From Roseococcus suduntuyensis (GTDB taxonomy: Bacteria > Pseudomonadota > Alphaproteobacteria > Acetobacterales > Acetobacteraceae), in NCBI RefSeq assembly GCF_014196305.1, contig NZ_JACIDJ010000004.1:206556-270555 (forward strand): 64,000 bases of DNA, written 5' to 3'. Every line of letters starts with the position of its first letter. Within the stretch, counting starts at the first letter, position 1. Position numbers and translations under genes: made by a program. Below, one piece after another: positions 1 to 64,000 of this stretch. A model generated the notes under the pieces. The model was given only the letters and a program-made list of their open reading frames with translations, made no database searches and was not told where the DNA came from.

Positions 1-191
1 GGGTCGTCGAGGTTGGTCGCACCCCACAGGTCTATGATCAGGTGCGTGCCGGCGTAGCGCACGCCGTTCCGTTCGACGAAGTAATCCTTCGCCTCACTGA
101 CCGAACCGTGACCGGCGTCACCGTGAGAGACAGTCTGGGCGTTGCTCGGGAGCGTGTCCGAGTTCATCCCCAGTCGGACGAGAGAGTCCAT
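1..191 (-). CDS. S-adenosylmethionine decarboxylase-like protein, N-terminal part
   Basis: The first 63 codons of a leftward gene are present and the rest lies off the window. After a polar leader of about 47 residues comes YAGTHLIIDLWGATNLDD, which matches the start of the bacterial SpeD fold (GTHLLVDLWG...). That family makes decarboxylated AdoMet for polyamine synthesis with a self-generated pyruvoyl group; the processing serine is not in the visible part. The ATG at 191 has a good ribosome site (AGGAAAGGG) about seven bases upstream. The leader is longer than in ordinary SpeD, which begins close to this motif, so this may be a divergent subfamily. Base composition here is a little lower in GC than the flagellar genes that follow. 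Confidence 0.6.
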   Translation of the reverse strand, partial: MDSLVRLGMNSDTLPSNAQTVSHGDAGHGSVSEAKDYFVERNGVRYAGTHLIIDLWGATNLDD

Positions 192-375
192 TTGGTTCCC
201 TTTCCTACCAGCAGATGACCAGGTGTATCGGCTGTGCGGCCAACTCGGCCGTCGGTTCGATCATGGTCAGTGGGGGGGCCTTCTGAGGCATGGGGGCCCG
301 GGGGTCAAATGAAATCGGGACCTTGCGCCGTGATCCCTGTGCAAGGCGGCACGCCCCCAGCGCAAGGCTCATCCG

Positions 376-3300
376 TCAGCCACGGTCTTGCGGCAGGCTG
401 CGGAAGAGATCAAGTTCGCGCGCGAGGCGCGGCAGATCCGCGAGGCCGCGCACCGGGTCGCTCGTCAGCGCGTCAAAACCGGCCTTCAACGGCGCTTCCG
501 TCATGCGCGCGGCGTAGCGGGCGCGCAGCGCGGGAAGCTGGTCCTCCTCGCCCGCCAGGATGCGCAGGGCGGCCAGGCGCAGCACCTCGCGCTGGGCTCC
601 GGCGGGCAGCGCCTGCGTGTCATCGGTGCGGTCGAGGTGCCGGGCCAGGGCGATGGCTGCGCCCGCATGGTCACGCGCGGCGGCGAGGATGCCGGAGAGC
701 GCCAGATCGCCCTCGGCGCCCAGCGCGGTGAGCGATTCGACGGCGCGCTCCGTCTGGCCGCGCAGGGCCTCGGCGCGGGCGGCGAGGATGGCGCGGCGGC
801 GGGCCAGCGCGACGGGCAGGTTGCGCACGGAGGTGGCGGTGAGCGCCTCCAGCGCCGCATCGGCGTCACGCGCATCCAGCCGCAACTCCGCGAGGCGCGC
901 GCCCAGCGCGGCGCGCCCCTCGCCCGCCGGCGTGCGTTCCAGCGCGCGGGTCAGCAGCGCCGCCGCGCGGTCGTTCAGGTCGAGCGCGGCGAGGCGCCCG
1001 GCCAGCCCCTCCAGCACCGCGGCCGCCGCATCGCCGGTTGGCATCAGGTCCGGCTGGGCGTCGTGCATCGCGACGGCGGCGAGCGGCGCGTCCGTCTCCA
1101 GCGCCTGGAGGAAGGCCTGTTGCAGGCGGGGGCGGATGGCCGCCGCCTGCTCGGGGAAGAGCGAGGCCGTCTCCCGCAGCAGCGCCATGGCGGCGCGGGC
1201 ATCGCCCGCCTCGCGCCGAAGGTCGGCGATGCGAAGCCGCGTCACCACCTCCTGCGCGTCGCCGCGCCAGGCGAAGAGCGTCTGTTCCAGCCCCTGCGCC
1301 GCCTCGGCCGGCGTGACGCGGCCGAGTTCCAGGCGCCGTTCCAGCGCGTGGCGCAGGGCGCGCGCGCGCATCAGCCGGTCACGCGAACGGGCGGCGGCGT
1401 CGAAGAGGTCCAGCGCCTCCTCCGTGCGGCCCTGCGCGTTTTCAGTGAGCGCGCGGGCCAAGGCGAGGCTCGGGTCCGGGCCCGCCTGTTCCAGCACGCG
1501 GGCGGCGGCGGGACCCTCGCCGCCGGCGGCCAGCGTTTCGGCCAGCACGGGCAGCAGGCGGCGGCGCAACCCCTCGGGGTAGGACATGAACAGCGGCGCG
1601 GTGGCGGCGAGGGAAGCGGCGGCGGTGCGCGTCTCGCCACGGGAGGCGTCACGCAGGGCGCGCCAGAGCATCACCTCGTCACTGGACGGGATCTCGACCT
1701 CCAGCGCGCCGGCAGGCGGGGTGCGGCCGGCCAGCAGCGCGGCAGCGCCGGAGAGGAAGCGGTGGCGCGGGTCCCGCGCGGCGGCGGGCGTCTCCTCGGC
1801 CGCCATGCGGAGCATGGCCTGCGCCTCCTGCGGCAGGCCGAGCGAGAGCAGCGTCTCGGCCACTGCGAAGCGCAGGGGCGCGCGCTGCAAGGGGGCGGCG
1901 CTGGCCACCGCCGCCTGTTGCGCGCGCAGGCGTTCCATCAGCGCGGGCACGGGCGCCGCCGGGAAGTCGAAGCTGCGCGTCATGGCGCCCGCGCCCTCGG
2001 TGAGCGGGCTGACCTCGGGGGCCGGCGCGGCGCCGGTCAGCACGAAGCGTCCCGCGCCCGCGCGCAACGCGATGCGGTCGGAGCGCGCGAGGATGGCGGC
2101 GCCGTGGAAGGTCTCCGGCAATTCCATCTCGGGCAGGCGGCGGGTGACGGGCTGGCGCGCGAGGGGGTCGCGCAGCGTGCCCAGCAGCAGGGGCAGGCCC
2201 GTTTCGGCATCGGTCAGCGCAACCACCTGCGCGGCGCCGGGTGCCGTGAGGAGAAGGGATTCGGCCTCCGGCACGGCGCGCAGATGCGCCACATCGGGCC
2301 CGCCCGGCGCGCGGGGGCCGGGAATGAGCAGCCAGTCCGCACCGTCGCGCTCCACGACCAGGCGCTGGTCGGCGGCGAGCGGGAAGGTCAGCACGCTGGC
2401 GCCGGGCAGGCGCTGCACCTGGGCGGCGGCGAAGGCGCGGTCGGCCCGGACGGCGCCGAGCTCGAGCGGCCGTTCGGAGGCCAGAACCACCAGCGCGGAA
2501 TCCCCCCGGCGCAGCGCGGCGAGGCCAAAGCCCGCGGCCTGGGGCAGGCGCAGGGCGCTGGGCTGGTTGGCACGCAGCACGGCGCGCGCGCGGATGGGGG
2601 GCGGCCCGGCCAGGCTGTTCAATGGCGGGTTGGCAGTGGACGCAGGCTCGGCCACCGGCGGAGCCAGGGGCGCGGGCCGCGCGGGCGGCGCGGCCGGCAC
2701 GGCTGCGGCGGGGCTTGCGGGCGCGGTCGCGGTCGCGACAGGGGCCGCGGGCGCGGGGCGCGTCGGCGCGGGCGGCGGCGCGGCCGCCACCGGCGCGGGC
2801 GGCTCGACGGCGGGCGGCGGAGGCTGCACGAAGGCGCCGCTGGGAATGGTGGAAGCGGGCTCGGCCGGAGCGGCTGCGACAGGGGCGGCTGCGACAGGGG
2901 CGGCGGGCGCGGGCGCGGCAGTGGGCGCGGGCATGTCGGGGCTCGGTGCGGCGGCGTTCGGCGCAAGCCGGGGCGCTGGCGGCGCCGTGGCGACGGGCGC
3001 GGCCGGTCTCGGCGCAGCGGGACGCGGAGCGGCGGGACGCGGAGCGGCGGCTGGGGCCGCGACGGGCGGCGGCGCGGCCTCGGGCGCAGCCGCGTCCATT
3101 ACATCCACCGCCACCTTGGGGCCGTTGCGGAAATGCCGCACACGGCTGCCCTCGGCGATCAGCAGCTCGATGCCGCCCTCCACCCGGTTCGCGGCGGTGA
3201 TGTTGCGCGGCAGACGGCCGCGCCCGGGCAGGACGACGGCATCGGGGTTGGGGAAACGCAGCAGCACGCGACCCGGCGTGGTTTCGACCGTGTAGGCGGG

Positions 3301-3444
3301 CGCCGCCGTCCAGTCGAAGACGATGCGCCCGAAGCCGGGGTGGTTCCCGGTGCGGACGCCCACACGCTCCTGCGCCGCGGCCAGCGGGGCGAACCCCGCC
3401 AGCAGCAGCGCCAGAAGCGCGACAAGCCGGGCCATGCGCCGCAT
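376..3444 (-). CDS. Large secreted repeat protein of the motility operon
   Basis: A 1022-residue exported protein that ends the fliL-cheZ operon. It has a Sec signal peptide ([18 protein letters not shown]...AAA, about residues 1-24), then an AMIN-like beta segment (GNHPGFGRIVFDW). A long Ala/Pro-rich linker follows (about residues 100-250). The C-terminal 500 residues are helical, TPR/HEAT-like and rich in Ala, Leu and Arg. The start chosen overlaps the cheZ stop by one base (TGATG at 3446-3442); a second ATG nine bases downstream is possible. The layout recalls FimV-like or other peptidoglycan-associated TPR proteins found beside motility genes. No enzymatic motif is visible. A periplasmic scaffold role for the motor or cell pole is inference. 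Confidence 0.7.
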   Translation of the reverse strand: MRRMARLVALLALLLAGFAPLAAAQERVGVRTGNHPGFGRIVFDWTAAPAYTVETTPGRVLLRFPNPDAVVLPGRGRLPRNITAANRVEGGIELLIAEGSRVRHFRNGPKVAVDVMDAAAPEAAPPPVAAPAAAPRPAAPRPAAPRPAAPVATAPPAPRLAPNAAAPSPDMPAPTAAPAPAAPVAAAPVAAAPAEPASTIPSGAFVQPPPPAVEPPAPVAAAPPPAPTRPAPAAPVATATAPASPAAAVPAAPPARPAPLAPPVAEPASTANPPLNSLAGPPPIRARAVLRANQPSALRLPQAAGFGLAALRRGDSALVVLASERPLELGAVRADRAFAAAQVQRLPGASVLTFPLAADQRLVVERDGADWLLIPGPRAPGGPDVAHLRAVPEAESLLLTAPGAAQVVALTDAETGLPLLLGTLRDPLARQPVTRRLPEMELPETFHGAAILARSDRIALRAGAGRFVLTGAAPAPEVSPLTEGAGAMTRSFDFPAAPVPALMERLRAQQAAVASAAPLQRAPLRFAVAETLLSLGLPQEAQAMLRMAAEETPAAARDPRHRFLSGAAALLAGRTPPAGALEVEIPSSDEVMLWRALRDASRGETRTAAASLAATAPLFMSYPEGLRRRLLPVLAETLAAGGEGPAAARVLEQAGPDPSLALARALTENAQGRTEEALDLFDAAARSRDRLMRARALRHALERRLELGRVTPAEAAQGLEQTLFAWRGDAQEVVTRLRIADLRREAGDARAAMALLRETASLFPEQAAAIRPRLQQAFLQALETDAPLAAVAMHDAQPDLMPTGDAAAAVLEGLAGRLAALDLNDRAAALLTRALERTPAGEGRAALGARLAELRLDARDADAALEALTATSVRNLPVALARRRAILAARAEALRGQTERAVESLTALGAEGDLALSGILAAARDHAGAAIALARHLDRTDDTQALPAGAQREVLRLAALRILAGEEDQLPALRARYAARMTEAPLKAGFDALTSDPVRGLADLPRLARELDLFRSLPQDRG

Positions 3445-4034
3445 CAGTCGAAGCTCGCCAGCAGGCGGTCGATATCGGCCTGGCTGCTGGCGGCGGTGGG
3501 CAGCTGGGGGCCATTGGCCAGCGCACGGCCCTCGGTCTCGGGCGTGATGGCCACCTCGGGCTCCGGTGCCGGCGCATTCTCCGTCGTGGTGCCGAAGCGG
3601 CGGGTCACGTCGGAGACACGCTGCTCGATCACCTTCAGCGCGCTCACCACCTTCGTGATGCGCTGGCCGGTGATGTCCTGGAAGCTGCACGCCTCGTAGA
3701 TGCGCGTGACGGCAACACCCAGCGCATCGGCGTGTTCCGCCGGCAGCTTGGTCTGCAGCTTCTCCAGCCCCTCGCACACATCCAGGATTTCGTTGGTCGC
3801 GGTGGCGGTGTGTTCCACCACCGCGTCCAGCTCATCCGTCGCGGTCGGGATGTGGCGGTCGTTGATGTCGTCCACCCTCAGGGCGGCGATCTCGGATTTG
3901 GCGCGCGCGACCTCGCGGCCCAGCGCCTCCAGCTCTCCCAGCAGGGAGATCTCGGTGGTCGTCAGGTCGCCGGAGAGGCTGCCGAGCACCTCGCGCACGG
4001 CACGCTCGATCTGCTCGGGATTTTGATCAGGCAT
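3444..4034 (-). CDS. cheZ: CheZ family protein phosphatase
   Basis: A 196-residue, mostly helical protein matching alphaproteobacterial CheZ, the phosphatase that removes phosphate from CheY-P. The active-site motif is clear: [14 protein letters not shown], with Asp120 and Gln124 in the D-x3-Q arrangement. The helix before it is amphipathic and coiled-coil-like, as in the four-helix CheZ dimer. The N-terminal part (residues 1-60) is predicted to form a helical arm. It overlaps cheY by 8 bases upstream and the repeat-protein gene by one base downstream, so the three are translationally coupled. Encoding the phosphatase directly after its substrate CheY is the expected arrangement. Confidence 0.88.
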
Positions 4035-4413
4035 GGACGAGCACCTTCTCGATCTTTTCCTTCAGCGTCTCGGCGTTGAAGGGCTTGACGATGTAGTTGG
4101 AGACGCCGGCCTGCTTGGCGGCGACCACGTTCTCGGTCTTGCTCTCGGCCGTGATCATGATGAAGGGCAGGCTCTTGAGCCGGCTGTCGGCGCGCACCTC
4201 CTTCAGCAGGTCGAGGCCCGTCATCGGCTCCATGTTCCAGTCGCTGATGACCAGGCCGAAATTGCCGGCGCGCAGCTTCGCCAGCGCCTCGGCGCCGTCC
4301 GTCGCCTCCTCCACATTGTCGAATTCGAGCTGCTTGAGCAGGTTGCGGATGATGCGCAGCATGGTCTTGTAATCATCCACGATCAGCACGTTCATGTTCT
4401 TGTCGATGGCCAT
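4027..4413 (-). CDS. cheY: Chemotaxis response regulator CheY
   Basis: A single-domain receiver of 128 residues, the normal CheY length. The conserved residues are in place: acidic pair Asp13-Asp14 (IVDD), phospho-acceptor Asp58 (VISDWNM), Thr88 (MIT) and Lys110 (YIVKPF). There is no output domain, so it should act by binding the flagellar switch protein FliM, encoded three genes upstream. The start MAIDKN was chosen because the receiver fold begins there; the longer open frame upstream runs into motE. It lies 19 bases after motE and overlaps cheZ by 8 bases. Confidence 0.93.
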
Positions 4414-4432
4414 CGGCGGCTTGTCTCCGGGG

Positions 4433-5035
4433 TCAGGGTGAAGGGGCGAGGCGGGCGCGCAACCGCGCCAGCTCGGTGGTGGCCTGCCGCGCCCGATCGG
4501 GCTGCATGGCGGCAAGGATGGGGGCCGCGCGGGCTTCGCGCATGCGGGCGAGGACGGGCAGCAGCACCTCCATGTCCAGGTCGTTGAAGATCACGGAGGC
4601 GTCGCGCGGGCGCATCGCCTCGTAGAGCCGCACGAGTTGGCGCAGACGCTGTTCGGCGCGTTCGTCCTGCGCGGCTGTCTCGCTCTCCAGGCGCTGCTGG
4701 AGCGTGCCGAGCTGTTCGATGCGCGCGGCCAGGCGCCGTTCGGCGGCGGCCAGCAGCATCTCGCGCTGCGCCGTCTCGGCCTCCCGCGCCTCGATCGCCA
4801 GGCGGCGTTCGCGCAGGGATTCGAGCAGGGCGCGCTCGGCGGCCTGGATTTCGTCGGGCGGGGCTTCCGGCTGGGCGGCGGGCGCCGGCGCCGCCGGGGC
4901 CTCCGGCGCGGCGGCAGGGGCCTGTGCCGCGGCGGGCGTGCCGAAACCGTCATGCAGCATCAGGCCGCGCGTCAGCAGCAGCCCCGCCATGGCGAGGATG
5001 GCGAGCGGCAGCAGGCGGGGGCGCCAGCGCCTCAT
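4433..5035 (-). CDS. motE: MotE family flagellar motor chaperone
   Basis: A 200-residue protein with an N-terminal membrane anchor or signal segment ([18 protein letters not shown]) and an Ala/Pro-rich linker (residues 35-60). A charged coiled coil covers about residues 65-130. The C-terminal MgtE-N-like helical domain contains the typical [19 protein letters not shown] segment. MotE proteins assist folding and stability of the periplasmic stator factor MotC in alphaproteobacteria. It overlaps the DUF6468 gene by 4 bases upstream and is followed by cheY after 19 bases. motC is not in the window. Confidence 0.8.
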
Positions 5036-5448
5036 GCCACGCGCCCCAGGGCCCGGAGCAGTTCCCGCTCCGCCTCGCTGCGGGGCGCGGGCGTGCCGGG
5101 GGCGGCCGGGGCCGCGGCCAGCGGGCGGCCCGCCTGCACCGCGGCCTCCAGCCGGTCGGCGATGGTCTCGGCGCGTTCCAGCAGATAGCGCAGGTCATCC
5201 TGCGCGAGGCCCGCCGCTTTCAGCCTTTCGCCGAATTGGCGGTCCGCCTGCTCGGTCGCGGCGCGCAGCCGGGTCAGCACGGCATCGGCCTCGCGCGTCG
5301 CGTCCGCCAGCCCGTCGGCACCGCTGGCCAATGCCTCGCGGTCCGCGCGGAGCGCGCGCAGCATGCGGTCCAGCCGCCAGGCCATGGGCAGGGTCAGACC
5401 CAGCAGCAGCACCACCGCGATGTCGAGCAGGAGGGCGAGCTGGCTCAT
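5032..5448 (-). CDS. DUF6468 family flagellar-operon protein
   Basis: A 138-residue protein with one N-terminal transmembrane helix (LLLDIAVVLLLGLTLPMAW) and a long charged coiled coil (about residues 28-110) facing the cytoplasm. It matches the uncharacterised family often found between fliM and motE in alphaproteobacteria. No catalytic motif is present. Its start overlaps the fliM stop in an ATGA (5448-5445) and its stop overlaps the motE start, so it is made in step with the switch and motor proteins. Its position suggests a membrane-bound accessory of the motor, which is inference from context only. Confidence 0.75.
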   Translation of the reverse strand: MSQLALLLDIAVVLLLGLTLPMAWRLDRMLRALRADREALASGADGLADATREADAVLTRLRAATEQADRQFGERLKAAGLAQDDLRYLLERAETIADRLEAAVQAGRPLAAAPAAPGTPAPRSEAERELLRALGRVA

Positions 5449-6515
5449 GTTCCCACCACCTCCGAAGGCGCCCGCAGCACCTGCGAGATCCGCACCGCCC
5501 GCCGCGTCTCCCGCCTGCCGTATTCCGCCTCGAACAGCGCCACGGGCCCGCATTGCAGCTTCACCGGCGCCTGGGGCTGGGCGTTGAGGGTGATGCGGTC
5601 CCCGGGCTTGAGGGCGATGATGGCCGAGAGCGGCATCACCTGCTGGTCCAGCACCACGTCGAGCGAGACGGCGGTGTCGCGCAGCTCCCGCGCCAGGTGG
5701 GTTTCCCAGATGCTGTCGCGACCGAACTTCTCGCCCATGAACTGCTGCAGCAGCAGCTCGCGCACCGGCTCCAGCGTGGCATAGGGCAGCAGCAGGTCCA
5801 GCGCGCCGCCACGATCCTCCATGTCAATCCGCAGCTTGGTCAGCACGCAGGCATTGGACAGGCGCGAGATGGTGGCGAAGCGCGGGTTCACCTCCAGCCG
5901 CTCGAAGCGGAATTCCACCTCGGTCAGCGGGCCGAAGGCGTCGCAGAGGTCCTTCAGCACCACGCAGATCAGGCGCTCGACCAGGGTGCGCTCGATGGTG
6001 GTGTAGGGGCGGCCCTCGACCCGCATCGCCGCGGTGCCGCGGCGGCCGCCCAACAGCACGTCCACGACCGAGTATATCATGGCGCTGTCCACCACGATCA
6101 GCCCGTAATTGTCCCATTCCTCCACCTTGAACACCGCGATCATCGCCGGCAGCGGCACGCTGTTCAGGTAGTCGCCGAAGCGCTGGCTCGCGATGCTGTC
6201 GATGCTGACCTCCACGTTGTCGGAGGTGAAGTTGCGAAGGCTGGTGGAGAGGATGCGCACGAGACGGTCGAAGATGATCTCGAGCATGGGCAGGCGCTCA
6301 TACGAGACCAGCCCGGAATGAATCATCCGCTCGATGCCGGACTTGCCGACCTCGCCCTCGCCCGCCTGCTCGAAGCCCAGCAGGCTGTCGATCTCGGCCT
6401 GGTTCAGGACGCGCGTGGCGTCGGGCGTGGGGGAAGGCGCGGGCGTGCCGCTCTCCTCCTCCCCTTCCAGCGCCGCGCCCCAGGCGGCGGCGAGATCGTC
6501 TTCCTCGGTGCTCAT
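5445..6515 (-). CDS. fliM: Flagellar motor switch protein FliM
   Basis: A 356-residue switch protein of the C ring. The N-terminal CheY-binding motif is present (LNQAEIDSLLGF, about residues 36-47). It is followed by the CheC-like middle domain (RLPMLEIIFDRLVRILSTSL...). The C-terminal SpoA domain lies near the end (ITLNAQPQAPVKLQCG). Start and stop both sit in four-base ATGA overlaps, with fliL upstream and the DUF6468 gene downstream. The ATG at 6515 was chosen because it is in the fliL overlap and the acidic N-terminus fits other FliM proteins. Confidence 0.93.
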   Translation of the reverse strand: MSTEEDDLAAAWGAALEGEEESGTPAPSPTPDATRVLNQAEIDSLLGFEQAGEGEVGKSGIERMIHSGLVSYERLPMLEIIFDRLVRILSTSLRNFTSDNVEVSIDSIASQRFGDYLNSVPLPAMIAVFKVEEWDNYGLIVVDSAMIYSVVDVLLGGRRGTAAMRVEGRPYTTIERTLVERLICVVLKDLCDAFGPLTEVEFRFERLEVNPRFATISRLSNACVLTKLRIDMEDRGGALDLLLPYATLEPVRELLLQQFMGEKFGRDSIWETHLARELRDTAVSLDVVLDQQVMPLSAIIALKPGDRITLNAQPQAPVKLQCGPVALFEAEYGRRETRRAVRISQVLRAPSEVVGT

Positions 6516-7057
6516 TGCACGAGAATCTCGGTGAAGAGCACGTCGGTGACGCGCACGGGGGTGGCGGCGATGTTCGCGCGCGCGATCAGCTCCTCGCGCA
6601 GGCGGTGGGTGCCGGCGCTGCCGCGCAGCTCCTCGGGGCGCACCTCTCGCAGGTAGGTCGTGAAGAGGTCCAGCAGGCGGGGCATGGCGGCCTGCAGGGC
6701 GGTGGCATCGGCCTGGCCCCGCACCTCGATCTGGCTGCGCAGCCGGATGAAGACGGGGCGGCGGTTGCCGGAATTGAGGTTGGCCACGATGTCCGGCATG
6801 GCGACGAAGACGGCGGGTTCGGGCGGGCGGGGGCCGGTGTCCACCTCCTCGGCGGCGGCTTCCTCCACCGGCGGGGCCGCGTTCATGCCGAGCAGCCCGG
6901 GCAGCACGCCCGAGAACCACAGCCCCGCGCCCGCGCCCAGCAGCAGGAGCGGCAGGGCGAGCAGGATCAGCTTCTTCTTCGAGCGGCGCGGGGCATCCCC
7001 CTCGCCCCCCGCCTCGCCAACCGTCTCGGCCTTCGCTGCCGCGGCCATCGGGCCCAC
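6512..7057 (-). CDS. fliL: Flagellar basal body-associated protein FliL
   Basis: A 181-residue single-pass inner-membrane protein: a short cytoplasmic tail with a basic patch (RRSKKK), one transmembrane helix at about residues 30-50, an acidic linker, and a periplasmic FliL domain (MPDIVANLNSGNRRPVFIRL ... LFTTYLREVRP). FliL supports stator function at the motor. It is the first gene of the leftward motility operon and overlaps fliM by four bases. The start is either the ATG at 7057 or the one three codons later. No sigma-54 site is seen on this strand upstream. A TTAAC half-site on the minus strand around 7095 could be part of a CtrA box, but this is weak. Confidence 0.9.
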   Translation of the reverse strand: MGPMAAAAKAETVGEAGGEGDAPRRSKKKLILLALPLLLLGAGAGLWFSGVLPGLLGMNAAPPVEEAAAEEVDTGPRPPEPAVFVAMPDIVANLNSGNRRPVFIRLRSQIEVRGQADATALQAAMPRLLDLFTTYLREVRPEELRGSAGTHRLREELIARANIAATPVRVTDVLFTEILVQ

Positions 7058-7140
7058 CCTTGTTGCGTGAGGCGGCAGAATGGGGGGCAGGGCGTTAAGG
7101 AACCGTTGCGCGGCCCGCCACCCCCTTCATGCCGGCACCC

Positions 7141-7176
7141 GGCAGGGCTTGCCGCCGCCATGCGGCAAAGCCTGCC
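7141..7176. promoter_or_regulatory. Paired ftr-like enhancer elements upstream of flgF
   Basis: Two related elements lie 22 bp apart: GGCAGGGCTTGCCG at 7141-7154 and CGGCAAAGCCTGCC at 7163-7176. The second is the exact reverse complement of the element at 15190-15203 upstream of flgI. It ends 19 bp before the sigma-54 -24 box. The CGGCAAA core resembles Caulobacter ftr sites bound by the enhancer-binding protein FlbD. Factor identity is inference; flbD is not in the window. Confidence 0.6.
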
Positions 7177-7195
7177 CCAACCCCCCGTCCCGGGC

Positions 7196-7210
7196 TGGCA
7201 CGCGGCTTGC
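7196..7210 (+). promoter_or_regulatory. Sigma-54 promoter of the flgFGAH operon
   Basis: TGGCACGCGGCTTGC matches the sigma-54 consensus TGGCACG-N4-TTGC at every defined position, with GG and GC correctly spaced. It lies 48 bases before the flgF start, reads in the right direction, and is preceded by the paired ftr-like elements. Confidence 0.85.
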
Positions 7211-7257
7211 CCCCATGGCGGCACCTGGCCCCTCGGCCGGGGCCCGAGGACCGCGCC

Positions 7258-8001
7258 ATGGACAGCCCGAGCTACATCATCCTCTCCCGCCTCACCTCGC
7301 AACTCCGCGCGAGCCAGGTGACGGCGCACAACCTCGCCAATGCCGACACGCCGGGCTTCCGCGCGGCGCGGCCCATCTTCGCCGAGCATGTGGCGCGGCA
7401 AGGCCGGGTGGACGGCCCGCGCGAGGGGCGGGAGGTGGCCTATGCCTGGGACCGCGCGACCTGGCGCGACAACCAGGCCGGCGCCATCACCCGCACCGGC
7501 AACCCGCTGGATGTCGCCATCCAGGGCGATGGCTTCTTCACCGTGGAAACCCCGCGTGGCGAGCGCTTCACCCGCGCCGGCCGCTTCGCGATGGGCGCCA
7601 ATGGCCAGCTGGTGGACCACCACGGCCATGCGGTGCTGAACGCGAACGGCCAGCCGATCGCCATTGCTCCGAACGACACGCAGATCGAGATCTCGGGCGA
7701 TGGCACCATCCGCAGCGAGAACGGCATATTAGGCCGCATCCGGCTGGTGCGCTTCGACAATGAGCAGGCCTTGCAGCCCGAGGGCGACCGCCTCTTCGCC
7801 GCCGCCGGGCAGGAGCCGCAGGAGGTGGCCCAGCCCCGCATGGTCCAGGGCGCGGTGGAGGGCAGCAATGTCGTCTCCGTGCTGGAGATGACGCGGATGA
7901 TGGCCGAGCTGCGCGAATTCCAGATGGCCACGCAATTCCTCGAACGCGAATCCGAGCGCCAGCAGAGCGCGATCGACCGCCTGCTGCGCCGCCGCACCTA
8001 A
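7258..8001 (+). CDS. flgF: Flagellar proximal rod protein FlgF
   Basis: A 247-residue rod protein of the FlgF/FlgG family, exported through the flagellar type III apparatus. It has the N-terminal rod motif (HNLANADTPGFRA), the central hook-basal-body D1 segment (GNPLDVAIQGDGFFTVET), and the C-terminal pairing helix (GAVEGSNVVSVLEMTRMM). The ATG at 7258 has GAGGA nine bases upstream and follows the sigma-54 promoter. It differs from FlgG in the shorter central part. It is the first gene of the flgF-flgG-flgA-flgH operon. Confidence 0.9.
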   Translation: MDSPSYIILSRLTSQLRASQVTAHNLANADTPGFRAARPIFAEHVARQGRVDGPREGREVAYAWDRATWRDNQAGAITRTGNPLDVAIQGDGFFTVETPRGERFTRAGRFAMGANGQLVDHHGHAVLNANGQPIAIAPNDTQIEISGDGTIRSENGILGRIRLVRFDNEQALQPEGDRLFAAAGQEPQEVAQPRMVQGAVEGSNVVSVLEMTRMMAELREFQMATQFLERESERQQSAIDRLLRRRT

Positions 8002-8013
8002 GGAGACCCATCC

Positions 8014-8079
8014 ATGCGCTCCCTGCACATCGCCGCGGACCTTCGCGTTCTGTCGCGGCTCACCGGAAAGGTTCGCTGA
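8014..8079 (+). CDS. Mini-ORF duplicating the start of flgG
   Basis: A 21-codon reading frame between flgF and flgG with its own strong ribosome site (AAGGAG). Its first eight codons read MRSLHIAA, the same as flgG, and the DNA repeats the flgG start with two silent changes 68 bases upstream. It then diverges and stops two bases before the flgG ATG. It may be a leftover of a local duplication, or a leader peptide feeding ribosomes onto flgG, whose own ribosome site is further from its start. Expression cannot be judged from sequence. Confidence 0.5.
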   Translation: MRSLHIAADLRVLSRLTGKVR

Positions 8080-8081
8080 CC

Positions 8082-8867
8082 ATGCGCTCGCTCCACATCG
8101 CCGCGACGGGCATGCTGGCCCAGCAGACCAATGTCGAGGTCATCTCCAACAACCTCGCGAACATGAACACCACCGGCTACAAGCGCCGGCGGGCCGAGTT
8201 CCAGGACCTGATTTACCAGAACCTGCGCCGCGTGGGTTCGCAAAGCTCCGATGCCGGCACGGTGCTGCCCTCGGGCGCCCAAGTCGGGCTTGGTGTGCGC
8301 ACGGCGGCCATCTACCGCATCAGCGAGCAGGGCAATCTGCAGCAGACCGAGAACCGCTTCGACCTCGCCATCCGCGGCAATGGCTATTTCCAGGTGCAGC
8401 TTCCCACCGGCGAGGTGGCCTACACGCGTGACGGCACCTTCAGTTTGAGCCCCGAGGGCGTGATCGTCACCGCCGAGGGCTTCGTGGTGAACCCGGGCAT
8501 CAACGTGCCGGCCGCCGCGCGCGACGTGACGATCAACGCCTCGGGCGAGGTGCTGGTCTCGCTCGACGGGCAGGTCGCGCCGCAGAATGTGGGGCAGATC
8601 CAGACGGCCATCTTCGCCAATGAGGGCGGCCTTGTCGCCATGGGCGACAACCTGTTCCTCGCCACCCCCGCCTCGGGCGAGGCCCAGGCCGCCGCCCCCG
8701 GTCAGCCGGGCCATGGCTCCCTGATGCAGGGCTTCATCGAGACCTCCAACGTGAACACGGTGCAGGAGATCACGTCGCTCATCACCGCCCAGCGCGCCTA
8801 TGAGATGAACAGCCGCATCATCACGGCCTCCGACGAGATGCTCTCGACGCTCACGAGGCTGCGTTGA
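8082..8867 (+). CDS. flgG: Flagellar distal rod protein FlgG
   Basis: A 261-residue protein of the usual FlgG length, forming the distal rod. Signatures: ISNNLANMNTTGYKRRRAEF near the N-terminus, NRFDLAIRGNGYFQV in the D1 domain, and the C-terminal ETSNVNTVQEITSLI helix. The ATG at 8082 follows a 21-codon mini-ORF that repeats its first codons. Its stop overlaps the flgA start (TGATG). Central residues QVGLGVRTAAIYR fit the L-stretch region that sets FlgG apart from FlgE. Confidence 0.95.
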   Translation: MRSLHIAATGMLAQQTNVEVISNNLANMNTTGYKRRRAEFQDLIYQNLRRVGSQSSDAGTVLPSGAQVGLGVRTAAIYRISEQGNLQQTENRFDLAIRGNGYFQVQLPTGEVAYTRDGTFSLSPEGVIVTAEGFVVNPGINVPAAARDVTINASGEVLVSLDGQVAPQNVGQIQTAIFANEGGLVAMGDNLFLATPASGEAQAAAPGQPGHGSLMQGFIETSNVNTVQEITSLITAQRAYEMNSRIITASDEMLSTLTRLR

Positions 8868-9832
8868 TGTCGCGCCGTCTCTTCCTGGCGGGGCTGCTGG
8901 CCGCGCCGCTGGCCGCCCGCGCCGAGACGCCGCCCGCCCTGCTGCGCCCGCATGTGCTGCTGGAGGGGGACACGCTGCGCGTCTCCGACCTCTTCGACCA
9001 GGCCGGGCCGCGCGGCGCCACGCCGCTCGCCGCCGCCCCCCTGCCCGGCCGGCGCATGGTGCTGGAGGCGCAGAACCTGTGGAACATCGCCCGCGCCCAT
9101 GGCGTGCCCTGGCGGCCGCTGACGGGGCAGGAGCGCGCGGTGGTCGAACGCCCCGGCCGCCCCGTGCCCCGCGCCGAGATCGAGGCGCTGCTGCGCGCCG
9201 AACTCACGCGCCACGGCATGGACGAGGAGATGGAGATGGACCTGCCCGGCCTGATCCCGCCCATGATCCCGGGTGCCGCCTTCTACGAGATGGCGCTGGA
9301 GGGCGTGGTGCTGGAACAGCCTTCCCTGCGCTTCGCCGCCACGCTGCTGGTGCTGGCCGATGGCATGCCCGCCCAGCGCATGCGCCTGGTGGGCCGTGCG
9401 GCCCCCACCACGCCCGTGGTGGTGGCCACCCGGCGCCTGGCCCTGAACGAGATCATCGCCCCCGAGGATGCGCGCCTGATCCGCCTGCGGGCCGAGCGCG
9501 TGCGGCCGGGCCAGGCGCAGCAGCTGGAACAGGTGGTGGGGCAGGAACTGCGCCGCCCCATGGCCGTGGAACAGAGCTTCGCGCTGGTGGACCTTGGCCC
9601 GCCCTCCATCGTGCAGCGCAACGCTCTCGTCACCCTGTTGCTGGACACGCCCGGGCTGCAACTGGCCGTGCAGGGCCGCGCCATGCGCGCCGCCGCCCGT
9701 GGCGAGGCGGTGACGGTGATGAACCTCACGAGCCGCAGCGTGGTGGAGGGCATCGCCATCGCCCCCGGCCGCGTGCGCGTCGCCATGGGCAGCGTGCCCG
9801 TCTCCAGCACCCCCCTCTCCGCGACCCGATGA
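8867..9832 (+). CDS. flgA: Flagellar P-ring assembly chaperone FlgA
   Basis: A 321-residue exported periplasmic chaperone for FlgI polymerisation. It has an N-terminal signal peptide (RRLFLAGLLAAPLAARA) and a C-terminal SAF/ChapFlgA domain with RRLALNEIIAPEDARLIRL and RPMAVEQSFALVDLG. The C-terminal beta segment (QGRAMRAAARGEAVTVMN) is also typical of the family. The ATG at 8867 overlaps the flgG stop by one base and its stop overlaps the flgH start in ATGA. Confidence 0.9.
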   Translation: MSRRLFLAGLLAAPLAARAETPPALLRPHVLLEGDTLRVSDLFDQAGPRGATPLAAAPLPGRRMVLEAQNLWNIARAHGVPWRPLTGQERAVVERPGRPVPRAEIEALLRAELTRHGMDEEMEMDLPGLIPPMIPGAAFYEMALEGVVLEQPSLRFAATLLVLADGMPAQRMRLVGRAAPTTPVVVATRRLALNEIIAPEDARLIRLRAERVRPGQAQQLEQVVGQELRRPMAVEQSFALVDLGPPSIVQRNALVTLLLDTPGLQLAVQGRAMRAAARGEAVTVMNLTSRSVVEGIAIAPGRVRVAMGSVPVSSTPLSATR

Positions 9833-10581
9833 AGGCCCCTCGCATGAACCGCGCCGCCCCAGCCCTTCTCGCCCTGTTGCTGCTGGCCGGCTGCGGCCAG
9901 GCGGAGCGCCTGTCGCGCGTCGGCCGCGCGCCGGACTTCACGCCCGTCAGCGACCCCACGGCCGATCCACGCTGGCGCCCCGTCTCCATGCCCATGCCCG
10001 CGCCGCAGGAGGCGCCGGCCATGGCCAATTCCCTGTGGCGCCCCGGCAGCCGCACCTTCCTGCGCGACCAGCGCGCGGCGCAGGTGGGGGACCTGATCAC
10101 CATCCTCGTCTCCATCCAGGACCAGGCGCAGTTGCAGAACCGCACCCAGGCCACGCGCGGCGGCACGCAGGAGATGGGCATGCCCGCGCTGCTCGGCCTG
10201 GAGAACGCCGTGCCGCGCGTGCTGCCCAACACGGTGGACCCCGCGCGCCTCATCGGCACCAACAGCACCGGCACGGCCGATGGCACGGGCAGCGTGCGCC
10301 GCACCGAGCAGATCACGCTGCGCCTCGCTGGCGTCATCACCCAATCCCTGCCCAACGGGAACATGGTGGTGATGGGGCGGCAGGAGGTGCGGGTGAACAA
10401 CGAGATGCGCGAGCTGACGGTGCAGGGCATCGTCCGCCCGCAGGATATCGGCAGCGACAACACGGTGCGGCATGACCGGCTGGCGGAGGCGCGCATCGCC
10501 TATGGGGGGCGGGGTTCGCTCAGCGACATCCAGCAGCCCAGGCTGGGGCAGCAGCTGCTCGACATCCTGCTGCCCTTCTGA
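9829..10581 (+). CDS. flgH: Flagellar L-ring lipoprotein FlgH
   Basis: A 250-residue outer-membrane lipoprotein. A signal peptide ends in the lipobox LLLAGC, so the mature protein starts at a lipidated Cys. Family motifs follow: SLWRPGSRTFLRDQRAAQVGD, DLITILV, and the C-terminal RPQDIGSDNTVRHDRLAEARIAYGGRG. The ATG at 9829 lies in the flgA overlap; a second ATG at 9844 gives a more compact signal peptide and is also possible. It is the last gene of the flgF operon and is followed by a palindromic repeat region. Confidence 0.95.
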   Translation: MKAPRMNRAAPALLALLLLAGCGQAERLSRVGRAPDFTPVSDPTADPRWRPVSMPMPAPQEAPAMANSLWRPGSRTFLRDQRAAQVGDLITILVSIQDQAQLQNRTQATRGGTQEMGMPALLGLENAVPRVLPNTVDPARLIGTNSTGTADGTGSVRRTEQITLRLAGVITQSLPNGNMVVMGRQEVRVNNEMRELTVQGIVRPQDIGSDNTVRHDRLAEARIAYGGRGSLSDIQQPRLGQQLLDILLPF

Positions 10582-10584
10582 GTT

Positions 10585-10709
10585 CCCCACGAAGTTTTCG
10601 CCGGCGGCAATGGCGCGGGGCGCCGTGTGCGCCGGCGAAACCTTCGCGGGGGCCCCACCGGATGATACCCCACGAAATCGCTTCGCGCTTTCGCGGGGGC
10701 CCCACCGGA
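10585..10709. repeat. Two-copy palindromic intergenic repeat after flgH
   Basis: Two units share the ends CCCCACGAA and TTCGCGGGGGCCCCACCGGA: copy A at 10585-10662 and copy B at 10668-10709. Copy A holds a long stem (10590-10605 with 10631-10645, one mismatch); copy B holds a short stem with a CGAAA...TTTCG base. It looks like a REP-type element and may also end transcription of flgH and of the convergent gene at 10783. Confidence 0.6.
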
Positions 10710-10782
10710 CCCTCTTCCTGCCTGGCCAGCCCCGTTGCCGCGGCGAAGCCGCGGCGCCGATCGGGGGGCGGATGCGCCGCCC

Positions 10783-11382
10783 CTATTCGGGACGCACCAC
10801 ATGGCGCGCCAGGTCGAAGGCGATGGCGGCCGCATCCACCGCCTCCGGCACCGAGAAGACCGCGCAACGGCCCATGGTCGAGGCGGGCGCCAGGTGCCGC
10901 TCCACGACATGATAATCCTGCGCGCGGTCCATGTAGTCGTCGAAGATGATCAGCGTGCCGGGCTCAGCCTTCAGCAGGCAGGCCAGGAAACAGGCCACCC
11001 GGAAGCGGCCGTCAATCAGGATCAGGTCCGGCGCGTGCGCGCGCCTCTCGATCTCGTGCCAGACTTGCAGCGGGTAGCCCGGCCATTGGCGGCACGCCTG
11101 GGTGTCGGCCGGGCGCCCCCATTCGGCGGTCTCGCCGACATGGGCGAGCATCAGCCAGAAGCCTGTGCCCGGCCGGCGCGCCTGCGCGGCGGCGCGCTGG
11201 ACGCGTTCCGCGAAGGGCCGGTCGGATTCGACGGAATAGACCCGTGGCACGCCAAGCCGCAGCGCCAGCAGCGTGCTGCCCCCCGTGCCATATTCGAGAT
11301 AGCAGGTGGCGGCCTTCAGGCGCTCCTCCAGCAAGGCGCGCGCCTCGGGCGGCATCTGCGGTTCGTCCGGCACGTCGTACAT
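10783..11382 (-). CDS. Methyltransferase-fold protein of unknown substrate
   Basis: A 199-residue soluble protein with a Rossmann-type AdoMet fold: the glycine loop in YLEYGTGGSTLLALRLG, the acidic end of strand 2 in VYSVESDRPF, and strand 4 in DLILIDGRFRVACFLACLL. IFDDYMDR follows strand 5. This resembles class I methyltransferase-like proteins that often sit in glycan or small-molecule loci. The substrate is not apparent. The start MYDVPDEP at 11382 was chosen because the fold begins soon after; the frame stays open far upstream but that part looks like antisense of other genes. It converges with flgH. Confidence 0.6.
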   Translation of the reverse strand: MYDVPDEPQMPPEARALLEERLKAATCYLEYGTGGSTLLALRLGVPRVYSVESDRPFAERVQRAAAQARRPGTGFWLMLAHVGETAEWGRPADTQACRQWPGYPLQVWHEIERRAHAPDLILIDGRFRVACFLACLLKAEPGTLIIFDDYMDRAQDYHVVERHLAPASTMGRCAVFSVPEAVDAAAIAFDLARHVVRPE

Positions 11383-11592
11383 GATGGCGGTCCCCCTGGG
11401 CCATGGCGTCGCGGCCAGGCGCGCGGCGCCCCGGTCCGGCCGCGACGGGCGCGGCCACCGGAATGAGCAAGCCCCGGGCCAGCCGGCCTCGCGCGGGGCC
11501 AAGCCGCCGCCGAATCCCACGCATCGCCGCCTTCCCCCGTCCGGCCCGGCGGGATTAGGCTCATGCCCGCGACGCAATCCCGGGGAAGCGCC

Positions 11593-13224
11593 ATGGACGA
11601 CGAATTCGACTATGTGATCGTGGGCTGTGGCGCCGCGGGGTCGCTCCTCGCCGCGCGGCTGAGCGAGGACAGCGCCGTGCGCGTCTGCGTGCTGGAAGCA
11701 GGCCCCAAGGACCGCAACCCCTTCATCCATATCCCCGCGGGCTTCATCAAGACGCTGAAGGACCCCTCGGTCACCTGGCAGTTCCGCACGGCACCGACCG
11801 AGCGCACGGGCGGGCGGCCCATCGCCACCGTGCAGGGGCGCACGCTGGGCGGCTCCTCCTCGGTCAATGGGATGATCTACAATCGCGGTCAGCCGGGGGA
11901 TCTCGATTCCTGGGCGCAGCGCGGCAATCGCGGCTGGGGCTATGCCGACAGCCTGCCCTATTACCGCCGCACCGAACGCCGCCTGGGCTATGGCGAGGCG
12001 GACAAGCGCGGGCGCGAACAGGGCATCCCCGTCACCGACATGGACTGGATCAACCCGCTGAGCGAGGCCTTCATCGCGGCCTGCGAAGGGGCGGGCATCC
12101 CGCGCAACCCCGACTACAATTCCGGTGACCAGGCGGGCGTGGGCTATTTCCAGCGCGCCATCCTGAACGGCAAGCGCGTCTCGGCCTATCGGGCCTTCCT
12201 GCACGGGGCGCTGGCGCGGCCCAACCTCGAACTCCGCACCGAGGCGCGGGCGAACGCCATCCTGATGGAAGGCAAGCGCGCCATCGGCGTCACCTACCAG
12301 CGTAAGCAGGGCGGGCCTTCCACCACGGTGCGGGCGCGGCGCGAGGTGATCCTCTGTGGCGGCACGGTGAACACGGCGCGGCTGCTGCAGGTCAGCGGCA
12401 TCGGCCCCGCGCCCCTGCTGCAATCCTTGGGCGTGGAGGTGAAGCACGAACTCCGCGGCGTGGGCGAGAATTTCCGCGACCACTACGCGTCCCGCGTGGT
12501 CTGGCGCGCCAAGCCGGGCGTGACCACGCTGAACGAGCTGGCGAAGGGGCTGCGCCTGGGTGGCCAGGTGGCGCGCTGGGGCATGGGGCAGCCCAGCATC
12601 CTCGCGACCGCGCCCAGCCACGTCTATGTCTTCTGGAAGAGCTTCGAGGGGCTGGACCAGCCCGATTTGCAATGCGTCTTCACCCCCGGCAGCTACAAGG
12701 AGGGGCAGGTCTATGTGCTGGACGACTACCCGGGTGTCACCGCCGGCGCCTGGCAGCACCGCCCCGAAAGCACCGGCTGGGTGCGCGCGAAAAGCCGCAA
12801 TGTCTTCGAAGACCCCGAGATCCAGCCCAACTACCTGAAGGACGAGAATGACCGCCGCGTCCATCTCGGCGGCATCCGCCTCATCCGCCGCCTGCTGGCC
12901 CGACCGGAGATGGCGCCTTTCCTGGAGATGGAGACGCTGCCCGGCCTCGACGCGCAATCGGATGACGAGCTGCTGGACTTCGCCTACCGCAATGGCAGCA
13001 CGACCTATCACCTGATCGGCACGGCGCGGATGGGCCCGGCCACGGACCCCACGGCGGTGGTGGATGACCGGCTGCGCGTGCACGGGATGGAGGGGCTGAG
13101 GGTGGTGGACGCCTCGATCATGCCCAGCATGACCAGCGCCAACACCTATGCCACCACGCTGATGATCGCGGAGAAGGCCAGCGACTTCATCCGCGGGCGG
13201 GCGCTGGAGAGCGAGGCGGCCTGA
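11593..13224 (+). CDS. GMC family FAD-dependent oxidoreductase
   Basis: A 543-residue flavoenzyme of the glucose-methanol-choline family, similar in layout to choline/alcohol dehydrogenases. The FAD-binding N-terminus is VIVGCGAAGSLLAARL, followed by the first GMC signature (GRTLGGSSSVNGMIYNRG). The second signature is the stretch near ARREVILCGGTVNTARLLQVSG. The C-terminal catalytic His lies in STTYHLIGTARMG, and VVDASIMPSMTSANTYA completes the domain. The start at 11593 gives MDDEFDYVIVG; an upstream in-frame ATG at 11563 would add ten residues. The natural substrate, probably an alcohol, cannot be told from sequence. It stands alone. Confidence 0.88.
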   Translation: MDDEFDYVIVGCGAAGSLLAARLSEDSAVRVCVLEAGPKDRNPFIHIPAGFIKTLKDPSVTWQFRTAPTERTGGRPIATVQGRTLGGSSSVNGMIYNRGQPGDLDSWAQRGNRGWGYADSLPYYRRTERRLGYGEADKRGREQGIPVTDMDWINPLSEAFIAACEGAGIPRNPDYNSGDQAGVGYFQRAILNGKRVSAYRAFLHGALARPNLELRTEARANAILMEGKRAIGVTYQRKQGGPSTTVRARREVILCGGTVNTARLLQVSGIGPAPLLQSLGVEVKHELRGVGENFRDHYASRVVWRAKPGVTTLNELAKGLRLGGQVARWGMGQPSILATAPSHVYVFWKSFEGLDQPDLQCVFTPGSYKEGQVYVLDDYPGVTAGAWQHRPESTGWVRAKSRNVFEDPEIQPNYLKDENDRRVHLGGIRLIRRLLARPEMAPFLEMETLPGLDAQSDDELLDFAYRNGSTTYHLIGTARMGPATDPTAVVDDRLRVHGMEGLRVVDASIMPSMTSANTYATTLMIAEKASDFIRGRALESEAA

Positions 13225-13238
13225 GGCCGCCCGGCGCC

Positions 13239-13703
13239 TCAGCCGACCCGCACGCGCAGCGAAGCGAGGCTCTCCTCGGCCGGGGCGATCCGCGCCAGCA
13301 TGGCGCGGCACAGCGACTGGCCATGCACCGCGGTCGAGCACAGGCCCGCCGCTTCGCGCGCCGCATAGGCGGCCGCGGCTTCGGCGATGAGACCGGGCGG
13401 CATCTTGCCGGAACAGGCCATGGACCAGCCGGCAAATCCGCGCGTCACGGTCGGCACGAACTCGATCACGCGGATGTCGGTGTGGCGCCGGTCGCGGAGC
13501 AGGCGATCGAAGGTGGCGAGCAGGATTCCGGCCGGTCCCTCAAGAACCTGCGCGAACCACCCTCCCCCCACCGCGAGGGCGCCGGTGAGGCCATCCTGCC
13601 GGTTCCGCACGCTGGACGCGGCGGCGATCTCATGGGCTTGCCGCTCCAGCAGATCGGGATCGGCCTGGGTGGCGAGGCTGACATAGGTGAGGCTGTGCAG
13701 CAT
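13239..13703 (-). CDS. BLUF domain blue-light photoreceptor
   Basis: A 154-residue protein with a BLUF (flavin-binding blue-light) domain at its N-terminus. The three photochemical residues are visible: Tyr7 (LTYVS), Asn34 (VRNRQDGLTG) and Gln52 (FAQVLEG). After about residue 95 comes a short helical C-terminal cap rather than an EAL or other output domain. It is therefore a short BLUF protein, probably signalling through a partner. The start at 13703 places Tyr at the usual position 7-8; the frame is open further upstream. It converges with the GMC oxidoreductase gene. Confidence 0.75.
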   Translation of the reverse strand: MLHSLTYVSLATQADPDLLERQAHEIAAASSVRNRQDGLTGALAVGGGWFAQVLEGPAGILLATFDRLLRDRRHTDIRVIEFVPTVTRGFAGWSMACSGKMPPGLIAEAAAAYAAREAAGLCSTAVHGQSLCRAMLARIAPAEESLASLRVRVG

Positions 13704-13920
13704 GGCATGGAGGCCCGCCCCACGCGCCGCGCCGTCGGGCCATCCGATCGCGCTGCGGCGTTGCCGGTTGTCCATGATGTGGGGATGCACGACGCCAACG
13801 GGCGCTGAGGCCATGCCGCGCGCATCGAATGCCATGGGGAAGGTGATCCTGATATGATGGGGTAAGGCGCCGCTTCCGCCGCCGAGACGGCAGGACCTAT
13901 GTTCGGGGCGCGCCCCAAGC

Positions 13921-13957
13921 ACGAAGTGGCGAAGATTTTTTGTTTTCGCCACTTCGT
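13921..13957. repeat. Perfect 13-bp inverted repeat in an AT-rich intergenic region
   Basis: ACGAAGTGGCGAA (13921-13933) and its exact reverse complement (13945-13957) flank an 11-base T-rich loop. It sits in the 484-bp gap between the BLUF gene and dksA (13704-14187), which is AT-rich here and holds no convincing gene. There is no terminal T-run after either arm, so it is more like an operator or a degraded element than a terminator. Confidence 0.55.
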
Positions 13958-14187
13958 TTCGCTTTATGCGATTTTTTTACCCTAAAGTCAATCGGATCTT
14001 TGCGCCAGGACGTGCGTCGTTTGTGCCTGGCGATGGCGGCCAAGTGCTGCGAATGGCATGCGAGGCCCTGGCCTTCTGGCGGAGCCGGATGGCCTGACAT
14101 GGCGCGCGGCGATGTGGGGTAGGGACCGGTGGCGGTGCCGCGCTCGGATCGAACGCCGCGCCACCTGTCCGGACCAGACCGCGACGT

Positions 14188-14604
14188 TCAGTCGTCGCGG
14201 TGGACCTTCTCCATCCGCTCATGCCGCTCCTGCGCTTCGATGGAGAGGGTGGCGATGGGGCGGGCTTCGAGGCGGCGCAGCCCGATGGGCTCGTCGGTTT
14301 CCTCGCAGTAGCCGTAGGTGCCGTTGGAAATCCGTTCCAACGCCTGGTCTATCTTGGAGATCAGCTTGCGGGCGCGGTCGCGGGTGCGAAGTTCCAGGGC
14401 GCGGTCGGTCTCGACACTGGCCCGGTCGGTCAAGTCCGCCTCGGTAATGCCGCCGGCGGAGAGCGAATTCAGCGTGACGCCCGCCTCACGCAGCAACTCG
14501 TGGCGCCATCTCAGCAATTTTTGGCGGAAATACTCCTGCTGGAGGGCGTTCATGAATTCTTCGTCCTCTGAAGGACGATAGTCGGGCGGCAGCGTCACGA
14601 CCAT
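14188..14604 (-). CDS. dksA: RNA polymerase-binding transcription factor DksA
   Basis: A 138-residue DksA/TraR family protein that binds the RNA polymerase secondary channel and works with ppGpp in the stringent response. The long N-terminal coiled coil carries the acidic tip region (DLTDRASVETDRALELRTRDR). The C-terminal zinc-finger region YGYCEETDEPIGLRRLEARP keeps only the first of four cysteines, the others being Thr, Ser and Ala. This form is common in alphaproteobacteria and works without zinc. The ATG at 14604 has GGGGAGG upstream. Confidence 0.9.
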   Translation of the reverse strand: MVVTLPPDYRPSEDEEFMNALQQEYFRQKLLRWRHELLREAGVTLNSLSAGGITEADLTDRASVETDRALELRTRDRARKLISKIDQALERISNGTYGYCEETDEPIGLRRLEARPIATLSIEAQERHERMEKVHRDD

Positions 14605-14753
14605 TCTTCTTGCCTCCCCTACACGGTGCGGCAAGCCCGGCGCCCGCCGCCCTCCCAGGGCGGGCGGACCATAGGCGGGAGCATTCGTCACAACAAGGGG
14701 TCAATCGCGACAAGTGTATGACCCTGTTTGGCTTCGACCGGACAAATGGCGCG

Positions 14754-15131
14754 TCAGCGGCCCAGCCTGGCCAGGGTGATGCGGGCGCGCAGGGCAATTC
14801 CTCCCACCAATTCGCGCAGCGCGGGGTCATGGCCGGCCTCGCCCTCCGCCAGGGCCGCGAGGCGCCGCAGCGCCGACTCGGGCAGTTGCCCCGCCAGCAG
14901 CCCGGCCTGCAGCCCCGTCAGCTCCTGCAACAGGGCCTGGCCGCGGCGGGCGGCGGTCGCGTCCCGCTCCGCGGGCGTCAGGGCGGGCGGGGGCACGCCC
15001 ATGCCGAGCCCGGCCATGGGGGCGATGGCGGCCGCATGGGCCGGCGCCTCGCTCTCGGCCAGGCGAAAGCCGGCGGGCCCGCGCGCGGCGCGCCGCGCCG
15101 TCACCCCATAGCCCCGGATCGGCTCGACCAT
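14754..15131 (-). CDS. fliX: Flagellar assembly regulator FliX
   Basis: A 125-residue protein beginning MVEPIRGYG and matching alphaproteobacterial FliX. FliX binds the sigma-54 activator FlbD and couples class II basal-body completion to class III transcription. The N-terminal third is Ala/Pro rich and flexible; the rest is helical (ELTGLQAGLLAGQLPESALRRL). It is transcribed divergently from flgI, as in Caulobacter. The ATG at 15131 has AGGAGAGG upstream. Its presence supports the FlbD-type reading of the two enhancer and sigma-54 arrangements in this window. Confidence 0.88.
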   Translation of the reverse strand: MVEPIRGYGVTARRAARGPAGFRLAESEAPAHAAAIAPMAGLGMGVPPPALTPAERDATAARRGQALLQELTGLQAGLLAGQLPESALRRLAALAEGEAGHDPALRELVGGIALRARITLARLGR

Positions 15132-15169
15132 GCTGGCCCTCTCCTTTCGTCCCGCTGCTGCCGCCCCCC

Positions 15170-15203
15170 GGCAGGTTTCACGCATCCCCGGCAGGCTTTG
15201 CCG
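15170..15203. promoter_or_regulatory. Paired ftr-like enhancer elements upstream of flgI
   Basis: GGCAGGCTTTGCCG at 15190-15203 is the exact reverse complement of the element upstream of flgF and ends 20 bp before the -24 box. A weaker copy, GGCAGGTTT, lies 20 bp further upstream (15170-15178). Same geometry as at flgF but opposite orientation, as allowed for an enhancer. Confidence 0.6.
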
Positions 15204-15223
15204 GCCAGACAGGGCTCCAGGGC

Positions 15224-15238
15224 TGGCATGCCGGTTGC
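15224..15238 (+). promoter_or_regulatory. Sigma-54 promoter of the flgI operon
   Basis: TGGCATGCCGGTTGC carries the -24 GG and -12 GC elements at the right spacing, one base away from the flgF promoter in the -24 block. It lies 95 bases before the flgI start chosen here and reads rightward. Confidence 0.82.
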
Positions 15239-15333
15239 GAGGCACCTGGGGCCCCGCTCCGGGGCGACTGGAAGGTGGAGGTATTGTGTTGCCAGCGGAT
15301 GAACGCGCCGCCCCCAAGGGGCTGTGGTCGGCC

Positions 15334-16434
15334 ATGCGGCGGATGGGGGGCTTGCTCGCCCTGCTCCTGCTGCTGCCGGGCCTGGCCCTCGCGCAGCCCG
15401 TCCGCATCAAGGACATCGCCGACATCGAGGGCGTGCGCGACAACCAGCTGGTGGGCTACGGCCTGGTGGTGGGCCTGCCCGGCACCGGCGACAGGCTCCG
15501 CACCGCCATCTTCACCCGCCAATCCCTGGTGGGGATGCTGGAACGCCTGGGCGTGAACACCCGCGACAACGAGGCGCGGCTGGACACGCGCAATATCGCG
15601 GCCGTGATGGTCACGGCCAACCTGCCCGCCTTCGCCCAACCCGGCTCGCGCATTGACGTCGCCATCTCCTCGCTGGGCGACGCGCAGAACCTCACGGGCG
15701 GCATGCTGGTGGTCACCCCCCTGCTGGGCGCGGATGGCGAGGTCTATGCGGTGGCGCAGGGCGCCGTCGCCACGGGCGCCATCGGCGCGCGCGGCGCGGG
15801 GGCCAGCGTGCAGCGCGGCGTGCCGACCTCGGCGCGGATTTCGGCGGGTGCGATCGTGGAGCGCGCGGTGCCCTTCACCCTCGCCAACCGCCCGACCCTG
15901 CGGCTGGCGCTGCGCAACCCCGACTTCACCACGGCGCGGCGCATCGCCGCCGCCATCAACCGCGCCCAGGGCCAGGGGGTGGCGCGCGCGACCGACCCGC
16001 GCACCGTGCTGCTGAACCTGGGCAACCGTGATCCGGTCGCCTTCATCACCGACATCGAGCAGCTGCGCGTGACACCCGACCAGGTGGCGCGGGTGGTCAT
16101 CGAGGAGGCGTCCGGCACCATCGTCATGGGCTCCAATGTGCGGGTGTCGACGGTGGCGATCGCGCAGGGCAACCTCACCATCCGCATCACCGAGACACCG
16201 CAGGTGGTGCAGCCCAACCCGCTGGCGGGCGGCGAGACGGTGGTGGTGCCGCGCACCCAGATCGAGGTGGACGACCAGCGCGAACGCCGCGTGGGCGTGC
16301 TGGATGGCGGGGTGACGCTGGAAGAGCTGGTGCGCGGGCTGAACAGCCTGGGCGTCGGCCCACGCGACCTGATCACCATCCTGCAGACCATCCGCGCGGC
16401 GGGTGCGCTTCAGGCGGAACTGGAGGTGCGCTGA
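15334..16434 (+). CDS. flgI: Flagellar P-ring protein FlgI
   Basis: A 366-residue exported protein that forms the periplasmic P ring around the rod. A Sec signal peptide (GGLLALLLLLPGLALA) leads to the mature start QPVRIKDIADIEGVRDNQL. Typical family blocks follow: GYGLVVGLPGTGDRL, NIAAVMVTANLPAF and DVAISSLGDAQNLTGGMLV. The ATG at 15334 was chosen because it begins the signal peptide; the frame is open upstream through the promoter. Its stop overlaps a duplicated mini-ORF and not the next gene directly. Confidence 0.95.
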   Translation: MRRMGGLLALLLLLPGLALAQPVRIKDIADIEGVRDNQLVGYGLVVGLPGTGDRLRTAIFTRQSLVGMLERLGVNTRDNEARLDTRNIAAVMVTANLPAFAQPGSRIDVAISSLGDAQNLTGGMLVVTPLLGADGEVYAVAQGAVATGAIGARGAGASVQRGVPTSARISAGAIVERAVPFTLANRPTLRLALRNPDFTTARRIAAAINRAQGQGVARATDPRTVLLNLGNRDPVAFITDIEQLRVTPDQVARVVIEEASGTIVMGSNVRVSTVAIAQGNLTIRITETPQVVQPNPLAGGETVVVPRTQIEVDDQRERRVGVLDGGVTLEELVRGLNSLGVGPRDLITILQTIRAAGALQAELEVR

Positions 16435-16514
16435 TGTCCACGCAAGCGCCCCGCCTGCAGCGCCGTTTCCTTGTCCGCTCCGCGGCGGGGCAGGCCGAAC
16501 TGGAGGTCCGCTGA
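16434..16514 (+). CDS. Mini-ORF repeating the end of flgI
   Basis: A 26-codon frame that starts in the flgI stop (TGATG) and stops in the start of the rod-binding gene (TGATG). Its last seven codons, QAELEVR, repeat the last residues of FlgI, and the DNA GC-GAACTGGAGGT-CGCTGATG occurs at both ends 80 bases apart. It thus forms a continuous chain of stop-start overlaps. Its middle (STQAPRLQRRFLVRSAAG) is basic and unlike known proteins. It may be only a duplication scar kept in frame. Confidence 0.45.
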   Translation: MSTQAPRLQRRFLVRSAAGQAELEVR

Positions 16515-16813
16515 TGATCATCCCCCTCCCCACCGCCGGCGCCACCACCACCCAGGTGCCGCCGCGCATGCGGCAGGCCGCCCAGGCCTTCGAGGCCCAG
16601 GTGCTGGCGCAGATGCTGCAGCCCGCCTTCGCCGCCGCCCACAATGACAAATCGCCCTTCGGCGGCGGGTCCGCCGAGGCGCAATGGCGGCCCATGCTGG
16701 TCGAGGCCTTCGCCACTTCCGCCGCGCGCGGCGGGCGGGGCATCGGGCTCTCCGACATGGTCCTCGCCCACATGATCCGCACCCAAGCCCAATCACAGGA
16801 GAACCATCCATGA
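16514..16813 (+). CDS. flgJ: Rod-binding protein, FlgJ N-terminal type
   Basis: A 99-residue protein consisting only of the FlgJ N-terminal rod-binding domain. It has RQAAQAFEAQVLAQMLQPAF and the C-terminal GIGLSDMVLAHMIR helix. The muramidase domain of enterobacterial FlgJ is absent, as is usual in alphaproteobacteria, where a separate enzyme opens the wall. It caps the growing rod. Translation starts in the stop of the mini-ORF and its stop overlaps the next gene in ATGA. Confidence 0.82.
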   Translation: MIIPLPTAGATTTQVPPRMRQAAQAFEAQVLAQMLQPAFAAAHNDKSPFGGGSAEAQWRPMLVEAFATSAARGGRGIGLSDMVLAHMIRTQAQSQENHP

Positions 16814-17211
16814 TGGACGCCGTCATCGCCGCCGGAGAGCGCCTCGCCGAGGCCCTTCGCGCCGAGAACGAGGCGCTGGCCGCGCTCGACCTCACCCGCG
16901 CCGCCGCCATGGCCACGCGCAAGGTGCAAGCCACCGACGCCTTCGCCGCCGCCACCGCCGCCGCAACCCGGGTGGGCGCCCGCGCCGAGGGTGGGCTGCG
17001 CCAGATGGCGGAGAAGTTGGCGACCGACCTCGGCTCGCTCGGCCAGCAGAACCGGAAATTGCTGGAGGAGGCGATCGCCTTGCAATCGCGTGTGATCGAG
17101 ACCATCGCCACCGCCTCTCGCCCCGCGGCCCATGCGCCGGGCTATGGCCGCCAGGGCCGCCACCGGCCGGGCGCCCAGGCCGCGGCCCTTGCGGTGGTGA
17201 CGCGGGCCTGA
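16810..17211 (+). CDS. flgN: FlgN-like flagellar export chaperone
   Basis: A 133-residue, mostly helical Ala-rich protein with heptad-like spacing (ERLAEALRAENEALAALDL). Its position right after the rod-binding gene and its size fit FlgN, the export chaperone for the hook-filament junction proteins FlgK and FlgL. The LGQQNRKLLEEAIALQSRVIE segment resembles the FlgN C-terminal helix. Sequence conservation in FlgN is low, so the call rests on helix pattern and context. The last 30 residues are basic and probably disordered. Confidence 0.65.
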   Translation: MMDAVIAAGERLAEALRAENEALAALDLTRAAAMATRKVQATDAFAAATAAATRVGARAEGGLRQMAEKLATDLGSLGQQNRKLLEEAIALQSRVIETIATASRPAAHAPGYGRQGRHRPGAQAAALAVVTRA

Positions 17212-17225
17212 CAGAACCGGGCCGC

Positions 17226-17975
17226 ATGGATGGCCCGGGGTTCGAAGCGGAATGGCAGGCGCTGCTGGCGGGGGAACCCGGCCGCGCCGGCGCCATGGCG
17301 GGGCTGTTCGGCCCCCTCTTCCACCCCACCGCGCCCGATGGCTGCGTGGTGGTGGGGCGCCTCGCCCAGACGCTGGACGGGCGCATCGCGACGCGCAGCG
17401 GCCACAGCCAATGGATCGGCGGCGAGGGCGATCTGCGCCACACCCACCGGCTGCGCGCCCTGTGCCACGCGGTGCTGGTGGGGTCCGCCACGGTGCGCGA
17501 GGATGATCCGCGCCTGACCACGCGGCGCGTGGAAGGCCCCTCGCCCGTGCGGGTGGTGTTGGATGCCTCGCGCCGGCTTTCCACCGATTACGGCATCTTC
17601 CGCGAGGGCCCGCCCACCCTGCTGGTCGCGGCCGAGGATGGCCCGGCACGGCACGGCACGGCCGAGGTGCTGCGCGTGCCGCGCGACGAGGGTGGCGGCC
17701 TCGACCTGCCCGCCCTGCTGCGGGCGCTGGCGGCGCGGGGGCTGACGCGCATCTTCGTGGAGGGCGGCGGGCAGACCGTCTCGCGCTTCCTGGCGGCCGG
17801 GTGCCTCGACCGGCTGCATGTGACGGTGGCGCCCATGATATTGGGCTCGGGCCGCCCGGCCTTCGCGCTGCCGGAGGTGAACCGCATCGAACAGGGGATG
17901 CGCTTCGGCTGGACGGTGCATGACATCGCGCCCGACGTGCTGTTCGACATCGCGCTGGATCGGCGCGCGCCATGA
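17226..17975 (+). CDS. RibD C-terminal type reductase
   Basis: A 249-residue NADPH reductase of the DHFR-like RibD-C family; the N-terminal deaminase domain of full RibD is absent. Visible motifs: LAQTLDGRIAT, QWIGGEGDLRHTHRLRALCH, GSATVREDDPRLTTR, and the C-terminal IFVEGGGQTVSRFLAAG and MILGSGRPAF. Such enzymes reduce the ribose of a pyrimidine intermediate to ribityl. Here it begins an operon with a dehydrogenase (4-base overlap), a pterin-synthase-like protein, a glycosyltransferase and a methyltransferase. It therefore more likely serves a dedicated pathway than riboflavin synthesis. The substrate is inferred. Confidence 0.78.
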   Translation: MDGPGFEAEWQALLAGEPGRAGAMAGLFGPLFHPTAPDGCVVVGRLAQTLDGRIATRSGHSQWIGGEGDLRHTHRLRALCHAVLVGSATVREDDPRLTTRRVEGPSPVRVVLDASRRLSTDYGIFREGPPTLLVAAEDGPARHGTAEVLRVPRDEGGGLDLPALLRALAARGLTRIFVEGGGQTVSRFLAAGCLDRLHVTVAPMILGSGRPAFALPEVNRIEQGMRFGWTVHDIAPDVLFDIALDRRAP

Positions 17976-18940
17976 GCCAGGCACTGTGGCATGTGGCGCC
18001 GGGCCGGGCCGAGCTGCGCCCCGCCCCGTGCGGCGAACCCGGGCCGGACGAGAACCTGGTGCGCGCCCTGGCCTCGGGCATTTCGCGCGGGACCGAGCGC
18101 CTGGTGCATTTCGGCCGCGTGCCCCCCGAAGCCGCCACCCAGATGCGCGGCCCCATGCAGGAGGGCGATTTCCCCTTCCCCGTGAAATACGGCTACTGCC
18201 TGGTGGGCGAGGTCGAGGCCGGGCCGCATGCGGGACAGCGCGTCTTCTGCCTGCACCCGCACCAGTCGCGCTTGGTCATCCCAGCCGGTCTCTGCGCGCC
18301 CCTGCCGGACGCGCTGCCCACGCGCCGCGCCGTGCTGGGGGCGAACATGGAAACCGCGCTGAACGCCATCTGGGATGCGGCCCCCCTGCCAGGGGAACGC
18401 GCCATGGTGATCGGCGCGGGCGTGGTCGGGCTGCTGATCGCCGCGCTGCTGGCGCGCATTCCCGGCGTGGCGGTGACGGTGGTGGACCGCGACCCCGCCC
18501 GCGCCGCGCTGGCGGAAACGCTGGGCGCGCGCTTCGCCCTGCCGGATTCGGCGCCCGGCGAACAGGAACTGATCTTCCACGCCAGCGCCAGCGAGGCGGG
18601 GCTGTGCCTCGCGCTGAACCGCGCCGGTTTCGAGGCCCGCATCATCGAGGCCTCCTGGTTCGGTGCCACCACCCCCGCCCTGCCGCTGGGGGCCGATTTC
18701 CACCACAAGCGGCTGCGCCTGCTCTCGACCCAGGTGGGCCATGTCAGCCCCGCCATGCGCGGGCGGCGCAGCCATGGGCAGCGCATGGCGTTGGCGCTGG
18801 ACCTGCTGGCCGCCGATGCGCGGCTGGACGCGCTGCTCGGGCCCGAGACACCCTTCGCCGACCTGCCCGCCCGCATCACCACCTTGCTTGAACCCCCACC
18901 GGGCGCGGCCCAGCCGCTCTGCCCCCTCGTCATCTACTGA
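17972..18940 (+). CDS. BchC-like medium-chain dehydrogenase
   Basis: A 322-residue MDR-superfamily oxidoreductase. The GroES-like half includes ASGISRGTERLVHFG, the motif seen in BchC-type dehydrogenases. The catalytic zinc Cys of classic alcohol dehydrogenases is replaced here (SGISRGTE). The nucleotide-binding half has VIGAGVVGLLIAALLA followed by the acidic VVDRDP strand end, which suits NAD(H). It overlaps the reductase gene by four bases and is followed 11 bases later by the pterin-synthase-like gene. It probably oxidises or reduces a hydroxyl or carbonyl on the operon's product; the precise reaction is unknown. Confidence 0.7.
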   Translation: MSQALWHVAPGRAELRPAPCGEPGPDENLVRALASGISRGTERLVHFGRVPPEAATQMRGPMQEGDFPFPVKYGYCLVGEVEAGPHAGQRVFCLHPHQSRLVIPAGLCAPLPDALPTRRAVLGANMETALNAIWDAAPLPGERAMVIGAGVVGLLIAALLARIPGVAVTVVDRDPARAALAETLGARFALPDSAPGEQELIFHASASEAGLCLALNRAGFEARIIEASWFGATTPALPLGADFHHKRLRLLSTQVGHVSPAMRGRRSHGQRMALALDLLAADARLDALLGPETPFADLPARITTLLEPPPGAAQPLCPLVIY

Positions 18941-18951
18941 AAGGCCTGCCG

Positions 18952-19356
18952 ATGTTCAGCCTGACCGTCGTGGACCACATCATGATCGCGCACAGCTTCC
19001 GCGGCGCGGAGTTCGGCCCCGCGCAACGCCTGCATGGCGCCACCTTCGTGGTGGAGGCGGAGTTCCGCGCGCCCAAGCTCGACCACCTGCATCTGCTGAT
19101 CGACATCGGGCTGGCGAAGGACGAGCTGCGGAAGATCCTGTCCGCGCTGGACTACCGCAACCTCGACGAGGAGCAGGTCTTCGCCGGCAAGAACACCACC
19201 ACCGAATATCTCTGCCTGCACATCCATGGCCTGCTGGCCGCCGCCTGCCGCGACGGGCGCATGGGGCCGGGCGGGGATGGGGTGACGGGCATCAAGGTGC
19301 TGCTGCGCGAGAGCCACATCGCCTGGGCCGCCTTCGAGGGGCCCGTGGAAGCCTGA
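18952..19356 (+). CDS. 6-pyruvoyl-tetrahydropterin synthase-like protein with altered active site
   Basis: A 134-residue protein of the PTPS/QueD fold. It keeps His14 (MIAHSF) and His28 (RLHG) as zinc ligands, but the usual third His of HGH is Ala30. The catalytic Cys just before the LHG motif is also missing (FGPAQRLHG). The downstream LDH motif is LDY (67-68), so the catalytic His is lost too. The substrate-binding NTTTEYL segment remains. These changes look like a subfamily trait and not recent decay. It may act on a different pterin or bind without catalysis. Gap to the next gene is four bases. Confidence 0.72.
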   Translation: MFSLTVVDHIMIAHSFRGAEFGPAQRLHGATFVVEAEFRAPKLDHLHLLIDIGLAKDELRKILSALDYRNLDEEQVFAGKNTTTEYLCLHIHGLLAAACRDGRMGPGGDGVTGIKVLLRESHIAWAAFEGPVEA

Positions 19357-19360
19357 CGCC

Positions 19361-20392
19361 ATGGAGATCGCGCTGATCGTCCCCGCCCCCTTCGACACCA
19401 TCTCGGGCGGCTATCTCTATGACCGGCGCATGGTGGCGGGGCTGCGCGCGCTGGGCCACGGCGTGCGCGTCGTGGAGCTGGCCGGCACGCACCCCCTGGC
19501 CGACGCCGCGGCGCAAGACGCCGCCGGTGCCGCGCTTTCCGGGCTTCGCGCGGGCGAGGTCGCGCTGGTGGACGGCCTCGGCCTGCCCGCCTTCGCCCCG
19601 CACCGCGACGCATTGGCCGCAAGCGGCGCGGTGGGGCTGATCCATCACCCGGTCAGCCTCGAACAGGGGCTGGACCGGGAGGCGCTGGAGCCCATCGAGC
19701 GCGACCTCTTCGCCGCCTGCGCGCGGCTGGTGGTGACCTCGCCCATGACGGCCACCACGCTGGGCCAGTTCGGCGCCGAACCCAGGCGCGTTTCCGTGGT
19801 GGAGCCGGGCACGGACCCCGCGCCGCGCAGCCAGGGCTCGGGCGGGCCGGGCTGCCGGATTCTCGCGGTGGGTTCCATCATCCCGCGCAAGGGGCATGAC
19901 GTGCTGCTGCGCGCGCTGGAGCGGCTGACAGACCTCGACTGGACGCTGCGCATCGTGGGCGCGCCACATGACCCGGTTCACCTGCACAGCCTGCAGGCGC
20001 TGGTGGAGGAGTTGGGCCTTGGCGCGCGGGTGGAATTCCTGGGCGGGCTCGACACCGCCAGCCTGGAGGCGGAATACGCCGCCGCCGACCTGTTTGCCCT
20101 CGCCACCCATTACGAGGGCTATGGCATGGTGGTGGCCGAGGCCCAGGCGCGCGGCCTGCCCATGGCGCTGTGCACCGGGGGCGCGGTGGCGGACCTGGTT
20201 GCCCCGGGCTCGGCCATCCTGGCCCCGCCCGGTGACTTTAACTCCCTCTCGCGCGGGATGCGCCGGCCCATGCTGGACACCACCCTGCGGGCGCAGATGG
20301 CGGACGCCGCCTGGCGCGCCGGCCAGGCCCTGCCGCGCTGGGAAGATCAGGCGGCCCGCCTCGCCACCATCCTGGAGAACGCCCATGGCTGA
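19361..20392 (+). CDS. GT4 family glycosyltransferase
   Basis: A 343-residue GT-B fold glycosyltransferase. The N-terminal half starts MEIALIVPAPFDTISGGYLYD; the C-terminal half has the hinge GSIIPRKGHDVLLRAL and the EGYGMVVAEAQARG motif with the two GT4 glutamates. It lies inside the RibD/MDR/PTPS-like/methyltransferase operon, with no lipid-carrier or polysaccharide gene nearby. The acceptor is therefore probably the small molecule made by its neighbours, as in pterin glycosyltransferases of cyanobacteria. That acceptor is inference. Its stop overlaps the methyltransferase start by 8 bases. Confidence 0.8.
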   Translation: MEIALIVPAPFDTISGGYLYDRRMVAGLRALGHGVRVVELAGTHPLADAAAQDAAGAALSGLRAGEVALVDGLGLPAFAPHRDALAASGAVGLIHHPVSLEQGLDREALEPIERDLFAACARLVVTSPMTATTLGQFGAEPRRVSVVEPGTDPAPRSQGSGGPGCRILAVGSIIPRKGHDVLLRALERLTDLDWTLRIVGAPHDPVHLHSLQALVEELGLGARVEFLGGLDTASLEAEYAAADLFALATHYEGYGMVVAEAQARGLPMALCTGGAVADLVAPGSAILAPPGDFNSLSRGMRRPMLDTTLRAQMADAAWRAGQALPRWEDQAARLATILENAHG

Positions 20393-21263
20393 GAGCTTCG
20401 ACGGCGACTGGCTCTCCCTGCGCGAGGGGTTTGACGCCGAATCGCGCGCCCCGAGCCTCGCCCAGGCGCTGCTGGACCATTTGGACGAGGTGGCCCGCCC
20501 GCGCTTCCTCGACCTCGGCGCCGGCACGGGCAGCCTGACGCGCTGGCTGGGCCATGTGCCGCAGCGGCCGCACGCCTGGGTGCTGGCCGATGCCGATGCG
20601 GATCTCATGTCCCGCGCCTTCGACACCATGATGGAGGCGGCCGAGGACTGGGGCTGGCGCGCCACCTGGCCGCAGAAGAAGGCGCTGCTGCTGCATTCGC
20701 CCCAGGGCGCCTGGCGGATCGAGGGGATTCTCACCGACCTCGCCCGCGCGCCGGAGGGGCTGCCGCTGGACCGCGTGGACGCCGTGACCTGTTCCGCCCT
20801 GTGCGACCTGGTGTCGGAACGCTGGGTGGAGGCGCTGGCCGAGGCCCTGGCCCGCCACCGCCTGCCCTTCTATGCGGCGCTGAACGTCTCGGGGCGGGAG
20901 CGTTTCATGCCCCCGCATCCGGATGACGCCTGGGTGGCCCGCGGCTTCGGCCGCGACCAGCGCCGGGTGAAGGGCTTCGGCGGGCCGGCGCTGGGGGTGG
21001 AGGCGCCGGCCGCCCTCGCCCGCGCCTTCGCGCGCCACGGCTATGAGGTGCTGACGGCGCCGAGCGACTGGCGCATCCCCCGCCAGGCCGGCGCCATGGC
21101 GCGCGAACTGGCGCTGGGCCATGCCGAGGCCGCCATGCGCCACGAAACCCGCGAGGCCGCGCGCATCGAGGCCTGGGCCGAGACGCGTGCCACCCAGGCC
21201 GAGGCGGGGCGGCTTGCCGTGCGGGTGCCGCACCGCGACGTGCTGTGCCTCCCGCCCGCATGA
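20385..21263 (+). CDS. Class I SAM-dependent methyltransferase
   Basis: A 292-residue methyltransferase with the AdoMet loop FLDLGAGTGSLTRWLG (motif I), an acidic strand-2 end (VLADADADLM) and VDAVTCSALCDLVSERWVEAL after strand 4. The C-terminal part binds substrate and carries no known signature. It overlaps the glycosyltransferase gene by eight bases and is the last gene of the operon. It probably methylates the pathway product or an intermediate. A pair of 17-bp tandem repeats follows it directly. Confidence 0.75.
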   Translation: MAESFDGDWLSLREGFDAESRAPSLAQALLDHLDEVARPRFLDLGAGTGSLTRWLGHVPQRPHAWVLADADADLMSRAFDTMMEAAEDWGWRATWPQKKALLLHSPQGAWRIEGILTDLARAPEGLPLDRVDAVTCSALCDLVSERWVEALAEALARHRLPFYAALNVSGRERFMPPHPDDAWVARGFGRDQRRVKGFGGPALGVEAPAALARAFARHGYEVLTAPSDWRIPRQAGAMARELALGHAEAAMRHETREAARIEAWAETRATQAEAGRLAVRVPHRDVLCLPPA

Positions 21264-21265
21264 AG

Positions 21266-21299
21266 CCTTGCCCCGTCTGATACCTTGCCCCGTCTGATG
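21266..21299. repeat. Tandem 17-bp repeat
   Basis: CCTTGCCCCGTCTGAT followed by A or G occurs twice head to tail (21266-21282 and 21283-21299), with a degenerate third start (CCTTGC) at 21300. It lies between the methyltransferase stop and the aldolase gene and is another case of small local duplication at a gene boundary in this window. Confidence 0.7.
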
Positions 21300-21362
21300 C
21301 CTTGCATCGGCCCGTCCGACATGGGTTGATGGGTCCCGCCCCCACCGGACCGGAGACCCCCC

Positions 21363-22136
21363 ATGTCGAGCGTCAAGGACCCCGCGGCCGAGGTCCATGT
21401 CGAGCAGCGCCGCCAGGCCCGCATCGACATGGCCGCCGCCCATCGCCTGGCCGTGCTGCATGACTTCCACGAGGCCATCGACAACCACTTTACCCTGATG
21501 GTGCCGGGCCGGCCGGGGCGGTTCTACCTCAACGCCTATGGGCTGCATTGGTCCGAGGTGACGGCCAGCAACCTGATCGAGGTGGCGTTCGACGGCACGG
21601 TGTTGGAAGGCACGGGGCCGGCCGACCGTAGCGCCATCTGCATCCACGCGCCCATCCATGAAGCCACGGGCGCGGCCTGCGTGCTGCACACCCACATGCC
21701 CTATTGCACCGCCATCTCGCAGTTGGAAGACATGACCATCGAGATGACAGGGCAGAGCGCCCTGCAGTTCCACGACCGCATCGCCTATGACTACGACTAC
21801 AACGGCTTCGCCCATGAGCATGAGGAAGGGGCGCGCATGGCCGCCCTCATGGACGGCAAGCCCATCCTGATGCTGGCCAACCACGGCGTGGTGGTGACGG
21901 GAAATTCCGTCGCCCAGGCCTATCACCGCCTCTATTACCTGGAGCGCGCCTGCCGGACGCAGATGTTCTCCATGTGGACCGGCCACCGCCGCCGCTTCGT
22001 GAAGGAGGAGGTGCTGGAGAAGATGCGCGCCCAGGCCGCCTGGAAGGACCCGACGATGGCGATGAGCGGCCCCGAATACCACTTCGCGGCGCTGAAGCGG
22101 GTGCTGGACCGCAGCGACCCGACCTACGCGGATTGA
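21363..22136 (+). CDS. Class II aldolase/adducin family protein
   Basis: A 257-residue protein of the class II aldolase fold, similar to fuculose-phosphate and ribulose-phosphate aldolases and epimerases. Metal-binding histidines are seen in VLHTHMPYC and in the region of LANHGVVVTG. The substrate-side Ser/Gly motif is replaced by DNHFTLMVPG near residue 40, as in the stand-alone adducin-like subgroup. The aldol substrate cannot be told. The ATG at 21363 has a GGAG-type site upstream. Confidence 0.8.
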   Translation: MSSVKDPAAEVHVEQRRQARIDMAAAHRLAVLHDFHEAIDNHFTLMVPGRPGRFYLNAYGLHWSEVTASNLIEVAFDGTVLEGTGPADRSAICIHAPIHEATGAACVLHTHMPYCTAISQLEDMTIEMTGQSALQFHDRIAYDYDYNGFAHEHEEGARMAALMDGKPILMLANHGVVVTGNSVAQAYHRLYYLERACRTQMFSMWTGHRRRFVKEEVLEKMRAQAAWKDPTMAMSGPEYHFAALKRVLDRSDPTYAD

Positions 22137-22230
22137 TGACGGGAGGCACACGAAAGGAGGAGTTGCGAGTTGCAAGCGCCTCCACCACTCCCAACTTCCT
22201 GTAGGCGATCGCACAGGGGCACATGAAGCC

Positions 22231-22707
22231 ATGCCGCAGCCAAATTGGATCATTTCGTGTCACGGTTACTCGGACGTGAGGTCAGGCTCCCGGTTCGCCA
22301 TCACGAAGCGGCAGAGCTACGAGAATTTCAGCATCCCGCGCGGCGTGGAACTGGTCACCTACACCGAGCAGGGGGTGAACCTGAGCATGGCCCAAGGCTG
22401 GGACCTGTGGGACAAGCTGACAGGCAACCAGGAGGCCGCGGCCTACGCCCAGCGGCACAAGGGCAAGACATGGCCCACATCCGTCATCGACTACGGGCTG
22501 AGCGGACCGCACGACGCCGCGGATTTCGCGGACTGGGTCAGCCCCGCGGGGCATAACGCGTGCGGGTTGTTCGAAGTGGGCAACCCTGTCTCCTTCCACC
22601 CCTTTCCCATCGCGACGCAGGTGACGACCCTGAAAGCCGTCGTGATGGAGGCGAAGAAGCAGAACGTTGCCCGTGTGTACTATCTGGCTTGCCAGGAACT
22701 CGGTTAG
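22231..22707 (+). CDS. Possible Stv-like domain protein
   Basis: A 158-residue soluble protein without signal peptide. WIISCHGYSDVRSG, FSIPRGVELVTYTEQGVNL and RVYYLACQELG recall the Stv-type putative adhesin/toxin-associated domain. In that domain a His-Gly near the start and a small-residue CH or AC motif near the end are conserved. GC is lower than in the neighbours, and no partner toxin or secretion gene is adjacent. The frame is preceded by a 94-bp gap that includes AAAGGAGGAG at about 22150. Assignment is from pattern memory and is weak; otherwise it is a hypothetical protein. Confidence 0.45.
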   Translation: MPQPNWIISCHGYSDVRSGSRFAITKRQSYENFSIPRGVELVTYTEQGVNLSMAQGWDLWDKLTGNQEAAAYAQRHKGKTWPTSVIDYGLSGPHDAADFADWVSPAGHNACGLFEVGNPVSFHPFPIATQVTTLKAVVMEAKKQNVARVYYLACQELG

Positions 22708-22959
22708 GCCCTTGCGCAACCCGCCCCCGGGGCAGGCGCAGTCCCGGGCAGAGCGGGCGCTCCACCCTGGATGGTGGGCCCGCGGCGTGCCGGCCGGCAC
22801 CGCGGAACGCTCGCGTGAAGGGAGTCGCGATGACGCCGCCCATGCCAGATTGCCACATGCCGCGCCCGGCGGGATGGTCGGCGGGGAGGGATGCGTGTTC
22901 CCGGTGACCCACGCCACGCCCCGCGGCACCATCCCGCGGTGCCGCGACGCCGGCGCCCC

Positions 22960-23169
22960 ATGAGCGACGAGAAGGAGGCCAGGCGGGCCGCCGCGCTCCG
23001 CGCCAACCTGCGCCGGCGCAAGGCCCAGGCCAGGGCGCGGGCGGAAAGTGACGCCCGGGCGCGCGCCGAGGCCGGTCATACCCCCTCTGCGCCCCCCTCG
23101 GATGGACGCGACCCGCCCGAAGCGGGTAATCCACCGCCTCCGGGAAGCGAGCCACCGCCCCGGGAGTAA
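22960..23169 (+). CDS. Small basic conserved hypothetical protein
   Basis: A 69-residue protein beginning MSDEKEARRAAALRANLRRRKAQ, highly charged and probably a single basic helix followed by a Pro/Gly-rich disordered tail. Similar small proteins occur next to murA or dcd in related alphaproteobacteria. No function is known. The 252 bp before it (22708-22959) hold no gene I can support. Confidence 0.5.
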   Translation: MSDEKEARRAAALRANLRRRKAQARARAESDARARAEAGHTPSAPPSDGRDPPEAGNPPPPGSEPPPRE

Positions 23170-23190
23170 CCTTCTGGGATACCCTGTGCC

Positions 23191-23745
23191 ATGCCCATCA
23201 TGCCCGACCATTGGATCCGCCGCATGGCGACGGAGCACGGCATGATCGAGCCCTTCGTCGAGGCGCAGAAGCGCGAGGGCGTCATCAGCTACGGCCTCTC
23301 CTCCTACGGCTATGACGCGCGGGCGGCCGATGAGTTCAAGGTCTTCACCAATGTGGACAACGCGGTGGTGGACCCGAAATCCTTCAACGAGACGGGCTTC
23401 GTCACCCGCACGGGGCCGGTCTGCATCATCCCGCCCAATTCCTTCGTGCTGACGCACACGGTGGAATATTTCCGCATCCCGCGCGACGTGCTGGTGATCT
23501 GCCTCGGCAAGTCCACCTATGCGCGCTGCGGGCTGATCGTGAACGTGACGCCGCTGGAGCCGGAATGGGAGGGCCAGGTGACCATCGAGATCAGCAACAC
23601 CACCCCGCTGCCGGCCAAGGTCTATGCCCATGAGGGCATTTGCCAGTTCCTCTTCCTCAAGGGCGAGAGCGCGCCAGAAGTGAGCTATGCCGACCGCAAG
23701 GGGAAATACATGGGGCAGCGCGGCGTCGCGCTGCCGCGGTTGTAG
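23191..23745 (+). CDS. dcd: dCTP deaminase
   Basis: A 184-residue enzyme of full length that deaminates dCTP to dUTP for dTTP synthesis. Family blocks: [21 protein letters not shown] near the N-terminus, [32 protein letters not shown] with the catalytic Glu, and the C-terminal [12 protein letters not shown]. It is a trimeric dUTPase-fold protein. It is followed 12 bases later by murA, an arrangement common in Rhodospirillales. Confidence 0.95.
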
Positions 23746-23757
23746 GGGGCGCTGAGC

Positions 23758-25019
<1,262 letters not shown>

Positions 25020-25020
<1 letters not shown>

Positions 25021-25712
25021 TGGACATGCCCATGACCACGCATTTCGCCGACAGCAGCACGGGCCTGGTGCTGGCGCTGCCCAAGGGGCGCATCCTGAAG
25101 GAGCTGGCGCCCTTCCTGGCGCGCGCCGGGATCATCCCCGCCTCGGACTTCACCGACGAGGACAGCCGGCGCCTGCGCTTCCCCACGAACGACGCCGCAC
25201 TCGACGTGGTGCGCGTGCGGCCCTTCGACGTCGCCACCTTCGTGGCGCATGGCGCGGCGCATGTCGGCGTCTGCGGGGCCGATGTGCTGATGGAATACGA
25301 CACGGACCAGATCTACGCGCCGCTCGACCTCGGCATCGGCCGCTGCCGCGTCTCGGTGGCGGAGCAGGTGGCGACGGCGGGGCGCGAGGATTGGCGCGCC
25401 TGGTCGCGGATCGCGGTAGCCACGAAATACCCGAACATCGCGCGCCGCCACTTCGCCGCGCGCGGCATCCAGGCCGAGGTGGTGCATCTGAACGGGGCCA
25501 TGGAGCTGGCGCCTTCGCTGGGCCTGTCGCGCGTGATCGTGGACCTGGTGCAGACCGGCTCCACGCTCAAGGCCAATGGACTGGTGGAGACGGAGGTGAT
25601 CGCGCACGTCACGTCGCGCCTCATCGTCAACCGCACCGCGCTGAAGACGCGGCCGGAGGAGATCACGGCCTTCGTGGACCGTTTCCGCGCGGCGATGGAG
25701 CAAAGCGCATGA
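25020..25712 (+). CDS. hisG: ATP phosphoribosyltransferase, short form
   Basis: A 230-residue HisG of the short type, which lacks the regulatory C-terminal domain and needs the HisRS-like partner HisZ. No hisZ is in the window. It catalyses the first step of histidine synthesis. Conserved parts are LALPKGRILKELAPFL, the FDVATFVAHGAAHVGVCGADVLME block and the phosphate loop VDLVQTGSTLKANGL. It starts in the murA stop and ends in a mini-ORF built from a tandem repeat. Confidence 0.94.
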
Positions 25713-25822
25713 TGGCCACCGATTCACGCCTCCGGGCCAAGGCCCTCCGGCGATCGGGGCACATGATGGCCACCGATTCACGCCTCCGGGCCGAGGCCCT
25801 CCAGCGATCGGAGGCGGCATGA
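25709..25822 (+). CDS. Tandem-repeat mini-ORF between hisG and hisD
   Basis: A 37-codon frame that begins in the hisG stop (ATGA) and ends in the hisD start (ATGA). It consists of two 54-bp direct repeats (25709-25762 and 25763-25816), each starting ATGATGGCC and encoding MMATDSRLRA-ALRS-like units in the same frame. The 18-codon period keeps the frame open, so ribosomes could pass from hisG through it to hisD. No known family. It may be a duplication of a short spacer that became coding, or a coupling leader. Confidence 0.5.
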   Translation: MMATDSRLRAKALRRSGHMMATDSRLRAEALQRSEAA

Positions 25823-27138
25823 AGCGCCTTTCCACCACCGAGCCGGGCTTCGAGGCGGGTTTCACCGCCATCCTGGAAGACGGCCGCGACACCACCACGC
25901 GCGTGGATGCGGCGGTCTCCGCCATCATCGCCGCCGTGCGCGAAGAGGGCGATGCGGCCCTGCTGCGCTACACCGCGCGCTGGGATGGCTGGGCGCCGGC
26001 CACCGCCCAGGACCTGCGCGTGACGGCGGCCGAAGTCGAGGCAGCGCTGGCCTCGATCCCCGCTGATCTGCTGGCCGCGCTGGACGTGGCCGCGGCGCGG
26101 ATCGAGGCCTTCCACCGCGCGCAGCTTCCCACGGACCTCGACCTCAACGGCGCCGATGGCGTGGCCGTCGGCATGCGCTGGGGGCCGCTCGATGCGGTGG
26201 GGCTCTATGTGCCGGGCGGCAAGGCGGCCTACCCCTCCTCGGTGCTGATGAACGCGCTGCCGGCGCGGGTGGCGGGTGTGGGGCGCATCGCCATCGCCGT
26301 GCCGGCGACCGAGGGCGCCATCAACCCGCTGGTGCTGGCCGCCGCGCACCGGGCGGGTGTGTCAGAAATCTGGCGCGTGGGGGGCGCGCAGGCGGTGGCC
26401 GCGCTCGCCTGGGGCACGCAGAGCATCGCGCCCGTGGACCGCATCGTGGGGCCAGGCAACGCCTATGTGGCCGAGGCGAAGCGCCAGGTCTTCGGACGGG
26501 TCGGCATCGATTCCATCGCGGGCCCTTCCGAGGTCGTCATCCTCGCCGATGCCGACAACAACCCGGACCATGTGGCGCTCGACCTGCTGGCCCAGGCGGA
26601 GCATGACGAGGCGGCGCAGTCCATCCTCATCACCGACAGCGCCGCGCTGGCCGATGCGGTGGCCGCTTCCGTGGCGCGCGAACTCCGGACGCTGCCGCGC
26701 GCCGGCATCGCCGGCGAATCCTGGCGCGACCACGGCGCCGTGATCCTGGTGCGCGACATGGAGGAGGCGGCGGCGCTGACCAACCGCCTCGCCCCCGAGC
26801 ACCTGCAGATCATGGTGGCCGACCCGCGTGCGCTTTTCGCGAAAATCCGCCACGCGGGCGCGGCCTTCCTGGGCCGCCACACGCCCGAGGCCATCGGCGA
26901 TTATGTGGCCGGCCCCAACCATGTGCTGCCCACCGGGCGCACCAGCCGCTTCGCCTCGGGGCTTTCGGTGTTCGACTTCCTGAAGCGCACCACCTGGGTG
27001 GAGTGCAGCGAGGCGGGCCTCGCCGCCATCGGGCCGGCCGCGGTGGCCCTGGCCCAGGCCGAGGGGCTGGGGGCGCATGGCCTCAGTGTCTCCACCCGGC
27101 TGCACAGCAACGCGCCTTCCATCATGGCGAAAACTTGA
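25819..27138 (+). CDS. hisD: Histidinol dehydrogenase
   Basis: A 439-residue enzyme oxidising histidinol to histidine in two NAD-dependent steps. Visible are the zinc and catalytic region (LLAQAEHDEAAQSILIT, PEHLQIMV), the cofactor region (VDRIVGPGNAYVAEAKRQVFG) and the NHVLPTGRTSRFASGLSVFDF motif. The ATG at 25819 overlaps the repeat mini-ORF, which carries GGAGG before it. Length is typical. Confidence 0.96.
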   Translation: MKRLSTTEPGFEAGFTAILEDGRDTTTRVDAAVSAIIAAVREEGDAALLRYTARWDGWAPATAQDLRVTAAEVEAALASIPADLLAALDVAAARIEAFHRAQLPTDLDLNGADGVAVGMRWGPLDAVGLYVPGGKAAYPSSVLMNALPARVAGVGRIAIAVPATEGAINPLVLAAAHRAGVSEIWRVGGAQAVAALAWGTQSIAPVDRIVGPGNAYVAEAKRQVFGRVGIDSIAGPSEVVILADADNNPDHVALDLLAQAEHDEAAQSILITDSAALADAVAASVARELRTLPRAGIAGESWRDHGAVILVRDMEEAAALTNRLAPEHLQIMVADPRALFAKIRHAGAAFLGRHTPEAIGDYVAGPNHVLPTGRTSRFASGLSVFDFLKRTTWVECSEAGLAAIGPAAVALAQAEGLGAHGLSVSTRLHSNAPSIMAKT

Positions 27139-27234
27139 CCATCGCTCGTTCCGGGCGCATCTAGGCCCCGCCGGCGCCGGGGGCTGACCGCGGCGCGATC
27201 ATCCGCGCCCACCCCGAGATGCCCAAGGAAGCGT

Positions 27235-27453
27235 ATGTCGAAAGAGGATATGATTGAGTTCAGCGGCCAGGTCGTTGAACTTCTGCCCAACGCCATGTTC
27301 CGCGTGAAGCTGGACAATGAGCACATGGTCCTGGCCCACACCTCGGGGAAGATGCGCAAGAACCGCATCCGGGTGCTGGCGGGCGACCGTGTGAATGTCG
27401 AAATGACGCCCTATGACCTGACCAAGGGAAGAATCACGTTTCGGTTCAAGTGA
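27235..27453 (+). CDS. infA: Translation initiation factor IF-1
   Basis: A 72-residue single S1/OB-fold protein, the standard length of IF-1, which binds the 30S A site. The sequence begins [19 protein letters not shown] and keeps the RNA-binding [14 protein letters not shown] block. It is an alphaproteobacterial type. A Rho-independent terminator overlaps its stop codon. Confidence 0.97.
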
Positions 27454-27486
27454 GCCTGCGGCGCACTTGAACCAAAGGGTTTTTTT
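27443..27486 (+). terminator. Intrinsic terminator overlapping the infA stop codon
   Basis: A 10-bp perfect stem, GGTTCAAGTG (27443-27452) with CACTTGAACC (27464-27473), has an 11-base loop. It is followed, after AAAGGG, by a run of seven T at 27480-27486. The infA stop TGA (27451-27453) lies at the top of the left arm, so a ribosome finishing infA would cover the stem. Confidence 0.75.
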
Positions 27487-27675
27487 GATGCCCTCAAGCG
27501 CCGGGCGCGCGCTCCGCGCGCTTGGCTTTCGGCGCGTTTCGGTGGCGACTGCCGTCAGGTGCCACGGGCGCCGCCGACCGCTGTGCGGCCGGAGCGTGGG
27601 CAAGGGGCGCCACGGGCCTGCCGTTGCGCTGGTCGGCTACGGGCCCTGCCGCACACCTGACCGCCGGACCCCTTG

Positions 27676-28251
27676 ATGCCTGACACCCCCCTCCTCCTCG
27701 CCTCCGCCAGCCCCCGCCGCCTGGAGCTGCTGGCCCGCATCGGCGTCGTGCCGGACCGCGTGACCCCGGCCGATGTGGACGAAACGCCGCTGAAGGCCGA
27801 GCTGCCGCGCCTGCTGGCCCGCCGCCTGGCCGAGACCAAGGCCCGCGCCGTGGAGGCCCCCGGCGCCATGGTGCTCGCCGCCGACACCGTCGTGGGCGTG
27901 GGCCGCCGTATCCTGGGCAAGCCCGCCGATGCGGAGGAAGCCCGGCGCTTCCTCACCCTCCTCTCCGGGCGGCGGCACCAGGTGCACACGGGGGTGGCGC
28001 TGCGCCTGCCCGATGGCGCGCTGCGCCAGCGCCTGGTCAGCACCACCCTCGCCTTCCAGCGCCTGACCGACCAGCAGATCAACGCCTATGTCGAAACCGG
28101 CGAATGGCAGGGCAAGGCCGGCGGCTATGCCATCCAGGGCCGGGCCGAGATGTTCGTCCGCTTCCTCTCCGGCAGCCATTCCAACGTGGTGGGGCTGCCG
28201 CTGTTCGAGACCGCCCAGCTTCTGCGCGGCTGCGGATGGCTGCGCCCCTGA
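27676..28251 (+). CDS. maf: Maf family nucleotide pyrophosphatase
   Basis: A 191-residue house-cleaning pyrophosphatase. The signature LLLASASPRRLELLARIG opens the protein, with VLAADTVVGVGRRILGKPADAEEA carrying catalytic residues, then GKAGGYAIQG and a C-terminal NVVGLPLFETAQLL. It hydrolyses non-canonical nucleoside triphosphates (dTTP/UTP or m7GTP class; the subtype is not certain). The gene overlaps the RNase gene by 16 bases. Start ATG 27676 was taken over a TTG one codon earlier. Confidence 0.92.
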   Translation: MPDTPLLLASASPRRLELLARIGVVPDRVTPADVDETPLKAELPRLLARRLAETKARAVEAPGAMVLAADTVVGVGRRILGKPADAEEARRFLTLLSGRRHQVHTGVALRLPDGALRQRLVSTTLAFQRLTDQQINAYVETGEWQGKAGGYAIQGRAEMFVRFLSGSHSNVVGLPLFETAQLLRGCGWLRP

Positions 28252-29300
28252 CCGAAATCCACGTCAGCCGCGCCCCGGGCGAACGCCGGGTGGCGCTGCT
28301 GCGGGACGGCCGGCTGGAGGGCTTCCGCCTGGAACGCCCGGCCCGCCCCGATGGCGTGGGCGACGTCGTCCGCGGGCGCGTGGTGGCGGTGATGCCCGCG
28401 CTGTCCGGCGCCTTCGTCGAACTGCCCGGCGGCGAGAGCGGCTTCCTGCCCGCCAATGAGACCGAGGCACGCCGCCTGCCGCCCGAGGGCACGCGCCTCG
28501 CCCTGCGCGTGCTGCGCGCCGCACAGGGCGGCAAGGGGGCGCGCGTCTCCGCCCGCGTGGCGGACCGCCCCGGCGAGGGCGTACTGGCGCGCGGCGCCGA
28601 CCAGGCGCTGCGCTGGGCCGCGCAATTCCCCGATTCGCGGGTGCTGACCGACAGCCCCGCCGAGCTCGCCCGCCTGCGCGGCGCGCTGGGCCCGCGCGCT
28701 TCCCTCGGCCTGCCCTTAGACGACGTGCTGGAGGCGGAGATCGAGGCGCTGCACGGCCCGGAGGTGGCGCTGGATGGCGGCGGGCGGCTCATCCTCTCGC
28801 CCCTGCCCGCGCTGACGGCGGTGGACGTGGATTCGGGCGGCGCGGACCCGGTGGCGGTGAATGCCCGCGCCATTCCGGAATTCGCCCGTCAGATGCGGCT
28901 GCGAGACCTCGCGGGGCCCATCCTGCTCGATGTGGCGGGGCTCACGACCAGGCAGCGGGCGGCGCTGGAACCGGCGCTGCGCGCCGCGCTGGGCGGCGAT
29001 TCGCTGGTGGAGTATCTGGGCCTCGGCCCGCTGGGGTTGTTCGAGATGCGGCGGCGGCGAATCCACCCGCCTTTGCACGAGGTGCTGGCCGACCAGGCGC
29101 TCGCCCAGGGCCTTGCCATGCTGCGCCAGGCGGCGCGTGAGGCGGCGGCCGCCCCCGCCCGGCGGATGGCGCTGCATGCCCCGACGCCCGTGCTGGAAGC
29201 GCTGCGCGCCCTGCCCGGCGCGCTGGCGGAATATGCCGAGGCCGCCCGCCATGAACTGGCCCTGCGCGAGGCCCCGATACCCGAGGTGACCGATGCCTGA
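28236..29300 (+). CDS. Ribonuclease E/G family protein, short form
   Basis: A 354-residue protein with the RNase G/E layout: an S1-like RNA-binding domain (about residues 35-110, GDVVRGRVVAVMPALSGAFV) followed by the RNase H-like and DNase I-like catalytic part. The two metal-binding Asp sites are in LTAVDVDSGGAD and ILLDVAGL. The C-terminal zinc-link cysteines of RNase E are absent, and the protein is shorter than RNase G (about 490), as in related alphaproteobacteria. It overlaps maf and yacG, a common order. Confidence 0.85.
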   Translation: MAAPLTEIHVSRAPGERRVALLRDGRLEGFRLERPARPDGVGDVVRGRVVAVMPALSGAFVELPGGESGFLPANETEARRLPPEGTRLALRVLRAAQGGKGARVSARVADRPGEGVLARGADQALRWAAQFPDSRVLTDSPAELARLRGALGPRASLGLPLDDVLEAEIEALHGPEVALDGGGRLILSPLPALTAVDVDSGGADPVAVNARAIPEFARQMRLRDLAGPILLDVAGLTTRQRAALEPALRAALGGDSLVEYLGLGPLGLFEMRRRRIHPPLHEVLADQALAQGLAMLRQAAREAAAAPARRMALHAPTPVLEALRALPGALAEYAEAARHELALREAPIPEVTDA

Positions 29301-29475
29301 ACCCCGCCCCTGCCCCATCTGCCGCCGGCCCATTCCGGCCCCGCGCGAGGCCGGCCAGCGGCGCGCCAGCTTCTGCTCGGAGCGGTGCCGGCAGGTGGAT
29401 CTGGGACGTTGGTTCACCGGCGGCTACGCCATTCCCGCCACCGAGGCCGATGAGGACGAAAACCCGCGCGGGTGA
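29293..29475 (+). CDS. yacG: DNA gyrase inhibitor YacG
   Basis: A 60-residue zinc-ribbon protein. The four zinc ligands are Cys7, Cys10, Cys28 and Cys32 (CPIC ... FCSERC), followed by QVDLGRWFTGGYAIP, the family signature. In E. coli YacG binds GyrB and blocks gyrase. It overlaps the RNase gene by eight bases. Confidence 0.93.
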   Translation: MPEPRPCPICRRPIPAPREAGQRRASFCSERCRQVDLGRWFTGGYAIPATEADEDENPRG

Positions 29476-29522
29476 GGGTGGACAGCCCGGCTGGGCTTGG
29501 CTATCACCCGGCGACCAACGGC

Positions 29523-29598
29523 GCCCAGGTAGCTCAGTTGGTAGAGCATGCGACTGAAAATCGCAGTGTCGCTGGTTCGATTCCGGCCCTGGGCACCA
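29523..29598 (+). tRNA. tRNA-Phe (GAA)
   Basis: A 76-base cloverleaf with CCA encoded. Acceptor GCCCAGG (29523-29529) pairs with CCTGGGC (29588-29594); D arm AGCTCAGTTGGTAGAGC; anticodon stem TGCGA/TCGCA with loop CTGAAAA, anticodon GAA at 29556-29558; T loop TTCGATT. The discriminator is A. It is the left border of the accessory block that follows, whose far end repeats the 3' part of this gene. Confidence 0.97.
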
Positions 29599-29630
29599 CT
29601 CCTTTTCCGCCACGCTTTCTTTTTGTCGCC
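29580..29630 (+). repeat. Left att-like direct repeat (tRNA-Phe 3' end plus flank)
   Basis: These 51 bases cover the last 19 of tRNA-Phe and 32 downstream. They recur at 53381-53430 with one deleted G and one C-to-T change, in the same orientation. This is the expected geometry for an island inserted at a tRNA 3' end. Confidence 0.8.
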
Positions 29631-29707
29631 TTACACGCGCTGTAATGCGCGCGGATGTGGTGATGGTCAGCCCGCCCATGCCGCATGCAGCACGTCCCGC
29701 CGCATCC

Positions 29708-32700
29708 CTATTCCGCGGGCTGCGGCGCGGCGGGTGGCGCGTCCTCCAGCCGCCGCAACTCGGCGGCCCGTGCGCCCGGCGCGCTGGTGAAGCGGGCCAG
29801 CAGAGCGTAGGCCACAGGCACCACGAAGAGCGTCAGCAGCGTTCCCAGCAACAACCCACCGCCGATGACCAGGCCGATGGTCGAGCGGGACTCAGCCCCG
29901 GCACCGGAGGCCACCGCCAGCGGCACGGCGCCGAGGATGCTCGCCGCGGTCGTCATCAGGATGGGGCGCAGCCGCAGCGCCGCGGCTTCCTCCGCCGCCT
30001 GGGCCGGTTCCATGCCCTCGTCGCGCAGCTGGTTGGCGAACTCCACCAGCAGGATGCCGTTCTTGGCGACCAGGCCGATCAGCAGGACCATCCCGATCTG
30101 GCTGTAGATGTTCACCGTCAGCCCGGCCAGGACCAGCGTCAGCAGCCCCCCGGCCAGGGCGAGCGGCGCGGCGGTCATCACGATCAGCGGGTGCAGGAAG
30201 CTTTCGAACTGGGCCGCCAGCACCAGGAAGGTGAGCACCATGACCAGGGCGAAGATGACCAGCACGGCCTGCCCTGTCTCCTGCAGGTCCAGGCTTTCGC
30301 CCAGCCAACGCAGCGTGGCCTCGCCAGGCAGGGATTCGGCGGCGATGGCCTCGGCGCGGTCGATCGCATCGCCCAGCGTCACGCCGGGGGCAAGGTTCGC
30401 GCCGATCTCCACGGCGGCCAGCCGGTCCACGCGGCGGAGTTCCTGCACCGTCCCCACCTCGCGCAGCTCGACCACGGCCGAAAGCGGCACCAGCTCGCCA
30501 TTGCGCGCGCGCAGATGCACCGTGCCGATATCACCGGGCGCCGCACGGTCGGCCGGCTCGGCGCCCAGGATCACCTCATATTCCTCGCCTCGGTCGAGCC
30601 ACCGCGTCACCTCCCGCTCGCCGAACAGGACGCCCATCGTGTCGCCGATCGTCGCGGCGTCCAGACCGAGGCCGGCGGCGCGATCGCGGTCGATGCGAAT
30701 TTCGATCTGCGGCTTGGTGGCCTTGTCGGAGGTGTCGAGGGCCACGAGGCCGGGGATGGAAGCGGCCTCAGCCAGCATGGTCGCACCCCACTCGCGCACC
30801 CGCTCACGCTCCGTTCCGGCCACGGCGAAGCGGAACTGGCGGCCGCTCCGGCGCTGGCCGAGCTTGGGCGGGGCCACGGCGAAGGCCCGCACACCGGGAA
30901 TGGCGGCCAGCCGCCCGCGCAGCTCCGCCACCAGGGCAGCCTGGGACATATCCCGCTCGCCCCAGGGCTTCAACCGCAGGATCACGATGGCACGATTGGC
31001 GATGGCGGCACCGCTGCGGCCGGGCGAGACGATGCTCAAGAACTCTTCCGCCGGGCCATCCTCGCCCATGAAGGGGGCCAGCGCCGCCTCGATCCTCTCG
31101 ACCGAGGCGAGGGTGTCGGAATAGGCGGCGCCCTGCGGGCCCTCCGCGATGATGATGACGGATCCGCGATCCTCATCCGGGGCGAGTTCCTGCGGCAGCG
31201 CCATCCAGGCCGCGACGCCCGCGCCCGCGAACAGCAGCCCGGCCAGCAGCACCAGCGCCGGCGCCCCCAGGAGGAAGCGCAGCGCGCCCCGGTAGCGGTC
31301 GCGCAGCCAGTCCTGTGCACGCAGGCTGATGCGCGCGACGCGCCCATCCTCCTGCATCCCGGCAAAGAACCGGGCCGAGAGCAGCGGCGCCAGCGTCAGC
31401 GCCGCCATGGTGGAGAACACCACCGTCGCGGCCAGCATGATGGCGAATTCCGCGAAGAGCCGGCCGACATTCCCCTGCAGGAAGGCCAGCGGCAGGATCA
31501 CCGACAGCAGCGCGGCCGAAGAGGCGAAGACCGCGAAGCCGACCTGGCGCGTCGCCCGCACCGCGGCCAGCAGGATGGGCTCGCCCTGCTGCTGGCGGCG
31601 GCGGATGTTCTCCAGGATCACCACCGCGTCGTCCACGCAGAAGCCGATGGCCAGGATCACCGCCAGGATGGTCAGCACGTTGATCGAGAACCCCAGCGCC
31701 GCGGCCACCGCCAGCGCCGGAATGATGGAGGCCGGGATGGTGACCGCCGGGATCAGCGTGGCGCGCAGCGAGCCCAGGAACAGGTAGATGACCAGCACGA
31801 TGACGCCGATGGTGATGGCCAGCGTCCAGGCCACATTGGCCAGCGTCTCGCGAATGAACAGCGCCTCGTCATAGGAAAGCTGCAGCGACACGCCCGCGGG
31901 CAATGACCCGCCGAGGCGCTCGGCCGTCTGGGTAACGCCGGAGGAGACCTCCAGCGCATTGGCGTCCGACCGGCGGAGGATGCCGATGGCAATCGCCTCC
32001 TGCCCGCCGGCGCGGAAGGCCGAGCGGTAATTCTCCACGCCGATCTCGACCCGCGCGACATCGCCCAGGCGCACGCGGCCATCGCCCGTCGCCTCGCCCT
32101 CGCGCAGGACCAGCCCGGCGAAGTCCTCGACGGAGCCGAGGCGGGTCAATGCCCGGAGCGTCAGCTCCTGCCGTCCGGTTTCCAGGCGGCCGGCCGGAAT
32201 TTCCAGGTTCTCCGCCCGCAGGCGGTTGGCGACATCCACCGGCGTCAGCCCCCGCGCCGCCAGCGCCGACTGGTCGAGCCAGATCCGCATGGCGTAGCGC
32301 CGCCCGCCAAAGATCTCCACGCCCGCCACCCCGGGCACGATGCCGAGCGGGTCGACCAGCCGGCGTTCCGCGAGATCCGTCAGTTCCGCCGTGCTGAGGC
32401 TGTCGGAGCGCAGCGTGAGGTACATCACCGCATCGTCGTCGGCCGAGGCCTTCTCCACCACCGGCTCCTCGATGGCGGCCGGCAGGTCGCGGCGCGCGCC
32501 GGCGACCTTGTCGCGCACCTCCGCCGCCGCGGCGTCGAGATTGGTGCCGGTCCTCAATTCGATGATGATGACGGAGGATTCGTCGCGCGTGATGGAACGA
32601 ATGATGCGGATGCCGGCGATGCCCGAGAGGTTGTCCTCGATGATGCGCGTCACCTCGCGCTCCACCACCTCGGCCGGCGCGCCGTTGTAGAGCGTTCGGA

Positions 32701-32842
32701 CGGAGACCACCGGCGGGTCCACGTCCGGGTATTCGCGCACGGACAGCGTGAAGGCGGCGCCGATGCCGATCGCGACCAGCAGCAGGTTGAAGGCGAGCGC
32801 CAGCACCGGGCGCAGCACCGGCAGGTCGAACAGGCTGCGCAT
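29708..32842 (-). CDS. RND family multidrug efflux permease
   Basis: A 1044-residue inner-membrane pump of the HAE1 RND family, with twelve predicted transmembrane helices and two large periplasmic loops. The proton-relay pair is present in TM4 (GFCVDDAVVILENI), and TM10 has the Lys motif (LIGLVAKNGILLVEF). It starts MRSLFDLPVLRPVLALAFN and overlaps the adaptor gene by one base. No outer-membrane factor is encoded nearby, so it must share a TolC-like protein. Substrates are unknown; it resembles VexF/MexF-type pumps. It is the first large gene inside the putative island. Confidence 0.93.
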   Translation of the reverse strand: MRSLFDLPVLRPVLALAFNLLLVAIGIGAAFTLSVREYPDVDPPVVSVRTLYNGAPAEVVEREVTRIIEDNLSGIAGIRIIRSITRDESSVIIIELRTGTNLDAAAAEVRDKVAGARRDLPAAIEEPVVEKASADDDAVMYLTLRSDSLSTAELTDLAERRLVDPLGIVPGVAGVEIFGGRRYAMRIWLDQSALAARGLTPVDVANRLRAENLEIPAGRLETGRQELTLRALTRLGSVEDFAGLVLREGEATGDGRVRLGDVARVEIGVENYRSAFRAGGQEAIAIGILRRSDANALEVSSGVTQTAERLGGSLPAGVSLQLSYDEALFIRETLANVAWTLAITIGVIVLVIYLFLGSLRATLIPAVTIPASIIPALAVAAALGFSINVLTILAVILAIGFCVDDAVVILENIRRRQQQGEPILLAAVRATRQVGFAVFASSAALLSVILPLAFLQGNVGRLFAEFAIMLAATVVFSTMAALTLAPLLSARFFAGMQEDGRVARISLRAQDWLRDRYRGALRFLLGAPALVLLAGLLFAGAGVAAWMALPQELAPDEDRGSVIIIAEGPQGAAYSDTLASVERIEAALAPFMGEDGPAEEFLSIVSPGRSGAAIANRAIVILRLKPWGERDMSQAALVAELRGRLAAIPGVRAFAVAPPKLGQRRSGRQFRFAVAGTERERVREWGATMLAEAASIPGLVALDTSDKATKPQIEIRIDRDRAAGLGLDAATIGDTMGVLFGEREVTRWLDRGEEYEVILGAEPADRAAPGDIGTVHLRARNGELVPLSAVVELREVGTVQELRRVDRLAAVEIGANLAPGVTLGDAIDRAEAIAAESLPGEATLRWLGESLDLQETGQAVLVIFALVMVLTFLVLAAQFESFLHPLIVMTAAPLALAGGLLTLVLAGLTVNIYSQIGMVLLIGLVAKNGILLVEFANQLRDEGMEPAQAAEEAAALRLRPILMTTAASILGAVPLAVASGAGAESRSTIGLVIGGGLLLGTLLTLFVVPVAYALLARFTSAPGARAAELRRLEDAPPAAPQPAE

Positions 32843-33960
32843 CAGCGGCGCGCCACCGGCCCTGGGCCGGGCGCGGCCGACGGCGGCGAGGCCTCGACGC
32901 GCGCACCGTCCTGCAGGCCCTGCAGCCCCTCCAGCACCACATGCGCGCCGGCTTCCAACCCTTCGCGGATCTCCATGCTCTCGGGCAGGCGCTGCCCGAT
33001 GCGGACCGGCGTGCGGTGGGCCACGCCGGCCTCGACGCGGAACACGAACTGCTCCGGCCCCTCCAGCACCACCGCCCGCGGCGGAACCGTGACCGCCTGC
33101 TCCACCACCTCGGCCGCCACGCGCACCTGCATCAGCATGCCGGGGCGCAGCGCGCGGTCCCCGTTGGGCAGGCGGGCCTGCACGAGCACCGTGCGCAGCA
33201 CCGGGTCCACGCGCGGAACCACGATGCGCACCGTGCCCTCGAATACCCGGCCGGGAATGGCGGCGGAGGTTGCCGTGATGGCAGCGCCCTCCATGATGCG
33301 GGCGGCGTCCCGCTCGGGAACGGCCAGGCGCAGGTCGATCGGGTCCACCGCATCGAGGGCCACCAGTGGCGTGCCCGGCTGCACCAGGGTGCCGATGCTG
33401 ACCTCCTTCAATCCGAGGCGGCCGGCGAAGGGGGCCGCGATCCGCGACTGCGACAGCCGCGCTTCCGCCGCCGCCGCGCGCGCCTGGGCGCCGGCGAGGC
33501 GTTGGCGCAGATCCGCCACGTCCCCCCTGGGCGCGAAGCCGCCGCTGGCCAGCCGGGAGGAACGCTCGACCTGCTGCTCGAACTCCGCCGCGTCGGCCTG
33601 GGCGGCGCGGGCCTCGGCCTCGGCAGGGCCGGGATCCAGGGTGACGAGGATTTCGCCCTCGGCAACCTCCGCCCCCTCCTCGAAGGTGAGTTCCGTCACG
33701 CGGCCGGTGATCTCGGCGGCCAGCATCACGCTGCTGGTGGCGCGGACCGTGCCGAGCGCCCTGACCTCCCGCACCAGCCGGCCGGCCTCGGCGGTGGCCA
33801 GCACGACCGGCGTGGGAGGCGGTGCCGCGGACGCGGCCTGGTCCTGTGGCGCGGGCCAGAACAGCCATGCCGCAAGCGCGACGGCGGCGAGCAGCGCCGC
33901 GCCAGCCGCGATGGCGCCGCGTCGCCCTGTGGCGCCGTCACGAGGTGTCACGCTTGTCAT
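32842..33960 (-). CDS. RND efflux periplasmic adaptor subunit
   Basis: A 372-residue membrane-fusion protein. It has an N-terminal anchor (AIAAGAALLAAVALAAWLFW), a lipoyl-like segment (VLAAEITGRVTELTFEEGAEVAEGEILVTLD, described in pieces), an alpha-hairpin coiled coil (EFEQQVERSSRLA to ARLSQSR) and beta-barrel domains. It pairs with the permease, whose start overlaps its stop (TGATG). The start MTSVTPRDG at 33960 was chosen at the anchor; the ribosome site is weak, and the frame is open further upstream into non-homologous sequence. Confidence 0.88.
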   Translation of the reverse strand: MTSVTPRDGATGRRGAIAAGAALLAAVALAAWLFWPAPQDQAASAAPPPTPVVLATAEAGRLVREVRALGTVRATSSVMLAAEITGRVTELTFEEGAEVAEGEILVTLDPGPAEAEARAAQADAAEFEQQVERSSRLASGGFAPRGDVADLRQRLAGAQARAAAAEARLSQSRIAAPFAGRLGLKEVSIGTLVQPGTPLVALDAVDPIDLRLAVPERDAARIMEGAAITATSAAIPGRVFEGTVRIVVPRVDPVLRTVLVQARLPNGDRALRPGMLMQVRVAAEVVEQAVTVPPRAVVLEGPEQFVFRVEAGVAHRTPVRIGQRLPESMEIREGLEAGAHVVLEGLQGLQDGARVEASPPSAAPGPGPVARR

Positions 33961-34321
33961 CCGGGGAGCAACGGTGCGGGCCGGGCGGGAGTTGCCGGGA
34001 ACCGTGCGAAGGCAACAAAGCGTTACACGCCGGCCGTGGGCCACGCGGCTCCTGGACGCTCGGCAAGTCACCTCGGCAGAGCTGAACGCGGATGATGGCT
34101 GCCCCGGCCTCAACCAGAAGCGCGGACCGGCCGGATGAATCCGTGCCGGCGTGGTCCGCACATCAAGGAAGGGGAAACGTGAGGTTGGAAAGCCGAGTGG
34201 AACAGCGGTGGGAACCGGATTCCAACCTTCTCTGGTGTTCGTGAGGCGCGTCTCACCCTGATCAGTCGTACTCAATTTCCACCTTGAGAACCCGCAGCGT
34301 GCCGGGGTGGAAAGTACCCTC
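33961..34321. other. Intergenic region with one inverted repeat
   Basis: This 361-bp gap before the adaptor gene holds no gene I can support. It has one 9-bp perfect inverted repeat, AGGTTGGAA at 34182-34190 and TTCCAACCT at 34220-34228, which could be a regulator site for the efflux operon. No TetR or MarR gene is adjacent. Confidence 0.3.
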
Positions 34322-34537
34322 CTAGCGTTCGCCCCGGTCATTCGTCCCGTGCACTCGGTAGCAGCCATCCTTCGTCCTCATCCGGGTCACCAGCCACCCC
34401 TGGGCCTCGACCTGCTGCTGCAACGCGGCACGCGGCTGCCACTCTGCCAGCGGCACGTTGCAGCGCTGGTCGGCCATGGCCGAGCCGACGCCAAGGGCGC
34501 AGAATGCAGGGGCGATGGCTGGACGTCGTCGGGTCAT
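34322..34537 (-). CDS. Small secreted PepSY-like protein
   Basis: A 71-residue exported protein. The signal peptide ends near SAMA, and the mature part CNVPLAEWQPRAALQQQVEAQGW...TKDGCYRVHG matches small PepSY-domain proteins, with two Cys that could pair. Such proteins occur beside two-component regulators, cytochrome b and ApbE genes. Here the regulator next door is broken (34683) and an ApbE fragment follows, so this may be a survivor of a decayed cluster. Confidence 0.65.
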   Translation of the reverse strand: MTRRRPAIAPAFCALGVGSAMADQRCNVPLAEWQPRAALQQQVEAQGWLVTRMRTKDGCYRVHGTNDRGER

Positions 34538-34682
34538 GGCATCGCATCCCGTCAGTTGAACGATAGGATGACAAAGCCATGCCAACCTGACAGCAGACTG
34601 AATGCCGCGGCTTCCAGGTTCAGCTTGCTGTAAGGCGCCGGCACTACGACCAGGAGCGGCCGGCGACGCGAAGGACCAACGG

Positions 34683-34815
34683 ATGCGAGTTTCTATGGAT
34701 CGAGGACGACGCCATCCTGGGCGCTGCGGTGCGGGACCAGATCGCGGCTGACGGTCATGCGGTGGATTGGGCAACGCGGCTCGACACGGCGCGGGACAGC
34801 GTCGCTCCTTCTTGA
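34683..34815 (+). pseudogene. Response regulator N-terminal fragment, frameshifted
   Basis: With one T removed from 34690-34692 the sequence reads MRVLWIEDDAILGAAVRDQ and continues IAADGHAVDWATRLDTARDS, the first 45 residues of an OmpR-type receiver close to QseB/PmrA. It then hits a stop at 34813. The acidic pair is present but the phospho-acceptor and DNA-binding parts are gone. It runs directly into ApbE-like sequence, so a deletion joined the two. Confidence 0.65.
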
Positions 34816-35194
34816 TGGGCGACGCAGGGCGCGCGGGGTGAAGCCGGATGGTACGCCCTGGGCAGTGGCGCATGAGCGCCCCGACCGGCACAGCCGCGAG
34901 GCGATGGGGGTGATCGAGCTGACCGACATGGCCGTTGCCACCTCCGTCAATTACCGACACTGGGCGCAGGTCGAAGGCAGGGTGGTCTCGCACACCACGG
35001 ATCCCGCCGCCCGCCAGCCGCGCGACAACGGAATCGCCTCCGTCTCGGTCCTGGCAGCAACCTGCATGGCGGCCGATGCCTGGGCAACCGCGTTCATGGT
35101 GCTCGGCGTGGAGGCGGCCAGCAGGCTGGCGGCCGCAGCCGCTTTGGGAACCATCTTCGTGCCCAGTGACGGGACGGTCCGATCCACGATCTGA
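34808..35194 (+). pseudogene. FAD:protein FMN transferase (ApbE) C-terminal fragment
   Basis: The frame reads VKPDGTPWAVAHERPDRHS, then VIELTDMAVATSVNYRHW, then VVSHTTDPAARQPRDNGIASVSVLA and MAADAWATAFMVLG. All are recognisable blocks of the C-terminal half of ApbE, the enzyme that attaches FMN to flavoproteins. The N-terminal half is missing. The frame runs through the broken response regulator upstream without a proper start. Confidence 0.65.
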
Positions 35195-35304
35195 ACCCAT
35201 CCCGGCTGCGGCCGTGCTGGCGACAGGACCGTGCCGATCAGCGCGCCGGTGCAGGCCGTCAGGAATGCCCGGCGGCTGAACCAGTGCAGCACCCCGCGAT
35301 TCAT
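35195..35304 (-). pseudogene. Tat-type signal peptide fragment coupled to the ABC transporter gene
   Basis: A frame starting at 35304 in an ATGA overlap with the ABC transporter stop. It encodes MNRGVLHWFSRRAFLTACTG then ALIGTVLSPARPQPGW, a twin-arginine-like signal followed by about 12 residues. Beyond that it runs antisense to the ApbE fragment and has no homology. It looks like the 5' end of a secreted-protein gene cut off by the same rearrangement. Confidence 0.4.
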
Positions 35305-37124
35305 GGTCCGCGCCCATACCCTTCCCGCAGCCGATCGATGACGCCGAGCGGCCTGGGTCGTGGCAGCTTCGCCGCTTGTCGCCGCGCATGAAGCTCATGA
35401 AGCACGACCTCGCCATCCGTCGCACGTTCCAAGGTGAGCTGGCGGGTGAAGACTTCCCTCGATCCGGGATGCTGTCCGATCAGCACGATGGCGGCCTCCG
35501 GCAGATGTTCCACAATCAGGCGCAGCATGGCATCAGCCGAGGCGGGATCGAGTGTGTCGGTCGCATTGCCCAACAGGATCCAGCGGGGGCTGAACAGGAC
35601 GATGCGCGCGAAGGAAAGGCGCTGCGCATCTGCCGGGCTGAGGATCTGCGTCCAGTCTGCCGCTTCGTCCAGCCTTTGGACGAGTTGCGTGAGACCCACC
35701 TCGGCAAGGGCCGTCTGGAGGGCGGAATCCTCGTGCCATGCCACAGCATTCGGGAAGGCGAGCGCCTGGCGCAAAGACCCCTGCGGCAGGAACGGCCACG
35801 GGCCGACTGCGATCATCGCGTCATCGGCCGGCAGGTCCACCTGGCCGCGCCCCCAGGGCCAGATGCCGGCCAATACGCGGAACAGGGCGCTTGCCGCCTC
35901 GGGGTTGCCATCGATCAGGACACGTTCACCCGGCGCCACCGTCAGCGTGAGGTCGGACAACATGGCGGTGCCATCGGCCGCCGTGATCCATAGGTCCCGC
36001 ACGCCGATCCGCGGTGCCGGCGCGCGATTCAGGTTGATCGCGCTCTCCCCTGTGCGTGCCGCCTCCGCGGCGACGAGGCGGATCGCCTCATCGAGCATGA
36101 GGACGCGTTCGACCGAGGCCCGCCATCCGGCAATCACCGCCAGATTGTCGATGGGCCAGGACAAGGCCGCCGTGGTCTGCTGGAACGCCTGCCCCGACTG
36201 AACCAGGCGGCCGAGCGAGAGCGTGCCCTCGAGAAACCGCGGTACGCCGACCAGGACCGGAAGCACGCCGGCGAGGACAACGTAGCCTGAGGAGAAGGTC
36301 AGCAACCGCGCCAGTCCCACGGATTGGTCGCGCCAGGATTGCGCTATGGTCTCGAAGACCGTCTTCAGCCGATCGCGCTCCAGGGGTTCACCGCGGGCGA
36401 CGGCAATGGGTTCCCCGCCTTCATGGGACCGCACCAGGCTGAAGCGGAACTCGGCCTCGCGGGTCTGCCGCATATCGGTGGCCCGGACGAGCGGCCGACC
36501 GAGCATGAAGGCGACGACCGCGCCGGCACCGGCATAGCCGAACGCCAGGAAGACGAGATGACCGGGCAGGGCCACGCCGCCCACCTGGACCCATCCCGAC
36601 AGGGACCACAGGATGCCGATGAACGTCACCAGCAGCAGCAGGCAGTAGAACAAGGTGCTGGCAAGATCGACGGCGGCCTCGGTCGCGATGCGGATATCCT
36701 CGGCGATGCGCCCGTCCGGGTTGGCGTGATCGCCCGGAATACGTTCGGCCTGATAGTGCCGGGCATCGTTCATCCAATCCCCGATGACACGCGCCGTCAG
36801 CCAGCGCCGCCAGTCGAACTGCAGCCGCCGGCGGACCATAAGGTGCGCCGTGTTGGTCGCCATGGTGCCCAGCATGATGAGGACGAATATGCCGATCTGG
36901 TCCATGGCGCGGTCGGTCGAGCGCCGCTCCAGTGCGTCGAACAGATCGGCGGTCCAGATATTGAGCCAGACCACAAGCGCGACCTGGGCGACCACGAGCA
37001 GGGCGAGCGCCAACGCCAGCAGGCGCGGCCGCCAGCGCCCGCATTCTGTCCAGTAGGGACCGGCCAGCCTGATGAAGTCGCGAAAGAAGCGTTTCGTGTG
37101 GCTTGCTTCAGTGGTGCGGTTCAT
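35301..37124 (-). CDS. ABC transporter (BacA/YddA/ABCD type) with degenerate ATPase domain
   Basis: A 607-residue permease-ATPase half transporter of the group that includes SbmA/BacA peptide importers and ABCD proteins. The transmembrane part (about residues 1-330) is intact, with typical RRRLQFDWRRWLTARVIGDWM and HYQAERIPGDHANPDGRIAEDI. The ATPase part is not. The Walker A position reads LIDGNPEAASALFRVLAG without GKS, and Walker B is RWILLGNATDTLD, with Gly-Asn instead of Asp-Glu. The signature is LSPADAQRLSFAR; the D-loop and the H-loop (IGQHP) survive. It cannot hydrolyse ATP normally. It may work as a proton-coupled peptide transporter, as BacA does without any ATPase domain. Confidence 0.8.
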   Translation of the reverse strand: MNRTTEASHTKRFFRDFIRLAGPYWTECGRWRPRLLALALALLVVAQVALVVWLNIWTADLFDALERRSTDRAMDQIGIFVLIMLGTMATNTAHLMVRRRLQFDWRRWLTARVIGDWMNDARHYQAERIPGDHANPDGRIAEDIRIATEAAVDLASTLFYCLLLLVTFIGILWSLSGWVQVGGVALPGHLVFLAFGYAGAGAVVAFMLGRPLVRATDMRQTREAEFRFSLVRSHEGGEPIAVARGEPLERDRLKTVFETIAQSWRDQSVGLARLLTFSSGYVVLAGVLPVLVGVPRFLEGTLSLGRLVQSGQAFQQTTAALSWPIDNLAVIAGWRASVERVLMLDEAIRLVAAEAARTGESAINLNRAPAPRIGVRDLWITAADGTAMLSDLTLTVAPGERVLIDGNPEAASALFRVLAGIWPWGRGQVDLPADDAMIAVGPWPFLPQGSLRQALAFPNAVAWHEDSALQTALAEVGLTQLVQRLDEAADWTQILSPADAQRLSFARIVLFSPRWILLGNATDTLDPASADAMLRLIVEHLPEAAIVLIGQHPGSREVFTRQLTLERATDGEVVLHELHARRQAAKLPRPRPLGVIDRLREGYGRGP

Positions 37125-37214
37125 CGAACCTTCTTCCTGGCATCCCGGGCAGGTCGGACCCGGTTGGCCGATGCAGGCAGGGGCCGAACCCGCATGATTG
37201 CAGGGCGCGGCGCC

Positions 37215-37916
37215 TTACACCACCGTGCCGAACAGCGCGCCGATCCCGGCGGTCAGCGCCATTGCCAGCGCGCCCCAGAAGGTCACGCGCGCGGTGGCGC
37301 GCAGGACATTCGCGCCGCCTGCCTGGGCGCCGATGGCACCCAGCAATGCAAGGAAGGCGAGCGAGGCGGCAGAGACAATCCAGACGAGCAGATGGGTCGG
37401 TGCGACGACCACCATCAGCAGAGGCATGGCCGCGCCGACCGCGAAGGTCGCCGCCGAGGTCAGCGCCGCCTGGATAGGCCGCGCGGTGGTGATTTCGGAA
37501 ATGCCGAGCTCATCCAGCGCATGCGCGCCAAGCGCGTCCTTGGCCATCAACTGCTCGGCCACCTGCCGGGCCAAGCCGCGCTCCACGCCACGGCGGACGT
37601 AGATGTCGGCCAGTTCCTCGTGCTCGAAGCCGGGGTTATCCCGCAATTCCTGGGTTTCCCGTGCCAGGTCAGCCTGCTCCGTGTCGGACTGGGAGCTGAC
37701 CGAGACGTACTCGCCCGCCGCCATCGACATCGCTCCTGCGACCAAGCCGGCCACGCCGGCGATCAGGATGTCGCTCTGGGTGGCCGCAGCGGCCGCCACG
37801 CCTACGATCAGGCTGGCGGTGGAGACGATGCCGTCATTCGCCCCAAGCACCGCGGCCCGGAGCCACCCGATGCGCGAGACCAAATGGCGTTCCGGGTGCA
37901 GGTGCAGGCGCGGCAT
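37215..37916 (-). CDS. VIT1/CCC1 family iron/manganese transporter
   Basis: A 233-residue membrane protein with about five transmembrane helices. Typical are WLRAAVLGANDGIVSTASLIVGVAA at the N-terminus, GLVAGAMSMAAGEYVSVSSQ, and the cytoplasmic metal-binding segment with Glu-rich helix (EHEELADIYVRRGVERGLA). These proteins move Fe(II) or Mn(II). It stands alone between the ABC transporter and cytochrome b genes. Confidence 0.9.
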   Translation of the reverse strand: MPRLHLHPERHLVSRIGWLRAAVLGANDGIVSTASLIVGVAAAAATQSDILIAGVAGLVAGAMSMAAGEYVSVSSQSDTEQADLARETQELRDNPGFEHEELADIYVRRGVERGLARQVAEQLMAKDALGAHALDELGISEITTARPIQAALTSAATFAVGAAMPLLMVVVAPTHLLVWIVSAASLAFLALLGAIGAQAGGANVLRATARVTFWGALAMALTAGIGALFGTVV

Positions 37917-37985
37917 GTGATCTTCCTTGCGATGAGGGCGGCGCCGGCCGAGATCGGGCGGTGCTGCATCGCACCTCGCTTGCGG

Positions 37986-38567
37986 TCAGGGCGCACGACG
38001 CGGGATAGCTTCACGGGGCTTTGGCGTCGCAATGAAGAGCATGAAGCGCGCAAGGGGGCGCTTGAACAGAAACAGGTAGGCGACGTGCAGCCCGACGATG
38101 ATCATGAGGAAGTTCGACAGTCCCTCATGCAGTTCGCCGACGATGCCGTGCTCCTGATCTTCGCCACGGGCTTCTGAGCCTCGCCAGCCTTCACGGCTGT
38201 CATCCCGCGCGTATGCCTGGCTCACGACGACGCTGGTTGCCATGCCGAGCGTCCTGCCGCGATCCATCGCAATTCCCGTGGCGGTGGCCAGGATCAGGCA
38301 GGCGGCGATGCCGGCCAACAGCGTCTTGCTGATGGCTGGGTGAGTAAAGGCATTGCCGAGCGTCAGTCCCTCGAACTGAGGATAGAAGCGTGACAGGCCC
38401 AGTTGCCGCAGGCCCGAGAGGGCCGCGACAAGGCGACCACCGATGATGATGGCGATGGCGTAGCCCAGTACGGCGTGGATCGAGCCCAGCTCGCCTGTCA
38501 GGAAGGCGGCAATGACCAGAAGGCCGAGTGTGGCGTGATAGGCCCGCAGGCCCTGCATGATGGACAT
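37986..38567 (-). CDS. Cytochrome b561-type membrane protein
   Basis: A 193-residue membrane protein with four to five helices. Candidate heme ligands are His11 (RAYHATLG), His31 (GSIHAVLG) and the His residues in GELHEGLSNFL and IIVGLHVAYL near the C-terminus, which fits the cytochrome b/b6-like family. A 30-residue polar loop (about 118-148) is unusual. It may carry electrons to a periplasmic partner. PepSY and ApbE remnants lie about 3 kb away and suggest they were once one redox cluster. The 331 bp upstream (38568-38898) hold no supportable gene. Confidence 0.75.
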   Translation of the reverse strand: MSIMQGLRAYHATLGLLVIAAFLTGELGSIHAVLGYAIAIIIGGRLVAALSGLRQLGLSRFYPQFEGLTLGNAFTHPAISKTLLAGIAACLILATATGIAMDRGRTLGMATSVVVSQAYARDDSREGWRGSEARGEDQEHGIVGELHEGLSNFLMIIVGLHVAYLFLFKRPLARFMLFIATPKPREAIPRRAP

Positions 38568-38898
38568 GACAATCCTTGCGCAGCAGGCTGGGGATGCCGC
38601 ATCTGGCCACGCTAAGCGTCATCGCCGCCGATGTCCTTGATGGGCGTCAATCTCTCAGACCGGAGGGGGCGCATTGAAATGGCGCTCACAGCCACGGGCG
38701 CACCTCCCATCATCCTGGACCAACTGTCGGCAAGAGAGGCGCTGCGTCGTCACCCCGCAGCTAGCATGACTGGCTCCAGATCTCATGGCCCGCGCCGCTG
38801 CGGATGCCGCCGCCGCGTTGAGGAGCCAACGGCGAGGGTGAGGGGCGGGCTGGCCATGATCAAGGCTGCGACGTCTGCTGCATCATCGGCAGGGCTGG

Positions 38899-39618
38899 TC
38901 ATGGGTCGGTTTGGCGCAAGCGGATAGCTGCTGCCCAGCAGACCGCCGCCCAGGCGGCGCCAAGCGTCCAGCCGGCCAGCACGTCAGTCGGCCAATGCAC
39001 GCCCAGATACACGCGGCTCACACCCACAATCGTTGTCAGCAGAACCGCGAGCGAAGCAATGAAGATCTTGATGCGTGGCTCCGGCTGGGTGCTGGCCAGC
39101 AGCGCGCCGATGGTCAGGAACACCGCTGCTGACATGGTGGCGTGGCCGCTCGGGAAGCTTGCGCTGAAGACACGGGCCGCGTGTGGTACCAAGTCCGGAC
39201 GCGGGCGGTCGTACCAGGCTTTCAGGACAAGTTCGAGGCCCATCGCGCCGAGCGAAGCGACGACCAGGATCACTGCCTCCGCTCGCCGCCGTGCCAGTGC
39301 CAGAAAGCCGGTCACCGCCACCACCAGGAACACCATCACGCCGGAGCCGCCCAGCGCGGTGAAGTCTCGGAGGACTTCCTGTAGCCAAGGTGAACCAAGC
39401 GGATCCGAAGGTGCACCCGGAGCGCGAAGTGCCAGAAGCAAGCGCTCGTCCAGTGCCCTGGTGTCCCCTTCACGGACTTCACCGGCCAGGGCGAGGAAGG
39501 CCCAGACCGAGGCTGCGGCGCCCCCGAGGAGCGCGATCGGCAACAACTCCACCGGTTGCAGACGGGTCCGGGGCAGCCAGCGTCGCCACCCGGATGCCCC
39601 TGCCGGCCTTGATGGCAT
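38899..39618 (-). CDS. PAP2 family membrane phosphatase
   Basis: A 239-residue integral-membrane phosphatase with six predicted helices. The three acid-phosphatase motifs are visible: KAWYDRPRPDL (KX6RP), FPSGHATMSA (PSGH) and SRVYLGVHWPTDVLAG (SRX5HX3D). Probable substrates are undecaprenyl pyrophosphate or phosphatidyl-phosphates. A TTG three codons before the ATG at 39618 has a somewhat better ribosome site and is an alternative start. Confidence 0.9.
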   Translation of the reverse strand: MPSRPAGASGWRRWLPRTRLQPVELLPIALLGGAAASVWAFLALAGEVREGDTRALDERLLLALRAPGAPSDPLGSPWLQEVLRDFTALGGSGVMVFLVVAVTGFLALARRRAEAVILVVASLGAMGLELVLKAWYDRPRPDLVPHAARVFSASFPSGHATMSAAVFLTIGALLASTQPEPRIKIFIASLAVLLTTIVGVSRVYLGVHWPTDVLAGWTLGAAWAAVCWAAAIRLRQTDP

Positions 39619-39750
39619 CTGCGTCAAGTTGGACCTGCCCGGGTGGCGAGTCGCTTCAGACTTCGGCCGCCATCGGACGGCCGACCGTGCGGGCGAGCAG
39701 CGCCGGATGCGGAGCGACCACCTTTCAGGCTGGCGGTGGCTGAGGATCCA

Positions 39751-40215
39751 TCACCCATGCTTGTCGGGCACGCCGCCGCTCTGCACTGACCAGTCGGCAG
39801 GCTCGTCGTCCTGGTCCGCCTCGGCCACCGCCGATGTGGCCTGCACCTTGCCGGGCTTGTGATGGGCGGGCGCGTAGATCGCGTAGACCTGCATCGGTGT
39901 CGCCCCGATGTTGGTGATGTTGTGCCAGGTTCCAGCGGGAACGAGAACACACCAGCCGTTCGACACGTCCTGCTCGAAGGGCATGTCGTCCTTCGCTGGC
40001 CCCATCTGAACGCGGCCCTGGCCAGCATCGAGGCGCAGGAACTGATCCGTTTCCGGATGCGCTTCAAGGCCGATATCGCCGCCGACGGGGATCGACATGA
40101 GGGTCACCTGCAGATAGCGCCCGCTCCAGGCGACGGAACGATAATCCCGGTTTTCCTTCGTCGCAGTCTCGATGTCGAAGGATTGCGGCTTCGGACCATT
40201 GTCCTTGATCGTCAT
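39751..40215 (-). CDS. Cupin domain protein
   Basis: A 154-residue cytosolic protein with a single cupin barrel. The first motif is GLEAHPETDQFLRLDAGQG, the second PAGTWHNITNIGATPMQVY; together they give one Glu and two His that could hold a metal. The C-terminal 30 residues are acidic and disordered. A family common in alpha- and gammaproteobacteria; the reaction is unknown. Confidence 0.82.
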   Translation of the reverse strand: MTIKDNGPKPQSFDIETATKENRDYRSVAWSGRYLQVTLMSIPVGGDIGLEAHPETDQFLRLDAGQGRVQMGPAKDDMPFEQDVSNGWCVLVPAGTWHNITNIGATPMQVYAIYAPAHHKPGKVQATSAVAEADQDDEPADWSVQSGGVPDKHG

Positions 40216-40323
40216 GGTGGCCTCTTTGCGAATGCTTCCGGGCGCGGCCCTTCGCTTCCGTGGCCGGTCGGTGACGTCCTTGCGTCAGTTCAACGCACGA
40301 GGCCGGCAAAGAGACAGTCATGG

Positions 40324-40791
40324 CTAAAAATGTAATTCGTCCGGCGGTTGGGTGTCTTGATGCAAGCTAGCCAGAATCGTCGCCGGCCTACGGTGCCGGC
40401 CACAGTTTCCAACCGGGCGACCCGGCTCTCCCTCGGCCTGCAGGAATCGGAACACGATGTCACCCCGTCGCCTGCCCCAGGGAAGCCGGCGCTTCGTAAC
40501 GCCAACCGACAGCGTCGCCGTCGCCAGATCGAAGGTCGCCGCGGAGATGTTCCGCGCCATCACGCGCACGGTGTTGCTCGACCACACAGCCACCAGCGAC
40601 GCCTGCGCCAAGTCGCCCGCCCGCGCTCCGTTCACCGTGACATCGAGCAGCGTCGTTGCCCCCGGCGCCAGGCTGGGCAGATCCCAGGACACCTCTGCGG
40701 CAAGCTCCCGTCGCCCTGAGCCGAACAGCGCCCCGGTCAACAGCGGCGTGCCGTTCAGCACCGCGGGCGCCCGGTGCCGGTTGATGGACAT
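40324..40791 (-). pseudogene. C-terminal fragment of a prophage-type hypothetical protein
   Basis: A 155-residue frame whose part VSWDLPSLAPGATTLLDVTV, then VWSSNTVRVMARNISAATFD and LSVGVTKRRLP, matches the end of proteins of unknown function common in Acetobacteraceae prophage tail regions, where the protein normally stops after KRR-P. A gap seems to have removed residues before VWSSN, the N-terminal part is absent, and the frame reads on past the usual end. Recognition is from pattern memory only. Confidence 0.35.
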
Positions 40792-40905
40792 GGTCGCAGC
40801 CGCCTCGTCGCAGGTCTGCAGCACCTTCCGCCTAGCCCGAGCTATTCAGACTTTGTTGATGCCGACTTGGAATTATGGGGGACCCACGTGCCAGAGAGGC
40901 TAAGA

Positions 40906-43758
40906 ATGCCCGTCTCCTACCCCCGTCACAGGCGCTTTGGACGCCGCCCAGCCATGCTGGTTCTATCCACGTTCAGCCTGGCGCTGCTTTGGACCCAGCC
41001 GAGTGACGGGGCGGGTTCCACGGCGGTGTTTTTCGACAGCATTGCGGAGGGACGGACGGATTTCGACAACCGCGTGACTGCGGCGGGTGGCACGGTCAGG
41101 ATCGACCTGCTGAGCGGCCTGACCAGCGGCACGACAGCCTGGACACGCGGCGACTTCACAATCTCGGCGCCCAACGGCGTCAACCGCTCGACGCGCACCA
41201 CCAGCTTCAACAACGTGCAGGGTCCAAGCGGCACCTTCAACAGCGGCGCCAGCATCCGCATGGTGGCGGACAACACCGATCCCGCCGGGAACGGCCTTGT
41301 CTTCGCCTTCGCATCCCCGATCAACGCCTTTGCGATCGAGCTGGAAGGCTGGGCGACCTGCTGCTTCCCCAGCGCGCTTTACATTGCCTTCGATGGCGGC
41401 ACGCCCATCCTGATCGGTTCGGCCAATGCAACGACCGACAACCCGGGCGTGGCCCGCTACAATCAGACCATGAACCTCGTCGCCGCGATCCGCGACAGCG
41501 GCACCTTCTCCACCGTCGCCTTCTATGGCGACGCCACCGGCGACACGATGTGGGGCGGCGGCACGGTGCGCTATGCGCTGGTGCCGGTGGGCGGGCTGTC
41601 TGGCGGCGGCGGCACTGGCGACGGTGACGGTGGTGGTGACGGTGGCGGTGACGGCGGCGGCGGCGACGGCGACGGCACTGGCGAAGCTGGCGGCGGCGGT
41701 ACTGGCGAAATTGGCGGTGGCAGCGTGATCGACGCAAGCCGCCTTTCGTTCAACGAACGCCAGGCGGCGGCGCAGGCCAGCATCATCGTCTTCCGCGGTG
41801 GCACCTTCCGGCCCGATGTCGCCGTATTGCTGTTGCAACCCGTCGTGGTGGAGGCGGCGAACGGAACCATCGACACCAGCCAGGGCGGGGTCATGCTGAT
41901 GGGCTCCATCACAGGTGACGGCCAGTTGCAGGTGGTGGGTGGAGGGGTGCTGACGCTCCTGGGCACCGCCTCGAACACGGGCGGTGCGCTGGTTCAGCAG
42001 GGCACATTGTCGGTGCAAGGGCTGCTCGACGGGCCGCTGGTGGTCTTGGCCGGCGGCACGCTGACAGGCAGCGGCACGATCAATGGCCCGGCCACCATCG
42101 ATGGTATGCTGTCCCCCGGCAATTCGCCCGGCATCATCATCTTCAACGGGCCGCTGCTGCTTGGGGCGGGGGCCACCACGCGGCTGGAGATCGACGGGCC
42201 GGGCACCGGCACGGGCAGCGGATCGCACGACCAGGTTATCGTGATGGGCGTGGGGACAACGCTGACGGCGGGCGGCACCATCGTCCCCGTGCTTCGGGAC
42301 ATCCCCGGCGCGGCCACCAACACCTTCACCCCCGTGATCGGGCAGTCCTTCCGCGTCATCCAGGCGCAGGGTGGGCTGCTGGGCAGTTTCGCAGGGCTCA
42401 CGCAGCCCGCCGGCGGCCTGCCGGCCGGATCACGCTTCGACGCCATCTACCACGCCAATGCGCTGGACCTGGTGCTGACGCCATCGCGCTACGCGGACCT
42501 CGCGCCGCTCGGCCTGCGGCAGCGGGCGAACCAGGCGTCGGTCGGCGGCGCGATCGACGCCATCCGCCCCGCGGCGGGGCTGCGGATGGACAGCGCGGCC
42601 GCGAGTGTCTTCGGTCCGCTCTATTCGCTGCCGGCGCAGGCCATCCCGGCCGCCCTCGATCAGATATCCGGCGTGGTGCACCAGGATGCGCTGGCAGCAT
42701 CGCTGACCCATCGGCGGATGTTCGGCGCAGCCACAAACCGGCGCCTTGCGGCGATCCGCAGCGGCGATGCGGGGTTGGTCGGAGCGCAGGGCGCCCTGGC
42801 GCCGCGCGTGACGCTGGACAGCGCGCGCACCGCGCGGATGTCCGTCTTGCCGGGCGCAGGCAATGGCGGCTGGGCGCCGCATGAGGCCACGGAGGATGGC
42901 TCGCGCGGCGGATTCGAGGGTTGGTCGGTCTGGGGCCGGGCGATCGGCGGCTGGGGCAGCAGGGGCGGCGACGGCAGGGCGCCGGGTTACGGGCTGCAGT
43001 CCGGCGGTGCGGTGGTGGGTATGGACCGCTCCTTCGCTCCGGGCCTGATCGGCGGCGTGGCTCTCGGCTTCCAGCGGGGCCAGGTGGATGGCGATGGCGC
43101 CACGGGCCGGGTGAACATCGAGAGCTACCAGGCCAGCCTCTACGGCCTTTATGCCCCGCCGACCGAGGCCGCGTGGAGGCCCTTCGCCGATGTCACACTC
43201 GGCGCCGGGCTCAGCCGCTACGACGCGCGGCGGACCATCGCCTTCGGCACGCTTGCGCGCCGTGCCATGGCGAACAGCCAGGGCACGGATGCGTCGGTGG
43301 AGGCCGGCATCGGCGTCTCCACCCGGATCGAGGGCATCGAGATCGAGCCGCGGCTGCATCTGCGCTGGGACCGCATCGCGCGGCGCGGCTTCACGGAAAG
43401 GGGGGCAGGGCTTCTGAACCTGTCGGTCGATGGGCGCACGGCGGATGCGCTGCGCGCCGGCGTCGGGGTTTCCGCGGCGCGAAACTTCGACCTCGGAAAT
43501 GGTGTCAGGCTGCGGCCGGAGGCGCGGATCGGCTATGCGCGGGACATGCAGGATGGGACGGGCCGAGGCACGCACCGACTGGGCGGCGCGGCCTTCGGCG
43601 TGGAGTCCGCGCGCCCGGGCCGTGACCGCCTGATGGCAGGGATCGGCGTCACCGTCTTCCGCGGCGACAGCTTCGCCGCGGCGATGGATTTTGATACCGC
43701 GCGGACGGAACGCGGTTCGGAGCATGTCGCGACGATCGGCCTGCGCTGGGTGTGGTGA
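40906..43758 (+). CDS. Autotransporter with glycine/aspartate-rich linker
   Basis: A 950-residue type Va secreted protein. A signal peptide (LSTFSLALLWTQPSDGAG) leads to a beta domain of about 200 residues. A low-complexity linker follows (residues about 229-275, repeats of GGGDGG and GDGDG), then passenger-associated repeats (LVVLAGGTLTGSGTINGP, SPGNSPGIIIF). The C-terminal 280-residue barrel ends in the aromatic residue of IGLRWVW, the sorting signal for BAM. The start at 40906 has AGAGG upstream. The Asp-Gly repeats could bind calcium. Likely an adhesin or surface protein; the ligand is unknown. Confidence 0.88.
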   Translation: MPVSYPRHRRFGRRPAMLVLSTFSLALLWTQPSDGAGSTAVFFDSIAEGRTDFDNRVTAAGGTVRIDLLSGLTSGTTAWTRGDFTISAPNGVNRSTRTTSFNNVQGPSGTFNSGASIRMVADNTDPAGNGLVFAFASPINAFAIELEGWATCCFPSALYIAFDGGTPILIGSANATTDNPGVARYNQTMNLVAAIRDSGTFSTVAFYGDATGDTMWGGGTVRYALVPVGGLSGGGGTGDGDGGGDGGGDGGGGDGDGTGEAGGGGTGEIGGGSVIDASRLSFNERQAAAQASIIVFRGGTFRPDVAVLLLQPVVVEAANGTIDTSQGGVMLMGSITGDGQLQVVGGGVLTLLGTASNTGGALVQQGTLSVQGLLDGPLVVLAGGTLTGSGTINGPATIDGMLSPGNSPGIIIFNGPLLLGAGATTRLEIDGPGTGTGSGSHDQVIVMGVGTTLTAGGTIVPVLRDIPGAATNTFTPVIGQSFRVIQAQGGLLGSFAGLTQPAGGLPAGSRFDAIYHANALDLVLTPSRYADLAPLGLRQRANQASVGGAIDAIRPAAGLRMDSAAASVFGPLYSLPAQAIPAALDQISGVVHQDALAASLTHRRMFGAATNRRLAAIRSGDAGLVGAQGALAPRVTLDSARTARMSVLPGAGNGGWAPHEATEDGSRGGFEGWSVWGRAIGGWGSRGGDGRAPGYGLQSGGAVVGMDRSFAPGLIGGVALGFQRGQVDGDGATGRVNIESYQASLYGLYAPPTEAAWRPFADVTLGAGLSRYDARRTIAFGTLARRAMANSQGTDASVEAGIGVSTRIEGIEIEPRLHLRWDRIARRGFTERGAGLLNLSVDGRTADALRAGVGVSAARNFDLGNGVRLRPEARIGYARDMQDGTGRGTHRLGGAAFGVESARPGRDRLMAGIGVTVFRGDSFAAAMDFDTARTERGSEHVATIGLRWVW

Positions 43759-44041
43759 CGAAAGCCCGGCGCTGCCGGGCATCGCGCCTTCACAACGTCG
43801 AGCAGGCGCTCGAGATGGCGCGGTTATGGAGTTGGTGGAAGGGCAGCGGACCGCCCGGGCTGGGGTGCTGCCCATCGTCCCGAACTGCCGGCGCGTGAGC
43901 TTCGGCAGCAGGTGCTGGAGCCCCTCATTCTGGCTCTCCAGTGCGTCCCACTCTGCCCATGGCTGCCTTGCGGCGCGTGGTTCTGATCGGCTGAGGTGCT
44001 TGGCTGCTGGGTGGCGCGAAAGTCCGTTGTCGCCCTAAAGC

Positions 44042-44293
44042 CTAGGTCGCGTGGACAAACTTGATCCATAGACGGATCGAGGAGAGCGCGGCGAAGCCGA
44101 GGAAGCTATCGGCGGTCTGGTCGTAGCGGGTGGCGACGCGGCGGCTGTTCTTCAGGCGGTTGATGAAGCACTCGATGCGGCTGCGCAGCGCGTAGAGCGG
44201 TCGACTGACGCTGTGCTGGACGTGGCGGTTCCGCTTGAAGGACCTCACCAACGCGGACGTGATGCAGTTCATGCGTGACATCGCGTCCGGCAA
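44042..44293 (-). mobile_element. IS5-type transposase C-terminal remnant
   Basis: About 65 C-terminal residues of a DDE transposase are left: KRNRHVQHSVSRPLYALRS, then IECFINRLKNSRRVATRYD and LGFAALSSIRLWIKFVHAT. The catalytic Glu helix RSRIECFINRLKN is present but the first two Asp are absent. The rest of the frame is unrelated sequence. No complete terminal inverted repeats are seen. Confidence 0.75.
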
Positions 44294-44440
44294 GACGACG
44301 GCCGACGTAAAAGCGACGCCATTCGGCCATCGGCTATCTCAGCCTGTAGCGTTCGAGCGCTTAGCCAGAACAGGCTGAATTTGGTGTCCATGGAACCGGC
44401 AGCAGACCGATCCGGAGCCACACGCGTTTGCCCTTTGCGG

Positions 44441-44519
44441 ATCCTTGAAGCTCAGCCGGATAGAGAGCCGAATTCGTCCTCTGGTGGCCGTGGGTTCCAG
44501 CCCCACCCGGGATGCAACA
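44441..44519 (+). pseudogene. Decayed tRNA-like sequence
   Basis: A D-arm consensus (GCTCAGCCGGATAGAG, 44450-44465) and a T-arm (GTGGG TTCCAGC CCCAC, 44490-44506) are correctly spaced. Acceptor halves ATCCTTG and CCGGGAT pair at six of seven positions. The anticodon arm is poorly paired and the 3' end is GCAACA without a clean CCA. It looks like a degenerate tRNA, possibly an Arg-type, beside the IS remnant. Confidence 0.45.
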
Positions 44520-44523
44520 GCCC

Positions 44524-45456
44524 TCAGCCGCGCGCCTCCTCCGGCGAAAACGTCGCGTGCCAGTGGCGCGCGATGTCCACCCCGCGGCAGAACCACACCC
44601 CTTCGCGCTGCCTCATATGCTCCAGAAGCCGCACCAGGCCCGGCGCGCGGCCGGGCCGACCGATCAGCCGGTCGTGCAGGCCGATGGAAAGCAGCTTGGG
44701 CGCGCCCCGCTCCCCCTCGAGGTAGAGCGTGTCGAATGCGTCGCGCATGTATTCGAAGAACTGCCCCGCCGTGGAGAAACCACTGTTCTCGTTGAAGCGA
44801 TTGTCATTGGCTTCGTAGGAATAGGGAATCACCAGATGTGCCCCGCCCGGCATGTCCACCCAGTAGGGCAGCTCATCGGCCAGTGAATCCCGATCGTAGA
44901 GGAAGCCACCCGCCTCGCAGATCAGCCGCCGCGTGTTGGGGCCGGGCCGTCCGGTCATCCAGCCCAGCGGCGCTTCCCCGGTCAGGGCGCGCAGCAACTC
45001 GATGGCCCGGCGGATGTGCGCGCGTTCCTCCGCCTCGTCCACCGCGCCATAGTCGATCCAGCGATAGCCATGGCTGACGATCTCGTGCCCGCGGTCGAGG
45101 CAGGCGCGGACCAGCGCGGGATGCTGCTCCAGCGCGCGCACCACGCCCAGCACGCTGACCGGCACGTCGAAATCCCGGAAGATGTCCAGCACGCGCCACA
45201 CCCCGCGCCGGCTGCCATATTCGAAGACGCTCTCCACCAGCGGCACGCGGCGACCGGCGAAGGTCGGCACGCCGATGTCGTTCAGCATGCCCTCCGAGAC
45301 GGGGTCGCCATTGTCGAGCGTGGATTCGCCGCCGCCCTCCACGTTGAGGTTGAAGTTCACCGCGATGCGCGCCCCGCCCGGCCAGCGTGGGTCGGGCGGG
45401 AATTCGCCATAACCGACCAGGTCGCGCCGCCGCATGGGGTCGGGGCCGAGCGCCAT
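44524..45456 (-). CDS. PuuE-like polysaccharide deacetylase family hydrolase
   Basis: A 310-residue NodB-type metal hydrolase close to the allantoinase PuuE subgroup. It begins with RRRDLVGYGEFPPDPRWPGGARIAVNFNLNVEGGGE. The metal motif is RGHEIVSHGYRWIDY, and MTGRPGPNTRRLICEAGGF and LSIGLHDRLIGRPGRA complete the fold. Such enzymes cleave cyclic amides or carbamoyl groups. It overlaps the monooxygenase gene by one base and belongs to the MarR-controlled locus, which suggests catabolism of an N-heterocycle; that is inference. Confidence 0.78.
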   Translation of the reverse strand: MALGPDPMRRRDLVGYGEFPPDPRWPGGARIAVNFNLNVEGGGESTLDNGDPVSEGMLNDIGVPTFAGRRVPLVESVFEYGSRRGVWRVLDIFRDFDVPVSVLGVVRALEQHPALVRACLDRGHEIVSHGYRWIDYGAVDEAEERAHIRRAIELLRALTGEAPLGWMTGRPGPNTRRLICEAGGFLYDRDSLADELPYWVDMPGGAHLVIPYSYEANDNRFNENSGFSTAGQFFEYMRDAFDTLYLEGERGAPKLLSIGLHDRLIGRPGRAPGLVRLLEHMRQREGVWFCRGVDIARHWHATFSPEEARG

Positions 45457-46589
45457 CAGGCGGGCACCGCCAGCGGGGCGGCCATGGCGTCATGGCCGAA
45501 GAACCAGTCCAGCGCCTCCTCCGGCCCGCGCATCCAGGTGTTGGCGAGGGAAATGCGCTGCACCTCCGCCACCCGCGGAATACGCGTGGCGGCATAGTGA
45601 TGGAAGGCCTCCGCCGCATCGTCGAATTCGTGCAGGCAGCGGGCCAGGGCCGCCGCGTCCTCGATGGCCGAAGCGCCGCCAGCCGCCATATAGGGGCGCA
45701 CCGGGTGGCAGGCATCGCCCAACAGGACGGCGCGCCCCTGGTGCCAACGGTCATCGCGCGGACGGTCGCAGATCGGCCATACCGCGCATTCCGTCGCGCC
45801 CTCGACCAGGCGGCGCAACGCCGGCGTGGCCTGGTCGAAGCTGGCCAGGAAGGCGTCGCGCGGCAGGGGGCGCGAAAGGTCCGTGCCGTCCCAGTGCGCC
45901 CCCGGCACGCTCGCCATCACGTAGAGCTCGTCGCGCCGGCTTGTCAGGAAATAGCTCAGCGCGTGGCGGTCCGGCCCCCACCACTTCGTGCAGTCATCGA
46001 CAGGCAGCCCGCCGAGCCGCGCCGTGGGGAAGATGGCGCGCTGCGCCATGCGCCCGGTGAAGCGCGGCGGCGCCTCGCCGAACAGCAGCGCGCGCAGCCG
46101 CGAATGGATGCCGTCGCCGCCGATCACGATGTCGGCCTCCAGCGCCTCGCCATTGGCGAAGCGCAGCGCGACGCCCTGCGGGGTCTCGCGCATGTCCTCC
46201 AGCCGGTGGCCGAGATGCAGGCTGCCGGGCGCCAGGGCAGCGCGCAGGATGTCATGCAGGTCCGCGCGATGGATGTTCAGGAATGCGGCCCCGAAGCGCG
46301 CCTCCGTCGCCGCGTCCAAGGGCAGGGCGAAGCTGGTTTCGCCGGTCACCCAGTCGCGGCTGAGGAAGGCGGCCGGACATATCCCGGTGTCCAGCAACGC
46401 CGCCTCGATGCCGAGATGCCGCAGCACCTTGACCGCGTTCGCGCTGAGAATGATGCCCGCCCCGATGCGCCCGAAGCCGGGCGCCTGCTCATGCACCGTG
46501 ACCTGATGGCCGCGCCGCTGCAGCAGCCCCGCGACGGTCAGCCCACCAAGCCCCGCGCCGATGACGGCAATGCGTGTCCGAACGTGCAA
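45456..46589 (-). CDS. FAD-dependent aromatic or heterocycle monooxygenase
   Basis: A 377-residue class A flavin monooxygenase. It has the FAD loop VIGAGLGGLTVAGLLQRRGH, the DG motif VIGGDGIHSRLRALL and the GD motif VLLGDACHPVRPYMAAGGASAIED. Its closest characterised relatives by pattern are salicylate and 6-hydroxynicotinate hydroxylases. There is no in-frame ATG at the fold start, so translation probably begins at the TTG at 46589, which has AAAAGGGG upstream. An operator-like palindrome lies 20 bases before it, just upstream of marR. Confidence 0.82.
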   Translation of the reverse strand: MHVRTRIAVIGAGLGGLTVAGLLQRRGHQVTVHEQAPGFGRIGAGIILSANAVKVLRHLGIEAALLDTGICPAAFLSRDWVTGETSFALPLDAATEARFGAAFLNIHRADLHDILRAALAPGSLHLGHRLEDMRETPQGVALRFANGEALEADIVIGGDGIHSRLRALLFGEAPPRFTGRMAQRAIFPTARLGGLPVDDCTKWWGPDRHALSYFLTSRRDELYVMASVPGAHWDGTDLSRPLPRDAFLASFDQATPALRRLVEGATECAVWPICDRPRDDRWHQGRAVLLGDACHPVRPYMAAGGASAIEDAAALARCLHEFDDAAEAFHHYAATRIPRVAEVQRISLANTWMRGPEEALDWFFGHDAMAAPLAVPA

Positions 46590-46608
46590 GGCGGCCCCTT
46601 TTGACAGA

Positions 46609-46626
46609 TCATTCGATATGGAATGA
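46609..46626. promoter_or_regulatory. MarR-type operator upstream of the monooxygenase gene
   Basis: TCATTCG-ATAT-GGAATGA, an 18-bp imperfect palindrome in the 58-bp gap between the monooxygenase start and the end of the MarR gene. The same TCATTCG-N4-(C/G)GAATGA pattern occurs at 47409-47426. Confidence 0.65.
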
Positions 46627-46647
46627 TTTGCAGAGGCGTCTCTCCTG

Positions 46648-47148
46648 TCAAGGCGCTTCCTGCTGCTCCATGATCTGGGCGATGGCGTCGGCAAACCGCG
46701 CCAACTCCTCTTCCAGGCGGCGGCGGCCGTCCTCGCCCAGCGGCGCCAGGTGCCGCCATTGCACCTCGAAGACGCGGGGGATGGCCTCATTGATCACCGC
46801 CTCACCCGCGGCGGTGAGCTGAATTCGCAGGGTCCGACGGTCGCGCGGCTCAGGCAGCCGCGCGATCAGCCCCTGCGCCTCCAGCCGGTTCAGCCGGCTG
46901 GTGAGGCCCGCGCCGCTCAGCAGCAATCCGGTCGCGAGTTGCTTGGGGCTGAGCCGGTAGGGCTCGCCGGCGCGGCGCAGCGCGGTCAGCACGTCAAAGG
47001 TCCCGCGCACCAGGCCAAGCGGCGCCAGCACCTCGTCGATGAACCCGGTCGACTGCATCTGGATCTGCGCGATCAGCCCGTAGATCCGCACCGGCGCCGG
47101 ATCGATGTCGGGGCGTTCGGCCTGCCATTGCCGGAAGATGGCGTCCAC
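46648..47148 (-). CDS. MarR family transcriptional regulator
   Basis: A winged-helix regulator of about 166 residues. The recognition region is YRLSPKQLATGLLLSGAGLTSRLNRLEAQGLI and the wing is EPRDRRTLRIQLTAAGEAVINEAI. It starts probably at the GTG at 47148, because the dimer helices begin there; the frame remains open to an ATG at 47412, but that stretch has no MarR character. It is placed between the two genes that carry matching operator palindromes and most likely represses both, with an aromatic or heterocyclic inducer. Confidence 0.8.
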   Translation of the reverse strand: MDAIFRQWQAERPDIDPAPVRIYGLIAQIQMQSTGFIDEVLAPLGLVRGTFDVLTALRRAGEPYRLSPKQLATGLLLSGAGLTSRLNRLEAQGLIARLPEPRDRRTLRIQLTAAGEAVINEAIPRVFEVQWRHLAPLGEDGRRRLEEELARFADAIAQIMEQQEAP

Positions 47149-47408
47149 GCGCTGCTGCGCGTCGCGCCGCCCGGGGGCGCGGCGCGAAGGGACGGAAGAG
47201 GGAGAGGAAGGCCTGGACGCCAAGGACGACACCGATGTTGCGACGCCCCAACCCAAGCCCGGCCCCGCGATGCTGGCAAGCGTGGCACCCGCCGCCCGCG
47301 CGGCCGGTGCGCAGCACCTGGGCAGGCCTGCCCGGCAAGCGGGCAGTTCCGGCCCCACCGGCGGAGAAATCCCCGCGGGCCGCGTCCCGGACGGCCAGAA
47401 ATACGCTT

Positions 47409-47426
47409 TCATTCGTAAGCGAATGA
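47409..47426. promoter_or_regulatory. MarR-type operator upstream of the ABC import operon
   Basis: TCATTCG-TAAG-CGAATGA, a perfect 7-bp palindrome with a 4-bp spacer. It is 15 bases before the ATG of the substrate-binding protein gene and matches the site at 46609-46626. Confidence 0.7.
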
Positions 47427-47441
47427 TTGACGGAGCATCGC

Positions 47442-48455
47442 ATGCCCACGACCCACCGCAGCGCCCGCCTCACCCGCCGCACCGGATGGCGCGCCCTTGG
47501 CGGCGCGCTGCTGGCCGCGCCCGCGCTGGCCCGGCACGGGCACGGGCAGTCGCGCCTGGAGGATGTGACGCTCATCACCGATTTCGGCTTCAACGGCCGC
47601 CACAGCTATTTCTACCTGGCGCTGGAGAAGGGCTTCTACCGGGAGGCCGGCTTCAACGTCAGCATCCTCCGCGGCCAGGGCTCGGCCGATGCGATCCGCC
47701 GCGTCGCAGCCGGCAACGCCACGTTGGGCTTCGCCGACGCCGGCGCGCTGCTGCTGGCCCGCGGCAACGACCAGGTGCCGGTGAAGCTCAGCGCCATCAT
47801 CTATGCCTCGCCGCCCCAGGCGCTGTTCGCGCTGCAGGAACGCGGCCTTGCCGCGCCCGCTTCGCTGGCCGGGCGCACCCTGGCCGACACGGCATTCAGC
47901 TCGGTCCGGCTCCTGTTCGGCGCCTATGCCCGGGCGGCGGGCATCGATCCGGCCAGCGTCACCTGGGTCACGGCCGAAAGCGCCACCCTGCCCTCGCTGC
48001 TGGCGAACGGGCGCGTGGACGCGATCGGGCAATTCACCGTCGGTCAGCCGCTGCTGGAGGCGGTGACGGCCCCGCGCCCCCTCACCCGCTTCGCTTATCG
48101 CGACGTCGGGCTCGATTTCTACGGCAACGGGCTGATCGCGACCGAGAATACCCTCGCCACCCGTCCCGACCTGGTGCGCGCCCTGACGGCCGCGACGCTC
48201 AAGGGTCTGCGCGAGGCCATCGCCAACCCCGAGGAGGCGGGCGCCATCATGCACCGCGCCCATCGCCAGGTGCAGCCCGCGGTGGCGGCGGGCGAGACCC
48301 GCCTGGTGGGTGAACTGGCCAGCGTGCCGGGCCAGCCGCTCGGCGCCATCGACCCCGCGCGGGTCGCGAGCACGGTGCGCGTCATGTCCGACGCGTTCAC
48401 GCTCCGCAGCCCGGTCGCCCCGGACGAATTGTTCGTCCCGGGCCTGGTGGGATGA
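47442..48455 (+). CDS. ABC transporter substrate-binding protein, NMT1/SsuA type
   Basis: A 337-residue exported binding protein with a twin-arginine-like start (LTRRTGWRALGGALLAAPALA). The mature part has the NMT1/THI5-type fold: DFGFNGRHSYFYLALEKGFYREAGF, GNATLGFADAGALLLARG and VSLAGRTLAD-like strands. Relatives take up sulfonates, nitrate, thiamine precursors or aromatic acids. It overlaps the ATPase gene by four bases. Its place under the MarR operator suggests it imports the substrate of the monooxygenase. Confidence 0.85.
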   Translation: MPTTHRSARLTRRTGWRALGGALLAAPALARHGHGQSRLEDVTLITDFGFNGRHSYFYLALEKGFYREAGFNVSILRGQGSADAIRRVAAGNATLGFADAGALLLARGNDQVPVKLSAIIYASPPQALFALQERGLAAPASLAGRTLADTAFSSVRLLFGAYARAAGIDPASVTWVTAESATLPSLLANGRVDAIGQFTVGQPLLEAVTAPRPLTRFAYRDVGLDFYGNGLIATENTLATRPDLVRALTAATLKGLREAIANPEEAGAIMHRAHRQVQPAVAAGETRLVGELASVPGQPLGAIDPARVASTVRVMSDAFTLRSPVAPDELFVPGLVG

Positions 48456-49216
48456 CACCCGCCGCGCTGGAACTCCTCGGCGTCACACGGCATTTCGGCA
48501 GCGGCGCCACGGCGGTGCATGCGCTGGGGCCGCTTGATCTCAGCATCGCGCCGGGCAGCTTCGTGTCGGTGCTGGGCCCCTCGGGCTGTGGCAAATCGAC
48601 GCTGCTGCGGCTGGTGGCGGGGCTCGAAGCGCCCAGCGAGGGGCGGCTGCGCCGCGGCGGGGAGGCGCTGGACGGGCCATCCCGCCGCGTCGGCGTGGTG
48701 TTCCAGGAGCATGTGCTCTTCCCCTGGGCCAGCGTGCTGGACAACGTCCTGCTGCCGGCCGATGTCTACGGCCTGCCCCGCGCCGCCGCGCGCAGCCGGG
48801 CCCTGCACCTGCTGGAGCGCACCGGCCTCGCGGATTTCGCGGCGCAGCGGCCGCACAGCCTGTCGGGCGGCATGAAGCAGCGCGCCGCCTTCTGCCGCGC
48901 CCTCCTGCCCGACCCGGAAATCCTGCTGCTGGACGAACCTTTCGGCGCGCTGGATGCGCTGACGCGGGAAGAACTCTCGCTGGACCTGTCACGCCTGTGG
49001 GGCGAACTGGGGCGCACCGCCCTGCTCATCACCCATGACATCGAGGAGGCGATCCTGCTGGGCGACCGCGTCGTGGTGATGTCGGCCCGGCCGGGCCGCA
49101 TCCGCGCCGACTTCGCCGTGGACCTGCCGCGGCCGAGGGGCGTGGACACCGCCTCCTCGCCGCGCTACCAGGAGATCAAGCGGGAGATCCGCGCCCTGCT
49201 GTTCCAACGCGCATGA
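48452..49216 (+). CDS. ABC transporter ATP-binding protein
   Basis: A 254-residue ATPase of the nitrate/sulfonate/taurine group. Walker A is GPSGCGKSTLL, the signature is SLSGGMKQR, Walker B is ILLLDEPFGALD, and the H-loop is ITHDIEEAILL. It overlaps both its neighbours by four bases, so binding protein, ATPase and permease are one operon. Confidence 0.93.
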   Translation: MTPAALELLGVTRHFGSGATAVHALGPLDLSIAPGSFVSVLGPSGCGKSTLLRLVAGLEAPSEGRLRRGGEALDGPSRRVGVVFQEHVLFPWASVLDNVLLPADVYGLPRAAARSRALHLLERTGLADFAAQRPHSLSGGMKQRAAFCRALLPDPEILLLDEPFGALDALTREELSLDLSRLWGELGRTALLITHDIEEAILLGDRVVVMSARPGRIRADFAVDLPRPRGVDTASSPRYQEIKREIRALLFQRA

Positions 49217-49947
49217 GGCAGCTTTCGACACCGCTGATCTGGCTCACGCTCGTTCTGGCCTGGGAGGGGGCGGTTCGCGCCCTGGCCGTGCCGGCCTGGC
49301 TGCTTCCAGCGCCCAGCGCCATCGGCGCCATGGGCTGGGAATGGCGCGCCGAGCTTCTGGCCAACACGCTGGTCACGCTGCGCGAAACGGTGCTGGGGTT
49401 CGCGCTGGCGCTCGGCCTTTCGGTGCCGCTCGCGGTGCTGGTGGCGTTCAGCCGGCTGGCGCAGCGCGTGGTCTACCCGATCCTGCTCGGCCTGCAATCG
49501 GTGCCCAAGGTGGCGCTGGCGCCACTGGTCACGCTGTGGTTCGGCATCGGCGAATGGCCCAAGATCGTGATCGTGGCGCTGGTGTGCTTCTTCCCGATCC
49601 TGGTGAACATCATCGCGGGTTTCGACGCGGTGCCGCGTGCCATGCTCGACCTGATGCACGCCATGCGTGCCTCGCCCGCCGCCACCTTCCGCCGGCTGCG
49701 CCTGCCCATGGCGCTGCCGTATTTGTTCACCGGCTGCAAGGTCGCGATCACCTTCGCGGTGATCGGCGCGGTGATCGCGGAATTCGTCGCCGCCCAGGAC
49801 GGGCTGGGCTACCTGATCCTGATGGCGTCAGCGCAGTCGCAGACACCGCTGGCCTTCGCGTCCATCCTCATGCTGACGCTGATGAGCATCCTGCTGTTCC
49901 GGCTGATCGAGATGGCCGAGCGGCGCCTCGTGGACTGGAAGCCATGA
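49213..49947 (+). CDS. ABC transporter permease
   Basis: A 244-residue inner-membrane protein with six predicted helices and the EAA loop (HAMRASPAATFRRLRLPMALPYLFTG) that contacts the ATPase. It is of the SsuC/TauC type and completes the import system started at 47442. A remnant of an amidase gene follows after 63 bases. Confidence 0.92.
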   Translation: MRQLSTPLIWLTLVLAWEGAVRALAVPAWLLPAPSAIGAMGWEWRAELLANTLVTLRETVLGFALALGLSVPLAVLVAFSRLAQRVVYPILLGLQSVPKVALAPLVTLWFGIGEWPKIVIVALVCFFPILVNIIAGFDAVPRAMLDLMHAMRASPAATFRRLRLPMALPYLFTGCKVAITFAVIGAVIAEFVAAQDGLGYLILMASAQSQTPLAFASILMLTLMSILLFRLIEMAERRLVDWKP

Positions 49948-50010
49948 GCGCGTCGTCTCCTTGCCACCCCGCGCAACCTGGTCGCATGGTCCAGATTGCA
50001 ACACAGTGAG

Positions 50011-50405
50011 GGATCACGACGGCCCAGCGCCACCGCGCCTGGCTGCAGGCGGAGGAGGCACGGGCACGGCTGAAGGCGGATTGGGCGGCCTTCTTCGAGG
50101 AGTTCGACGTGCTGATCGCCCCCTGCTCGACCGTGGCCGCCTTTCCGCTGGACGAGGCACGACCGAGGGAGGAGCGCGTGCTGCGCGTGAACGGCCGCGA
50201 CCGCGACTACAATGACCAGCTCTTCTGGGCGGGTCTGGCCACGCTGCCCTCCTTGCCGGCCACTTCCGTGCCCATCGGGTTGAACGGCCAGGGGCTGCCG
50301 CTCGGCGTGCAGGTCATCGCCGGCGCGTGGGAGGATCGGACGGCCCTGGCGGCGGCGGCCATCGAGGCGCTTCGACCCGCCACATGGCCGCCGGGCTTCG
50401 CATAG
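50011..50405 (+). pseudogene. Amidase C-terminal fragment
   Basis: The frame has no start codon and follows a stop; it reads FDVLIAPCSTVAAFPLDEA, NDQLFWAGLATLPSLPATSVP and LPLGVQVIAGAWEDRTALAAA, the C-terminal third of an amidase-signature enzyme. The catalytic Ser-cisSer-Lys region is missing. It may have belonged to the adjacent N-compound locus. Confidence 0.75.
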
Positions 50406-50421
50406 GGGCGGCCGCGCCCAC

Positions 50422-51762
50422 TCACTCCGCCGCGCGCGCCTGTTCGAAGAAGCGGTTTTGCGGCCGCTTCAGCCGCAGATGGTCCCGCAGGGTGGTGCCG
50501 GTGTATTCGGTGCGGAACAGGCCGCGCCGCTGCAGTTCCGGCACCACGCCCGTCACGAAATCCTCCAGGCCTTCGGGCACGTGCGGGAACATGATGTTGA
50601 AGCCGTCGCAGGCGCGGGTCTCCAGCCATTCCTCCATCTCGTCGGCGATGCTGGCCGGCGTGCCGACCATGGCCGCCCCGGCATAGCCGCCGATGCGCTG
50701 GGCCAGTTGCCGCACCGTCAGCCCCTCGCGCTCCGCGAGGCGGATGGCGCGCTCGCGCCCCGATTTGCTGGATTCCGTCTCGGGGATGTCGGGCAACGGG
50801 CCGTCAGGGTCGAAGCGGCTGGCATCCACGCCGAGCAGGGAGGAAAGCGAGCCAATCGCGCTTTCATAGTGCACCAGCGCATCGAGCCGCGCCCGCTTGG
50901 CCCGCGCCTCCTCGATGCTCTCGCCCACCACCACCAGGCAGCCGGGCAGGATCTTGAGCTGTTCCGGGTCCCGCCCTGCCGCGGCGGCGCGGGACTTCAC
51001 ATCGGCGTAGAAGGCGCGGGCATCCGCGATGGGGCCGCCGGCGGCGAAGATCATCTCGGCCGTCTCGGCCCCGATCTGCCGCCCGGCCTCGGAGGCGCCG
51101 GCCTGCACGATGACGGGCCAGCCCTGGACGGGCCGCGCCACGTTCAGCGGGCCGCGCACGCTCAGCTCCGGCCCCTTGTGGTCCAGCACATGCATGCGCG
51201 CGGAGTCCCAGAAGATGCCGCTCTCCTGGTCGCGGAGGAAGGCGTCGTCGGCGAAGCTGTCCCACAGCCCCGTCACCACGTCGTAGAATTCGCGGGCGCG
51301 CTTGTAGCGTTCGCCATGGGCCATGTGCGCGTCCTGGCCGAAGTTCAGCGCCGCATCGGGGTTGGCGGTGGTGACGAGGTTCCACCCCGCGCGGCCATTG
51401 CTGATGTGGTCCAGCGAGGCGAATTTCCGCGCGACATGATAGGGGTCATTGTAGGTGGTGGAGGCGGTGGCGATCAGCCCGATGCGCTCCGTCACGGCGG
51501 CGAGTGCCGGCAGCAGCGTCAGCGGGTCGAAGCTGGTGACGGTGTGGGAACGCCGCAGCGCCTCGATGGGCATGTTCAGCAGCGCCAGGTGGTCGGCCAT
51601 GAAGAAGGCGTCGAACTTGGCCGCCTCCAGCCGCTGGATCAGGTGCTTGAGGCGCGGGAAGCTGAAATTCGCATCCGCCCAGGCGCCCGGCCAGCGCCAG
51701 CCCCCGGTGTGGATGGTGACGGGGCGCATGAAGGCGCCGAGGTGAAGCTGGCGTGTGGGCAT
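50422..51762 (-). CDS. LLM class FMN-dependent monooxygenase
   Basis: A 446-residue flavin monooxygenase of the NtaA/SnaA/DszA type. It begins LHLGAFMRPVTIHTGGWRWP and has MADHLALL, ISNGRAGWNLVTTANPDAALNFG and VVVGESIEEARAKRARL. These enzymes use reduced FMN from a partner reductase to oxidise sulfur or nitrogen compounds. No reductase is adjacent. It is followed by metQ, so it may help scavenge sulfur; that is inference. Confidence 0.88.
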   Translation of the reverse strand: MPTRQLHLGAFMRPVTIHTGGWRWPGAWADANFSFPRLKHLIQRLEAAKFDAFFMADHLALLNMPIEALRRSHTVTSFDPLTLLPALAAVTERIGLIATASTTYNDPYHVARKFASLDHISNGRAGWNLVTTANPDAALNFGQDAHMAHGERYKRAREFYDVVTGLWDSFADDAFLRDQESGIFWDSARMHVLDHKGPELSVRGPLNVARPVQGWPVIVQAGASEAGRQIGAETAEMIFAAGGPIADARAFYADVKSRAAAAGRDPEQLKILPGCLVVVGESIEEARAKRARLDALVHYESAIGSLSSLLGVDASRFDPDGPLPDIPETESSKSGRERAIRLAEREGLTVRQLAQRIGGYAGAAMVGTPASIADEMEEWLETRACDGFNIMFPHVPEGLEDFVTGVVPELQRRGLFRTEYTGTTLRDHLRLKRPQNRFFEQARAAE

Positions 51763-51907
51763 GGGGTGGAACTCCTCGATCCATCAGCCTCGGCGGCGGC
51801 GCGCCGTCCTGGCGCGCCGGAGAGATGAGCATGTGCGCGCCGCCTCGCCAGGGTGCGCGAACCGGATGGGTGCCATGCGGCCTCGTGCGGGCGGCGGGTT
51901 CGCGGCG

Positions 51908-52711
51908 CTACGCGCCAGGAATGACGGCACCGCCAAATTGCCGCTCGACGAAGGCGCGGACCTCGGGGTGGGCATAGCCCTGCGCGAGGCGCCGCGCCCA
52001 GGGCTGCGTGTCATCCGCGCGCCGCACGACGACAAGGACAGTGTAAACGCTCTGCTCCGTCTCCCGCGCCAGGGCATCGCGCAGCGGGTTGAGGCCCGCG
52101 GGCACGGCGAAGTTCCCCGTAATGGCGGCGGCGTCCACATCCTCCAGCGCGCGCACGATGGAGGCGGCCTCCAGCTCCACGATGCGAAGCCGGCGCGGAT
52201 TGGTGGTGATGTCCGCCACCGTGGCGCGGTGGTCGGCCCCCTCGCGGAGGCCGAAGGCCCCGTTCTGCGACAGCAGCAGCAACGCGCGGCCGCCATTGGT
52301 CGGGTCGTTCGGGATGGCGATGCGCGCCCCATTGGGCAGGGCGTCGAGGGCGCGATGGCGGCGCGAGAACACGCCCATCAGCGTGAGCACCGTGCGGCCG
52401 ACCGGCACGAAGTCATAGCCGCGCTGGGCGCGCTGCGCCTCCAGGAAAGGCAGGTGCTGGTAGGCATTGGCGTCGAGGTCACCCGCGGCCAGCGCGGCGT
52501 TGGGCTGGATGAAGTCGTTGAACTCGACGGCGCGCGTCGCGAAGCCCTCGCGGGCCAGCACCTCGGACACCTTCTCGAAGACCTGGGCGTGGACGCCCTG
52601 GGTCACGCCCACGCGCAGCGGACGCGCAGCGGTGCCGAGGGCAGGTTGCGCCATGGCGGCGGCGGGCAGCAGCGCGGGCAGCGCCAGCAGGGAACGGCGG
52701 TGGAACGGCAT
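51908..52711 (-). CDS. metQ: MetQ/NlpA family binding protein
   Basis: A 267-residue exported binding protein of the methionine-uptake type. A signal peptide (RRSLLALPALLPAAAMA) precedes LRVGVTQGVHAQVFEKVSEVLARE. Other family blocks are DLDANAYQHLPFLEAQ, IAIPNDPTNGGRALLLLS and VIVELEAA-like strands. The ATG at 52711 has GAGGAGAG upstream. The gene metNI are not adjacent. A fragment of a second metQ lies directly upstream. Confidence 0.85.
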   Translation of the reverse strand: MPFHRRSLLALPALLPAAAMAQPALGTAARPLRVGVTQGVHAQVFEKVSEVLAREGFATRAVEFNDFIQPNAALAAGDLDANAYQHLPFLEAQRAQRGYDFVPVGRTVLTLMGVFSRRHRALDALPNGARIAIPNDPTNGGRALLLLSQNGAFGLREGADHRATVADITTNPRRLRIVELEAASIVRALEDVDAAAITGNFAVPAGLNPLRDALARETEQSVYTVLVVVRRADDTQPWARRLAQGYAHPEVRAFVERQFGGAVIPGA

Positions 52712-52722
52712 GGCTGCTCTCC

Positions 52723-52833
52723 TCAGAAGGCCGGCACCACGGCGCCCTGGAAGGTCGCCTGCACAAAATCCTTCACCTGCTGGTTCTGGTAGGCCGCGAC
52801 CAGGCGGCGCACCCAGGGCGCCTCTCCCGCCCT
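52723..52833 (-). pseudogene. C-terminal fragment of a second metQ
   Basis: The complement reads APWVRRLVAAYQNQQVKDF then VQATFQGAVVPAF and a stop, the last 32 residues of a MetQ-like protein. It is closely parallel to the end of the complete gene just downstream (QPWARRLAQGYAHPEVRAF). The rest of this copy is lost, so a tandem pair of metQ genes has been cut. Confidence 0.7.
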
Positions 52834-52858
52834 TCCATCCCCATCCCGAGATCAGAAC

Positions 52859-53022
52859 ATGACCCATCCCTTCCTGCGCCGTGCCCTCATGGCCGGACTT
52901 GGCGCCGCGGCGCTGCCCGTAGACGCCCAGCGCACCCAGCCGACCTTCGCCTATGACTGGGATTTGCGCCCGGTCCCGTCGCTGGCCACCGCCTGGGAGC
53001 AGTCGGGGAATGGCCTTACGCT
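52859..53022 (+). pseudogene. Peptide-binding protein (DppA-like) fragment with internal deletion
   Basis: A start codon and signal peptide (MTHPFLRRALMAGLGAAALP) are followed at once by YDWDLRPVPSLATAWEQSG, a piece normally about 50 residues further in. It ends after NGLTL. This is a collapsed binding-protein gene of a dipeptide ABC importer. Confidence 0.6.
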
Positions 53023-53220
53023 TGGCTCATGCGGGCCTCGATGCTGACGATCCTGCGCCAAGACCATGTTCGGACGGCGCGCGCGAAGGGCCTTTCACAG
53101 TTCCGGGACGAGGTGGTGCACGCGGGACGATGCGCTGCTGCCAATCATCACCGCCATCGGGCTGCAGGCAGGCAGTGTCATGGGATGGGCGTGCTGGTGG
53201 AGACGGTCCTCTCCTGGCCA
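53023..53220 (+). pseudogene. Peptide ABC permease (DppB-like) fragment
   Basis: MLTILRQDHVRTARAKGLS matches the EAA-loop region of DppB permeases. After a frame change come ALLPIITAIGLQAGSVMG-like and VLVETVLSWPG pieces. At least two frameshifts are needed to follow it. It was probably in one operon with the dppA fragment before it. Confidence 0.6.
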
Positions 53221-53380
53221 GGCCCAATTTGGCGGACCCAAATGGCTTCGAAACATCGACCTCTGCCTTCGGAGACGCGGCTCGACCCCTTATTGCGGGC
53301 ATCACAACCTCGGTGTTGGGATCGAGCCAACCCCAGACCAGCACTCGCTCGTGATGACAGTAGGCTACGCTCCTTCTGCA

Positions 53381-53430
53381 ATTCCGGCCCTGGCACCATT
53401 CCTTTTCCGCCACGCTTTCTTTTTGTCGCC
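53381..53430 (+). repeat. Right att-like direct repeat (tRNA-Phe 3' fragment)
   Basis: Fifty bases nearly identical to 29580-29630, including the T-loop end, acceptor 3' half and CCA of tRNA-Phe plus 32 flanking bases. One G is missing in the acceptor and one C is T. The 5' part of the tRNA is not present here, as expected for the distal att site. Confidence 0.8.
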
Positions 53431-53433
53431 GCC

Positions 53434-53560
53434 CCCGCGGGCGCGGACGAGGCGGGCTACGCGGGCCTTGAAGACAGCGTGGACCACCACTGGGGGCGGC
53501 TCTTCCTGGCCGCAGGCCTGGCGATGCTGCGGAATCTCGGCCTGGAACTCGGCCGCGATG
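53434..53560 (+). pseudogene. TrbI/VirB10-like conjugation protein fragment
   Basis: The frame GADEAGYAGLEDSVDHHWGR and LFLAAGLAMLRNLGLELGRD resembles the C-terminal domain of TrbI/VirB10, the channel protein of conjugative type IV secretion (G-D-x-x-G-x-x-G-L-x-D-x-V-D-x-H). It starts four bases after the right att-like repeat and has no start. It suggests that a conjugative element once ended here. Confidence 0.55.
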
Positions 53561-53655
53561 CCGAGAGTGGCATCGCTCCGCCGCACAGAAATTCCTGCGC
53601 GCACAAGTCGAAAACATCCCCTACTTCTGATGAATGTTTCGACGCTGCTGCGCCG

Positions 53656-54912
53656 TCAAAGCTGCACGAGGTCGGCGAATTTGGCCCTGAAGCGTTCATG
53701 GACGTCAGAGGGCGCCGACGCCTCCAAATGATGGCAGAAGGCAAAGAGATCGTTGAAACATGACATTGTGGGCGGATCTTTATTTTCGATGATATGACCA
53801 TAAGTGCGGATCATCAGATGCACCGTATTGGTATTATGAAAGAATTCATGAAACAATAAATCTTCCACATTATTATGCCCAGCCGATCCGACAAGAAGAA
53901 CGGAACGTATAGCAAGATTTTTGATGTGTTGCGCTGCAACATAATCGCCTTCACGCAACAAAATAATGAATTTTACAGCAAGTCCTGCAATAATTCCATA
54001 GCCTGATTGATAGCGTATCGGATTGCTGGAAGCCAAATCCAGGCTGTACAGGCCCTCCACCAGTGTCAGATGATAGTCCAGGGTCTCTTCCAGAGCCACA
54101 CGATCGCCAATGCCGATGGCCGCATGCCAGAGGGCGGAATTCATCGAGAGCCGAACCGAAAAGCGGTCGTATCGAATCGAATGATGAACACCGAGCGAAT
54201 CAACCAGGCCGCGATGCGCAAGCAAAAACTCCATTGACCGGCGCAGCGCTGCCAGGTCATCCGTCTCCAGACACTTGTAGGTGTGAGCGATCGCGCAGTT
54301 GAGCCGATGGGCTGGGCTGACGGCGGGCGCCTCCATGATCGCCCCCAGGATGCGCTTCTGTTCCTCGAGCGATGGCGGCCTTGTGTCGCGGAAGCTGTAG
54401 AAGGTGAAGAGATCGATGGAGGAGCAATCCGGCGTGTCTTTCACAAGCTCGGCGAAGAGACCCTCGCTGGCGAGTGCGGTGCTTTCGGGGAAGATGGCAA
54501 TTCCTTGCGCGCCGACCGCGGCCGCCAGCTGCGGGTCCGCGATGCGGAGGTGGCGCAGGACGGCGAGATAGATCCCTTCGAACACGTGGCGATGCCGGGA
54601 CCACCGGATCGCCGGGGCGGACCAACGCTGGATCAGCGCAGCAGCCTCCGGCAGGCGGCCGAGCAACAGCAAAGCCATACAGCGCTGGGCGGCCGCCTTT
54701 GGCTGATCCTGCAACTGTGGGGTTTGCTCACCCAGCAACCGCAGGGCCTGCTCCGGCTGGCCGGCGCCATTGTAGAGCTGCGCCAGCTCGATGATCAGGC
54801 GAGGCCGCTCGGGGCCCGTGGCGCCGTCCAGCCCTTGGCTGATCGTTCGGATGGCATCTTCCCAGCTGCCCTGCCGCGCCAAGGCGCGGGCCTGCGCCCT
54901 GATGTCCTCCAT
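53656..54912 (-). CDS. TPR-like protein of the glycan cluster
   Basis: A 418-residue soluble protein. The first 120 residues form two or three TPR-like helix pairs (ARALARQGSWEDAIRTISQG, LIIELAQLYNGAGQPEQALRLL); the rest is helical with no known domain. The 3' half is clearly AT-rich compared with the window, a sign of separate origin. It begins 16 bases after the glycosyltransferase gene with GGGAGG before the ATG at 54912. A role in assembling or regulating the glycan enzymes upstream is guessed from context. Confidence 0.6.
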   Translation of the reverse strand: MEDIRAQARALARQGSWEDAIRTISQGLDGATGPERPRLIIELAQLYNGAGQPEQALRLLGEQTPQLQDQPKAAAQRCMALLLLGRLPEAAALIQRWSAPAIRWSRHRHVFEGIYLAVLRHLRIADPQLAAAVGAQGIAIFPESTALASEGLFAELVKDTPDCSSIDLFTFYSFRDTRPPSLEEQKRILGAIMEAPAVSPAHRLNCAIAHTYKCLETDDLAALRRSMEFLLAHRGLVDSLGVHHSIRYDRFSVRLSMNSALWHAAIGIGDRVALEETLDYHLTLVEGLYSLDLASSNPIRYQSGYGIIAGLAVKFIILLREGDYVAAQHIKNLAIRSVLLVGSAGHNNVEDLLFHEFFHNTNTVHLMIRTYGHIIENKDPPTMSCFNDLFAFCHHLEASAPSDVHERFRAKFADLVQL

Positions 54913-54928
54913 GTCCTCCCGTCCAATC

Positions 54929-56071
54929 TCAGGCCACCGACACTGCCGGCAAGCCCAGGAGTTCGACTTGCCGCGCGCAGTGGCGCAGCACCTGCGGCCC
55001 CCGCAGGTTCGGTCCGATGACCGCAGGGCGACGGTAGAGCCAGGCCTCCGGATTCTCCACCGTGGTCGGCTCCCCAGCGGCGATGGCGGTGATCGCACGA
55101 ACGAAGCCGGCCACTTCCGCGGCCGCGGAGCGGCCCTGCATCAGCCGTGCGCCTCCCGCCGAGAGGTCCGAGGCCAATTCCCGGTGGACCAGAAGCGCGG
55201 CGATCGCCTCGGCAATCGACTCGGGCGTCTGGTGCGCCAGGAGGCAGCCTTGCTCCGGCAGGTCGAGCAGGTTGTTGCTGCGATAGAGATCCACGACCGG
55301 CAGGCCGCAGGCCATCATCTCGAAGGGAATGCGTGACGGGTTCGAGGAGCTCATGCAGACGCCGACCGTGCTGTCGTTGTAAAGTCGTGCCAACTCCTCG
55401 GGTGGTATGATGCCGAGCTGCTCTGCCTTGAACCACAATGGAATCTTTTTCCCGCCATAGAGGCGGATCGGCACATCCGGAAAATTCGCGGCGACGATCC
55501 CGAGCGCCTCGATCAGCAGATGGGTGCAGCGGCGTGGCTTTTCCGGCTGCAAGATGGCGCAGATGCCGGGACTGCGCTCCGACATGGACCGTTGCAGGCT
55601 GTACACCGCCAGATCGACACCGAAATCCATCCGGTATGGGCGGTTGCCGAAATTCTGCGTCAGCGTCTGGTTGAGCCACCGGCCAAGCGTGATCGTCTCA
55701 AGTCCGAAAAGGTAGCCATTCTCGCCGGCGATGAAACTGTCGCCCATCGGGTGGAACATGGACTCGTAGTCTTGCACGAGATAGGCGCGCGAACGGGCGG
55801 GGGCGTCGCGCGCGATGCGGGCCGTGTCCCAGCGAGTGGCGACCACCATGTCGGGATTGCCCAGATCGGACGGCCAGTGGCGCACCGGCAAGCCCTCGAT
55901 CCCGTAGAAGCTGGCGAGCTCGGCCTCGGCATCGCGCCCTTGCTGGGGCGCGTCGACGAGCACCATGTCCACGTCCATTCCGGCGTCGCGCAGCGCCACA
56001 GCGTAGTTGAAGATGGTACGCAGGCCGCCGGAGCCGTGGATCGGAGCTGGTGACAAGATGCAGATGCGCAT
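54929..56071 (-). CDS. WsaF-like rhamnosyl/glycosyltransferase
   Basis: A 380-residue GT-B transferase. The N-terminus MRICILSPAPIHGSGGLRTIF carries the nucleotide-sugar glycine loop. The C-terminal domain has ILQPEKPRRCTHLLIEALGI and PSRIPFEMMACGLPVVDLY, the GT4-like acidic-helix site. It is similar to bacterial rhamnosyltransferases of surface glycans. The start at 56071 is taken because the glycine loop begins there; the frame is open 12 codons further. Eleven bases separate it from the HAD gene. Confidence 0.75.
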   Translation of the reverse strand: MRICILSPAPIHGSGGLRTIFNYAVALRDAGMDVDMVLVDAPQQGRDAEAELASFYGIEGLPVRHWPSDLGNPDMVVATRWDTARIARDAPARSRAYLVQDYESMFHPMGDSFIAGENGYLFGLETITLGRWLNQTLTQNFGNRPYRMDFGVDLAVYSLQRSMSERSPGICAILQPEKPRRCTHLLIEALGIVAANFPDVPIRLYGGKKIPLWFKAEQLGIIPPEELARLYNDSTVGVCMSSSNPSRIPFEMMACGLPVVDLYRSNNLLDLPEQGCLLAHQTPESIAEAIAALLVHRELASDLSAGGARLMQGRSAAAEVAGFVRAITAIAAGEPTTVENPEAWLYRRPAVIGPNLRGPQVLRHCARQVELLGLPAVSVA

Positions 56072-56082
56072 GGGGTGTCCAA

Positions 56083-58608
56083 TCAATGCAGCAGGCGGCG
56101 AAGGCACAGGATCAGGCTGGTCTCACAGGGCCCGGGATGAAGCGGCAGCAGAACCGAGACCGACCCGCCAGGCGCCACGATGACCGCGCCATCCGGCCCG
56201 GCCTCGCCGCCCAGGATCTCGGCCGGAAGCAGATGGACGCTGCGCGTCATCTCCCCGGTGAGGGCATCGCGCCGCGCCACGAGCACCCGCTCGACCCGCA
56301 CACCTGGCTCGTCGCCGTAATTCACCCAGTGTAGCGCCAACGGTCCGGCGTGGTGGAAGGTGGCATGGGAAATCGCCACACCATCGGAAGCAAAGGAGTA
56401 GTCCACCCCGAGGTCTTCGACGATGACACCCGCCGCGATCAGATGGAGGCGTGCGGCCTGCCAGATATCGTCGCCTTGAACCGCGGCGCCGCGGGACTGT
56501 GCGATGACACTGTCAAAGGCATGCGGTCGAGCAAGTTGGAGCAACCCGAACACCCAATAGATCGGCAGGCGATGGATTTGCCGCGGCGTCGCATAGCGCA
56601 CAAGCTCGATGAAGTAGGGGTCGCAAATGGTCTCGCTCGCGGTCGAGCCGTTGTTCTCGTCGTGCACCCAATCACCGATCAGCTTGAGCTCGTCCGCCGA
56701 CGGCACCACGGTAAGGCGCCCCAGTAGCAGACGCAACGCGGGCACCATCAGAGAGAGCGACCAGGCGGCCGATCGGTCGGCATGTCGCTCCACCTGGTCC
56801 AGATAGACCTTGCAGAAGTCGCGTACTCGGCCGCGCAGTTCCGCGAGGAAACGGTGCTGCGGGCCCGCAGCCGCCGCAACCCCGAAGATGACCCCCCCTT
56901 CCGCGTCGTAGCCCTCGACGGAGCCGACATCGGCCGAGCAGACCTGTTCCAGAATCTCCTTGCAGCGCAGGGTGACCCGGCATTCCGCGCGCGGCGCGCC
57001 CATCTCGAACAGAAAGCCACGGGACAGCGTGCCCAATGCGGTCTCAGCGCCTGCAGCCTCGTCAGTGGCCAGGTAGAAGCCGATCGAGACCTCGGGCCCA
57101 CCAATGTGGCGCAGCGCGTTGCGCAGCACGGTCTGCGAGCGCGTGGTCCAGCCCAGGTCCACAAAGGCGGCGCGGCTTTCCCGACCGAGTTTGGCCTCGG
57201 CGCCGATGCGGGCGAGGTAACGCGCCAGGTCGGTACGTGTCCGCTCCGCCCAAGCCGCTACGGCGGCCTGTACGCGCTTGCTGCCCGCGAGGAATCCGAG
57301 GATCTGCGCGCCCGCCGGATCGCCACGGCGAATGGGGAGATGGCGCAGGCCGTGGGGCACCTCGGTCACGGTCTCCGGCGCACCGATGCGGGTGAGGAAA
57401 GTGCTTGCACTCATCGGGGTGCGCCGGCCGAAGAAATACGCCTCGAACTCCGTGACGTCCAAGCTGCTAAACAGAGTGGGATAGGTGACGGCACGAGAGG
57501 TCAGGAAGGGCGTCGCCCGGACCGGGATGTCGAGACGTTCGGCGAAGAGATTCAGGAGTTCCGCGAGGAAAAGCCCCTCCCGGGTCAGGCAAAGCAGCGT
57601 GTCGATCCCGGCGGCCACCGCCTCGCGCAGGGTCCATTCGGCAAAGCCTGCCAGCAACGGCCCGACCGTGAGCAATCCGAGCTCATCGGCCAGTTCCGCC
57701 TTGCCCTGGAGGCCGATCGTCTCGTGCCACACTTGCCGCCGCAGAGCGTCGATGCCGCAACGCACGGGAGCCTCCTCCCAGGCGACGCCCAGCAGGCGGG
57801 CCACCTGAATCTCCCCGTTGAACGTTCCTGCCGCGATGTCCCGGCATTGCGGCACATGCACGGGGGTGGCGCCGATCCGCTTGGCGCCACGGACATCCGC
57901 GTCGTGGTTGTCACCGATATGAAGGACATCCGTAGGCAAGGCGCCGAAGCGTTGGGCCGCGACGGCGATCAGTCCGAGGCTCTTGCCCAGCCCCTCGTCG
58001 TGCGACGAGACGATCGCGTCGAGCGTGACCGTCGGGTCGGCCGCCCGCAGCAGCTGGGCCAGTTCTGCCGCGGTGAAGTACGTGTCGGAAACATAGGCGT
58101 AAGGCAGGCCGCGGCTGCGCAGGCCTTCCAGCACGCGCTGTGCGGTGATGTCCGGCTGCAACGCCTCCTGCTCGACCGCAACCTCGACCGAAACCAGCGA
58201 GGCGACGTCCTGCGCATGCAGCATGAACATGGGCAGCAGCCGCTCATAGATCGCGGCGAGGCCGATCTCGGTGGAGGCCATCCGTCGCCTCGCCTCCATA
58301 CGCAGGACGTGCTCCGCCTGCCGTCGCGCCACGCCGAAGCTCGCCGCACCCAGTCCGAGCTTCAACACGCCGCGGCGTTCGAAATGGTCTCCGACCAGAG
58401 AGAACAAGTCGCTCGGTGTTCGGCAGGGTCGCCACAGCGTCGTGTCGAAGACATCAAGAGTGACAAGGGAAGGTCGCCGGCGATCAATCAATTCGAGGAT
58501 TTGGGCAGCGGCGGATTGGACCGGGCGGCGGAAGGGAGCGTCGCGGTCGCGCAGGATAAGCGCAGGGGCGATCGGCTGAGCGTCTGGCAAGATCGGCAAG
58601 CCCCCCAA
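56083..58608 (-). CDS. HAD-domain protein of 841 residues, surface-glycan type
   Basis: A large protein with an N-terminal HAD phosphatase-like domain. The nucleophile motif is LVTLDVFDTTLW (Asp at about 52), motif II is YVSDTYFTA, and the motif III/IV region is HIGDNHDADVRGAKRIGA. The following 550 residues, including LCLTREGLFLAELLNLFAER and FVDLGWTTRSQTVLRNAL, match a helical region found in similar HAD proteins of polysaccharide loci, with no assigned function. No ATG lies before the HAD motif; a TTG at 58608 is the only start seen. The frame overlaps the upstream gene by 121 bases, which suggests the ends of one or both are altered. Confidence 0.68.
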   Translation of the reverse strand: MGGLPILPDAQPIAPALILRDRDAPFRRPVQSAAAQILELIDRRRPSLVTLDVFDTTLWRPCRTPSDLFSLVGDHFERRGVLKLGLGAASFGVARRQAEHVLRMEARRRMASTEIGLAAIYERLLPMFMLHAQDVASLVSVEVAVEQEALQPDITAQRVLEGLRSRGLPYAYVSDTYFTAAELAQLLRAADPTVTLDAIVSSHDEGLGKSLGLIAVAAQRFGALPTDVLHIGDNHDADVRGAKRIGATPVHVPQCRDIAAGTFNGEIQVARLLGVAWEEAPVRCGIDALRRQVWHETIGLQGKAELADELGLLTVGPLLAGFAEWTLREAVAAGIDTLLCLTREGLFLAELLNLFAERLDIPVRATPFLTSRAVTYPTLFSSLDVTEFEAYFFGRRTPMSASTFLTRIGAPETVTEVPHGLRHLPIRRGDPAGAQILGFLAGSKRVQAAVAAWAERTRTDLARYLARIGAEAKLGRESRAAFVDLGWTTRSQTVLRNALRHIGGPEVSIGFYLATDEAAGAETALGTLSRGFLFEMGAPRAECRVTLRCKEILEQVCSADVGSVEGYDAEGGVIFGVAAAAGPQHRFLAELRGRVRDFCKVYLDQVERHADRSAAWSLSLMVPALRLLLGRLTVVPSADELKLIGDWVHDENNGSTASETICDPYFIELVRYATPRQIHRLPIYWVFGLLQLARPHAFDSVIAQSRGAAVQGDDIWQAARLHLIAAGVIVEDLGVDYSFASDGVAISHATFHHAGPLALHWVNYGDEPGVRVERVLVARRDALTGEMTRSVHLLPAEILGGEAGPDGAVIVAPGGSVSVLLPLHPGPCETSLILCLRRLLH

Positions 58609-59300
58609 ATGGTCACGATATGGTCGGGTGCCGGAACAAAGAGCCTGGCGGACAATCCGTCATGGCTGCCTCGGATGATGTCGGCGTCTTGCGGCTCCAG
58701 CCTGATCTCGCGGACCAGACCGCCCGAACGAAGTATGGCGAGGCGCGCGTTCGGTGGCACGAACGGATGCTTCAGTTCGATCGAATATCCGAACATGGCC
58801 TCCCCGAATCCGATCTCGTGAAGGTCCCGTCGGTAGCGGTCGGTCCGCACGACAAAGGCCGGCTCATCGTCGAACGTGACCTCGATCTCGACCCTGCGGC
58901 CCGCCCCGGGGTGCCAGGCCCAGCCCTCCAGCCGGCGGCCATCATAGACCTTCCCCTCGAGATGCGCCTTGTGGAAGAAGCCGAGGCTGACTTTGCGGTC
59001 GAGGAGGACGGGCCCACCTTCCACCCGCACCACGACATGTCGTGAGACGTCACCCTCCTGAGGCAGCATGGCATGAAACCCGCAAAACACATGAGTGGCG
59101 GCTACGGGCAGGGGACCGTTCCAGCGCTCCTTGGCGGGAATTCTGCAAAGACGTTCCCCATCCACCAGAATTTCGACGACAGCGGCTTCTTGCTGTTGCG
59201 TTCGAGGCATGAACCAGCCGGCGATTCGACGGCCACGCACGTCCGCAAAGCCCATGGTAGCCTGCAGTGGTAATGAGGACGCCATCAAGTCATCCGCCAT
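58488..59300 (-). CDS. Two-domain GWAW-type glycan-associated protein
   Basis: A 270-residue soluble protein built of two similar beta domains: FADVRGRRIAGWFMP...VEILVDGERLCRI and YDGRRLEGWAWHPG...EIEVTFDDEPAFVVRTDRYR. The motif GWAW-P followed by a DR-x-RxDL strand is known to me as a module attached to large glycosyltransferases in alphaproteobacteria; here it is free. The last 35 residues overlap the HAD frame and look unrelated, so the natural end may be near 58600. The ATG at 59300 is taken; a TTG at 59336 is possible. Confidence 0.55.
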   Translation of the reverse strand: MADDLMASSLPLQATMGFADVRGRRIAGWFMPRTQQQEAAVVEILVDGERLCRIPAKERWNGPLPVAATHVFCGFHAMLPQEGDVSRHVVVRVEGGPVLLDRKVSLGFFHKAHLEGKVYDGRRLEGWAWHPGAGRRVEIEVTFDDEPAFVVRTDRYRRDLHEIGFGEAMFGYSIELKHPFVPPNARLAILRSGGLVREIRLEPQDADIIRGSHDGLSARLFVPAPDHIVTIWGACRSCQTLSRSPLRLSCATATLPSAARSNPPLPKSSN

Positions 59301-60009
59301 CGAAATTATCCCTGCTATCTCCGGTAGCGTGTCCAAGGGATCAAGATTACTGTCTAGTAGATATTCTACGGCCCCATCGGATTTTCGCGTGATCCATGCA
59401 GGACGGGGCGCTTACCGGGTGCGGCGGCTGGACATTCCAACGGCCCGGCGCTCCGGACGAGAAGGTGGATGTTGCGCTTGCCCACCTCCGGCACTTCGCG
59501 GTTCATCCCGACTGGAAGCGCAGGCGCATGCGGGATTTGACCGGCTGCTCGGCTAGGGCCTCAGGTCACCGGACGCCTTTTCGTTCACGCATCTCGGTCC
59601 GATCGGGAAGGCACGACAACGGACACCACCTCAGGCTTGGAGCGGGATGCGTGGGGGTGGACTCACCGAAAACGTTGGATCCCGCTCTCAACAAAGGTTG
59701 GAGCAGGCGGCATGAACGCATGTGAACGCCGCATGCTCAAGGTTGGGTCCGTCTGTTGATGTGCATCGCGCGGCGGCGGATCAGGCCCGAACTCTCCATC
59801 TCGACGCCACTGGTTGAGGCCGCCATGTCAGGCGGCGCTTGGCTGCGAGGCGTGGCGTGCGCTCACGCTAGCCGCATGTTCAACGCACACGATACCATCA
59901 GACAATTGCTCCGCCCCGCGACGCTTCTTCACTCTCCCGCCCATGCGGAAGGGATCCTGGCCACGCGCCTGCATCCCCCTTCGCGAACAATGGCAACAAG
60001 GACAGTGTC
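59301..60009. other. Long intergenic region before the isochorismatase-type gene
   Basis: About 700 bp with no gene I can support. Its left end is AT-rich and holds a small palindrome, GTAGA-TAT-TCTAC, near 59358-59370, which could be part of the promoter of the leftward glycan cluster. Several short frames between 59396 and 59900 have codon use and composition unlike real genes. Confidence 0.3.
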
Positions 60010-60663
60010 ATGGCATTTCGCAACGGCCTTGCGTCACTTCTTCGCCCGGAAGACTCGGTTCTGGTCATGATTGACCACCAGCCCTACCAGCTCGCGAACC
60101 TGGGCAGCCACGACAAGCACATGGTGGTGAACAATTCGGCGGGGCTGGTAAAGGCCGCGAAGGTCTTCGGCGTTCCCACCATCCTGACCAGCGTGGTCGA
60201 GGACCGCGGTGGGCACATCTTCCCGCACATCACGGAGGTCTTCCCGGGCCAGAAGGTGATCGACCGGACGCTGATCAACACCTGGCAGGACCCGAAGGTG
60301 GTGGATGCGGTCAAGGCCACCGGGCGCAAGCAGCTGGTCATCGCGGGGCTATGGACCGAGATCTGCGTGGCGATGCCCGCCATCCAGGCCGCCGGCGAGG
60401 GCTGGGACGTGACGGTCATCACCGACGCCTCCGGCGGCATCACCAAGGAGGGGCATGAGGTGGCCATCCAGCGGATGATCGCCGCCGGCATCAACATGAT
60501 GACCTGGGTGGCGCTCGCCTCGGAATGGCAGCGCGACTGGGCGCGGGCCGAGACCGCCACGGCGCTGAACGAGGTCGTCCTCCAGCACCTGGCCGGCAGC
60601 GGCATCGCGTATCTGTGGGAGCAGCAGCTGCTCAACACGCCGGTGCCGAGCGCGGCCGGCTGA
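60010..60663 (+). CDS. YcaC-like isochorismatase-family hydrolase
   Basis: A 217-residue cysteine hydrolase. The catalytic Asp22 is in VLVMIDHQPYQ and the nucleophile Cys119 is in GLWTEICVAMPAIQAAGE; the cis-peptide bond region is GLWTEIC. It matches YcaC, an amide hydrolase of unknown natural substrate that also includes maleamate-type enzymes. It stands about 140 bp before the MoaF/SnoaL gene on the same strand. Confidence 0.85.
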   Translation: MAFRNGLASLLRPEDSVLVMIDHQPYQLANLGSHDKHMVVNNSAGLVKAAKVFGVPTILTSVVEDRGGHIFPHITEVFPGQKVIDRTLINTWQDPKVVDAVKATGRKQLVIAGLWTEICVAMPAIQAAGEGWDVTVITDASGGITKEGHEVAIQRMIAAGINMMTWVALASEWQRDWARAETATALNEVVLQHLAGSGIAYLWEQQLLNTPVPSAAG

Positions 60664-60717
60664 CCCGGAGGGGATGGCAGGCTGCTCCACGAGGCGTCAG
60701 CCACGCGGGCTGGTGGC

Positions 60718-61464
60718 TTGGCGGGCCTCGTCATCCCCTTCCGGCGGCGCCCCGTCGAGTGCCCCGCCACGCGGCGCGGCACGCCCCTCCTGAACCCAGA
60801 AGGTGCCCGATGTCCCTGGATCAATTCCCTGTCGGGCTGGCCCTTCGCCCGGACCGAAACGGTCGAGATTCAAGTCATCCCGCTCGGCAACGGCATCTTC
60901 GCCGTCAGCTGGCGGGAGAAGGACGGTGCGACGGTCACGAATGTCCAGGACCATGATCGTGGCCTGGTCCATTCCTTCGCGACTCTGCCGGACGGCACAT
61001 TCCTGCGGATGAGCGGAAGCTTCGTGGTCAGGCGGCCCGCGGATCGCGCCTCGGATGATCGTCCGCAGCGCAACAAGGCGCTGGTGCTGGACGCGATGAC
61101 CTCGCTCTTCCAGCGGCATGACGCATCGGCCGTCGAACGCCTCTACGCCCCGGACTATATCCAGCACAACCCCGGCATTCCGCAGGGCCGCGACGCCTTG
61201 CGGAGGCTCGTCGCCGGCCTGCCTGAGGAGGTCTTCTACGAGCCCGGCCTGATGGTGGCCGAGGGCGATCTCGTCGCCATCCATGGCCGCATTCGCGGCT
61301 GGGCAGAGGTGCCGCAGATCGTGGTCGACATCTTTCGGATCCAGGACGGGCGGCTGGCCGAGCATTGGGATGTGCTGCAGAACGAGATACCGGCGGCGGA
61401 GGCCCTTGGCGGCATCACGATGTTCGATCCCGGGGAGCATCATCCGCGCAAGGCGGGCTCGTAG
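60718..61464 (+). CDS. MoaF-like/SnoaL-like fusion protein with a probable frameshift at the start
   Basis: The frame encodes a MoaF-type segment (TVEIQVIPLGNGIFAVSWRE, VQDHDRGLVHSFATLPDG) of about 70 residues and then a complete SnoaL-like domain (LYAPDYIQHNPGIPQGRDAL, FRIQDGRLAEHWDVLQNEIP). The MoaF part normally starts with a short MS-DQFP...GW-FA segment. Here an ATG at 60810 with AAGG upstream encodes MSLDQFP but in a different frame, and the two frames meet around 60826-60836. One base seems to have been lost, so the present frame begins in unrelated sequence at 60718. Function is unknown. Confidence 0.65.
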   Translation: MAGLVIPFRRRPVECPATRRGTPLLNPEGARCPWINSLSGWPFARTETVEIQVIPLGNGIFAVSWREKDGATVTNVQDHDRGLVHSFATLPDGTFLRMSGSFVVRRPADRASDDRPQRNKALVLDAMTSLFQRHDASAVERLYAPDYIQHNPGIPQGRDALRRLVAGLPEEVFYEPGLMVAEGDLVAIHGRIRGWAEVPQIVVDIFRIQDGRLAEHWDVLQNEIPAAEALGGITMFDPGEHHPRKAGS

Positions 61465-61554
61465 ACCTCAGGCGAAAACCTGTTCGTCCTCTTGCCCGTC
61501 CTCGCTCCAACCTCTCATAGGCTGGAGCCTCCAACAAACCGGGGGCGGTTCCGT

Positions 61555-63294
61555 TCAGCTCGGCGATGCGGGGCGGACATGCAGCGTTTCCCGTCCTGAC
61601 ATTTCACCCCCCTGCGCTTGCGCGGCGAGGCGCGCCTGGTCCCGCCGCCGTATGTCATCGACGGCTTCCTCGACGTCGAGGTGGGCGAAACCCAGTGCGC
61701 GCAAGCTTTCCGCGCCCATCCGATAGGCGGATTCCACGGTTTCCCTTATCTGGTAATCGACGCCCGCCTGGATCAGAACCCGGGCGTTGCCCCGATCACG
61801 GCTGCGAACAAGCAGTTTCGCCTGAGGGAACTCATGCTGCGCCAGCTCCACGATCCGCAAGGCCGCCTTCGGATCGTCCACGCAGATCATGATCGCATCG
61901 GCCTCGCCCGCGCCTGAGTGGTGCAACGTGTCGAGCCGCGAGCCGTCGCCGAAGAAGACCTTGAACCCATACTGGTCCGCCTCGCGGATGCGATCGGGAT
62001 TGGTGTCGATCACGGCGAGTTCGACGCCCCGCGACAGCGGCGCCTGCGACGCCATCTGGCCGAACCGCCCGAAGCCGATGAGCAGGATGCGCCCCTTCAG
62101 GTCGCGGGCGGGATCGATCCCGTCCATCGAGGTTTCGGTGCGCAGCAGCCGATCGGTCGCCAGCATCAGCAGCGGCGTCAGGCCCATGGACAGGATCACG
62201 ACGGTGGCGAACAGGGCGTTCTCGCGCGCATCGATCACCCCGCCCGAAGCCGCCGTCGCATAGAGGACGAACGCGAACTCCCCGCCCTGCAGGAACATGG
62301 TCGTGCGGCGCAGCGCGGCCTGGTTGGCGCTGCGGAACAGCCGGGCGACCGCGTAGATGACGCCGCCCTTCGCCGCCATGAACACGACCAGCATGGACAG
62401 CAGGAGCGGCCACTCGGCCGCGACGATGGAGAGATCGAGCGACATGCCCACGGCGAGGAAGAACAGGCCCATCAGCAGGCCGCGGAACGGTTCGATGTCG
62501 CTTTCGATCTGATGGCGATAACTCGAACCGGACAGCATCACGCCGGCCAGGAAGGCGCCCATCGCCATGGACAGGCCCGCGGCTTCCATAAGAAGGGCCG
62601 AACCCAGGACCACGAGCAGCGCCCCGGCGGTGAGAACCTCGCGCGTGCGGGACCGCGCCAGCAGCGAGAAGAACGGGTTCAGCCCCCAGCGCCCCACGGC
62701 CAGCAGCGCCAGCAGCGCGGCGAGCGCCACGAGGATGCCGATCCATCCCGACTGTCCCTGAGCCAGCGGGGACATGAAGGCGACGACCGCCAGGAGCGGC
62801 ACGATCATCAGATCCTCGAAGAGGAGGATCGCGACCGACTTTTGCCCCTCGGCGGTCGACATCTCCCCTCGGTCCTGCAGCACCGACATGATGACGGCCG
62901 TCGATGACAGGACGAAGCCGGCGCCGGCGATGAAGGCGACCATGGCGGGCAGGTTGAAGAGCATCAGGCCCGCCAGGGTGAGCACGGCGGTGGCGGTGAA
63001 GACCTGGACGAGGGCCAGTCCGAAGATCCGGCCTCGCATCGCCCACAGCTTGAGCGGGCGAAGTTCCAGTCCGATCACGAACAGGAACATCACCACGCCG
63101 AGCTCGGAGAAATGCAGGATGGACTGCGCGCCGGTGATCAGCCCCAGGACCGAGGGGCCGACCAGCAACCCGGCGGCGAAGTAGCCCAGCACCGAACCAA
63201 GGCCCAGGCGCTGGAACAGCGGAACGGCGATGACGGCCGCCCCCATGAGAACGACGGCGGGACCGATCATGTGTCCCAGGCTGGCATCAGCCAT
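61555..63294 (-). CDS. KefC-type CPA2 cation/proton antiporter
   Basis: A 579-residue membrane protein: an N-terminal CPA2 exchanger part with about 12 helices (GSVLGYFAAGLLVGPSVLGL, FLFVIGLELRPLKLW, FEDLMIVPLLAVVAF) and a C-terminal RCK/TrkA-N domain (ILLIGFGRFGQMASQ, VIDTNPDRIREADQYGFKVFFGD). This fits glutathione-regulated K+ efflux proteins. Its start overlaps the esterase stop by eight bases, a coupling seen for KefC and small hydrolases linked to electrophile detoxification. Confidence 0.9.
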   Translation of the reverse strand: MADASLGHMIGPAVVLMGAAVIAVPLFQRLGLGSVLGYFAAGLLVGPSVLGLITGAQSILHFSELGVVMFLFVIGLELRPLKLWAMRGRIFGLALVQVFTATAVLTLAGLMLFNLPAMVAFIAGAGFVLSSTAVIMSVLQDRGEMSTAEGQKSVAILLFEDLMIVPLLAVVAFMSPLAQGQSGWIGILVALAALLALLAVGRWGLNPFFSLLARSRTREVLTAGALLVVLGSALLMEAAGLSMAMGAFLAGVMLSGSSYRHQIESDIEPFRGLLMGLFFLAVGMSLDLSIVAAEWPLLLSMLVVFMAAKGGVIYAVARLFRSANQAALRRTTMFLQGGEFAFVLYATAASGGVIDARENALFATVVILSMGLTPLLMLATDRLLRTETSMDGIDPARDLKGRILLIGFGRFGQMASQAPLSRGVELAVIDTNPDRIREADQYGFKVFFGDGSRLDTLHHSGAGEADAIMICVDDPKAALRIVELAQHEFPQAKLLVRSRDRGNARVLIQAGVDYQIRETVESAYRMGAESLRALGFAHLDVEEAVDDIRRRDQARLAAQAQGGEMSGRETLHVRPASPS

Positions 63295-63964
63295 TGGGTT
63301 CTGCCTCCGAAAGGCTCCGCCGGAGCCATCGGGCCGCCTCCTCGACATCGGCGGCGGTCAGTTCATGGCCGGCCGCAAGCATCGCGGCCTCGACCGCCGC
63401 GCCACGCGCCGTCAGCTCGCCCGCGAGCCTTGGCGTGGCCGGGACGAAGCTGTCTTCGCGTCCATCCAGCATGAGCACCCGCGTCCGCGAGAGGTCCGCG
63501 GCCGGGGGCGCTTCCAGGGGCTGGGTTGCACGCATCAGGACCGCGCGGCGCAGGATGGCGGGATGAAGCTGCATCACGGCGGCGAGAAAATTCGCGCCGT
63601 TGGAGTAGCCCATGAAGACGAGCCTGTCCGGGTCGAGCCCGTAGCCGGTCACGGCGCCATCGACGAAGGCGGCGAAGGCGTCCGCCTCGCCACGGATGTC
63701 GGCCTGGTCGAAGCGCGTGGCATCGAACCGGCGGAACCAGCGATGGTTGCCCTCCTCGGTCGCGCGGCCGCGCACGCCCAGCAGCGTCGCATGGGGCGCC
63801 GCGCGACGCGCCATCGGCATCAGGTCCGTTTCGTTTCCGCCCGTGCCATGCAGGAGAACCAAGGTCGTGCCGTCCGGATGCGGCGGACGGTTGAAGCGGT
63901 GAATGAAGGGGAGATCGCGGACGGGGAGCCGCTCCTCGCCGGGCAGGGCGAACTGGGGCAGCAT
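63287..63964 (-). CDS. Alpha/beta hydrolase, phospholipase/carboxylesterase type
   Basis: A 225-residue serine hydrolase close to the MhqD/YpfH group. The nucleophile Ser is in FMGYSNGANFLAAVM, the Asp in VLMLDGREDSFVP, and the His in LAAGHELTAADVE. It begins at the ATG at 63964, but the frame has no stop up to the window edge (PGEAARAEDLKA precedes), so an upstream part or fusion cannot be excluded. In related operons it lies beside a ring-cleaving dioxygenase for quinone-type toxicants. Confidence 0.82.
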   Translation of the reverse strand: MLPQFALPGEERLPVRDLPFIHRFNRPPHPDGTTLVLLHGTGGNETDLMPMARRAAPHATLLGVRGRATEEGNHRWFRRFDATRFDQADIRGEADAFAAFVDGAVTGYGLDPDRLVFMGYSNGANFLAAVMQLHPAILRRAVLMRATQPLEAPPAADLSRTRVLMLDGREDSFVPATPRLAGELTARGAAVEAAMLAAGHELTAADVEEAARWLRRSLSEAEPNG

Positions 63965-64000
63965 GGCCTTCAGATCCTCGGCGCGGGCCGCTTCGCCCGG

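Follow-up and report, generated by a model that had tools for sequence, protein, structure and literature searches.

A conserved five-gene operon around a PTPS-IV protein: a candidate route from GTP cyclohydrolase II to a glycosylated, methylated pterin-like compound

We conclude, with good support, that five genes on the forward strand of the window (the whole stretch of 64,000 nucleotides of Roseococcus suduntuyensis DNA that was analysed) represent the core of a conserved small-molecule pathway common to several phyla. Our main reading of its chemistry, to which we assign a probability of roughly 0.4, is that the operon forms the central part of a pathway leading from the product of GTP cyclohydrolase II (GCH II) to a glycosylated, methylated pterin-like compound, made without GTP cyclohydrolase I chemistry.

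Operon layout and enzyme families

The five genes cover positions 17226-21263. They had been described in a preliminary description as tightly packed and of recognisable families, and this was confirmed: neighbouring genes either overlap or are separated by no more than 11 bases.

17226..17975, + strand: stand-alone RibD C-terminal (pyrimidine nucleotide reductase) domain protein, 249 aa; PF01872, 154 bits
17972..18940, + strand: BchC-like medium-chain dehydrogenase, 322 aa; TIGR01202, 43.3 bits, under the cut-off
18952..19356, + strand: PTPS-IV (FGPAQ type) tunnel-fold protein, 134 aa; PF01242, 70.6 bits
19361..20392, + strand: GT4-family glycosyltransferase, 343 aa; PF00534, 92.5 bits
20385..21263, + strand: class I SAM-dependent methyltransferase, 292 aa; LDLGAGTG motif

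The reductase domain (RibD_C) was matched at residues 45-218 of the first protein and was the only domain matched; the deaminase domain of the bifunctional RibD gave no match in this protein. The best PDB match of the family profile (A4) was 6p8c (E 2.1e-54), a 2,5-diamino-6-ribosylamino-4(3H)-pyrimidinone 5'-phosphate reductase, and thus an enzyme named for an undeaminated substrate.

The alignment of the dehydrogenase family (A3) displayed 61 invariant columns among 32 relatives, and the profile matches alcohol and polyol dehydrogenases. The motif SGISRGTE of the window protein presumably occupies the place of the Cys in zinc alcohol dehydrogenases. The protein resembles BchC of bacteriochlorophyll synthesis in being a medium-chain dehydrogenase with a weak match to TIGR01202 over residues 12-230. 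However, membership of BchC was rejected, since the score is far below the cut-off of 291.25 bits, and the family of the window protein also occurs in Streptomyces and other Actinomycetes.

In the glycosyltransferase, E252 and E260 are invariant in the family alignment (A5, 29 sequences). The top matches of the GT4 profile among solved structures were Tll1590, the "predicted glycosyltransferases" 3c4q and 3c48, a D-inositol 3-phosphate glycosyltransferase and a PimB-type mannosyltransferase. The best matches scored 117-142 bits, as compared to 47.7 bits for the BH4 glucosyltransferase 5ze7. The methyltransferase has the class I SAM fold with its glycine-rich motif.

Conservation of the gene neighbourhood

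Among 190 sampled alphaproteobacterial genomes, 22 besides the window genome carry this PTPS, and in all 22 its gene has two or more of the other four as neighbours. The dehydrogenase, the glycosyltransferase and the methyltransferase were each identified in 21 of these genomes and the RibD_C reductase in 17, being absent from the retrieved neighbourhood in the remaining five. The cluster was also found in Actinomycetes, Gamma- and Betaproteobacteria, Acidobacteriota and Gemmatimonadota (four phyla in all), where GCH II (RibA), a creatininase-type hydrolase, a CDP-alcohol phosphatidyltransferase and a flippase-like protein are often added. Across 104 loci, the neighbourhood includes RibD_C at 83, the phosphatidyltransferase at 38, RibA at 35, UPF0104 at 33 and creatininase at 17. 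An alphaproteobacterium with a 1.6-Mb genome has a contiguous set of seven genes (locus L159, 26% GC), consisting of creatininase, BchC-like, PTPS-IV, GT4, methyltransferase, RibD_C and RibA.

The preliminary description had proposed a dedicated pathway, with scattered homologues as the finding that would speak against it and attached GCH II and creatininase genes as the finding to look for. Scattering is not the rule, as only the plasmid copies L047 and L049 stand alone, and the attached genes are present in relatives, both of them in L159. Thus, the recurring neighbourhood lends good support to a dedicated pathway.

The pathway is common to Streptomyces, relatives of Roseomonas, a Thiodictyon (Chromatiaceae) and the 1.6-Mb alphaproteobacterium and, with no product found in the literature searched, points to a new cofactor, pigment, signal or lipid. 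The size of the seven-gene set suits heterologous expression. The SCO6650/SCO6655 region makes the pathway accessible to experiment in S. coelicolor, a standard laboratory strain.

The PTPS-IV protein

The third protein of the operon has the PTPS family fold, scoring over the cut-off for PF01242. Its closest PDB match, and its only close solved relative, is the homologue 3d7j (SCO6650; E 3.8e-43). Window residues 21-25 form the FGPAQ signature, which is present at 99 of the 104 loci and defines subfamily PTPS-IV of COG0720 (AGeNNT 2017, PMC5445326). For this subfamily (cluster-node 62), the relevant part of PMC5445326 noted GCH II (PF00925) and RibD_C (PF01872) as neighbours. RibD_C adjoins the PTPS-IV gene in the window, and GCH II is unlinked in the window genome. 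The window protein thus resembles PTPS-IV/SCO6650 in its signature, its best structural match and the GCH II and RibD_C neighbours of its family.

PF00925 and PF01872 are the only neighbours named in that part of the paper, to which we add the BchC-like dehydrogenase, GT4, methyltransferase, creatininase, CDP-alcohol phosphatidyltransferase, UPF0104 and the seven-gene set. The protein is hence not entirely new to the literature: the subfamily and its GCH II/RibD_C neighbourhood have been in print since 2017 (PMC5445326), whereas an open-access literature search identified no paper describing the whole cluster and no product.

The catalytic Cys motif of PTPS and QueD (PTPS-I and PTPS-II; CxxxHGH or CxxxxxHGH) was not found in PTPS-IV. 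None of the 106 copies scored has a Cys at residues 18-32, and comparison of the profile with PTPS and QueD structures placed Ala24, which is invariant in alignment A1 (23 sequences), at the position that the Cys takes in 2g64 and 1b66. In the zinc motif, all 106 copies have HGAT and none has HGH, so that the third zinc His is replaced. E85 and E120, which we take to be the pterin anchors, are kept in 23 of 23 sequences (A1). With other residues in place of the catalytic Cys and of one zinc His in every copy scored, PTPS-IV is unlikely to act like PTPS or QueD. The same residues contradict the public records, in which the window protein is named 6-carboxytetrahydropterin synthase with a queuosine GO term.

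That the protein nevertheless serves as the QueD of the window genome for queuosine, with neighbours that are incidental, appears extremely unlikely. It is the sole PF01242 protein found in this genome, and 15 of the 23 PTPS-IV genomes have no further one. On the other hand, an additional PF01242 protein is present in 8 of the 23, the replaced residues argue against QueD activity, and queC/queE are not the neighbourhood of PTPS-IV. A search with one QueE model (TIGR04508) gave no match in the window genome, and the control search gave matches in Caulobacter. The earlier statement that the combination is not queuosine synthesis holds to the extent that queuosine is disfavoured in the window genome, although QueC is present.

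GCH II and RibD_C are on the ribityl-pyrimidine route that also supplies deazaflavin, which speaks for a link to coenzyme F420, but GT4 and methyltransferase proteins are not known to take part in F420 synthesis. CofH (TIGR03551) gave no match in the window genome, so that F420 synthesis is unlikely in this genome. An F420 role for PTPS-IV, asserted from unpublished work in a passage of PMC5041015, is in our judgement very unlikely.

GCH II and creatininase genes

The window genome encodes two proteins with a GCH II domain, L143 and RibBA, both outside the operon. L143 keeps the GCH II zinc cysteines, and the GCH II half of RibBA is without them. In the RibA tree, where L143 is the sole housekeeping alphaproteobacterial RibA for comparison, it groups with 10 in-cluster RibAs (11-row set, SH-aLRT 96). 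As the only intact GCH II of the genome, it also has to supply riboflavin synthesis and so is not a dedicated gene here. One of the four creatininases in the genome, L145, pairs with the cluster creatininase of L032 (support 98); the neighbours of L145 are other-looking genes.

Of the 34 in-cluster RibAs scored (one more was unscored), 22 retain Tyr105 (E. coli numbering) and 12 carry Met or His instead; Tyr105 is also retained in L143 and in the RibA of L159. We take replacement of this Tyr to be the mark of a FAPy-forming GCH II of the SCO6655 type. A creatininase is present at all 12 Met/His loci as compared to 3 of the 22 Tyr loci (Fisher p 8e-7). The p value is not valid, because a RibA tree made without column 105 displays a single change to Met/His, with one independent pair, and because L159 combines a creatininase with Tyr105. 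The association was therefore rejected as strong proof of a formamide intermediate, and these sequence comparisons make the link only suggestive.

Proposed pathway and alternative products

From the enzyme classes, which are read from the sequence, we infer a scheme of six reactions. GCH II, assisted if necessary by a formamide hydrolase of the creatininase type, would yield 2,5-diamino-6-ribosylamino-pyrimidinone phosphate; the GCH II gene of the window genome lies outside the operon, as may a creatininase gene for this step. The RibD_C protein would then convert the ribosyl to a ribityl chain and the 2-amino group would be kept, since no deaminase is present. In a third step, proposed purely from chemical logic, the BchC-like dehydrogenase would turn the ribityl 2'-OH into a ketone, giving the same 1-deoxy-2-keto amine as arises in the Amadori rearrangement of GTP cyclohydrolase I. 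The 5-amino group would close on this ketone to give a ring of the 7,8-dihydroneopterin-phosphate type, which the zinc-less PTPS-IV would bind or shape, after which GT4 would add a sugar and the methyltransferase a methyl group. The scheme would need no carbon donors beyond these two.

The scheme is consistent with the occurrence of the cluster in four phyla, with the contiguous L159 set and with a deaminase-less RibD_C protein nearest to an undeaminated-substrate reductase. The loss of the Cys and zinc His from PTPS-IV with retention of E85 and E120, and the apparent affinities of L143 and L145 to cluster proteins, also point in this direction. However, GTP cyclohydrolase I is present in the window genome, so that a second neopterin route would be redundant unless it served a separate pool. 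In addition, RibD_C is missing from five of the 22 alphaproteobacterial neighbourhoods, L145 is located among other-looking genes, the substrate of PTPS-IV may be an open pyrimidine, and the scheme has no place for the phosphatidyltransferase and flippase-like genes seen in other clusters.

Pterin glycoside pathways (cyanopterin, Chlorobium PGT, BH4 glucosyltransferase) likewise have a GT4 beside a pterin-type protein. These pathways use GCH I and sepiapterin reductase, whereas the window PTPS is without the PTPS-II residues and its cluster partners suggest GCH II plus a reductase instead. In the archaeal and fungal order of riboflavin synthesis, GCH II or III is followed by a formamide hydrolase and a diaminopyrimidine reductase. 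The cluster shares the classes of GCH II, creatininase-type hydrolase and RibD_C reductase with this order, but its conserved partners include no deaminase, lumazine synthase or riboflavin synthase. The window genome has a RibD and the RibBA of its own, away from the operon.

Starting from the same GCH II and RibD_C reactions, the product could also be a ribitylaminopyrimidine, or an 8-ribityl-pterin formed with an outside carbon unit, which we consider possible but doubtful. PTPS-IV would bind the pyrimidine, the target of the dehydrogenase would be the sugar or the side chain, and the ribityl chain would be decorated by GT4 and the methyltransferase. RibD_C should yield this chain with the 2-amino group left in place, and since PTPS-IV is without the PTPS catalytic residues, pterin-side-chain chemistry is not required. 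Yet no enzyme of the L159 set comes from a family that supplies carbon units (lumazine synthase and DHBP synthase are examples), and the conserved pterin-pocket Glu residues would need another ligand. A methylated, glycosylated product of either pterin or ribityl-pyrimidine type had been suggested beforehand; the dedicated pathway in that suggestion is supported, and the choice of a pterin over an open ribityl-pyrimidine is our inference, as is any use of the compound.

Alternatively, the product might be a membrane glycophospholipid with a pterin or ribitylaminopyrimidine head group, of which the five-gene operon makes the water-soluble part. We find this unlikely. The CDP-alcohol phosphatidyltransferase would join CDP-diacylglycerol to a phosphorylated polyol, GT4 would glycosylate it and the UPF0104-type protein would flip it across the membrane. 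These two additional genes were identified at 23 and 28, respectively, of 28 Actinomycete loci, besides their frequency in the full set of 104. The nearest named families of two phosphatidyltransferases tested were PgsA and archaetidylinositol-phosphate synthase, whose substrates are phosphorylated polyols, and GT4 is close to the D-inositol 3-phosphate glycosyltransferase and PimB-type enzymes. However, both genes are missing from L159, and among the 22 sampled alphaproteobacterial loci UPF0104 was found in none and the phosphatidyltransferase in seven. The three CDP-alcohol phosphatidyltransferases of the window genome match the cluster profile weakly (32, 18 and 18 bits), and the UPF0104 profile of the cluster gave no match to either of the two PF03706 proteins in that genome.

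In Actinomycetes the product may be lipid-linked, and where the cluster extends beyond the five genes in other phyla it may end in a lipid. It seems quite unlikely that several phyla make a new class of membrane glycophospholipids with a methylated, glycosylated pterin or ribitylaminopyrimidine head group from the GCH II product, of which the Acetobacteraceae and the reduced-genome alphaproteobacterium keep the water-soluble core only.

Flanking genes

A class II aldolase gene downstream of the operon turned up at just 1 of 80 named loci and was therefore left out of the system. Flagellar genes adjoin the operon, and FlgI was identified in 27 of the 80 named loci. These neighbours look like an inherited position in the Acetobacteraceae and were given no functional weight.

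Conservation of the PTPS-IV gene cluster

Genes around PTPS-IV were compared in an even draw of 190 genomes across the class Alphaproteobacteria, which gave 24 PTPS matches including the window genome; one of them, in genome G097 (E 7.9e-4), belongs to another kind of PTPS and was set aside. Within the 9.5 to 20 kb covered in each of the 22 other class genomes, PTPS-IV is adjoined by the BchC-like gene, the GT4 glycosyltransferase and the methyltransferase in 21 loci each, and by the RibD_C reductase in 17. The fetched neighbourhood of locus L034 is without the BchC-like and RibD_C genes and that of L043 without GT4 and methyltransferase, the PTPS gene lying near a contig end in both.

A scan of named genomes found at least 587 relatives in at least 595 matched stretches, and the best 80 relatives were used, and six of 20 plasmid records with a PTPS match were examined. 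The combined set of 104 loci (20 class, 80 named, the best of at least 587, and four plasmid loci) is non-random beyond the class search and counts one genome twice (L026 and L096). In these loci the partners were BchC-like (101), GT4 (98), methyltransferase (90), RibD_C (83), CDP-alcohol phosphatidyltransferase (38), GTP cyclohydrolase II (GCH II; 35), the flippase-like UPF0104 protein (33), creatininase (17), sulfatase-like (11), YceI (10), FkbM (9) and cytochrome b561 (7). The 41 named alphaproteobacterial loci (within the best 80 of at least 587) contain almost solely the five-gene core, and the 28 Actinomycete loci among those listed encode UPF0104 (28/28), CDP-alcohol phosphatidyltransferase (23/28), GCH II (23/28) and creatininase (12/28). 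In L089 and L090, GT4 is the only partner. Two Streptomyces plasmid loci, L047 (12001-12399) and L049 (12001-12426), were left out of the count because their annotation shows a solitary PTPS-IV; none of nine partner profiles matched there besides PTPS itself. The two share a different gene context, with genes for a sigma-70 factor, a BTAD regulator, an MBL-fold hydrolase and a cupin.

The PTPS-IV subfamily has already been published together with some of its neighbours: PMC5445326 gives FGPAQ as its signature and describes cluster-node 62, with 561 sequences and PF00925 and PF01872 in the neighbourhood. PF00925 is labelled GTP cyclohydrolase I there; the family is in fact GCH II. No description of the whole cluster or its product was identified in the open-access papers searched. 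The terms "GTP cyclohydrolase II" and "6-pyruvoyl" are both absent from the main text of a 2026 pterin-signalling review (PMC13259868).

PTPS-IV residues and alternative roles

The only solved structure matched by a single-sequence search with the window PTPS was Streptomyces coelicolor SCO6650 (3d7j, E 3.8e-43). In the 2008 structure paper this protein reportedly had neither zinc nor a catalytic triad and showed no PTPS activity, but retained a pterin-like pocket. A profile search extended to PTPS and QueD structures, and in the profile alignment the animal PTPS cysteine (2g64, 1b66) falls on Ala24 of PTPS-IV, HGA stands in the place of HGH, and L-x-Y-x aligns with LDHH of E. coli QueD. Among 106 scored copies (the 104 loci, 80 being the best of at least 587, plus L047 and L049), none has a cysteine at residues 18-32 or HGH, all have HGAT, and all except L119 have Y/FxNLD. 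Nine of the 106 do contain a DHxNL string, but it lies at residue 44 and not in the catalytic stretch, which is at 68. Of the 104 loci (80 the best of at least 587), 99 have FGPAQ.

These residues speak against PTPS-IV acting as QueD in queuosine synthesis, as do the lack of a match to one QueE model in the window genome and a further PF01242 protein in 8 of 23 PTPS-IV genomes. However, the window genome encodes QueC, and in 15 of the 23 genomes, itself included, PTPS-IV is the sole PF01242 protein; on balance, we disfavour this role. The QueC gene lies at 9662-10417 of locus L156, and the 20 kb around it contain no PTPS-IV-like match and, by eye, no QueE-like ORF among the nearby ones listed. 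A passage of PMC5041015 assigns PTPS-IV to F420 synthesis from unpublished work; against this, CofH was not found in the window genome.

GCH II, creatininase and a seven-gene set

In 12 of the loci listed, the E. coli Tyr105 position of the in-cluster RibA is occupied by Met (7) or His (5), all 12 with a creatininase nearby, whereas Tyr105 is kept in 22, three of them with creatininase; the L029 RibA was unscorable. Since the tree has one change to Met/His, this represents one event, not twelve. SCO6655 is said to have Met at this position, its reaction stopping at the formamide. The pairing is consistent with the proposed formamide-hydrolase role of the creatininase. Tyr105 and creatininase occur together in L159, where creatininase, BchC-like, PTPS-IV, GT4, methyltransferase, RibD_C and RibA genes are contiguous in about 6 kb (source genome 1.6 Mb, 96% complete; fetched stretch 26% GC). 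These seven are taken as the smallest putatively complete pathway seen.

The GCH II and creatininase functions absent from the operon may be encoded unlinked elsewhere in the window genome. Of its two GCH II proteins found, the GCH II half of RibBA (L149, 7093-8355) is without the three zinc cysteines, so that L143, which has them, is the only apparently intact one and must serve riboflavin too. L143 and 10 in-cluster RibAs form an 11-row set (SH-aLRT 96), and L145, one of four creatininases, pairs with the L032 cluster creatininase (98), both trees coming from short searches over few rows without outside housekeeping copies. By eye, ORFs near L145 (9898-10722) resemble an ABC permease and an amidohydrolase.

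Proposed chemistry

RibD_C has no deaminase, and its family is nearest to a reductase whose name refers to the substrate before deamination, which implies a ribityl-diaminopyrimidine with the 2-amino group still in place. If C1' were reduced and C2' then oxidised, the outcome would, on paper, equal that of the Amadori rearrangement by GTP cyclohydrolase I (GCH I). Ring closure would then give dihydroneopterin phosphate, and GT4 and the methyltransferase would decorate the product. This scheme, which we infer, would explain both why the dehydrogenase is nearly always beside the pterin-binding fold (101/104 loci, 80 the best of at least 587) and why a carbon donor is absent from the seven-gene set. 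The window genome also encodes GCH I, which argues against another route to neopterin being required, except to supply a separate pool.

Two cluster CDP-alcohol phosphatidyltransferases tested scored below all equivalog cut-offs (nearest names PgsA and archaetidylinositol-phosphate synthase), the cluster UPF0104 proteins match LPG_synthase_TM, with a flippase-like domain match under the cut-off, and the GT4 family comes closest to Tll1590, D-inositol 3-phosphate glycosyltransferase and PimB-type enzymes. Taken together, these sequence affinities suggest that Actinomycetes, and some Proteobacteria, Acidobacteriota and Gemmatimonadota, have a lipid-linked form. The window genome yielded no close counterpart of the cluster CDP-alcohol phosphatidyltransferase or UPF0104.

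Flanking genes

The following features precede the operon in the window:

13239-13952, minus strand: BLUF blue-light sensor protein (PF04940), 3.3 kb upstream of the operon
15130-17211: FlgI-like ORF, rod-binding protein (FlgJ-type, PF10135) and small ORF, ending 14 bases before the operon

Since 27 of the 80 named loci (the best 80 of at least 587) also encode an FlgI-like protein, the cluster may share flagellar transcription in Acetobacteraceae.
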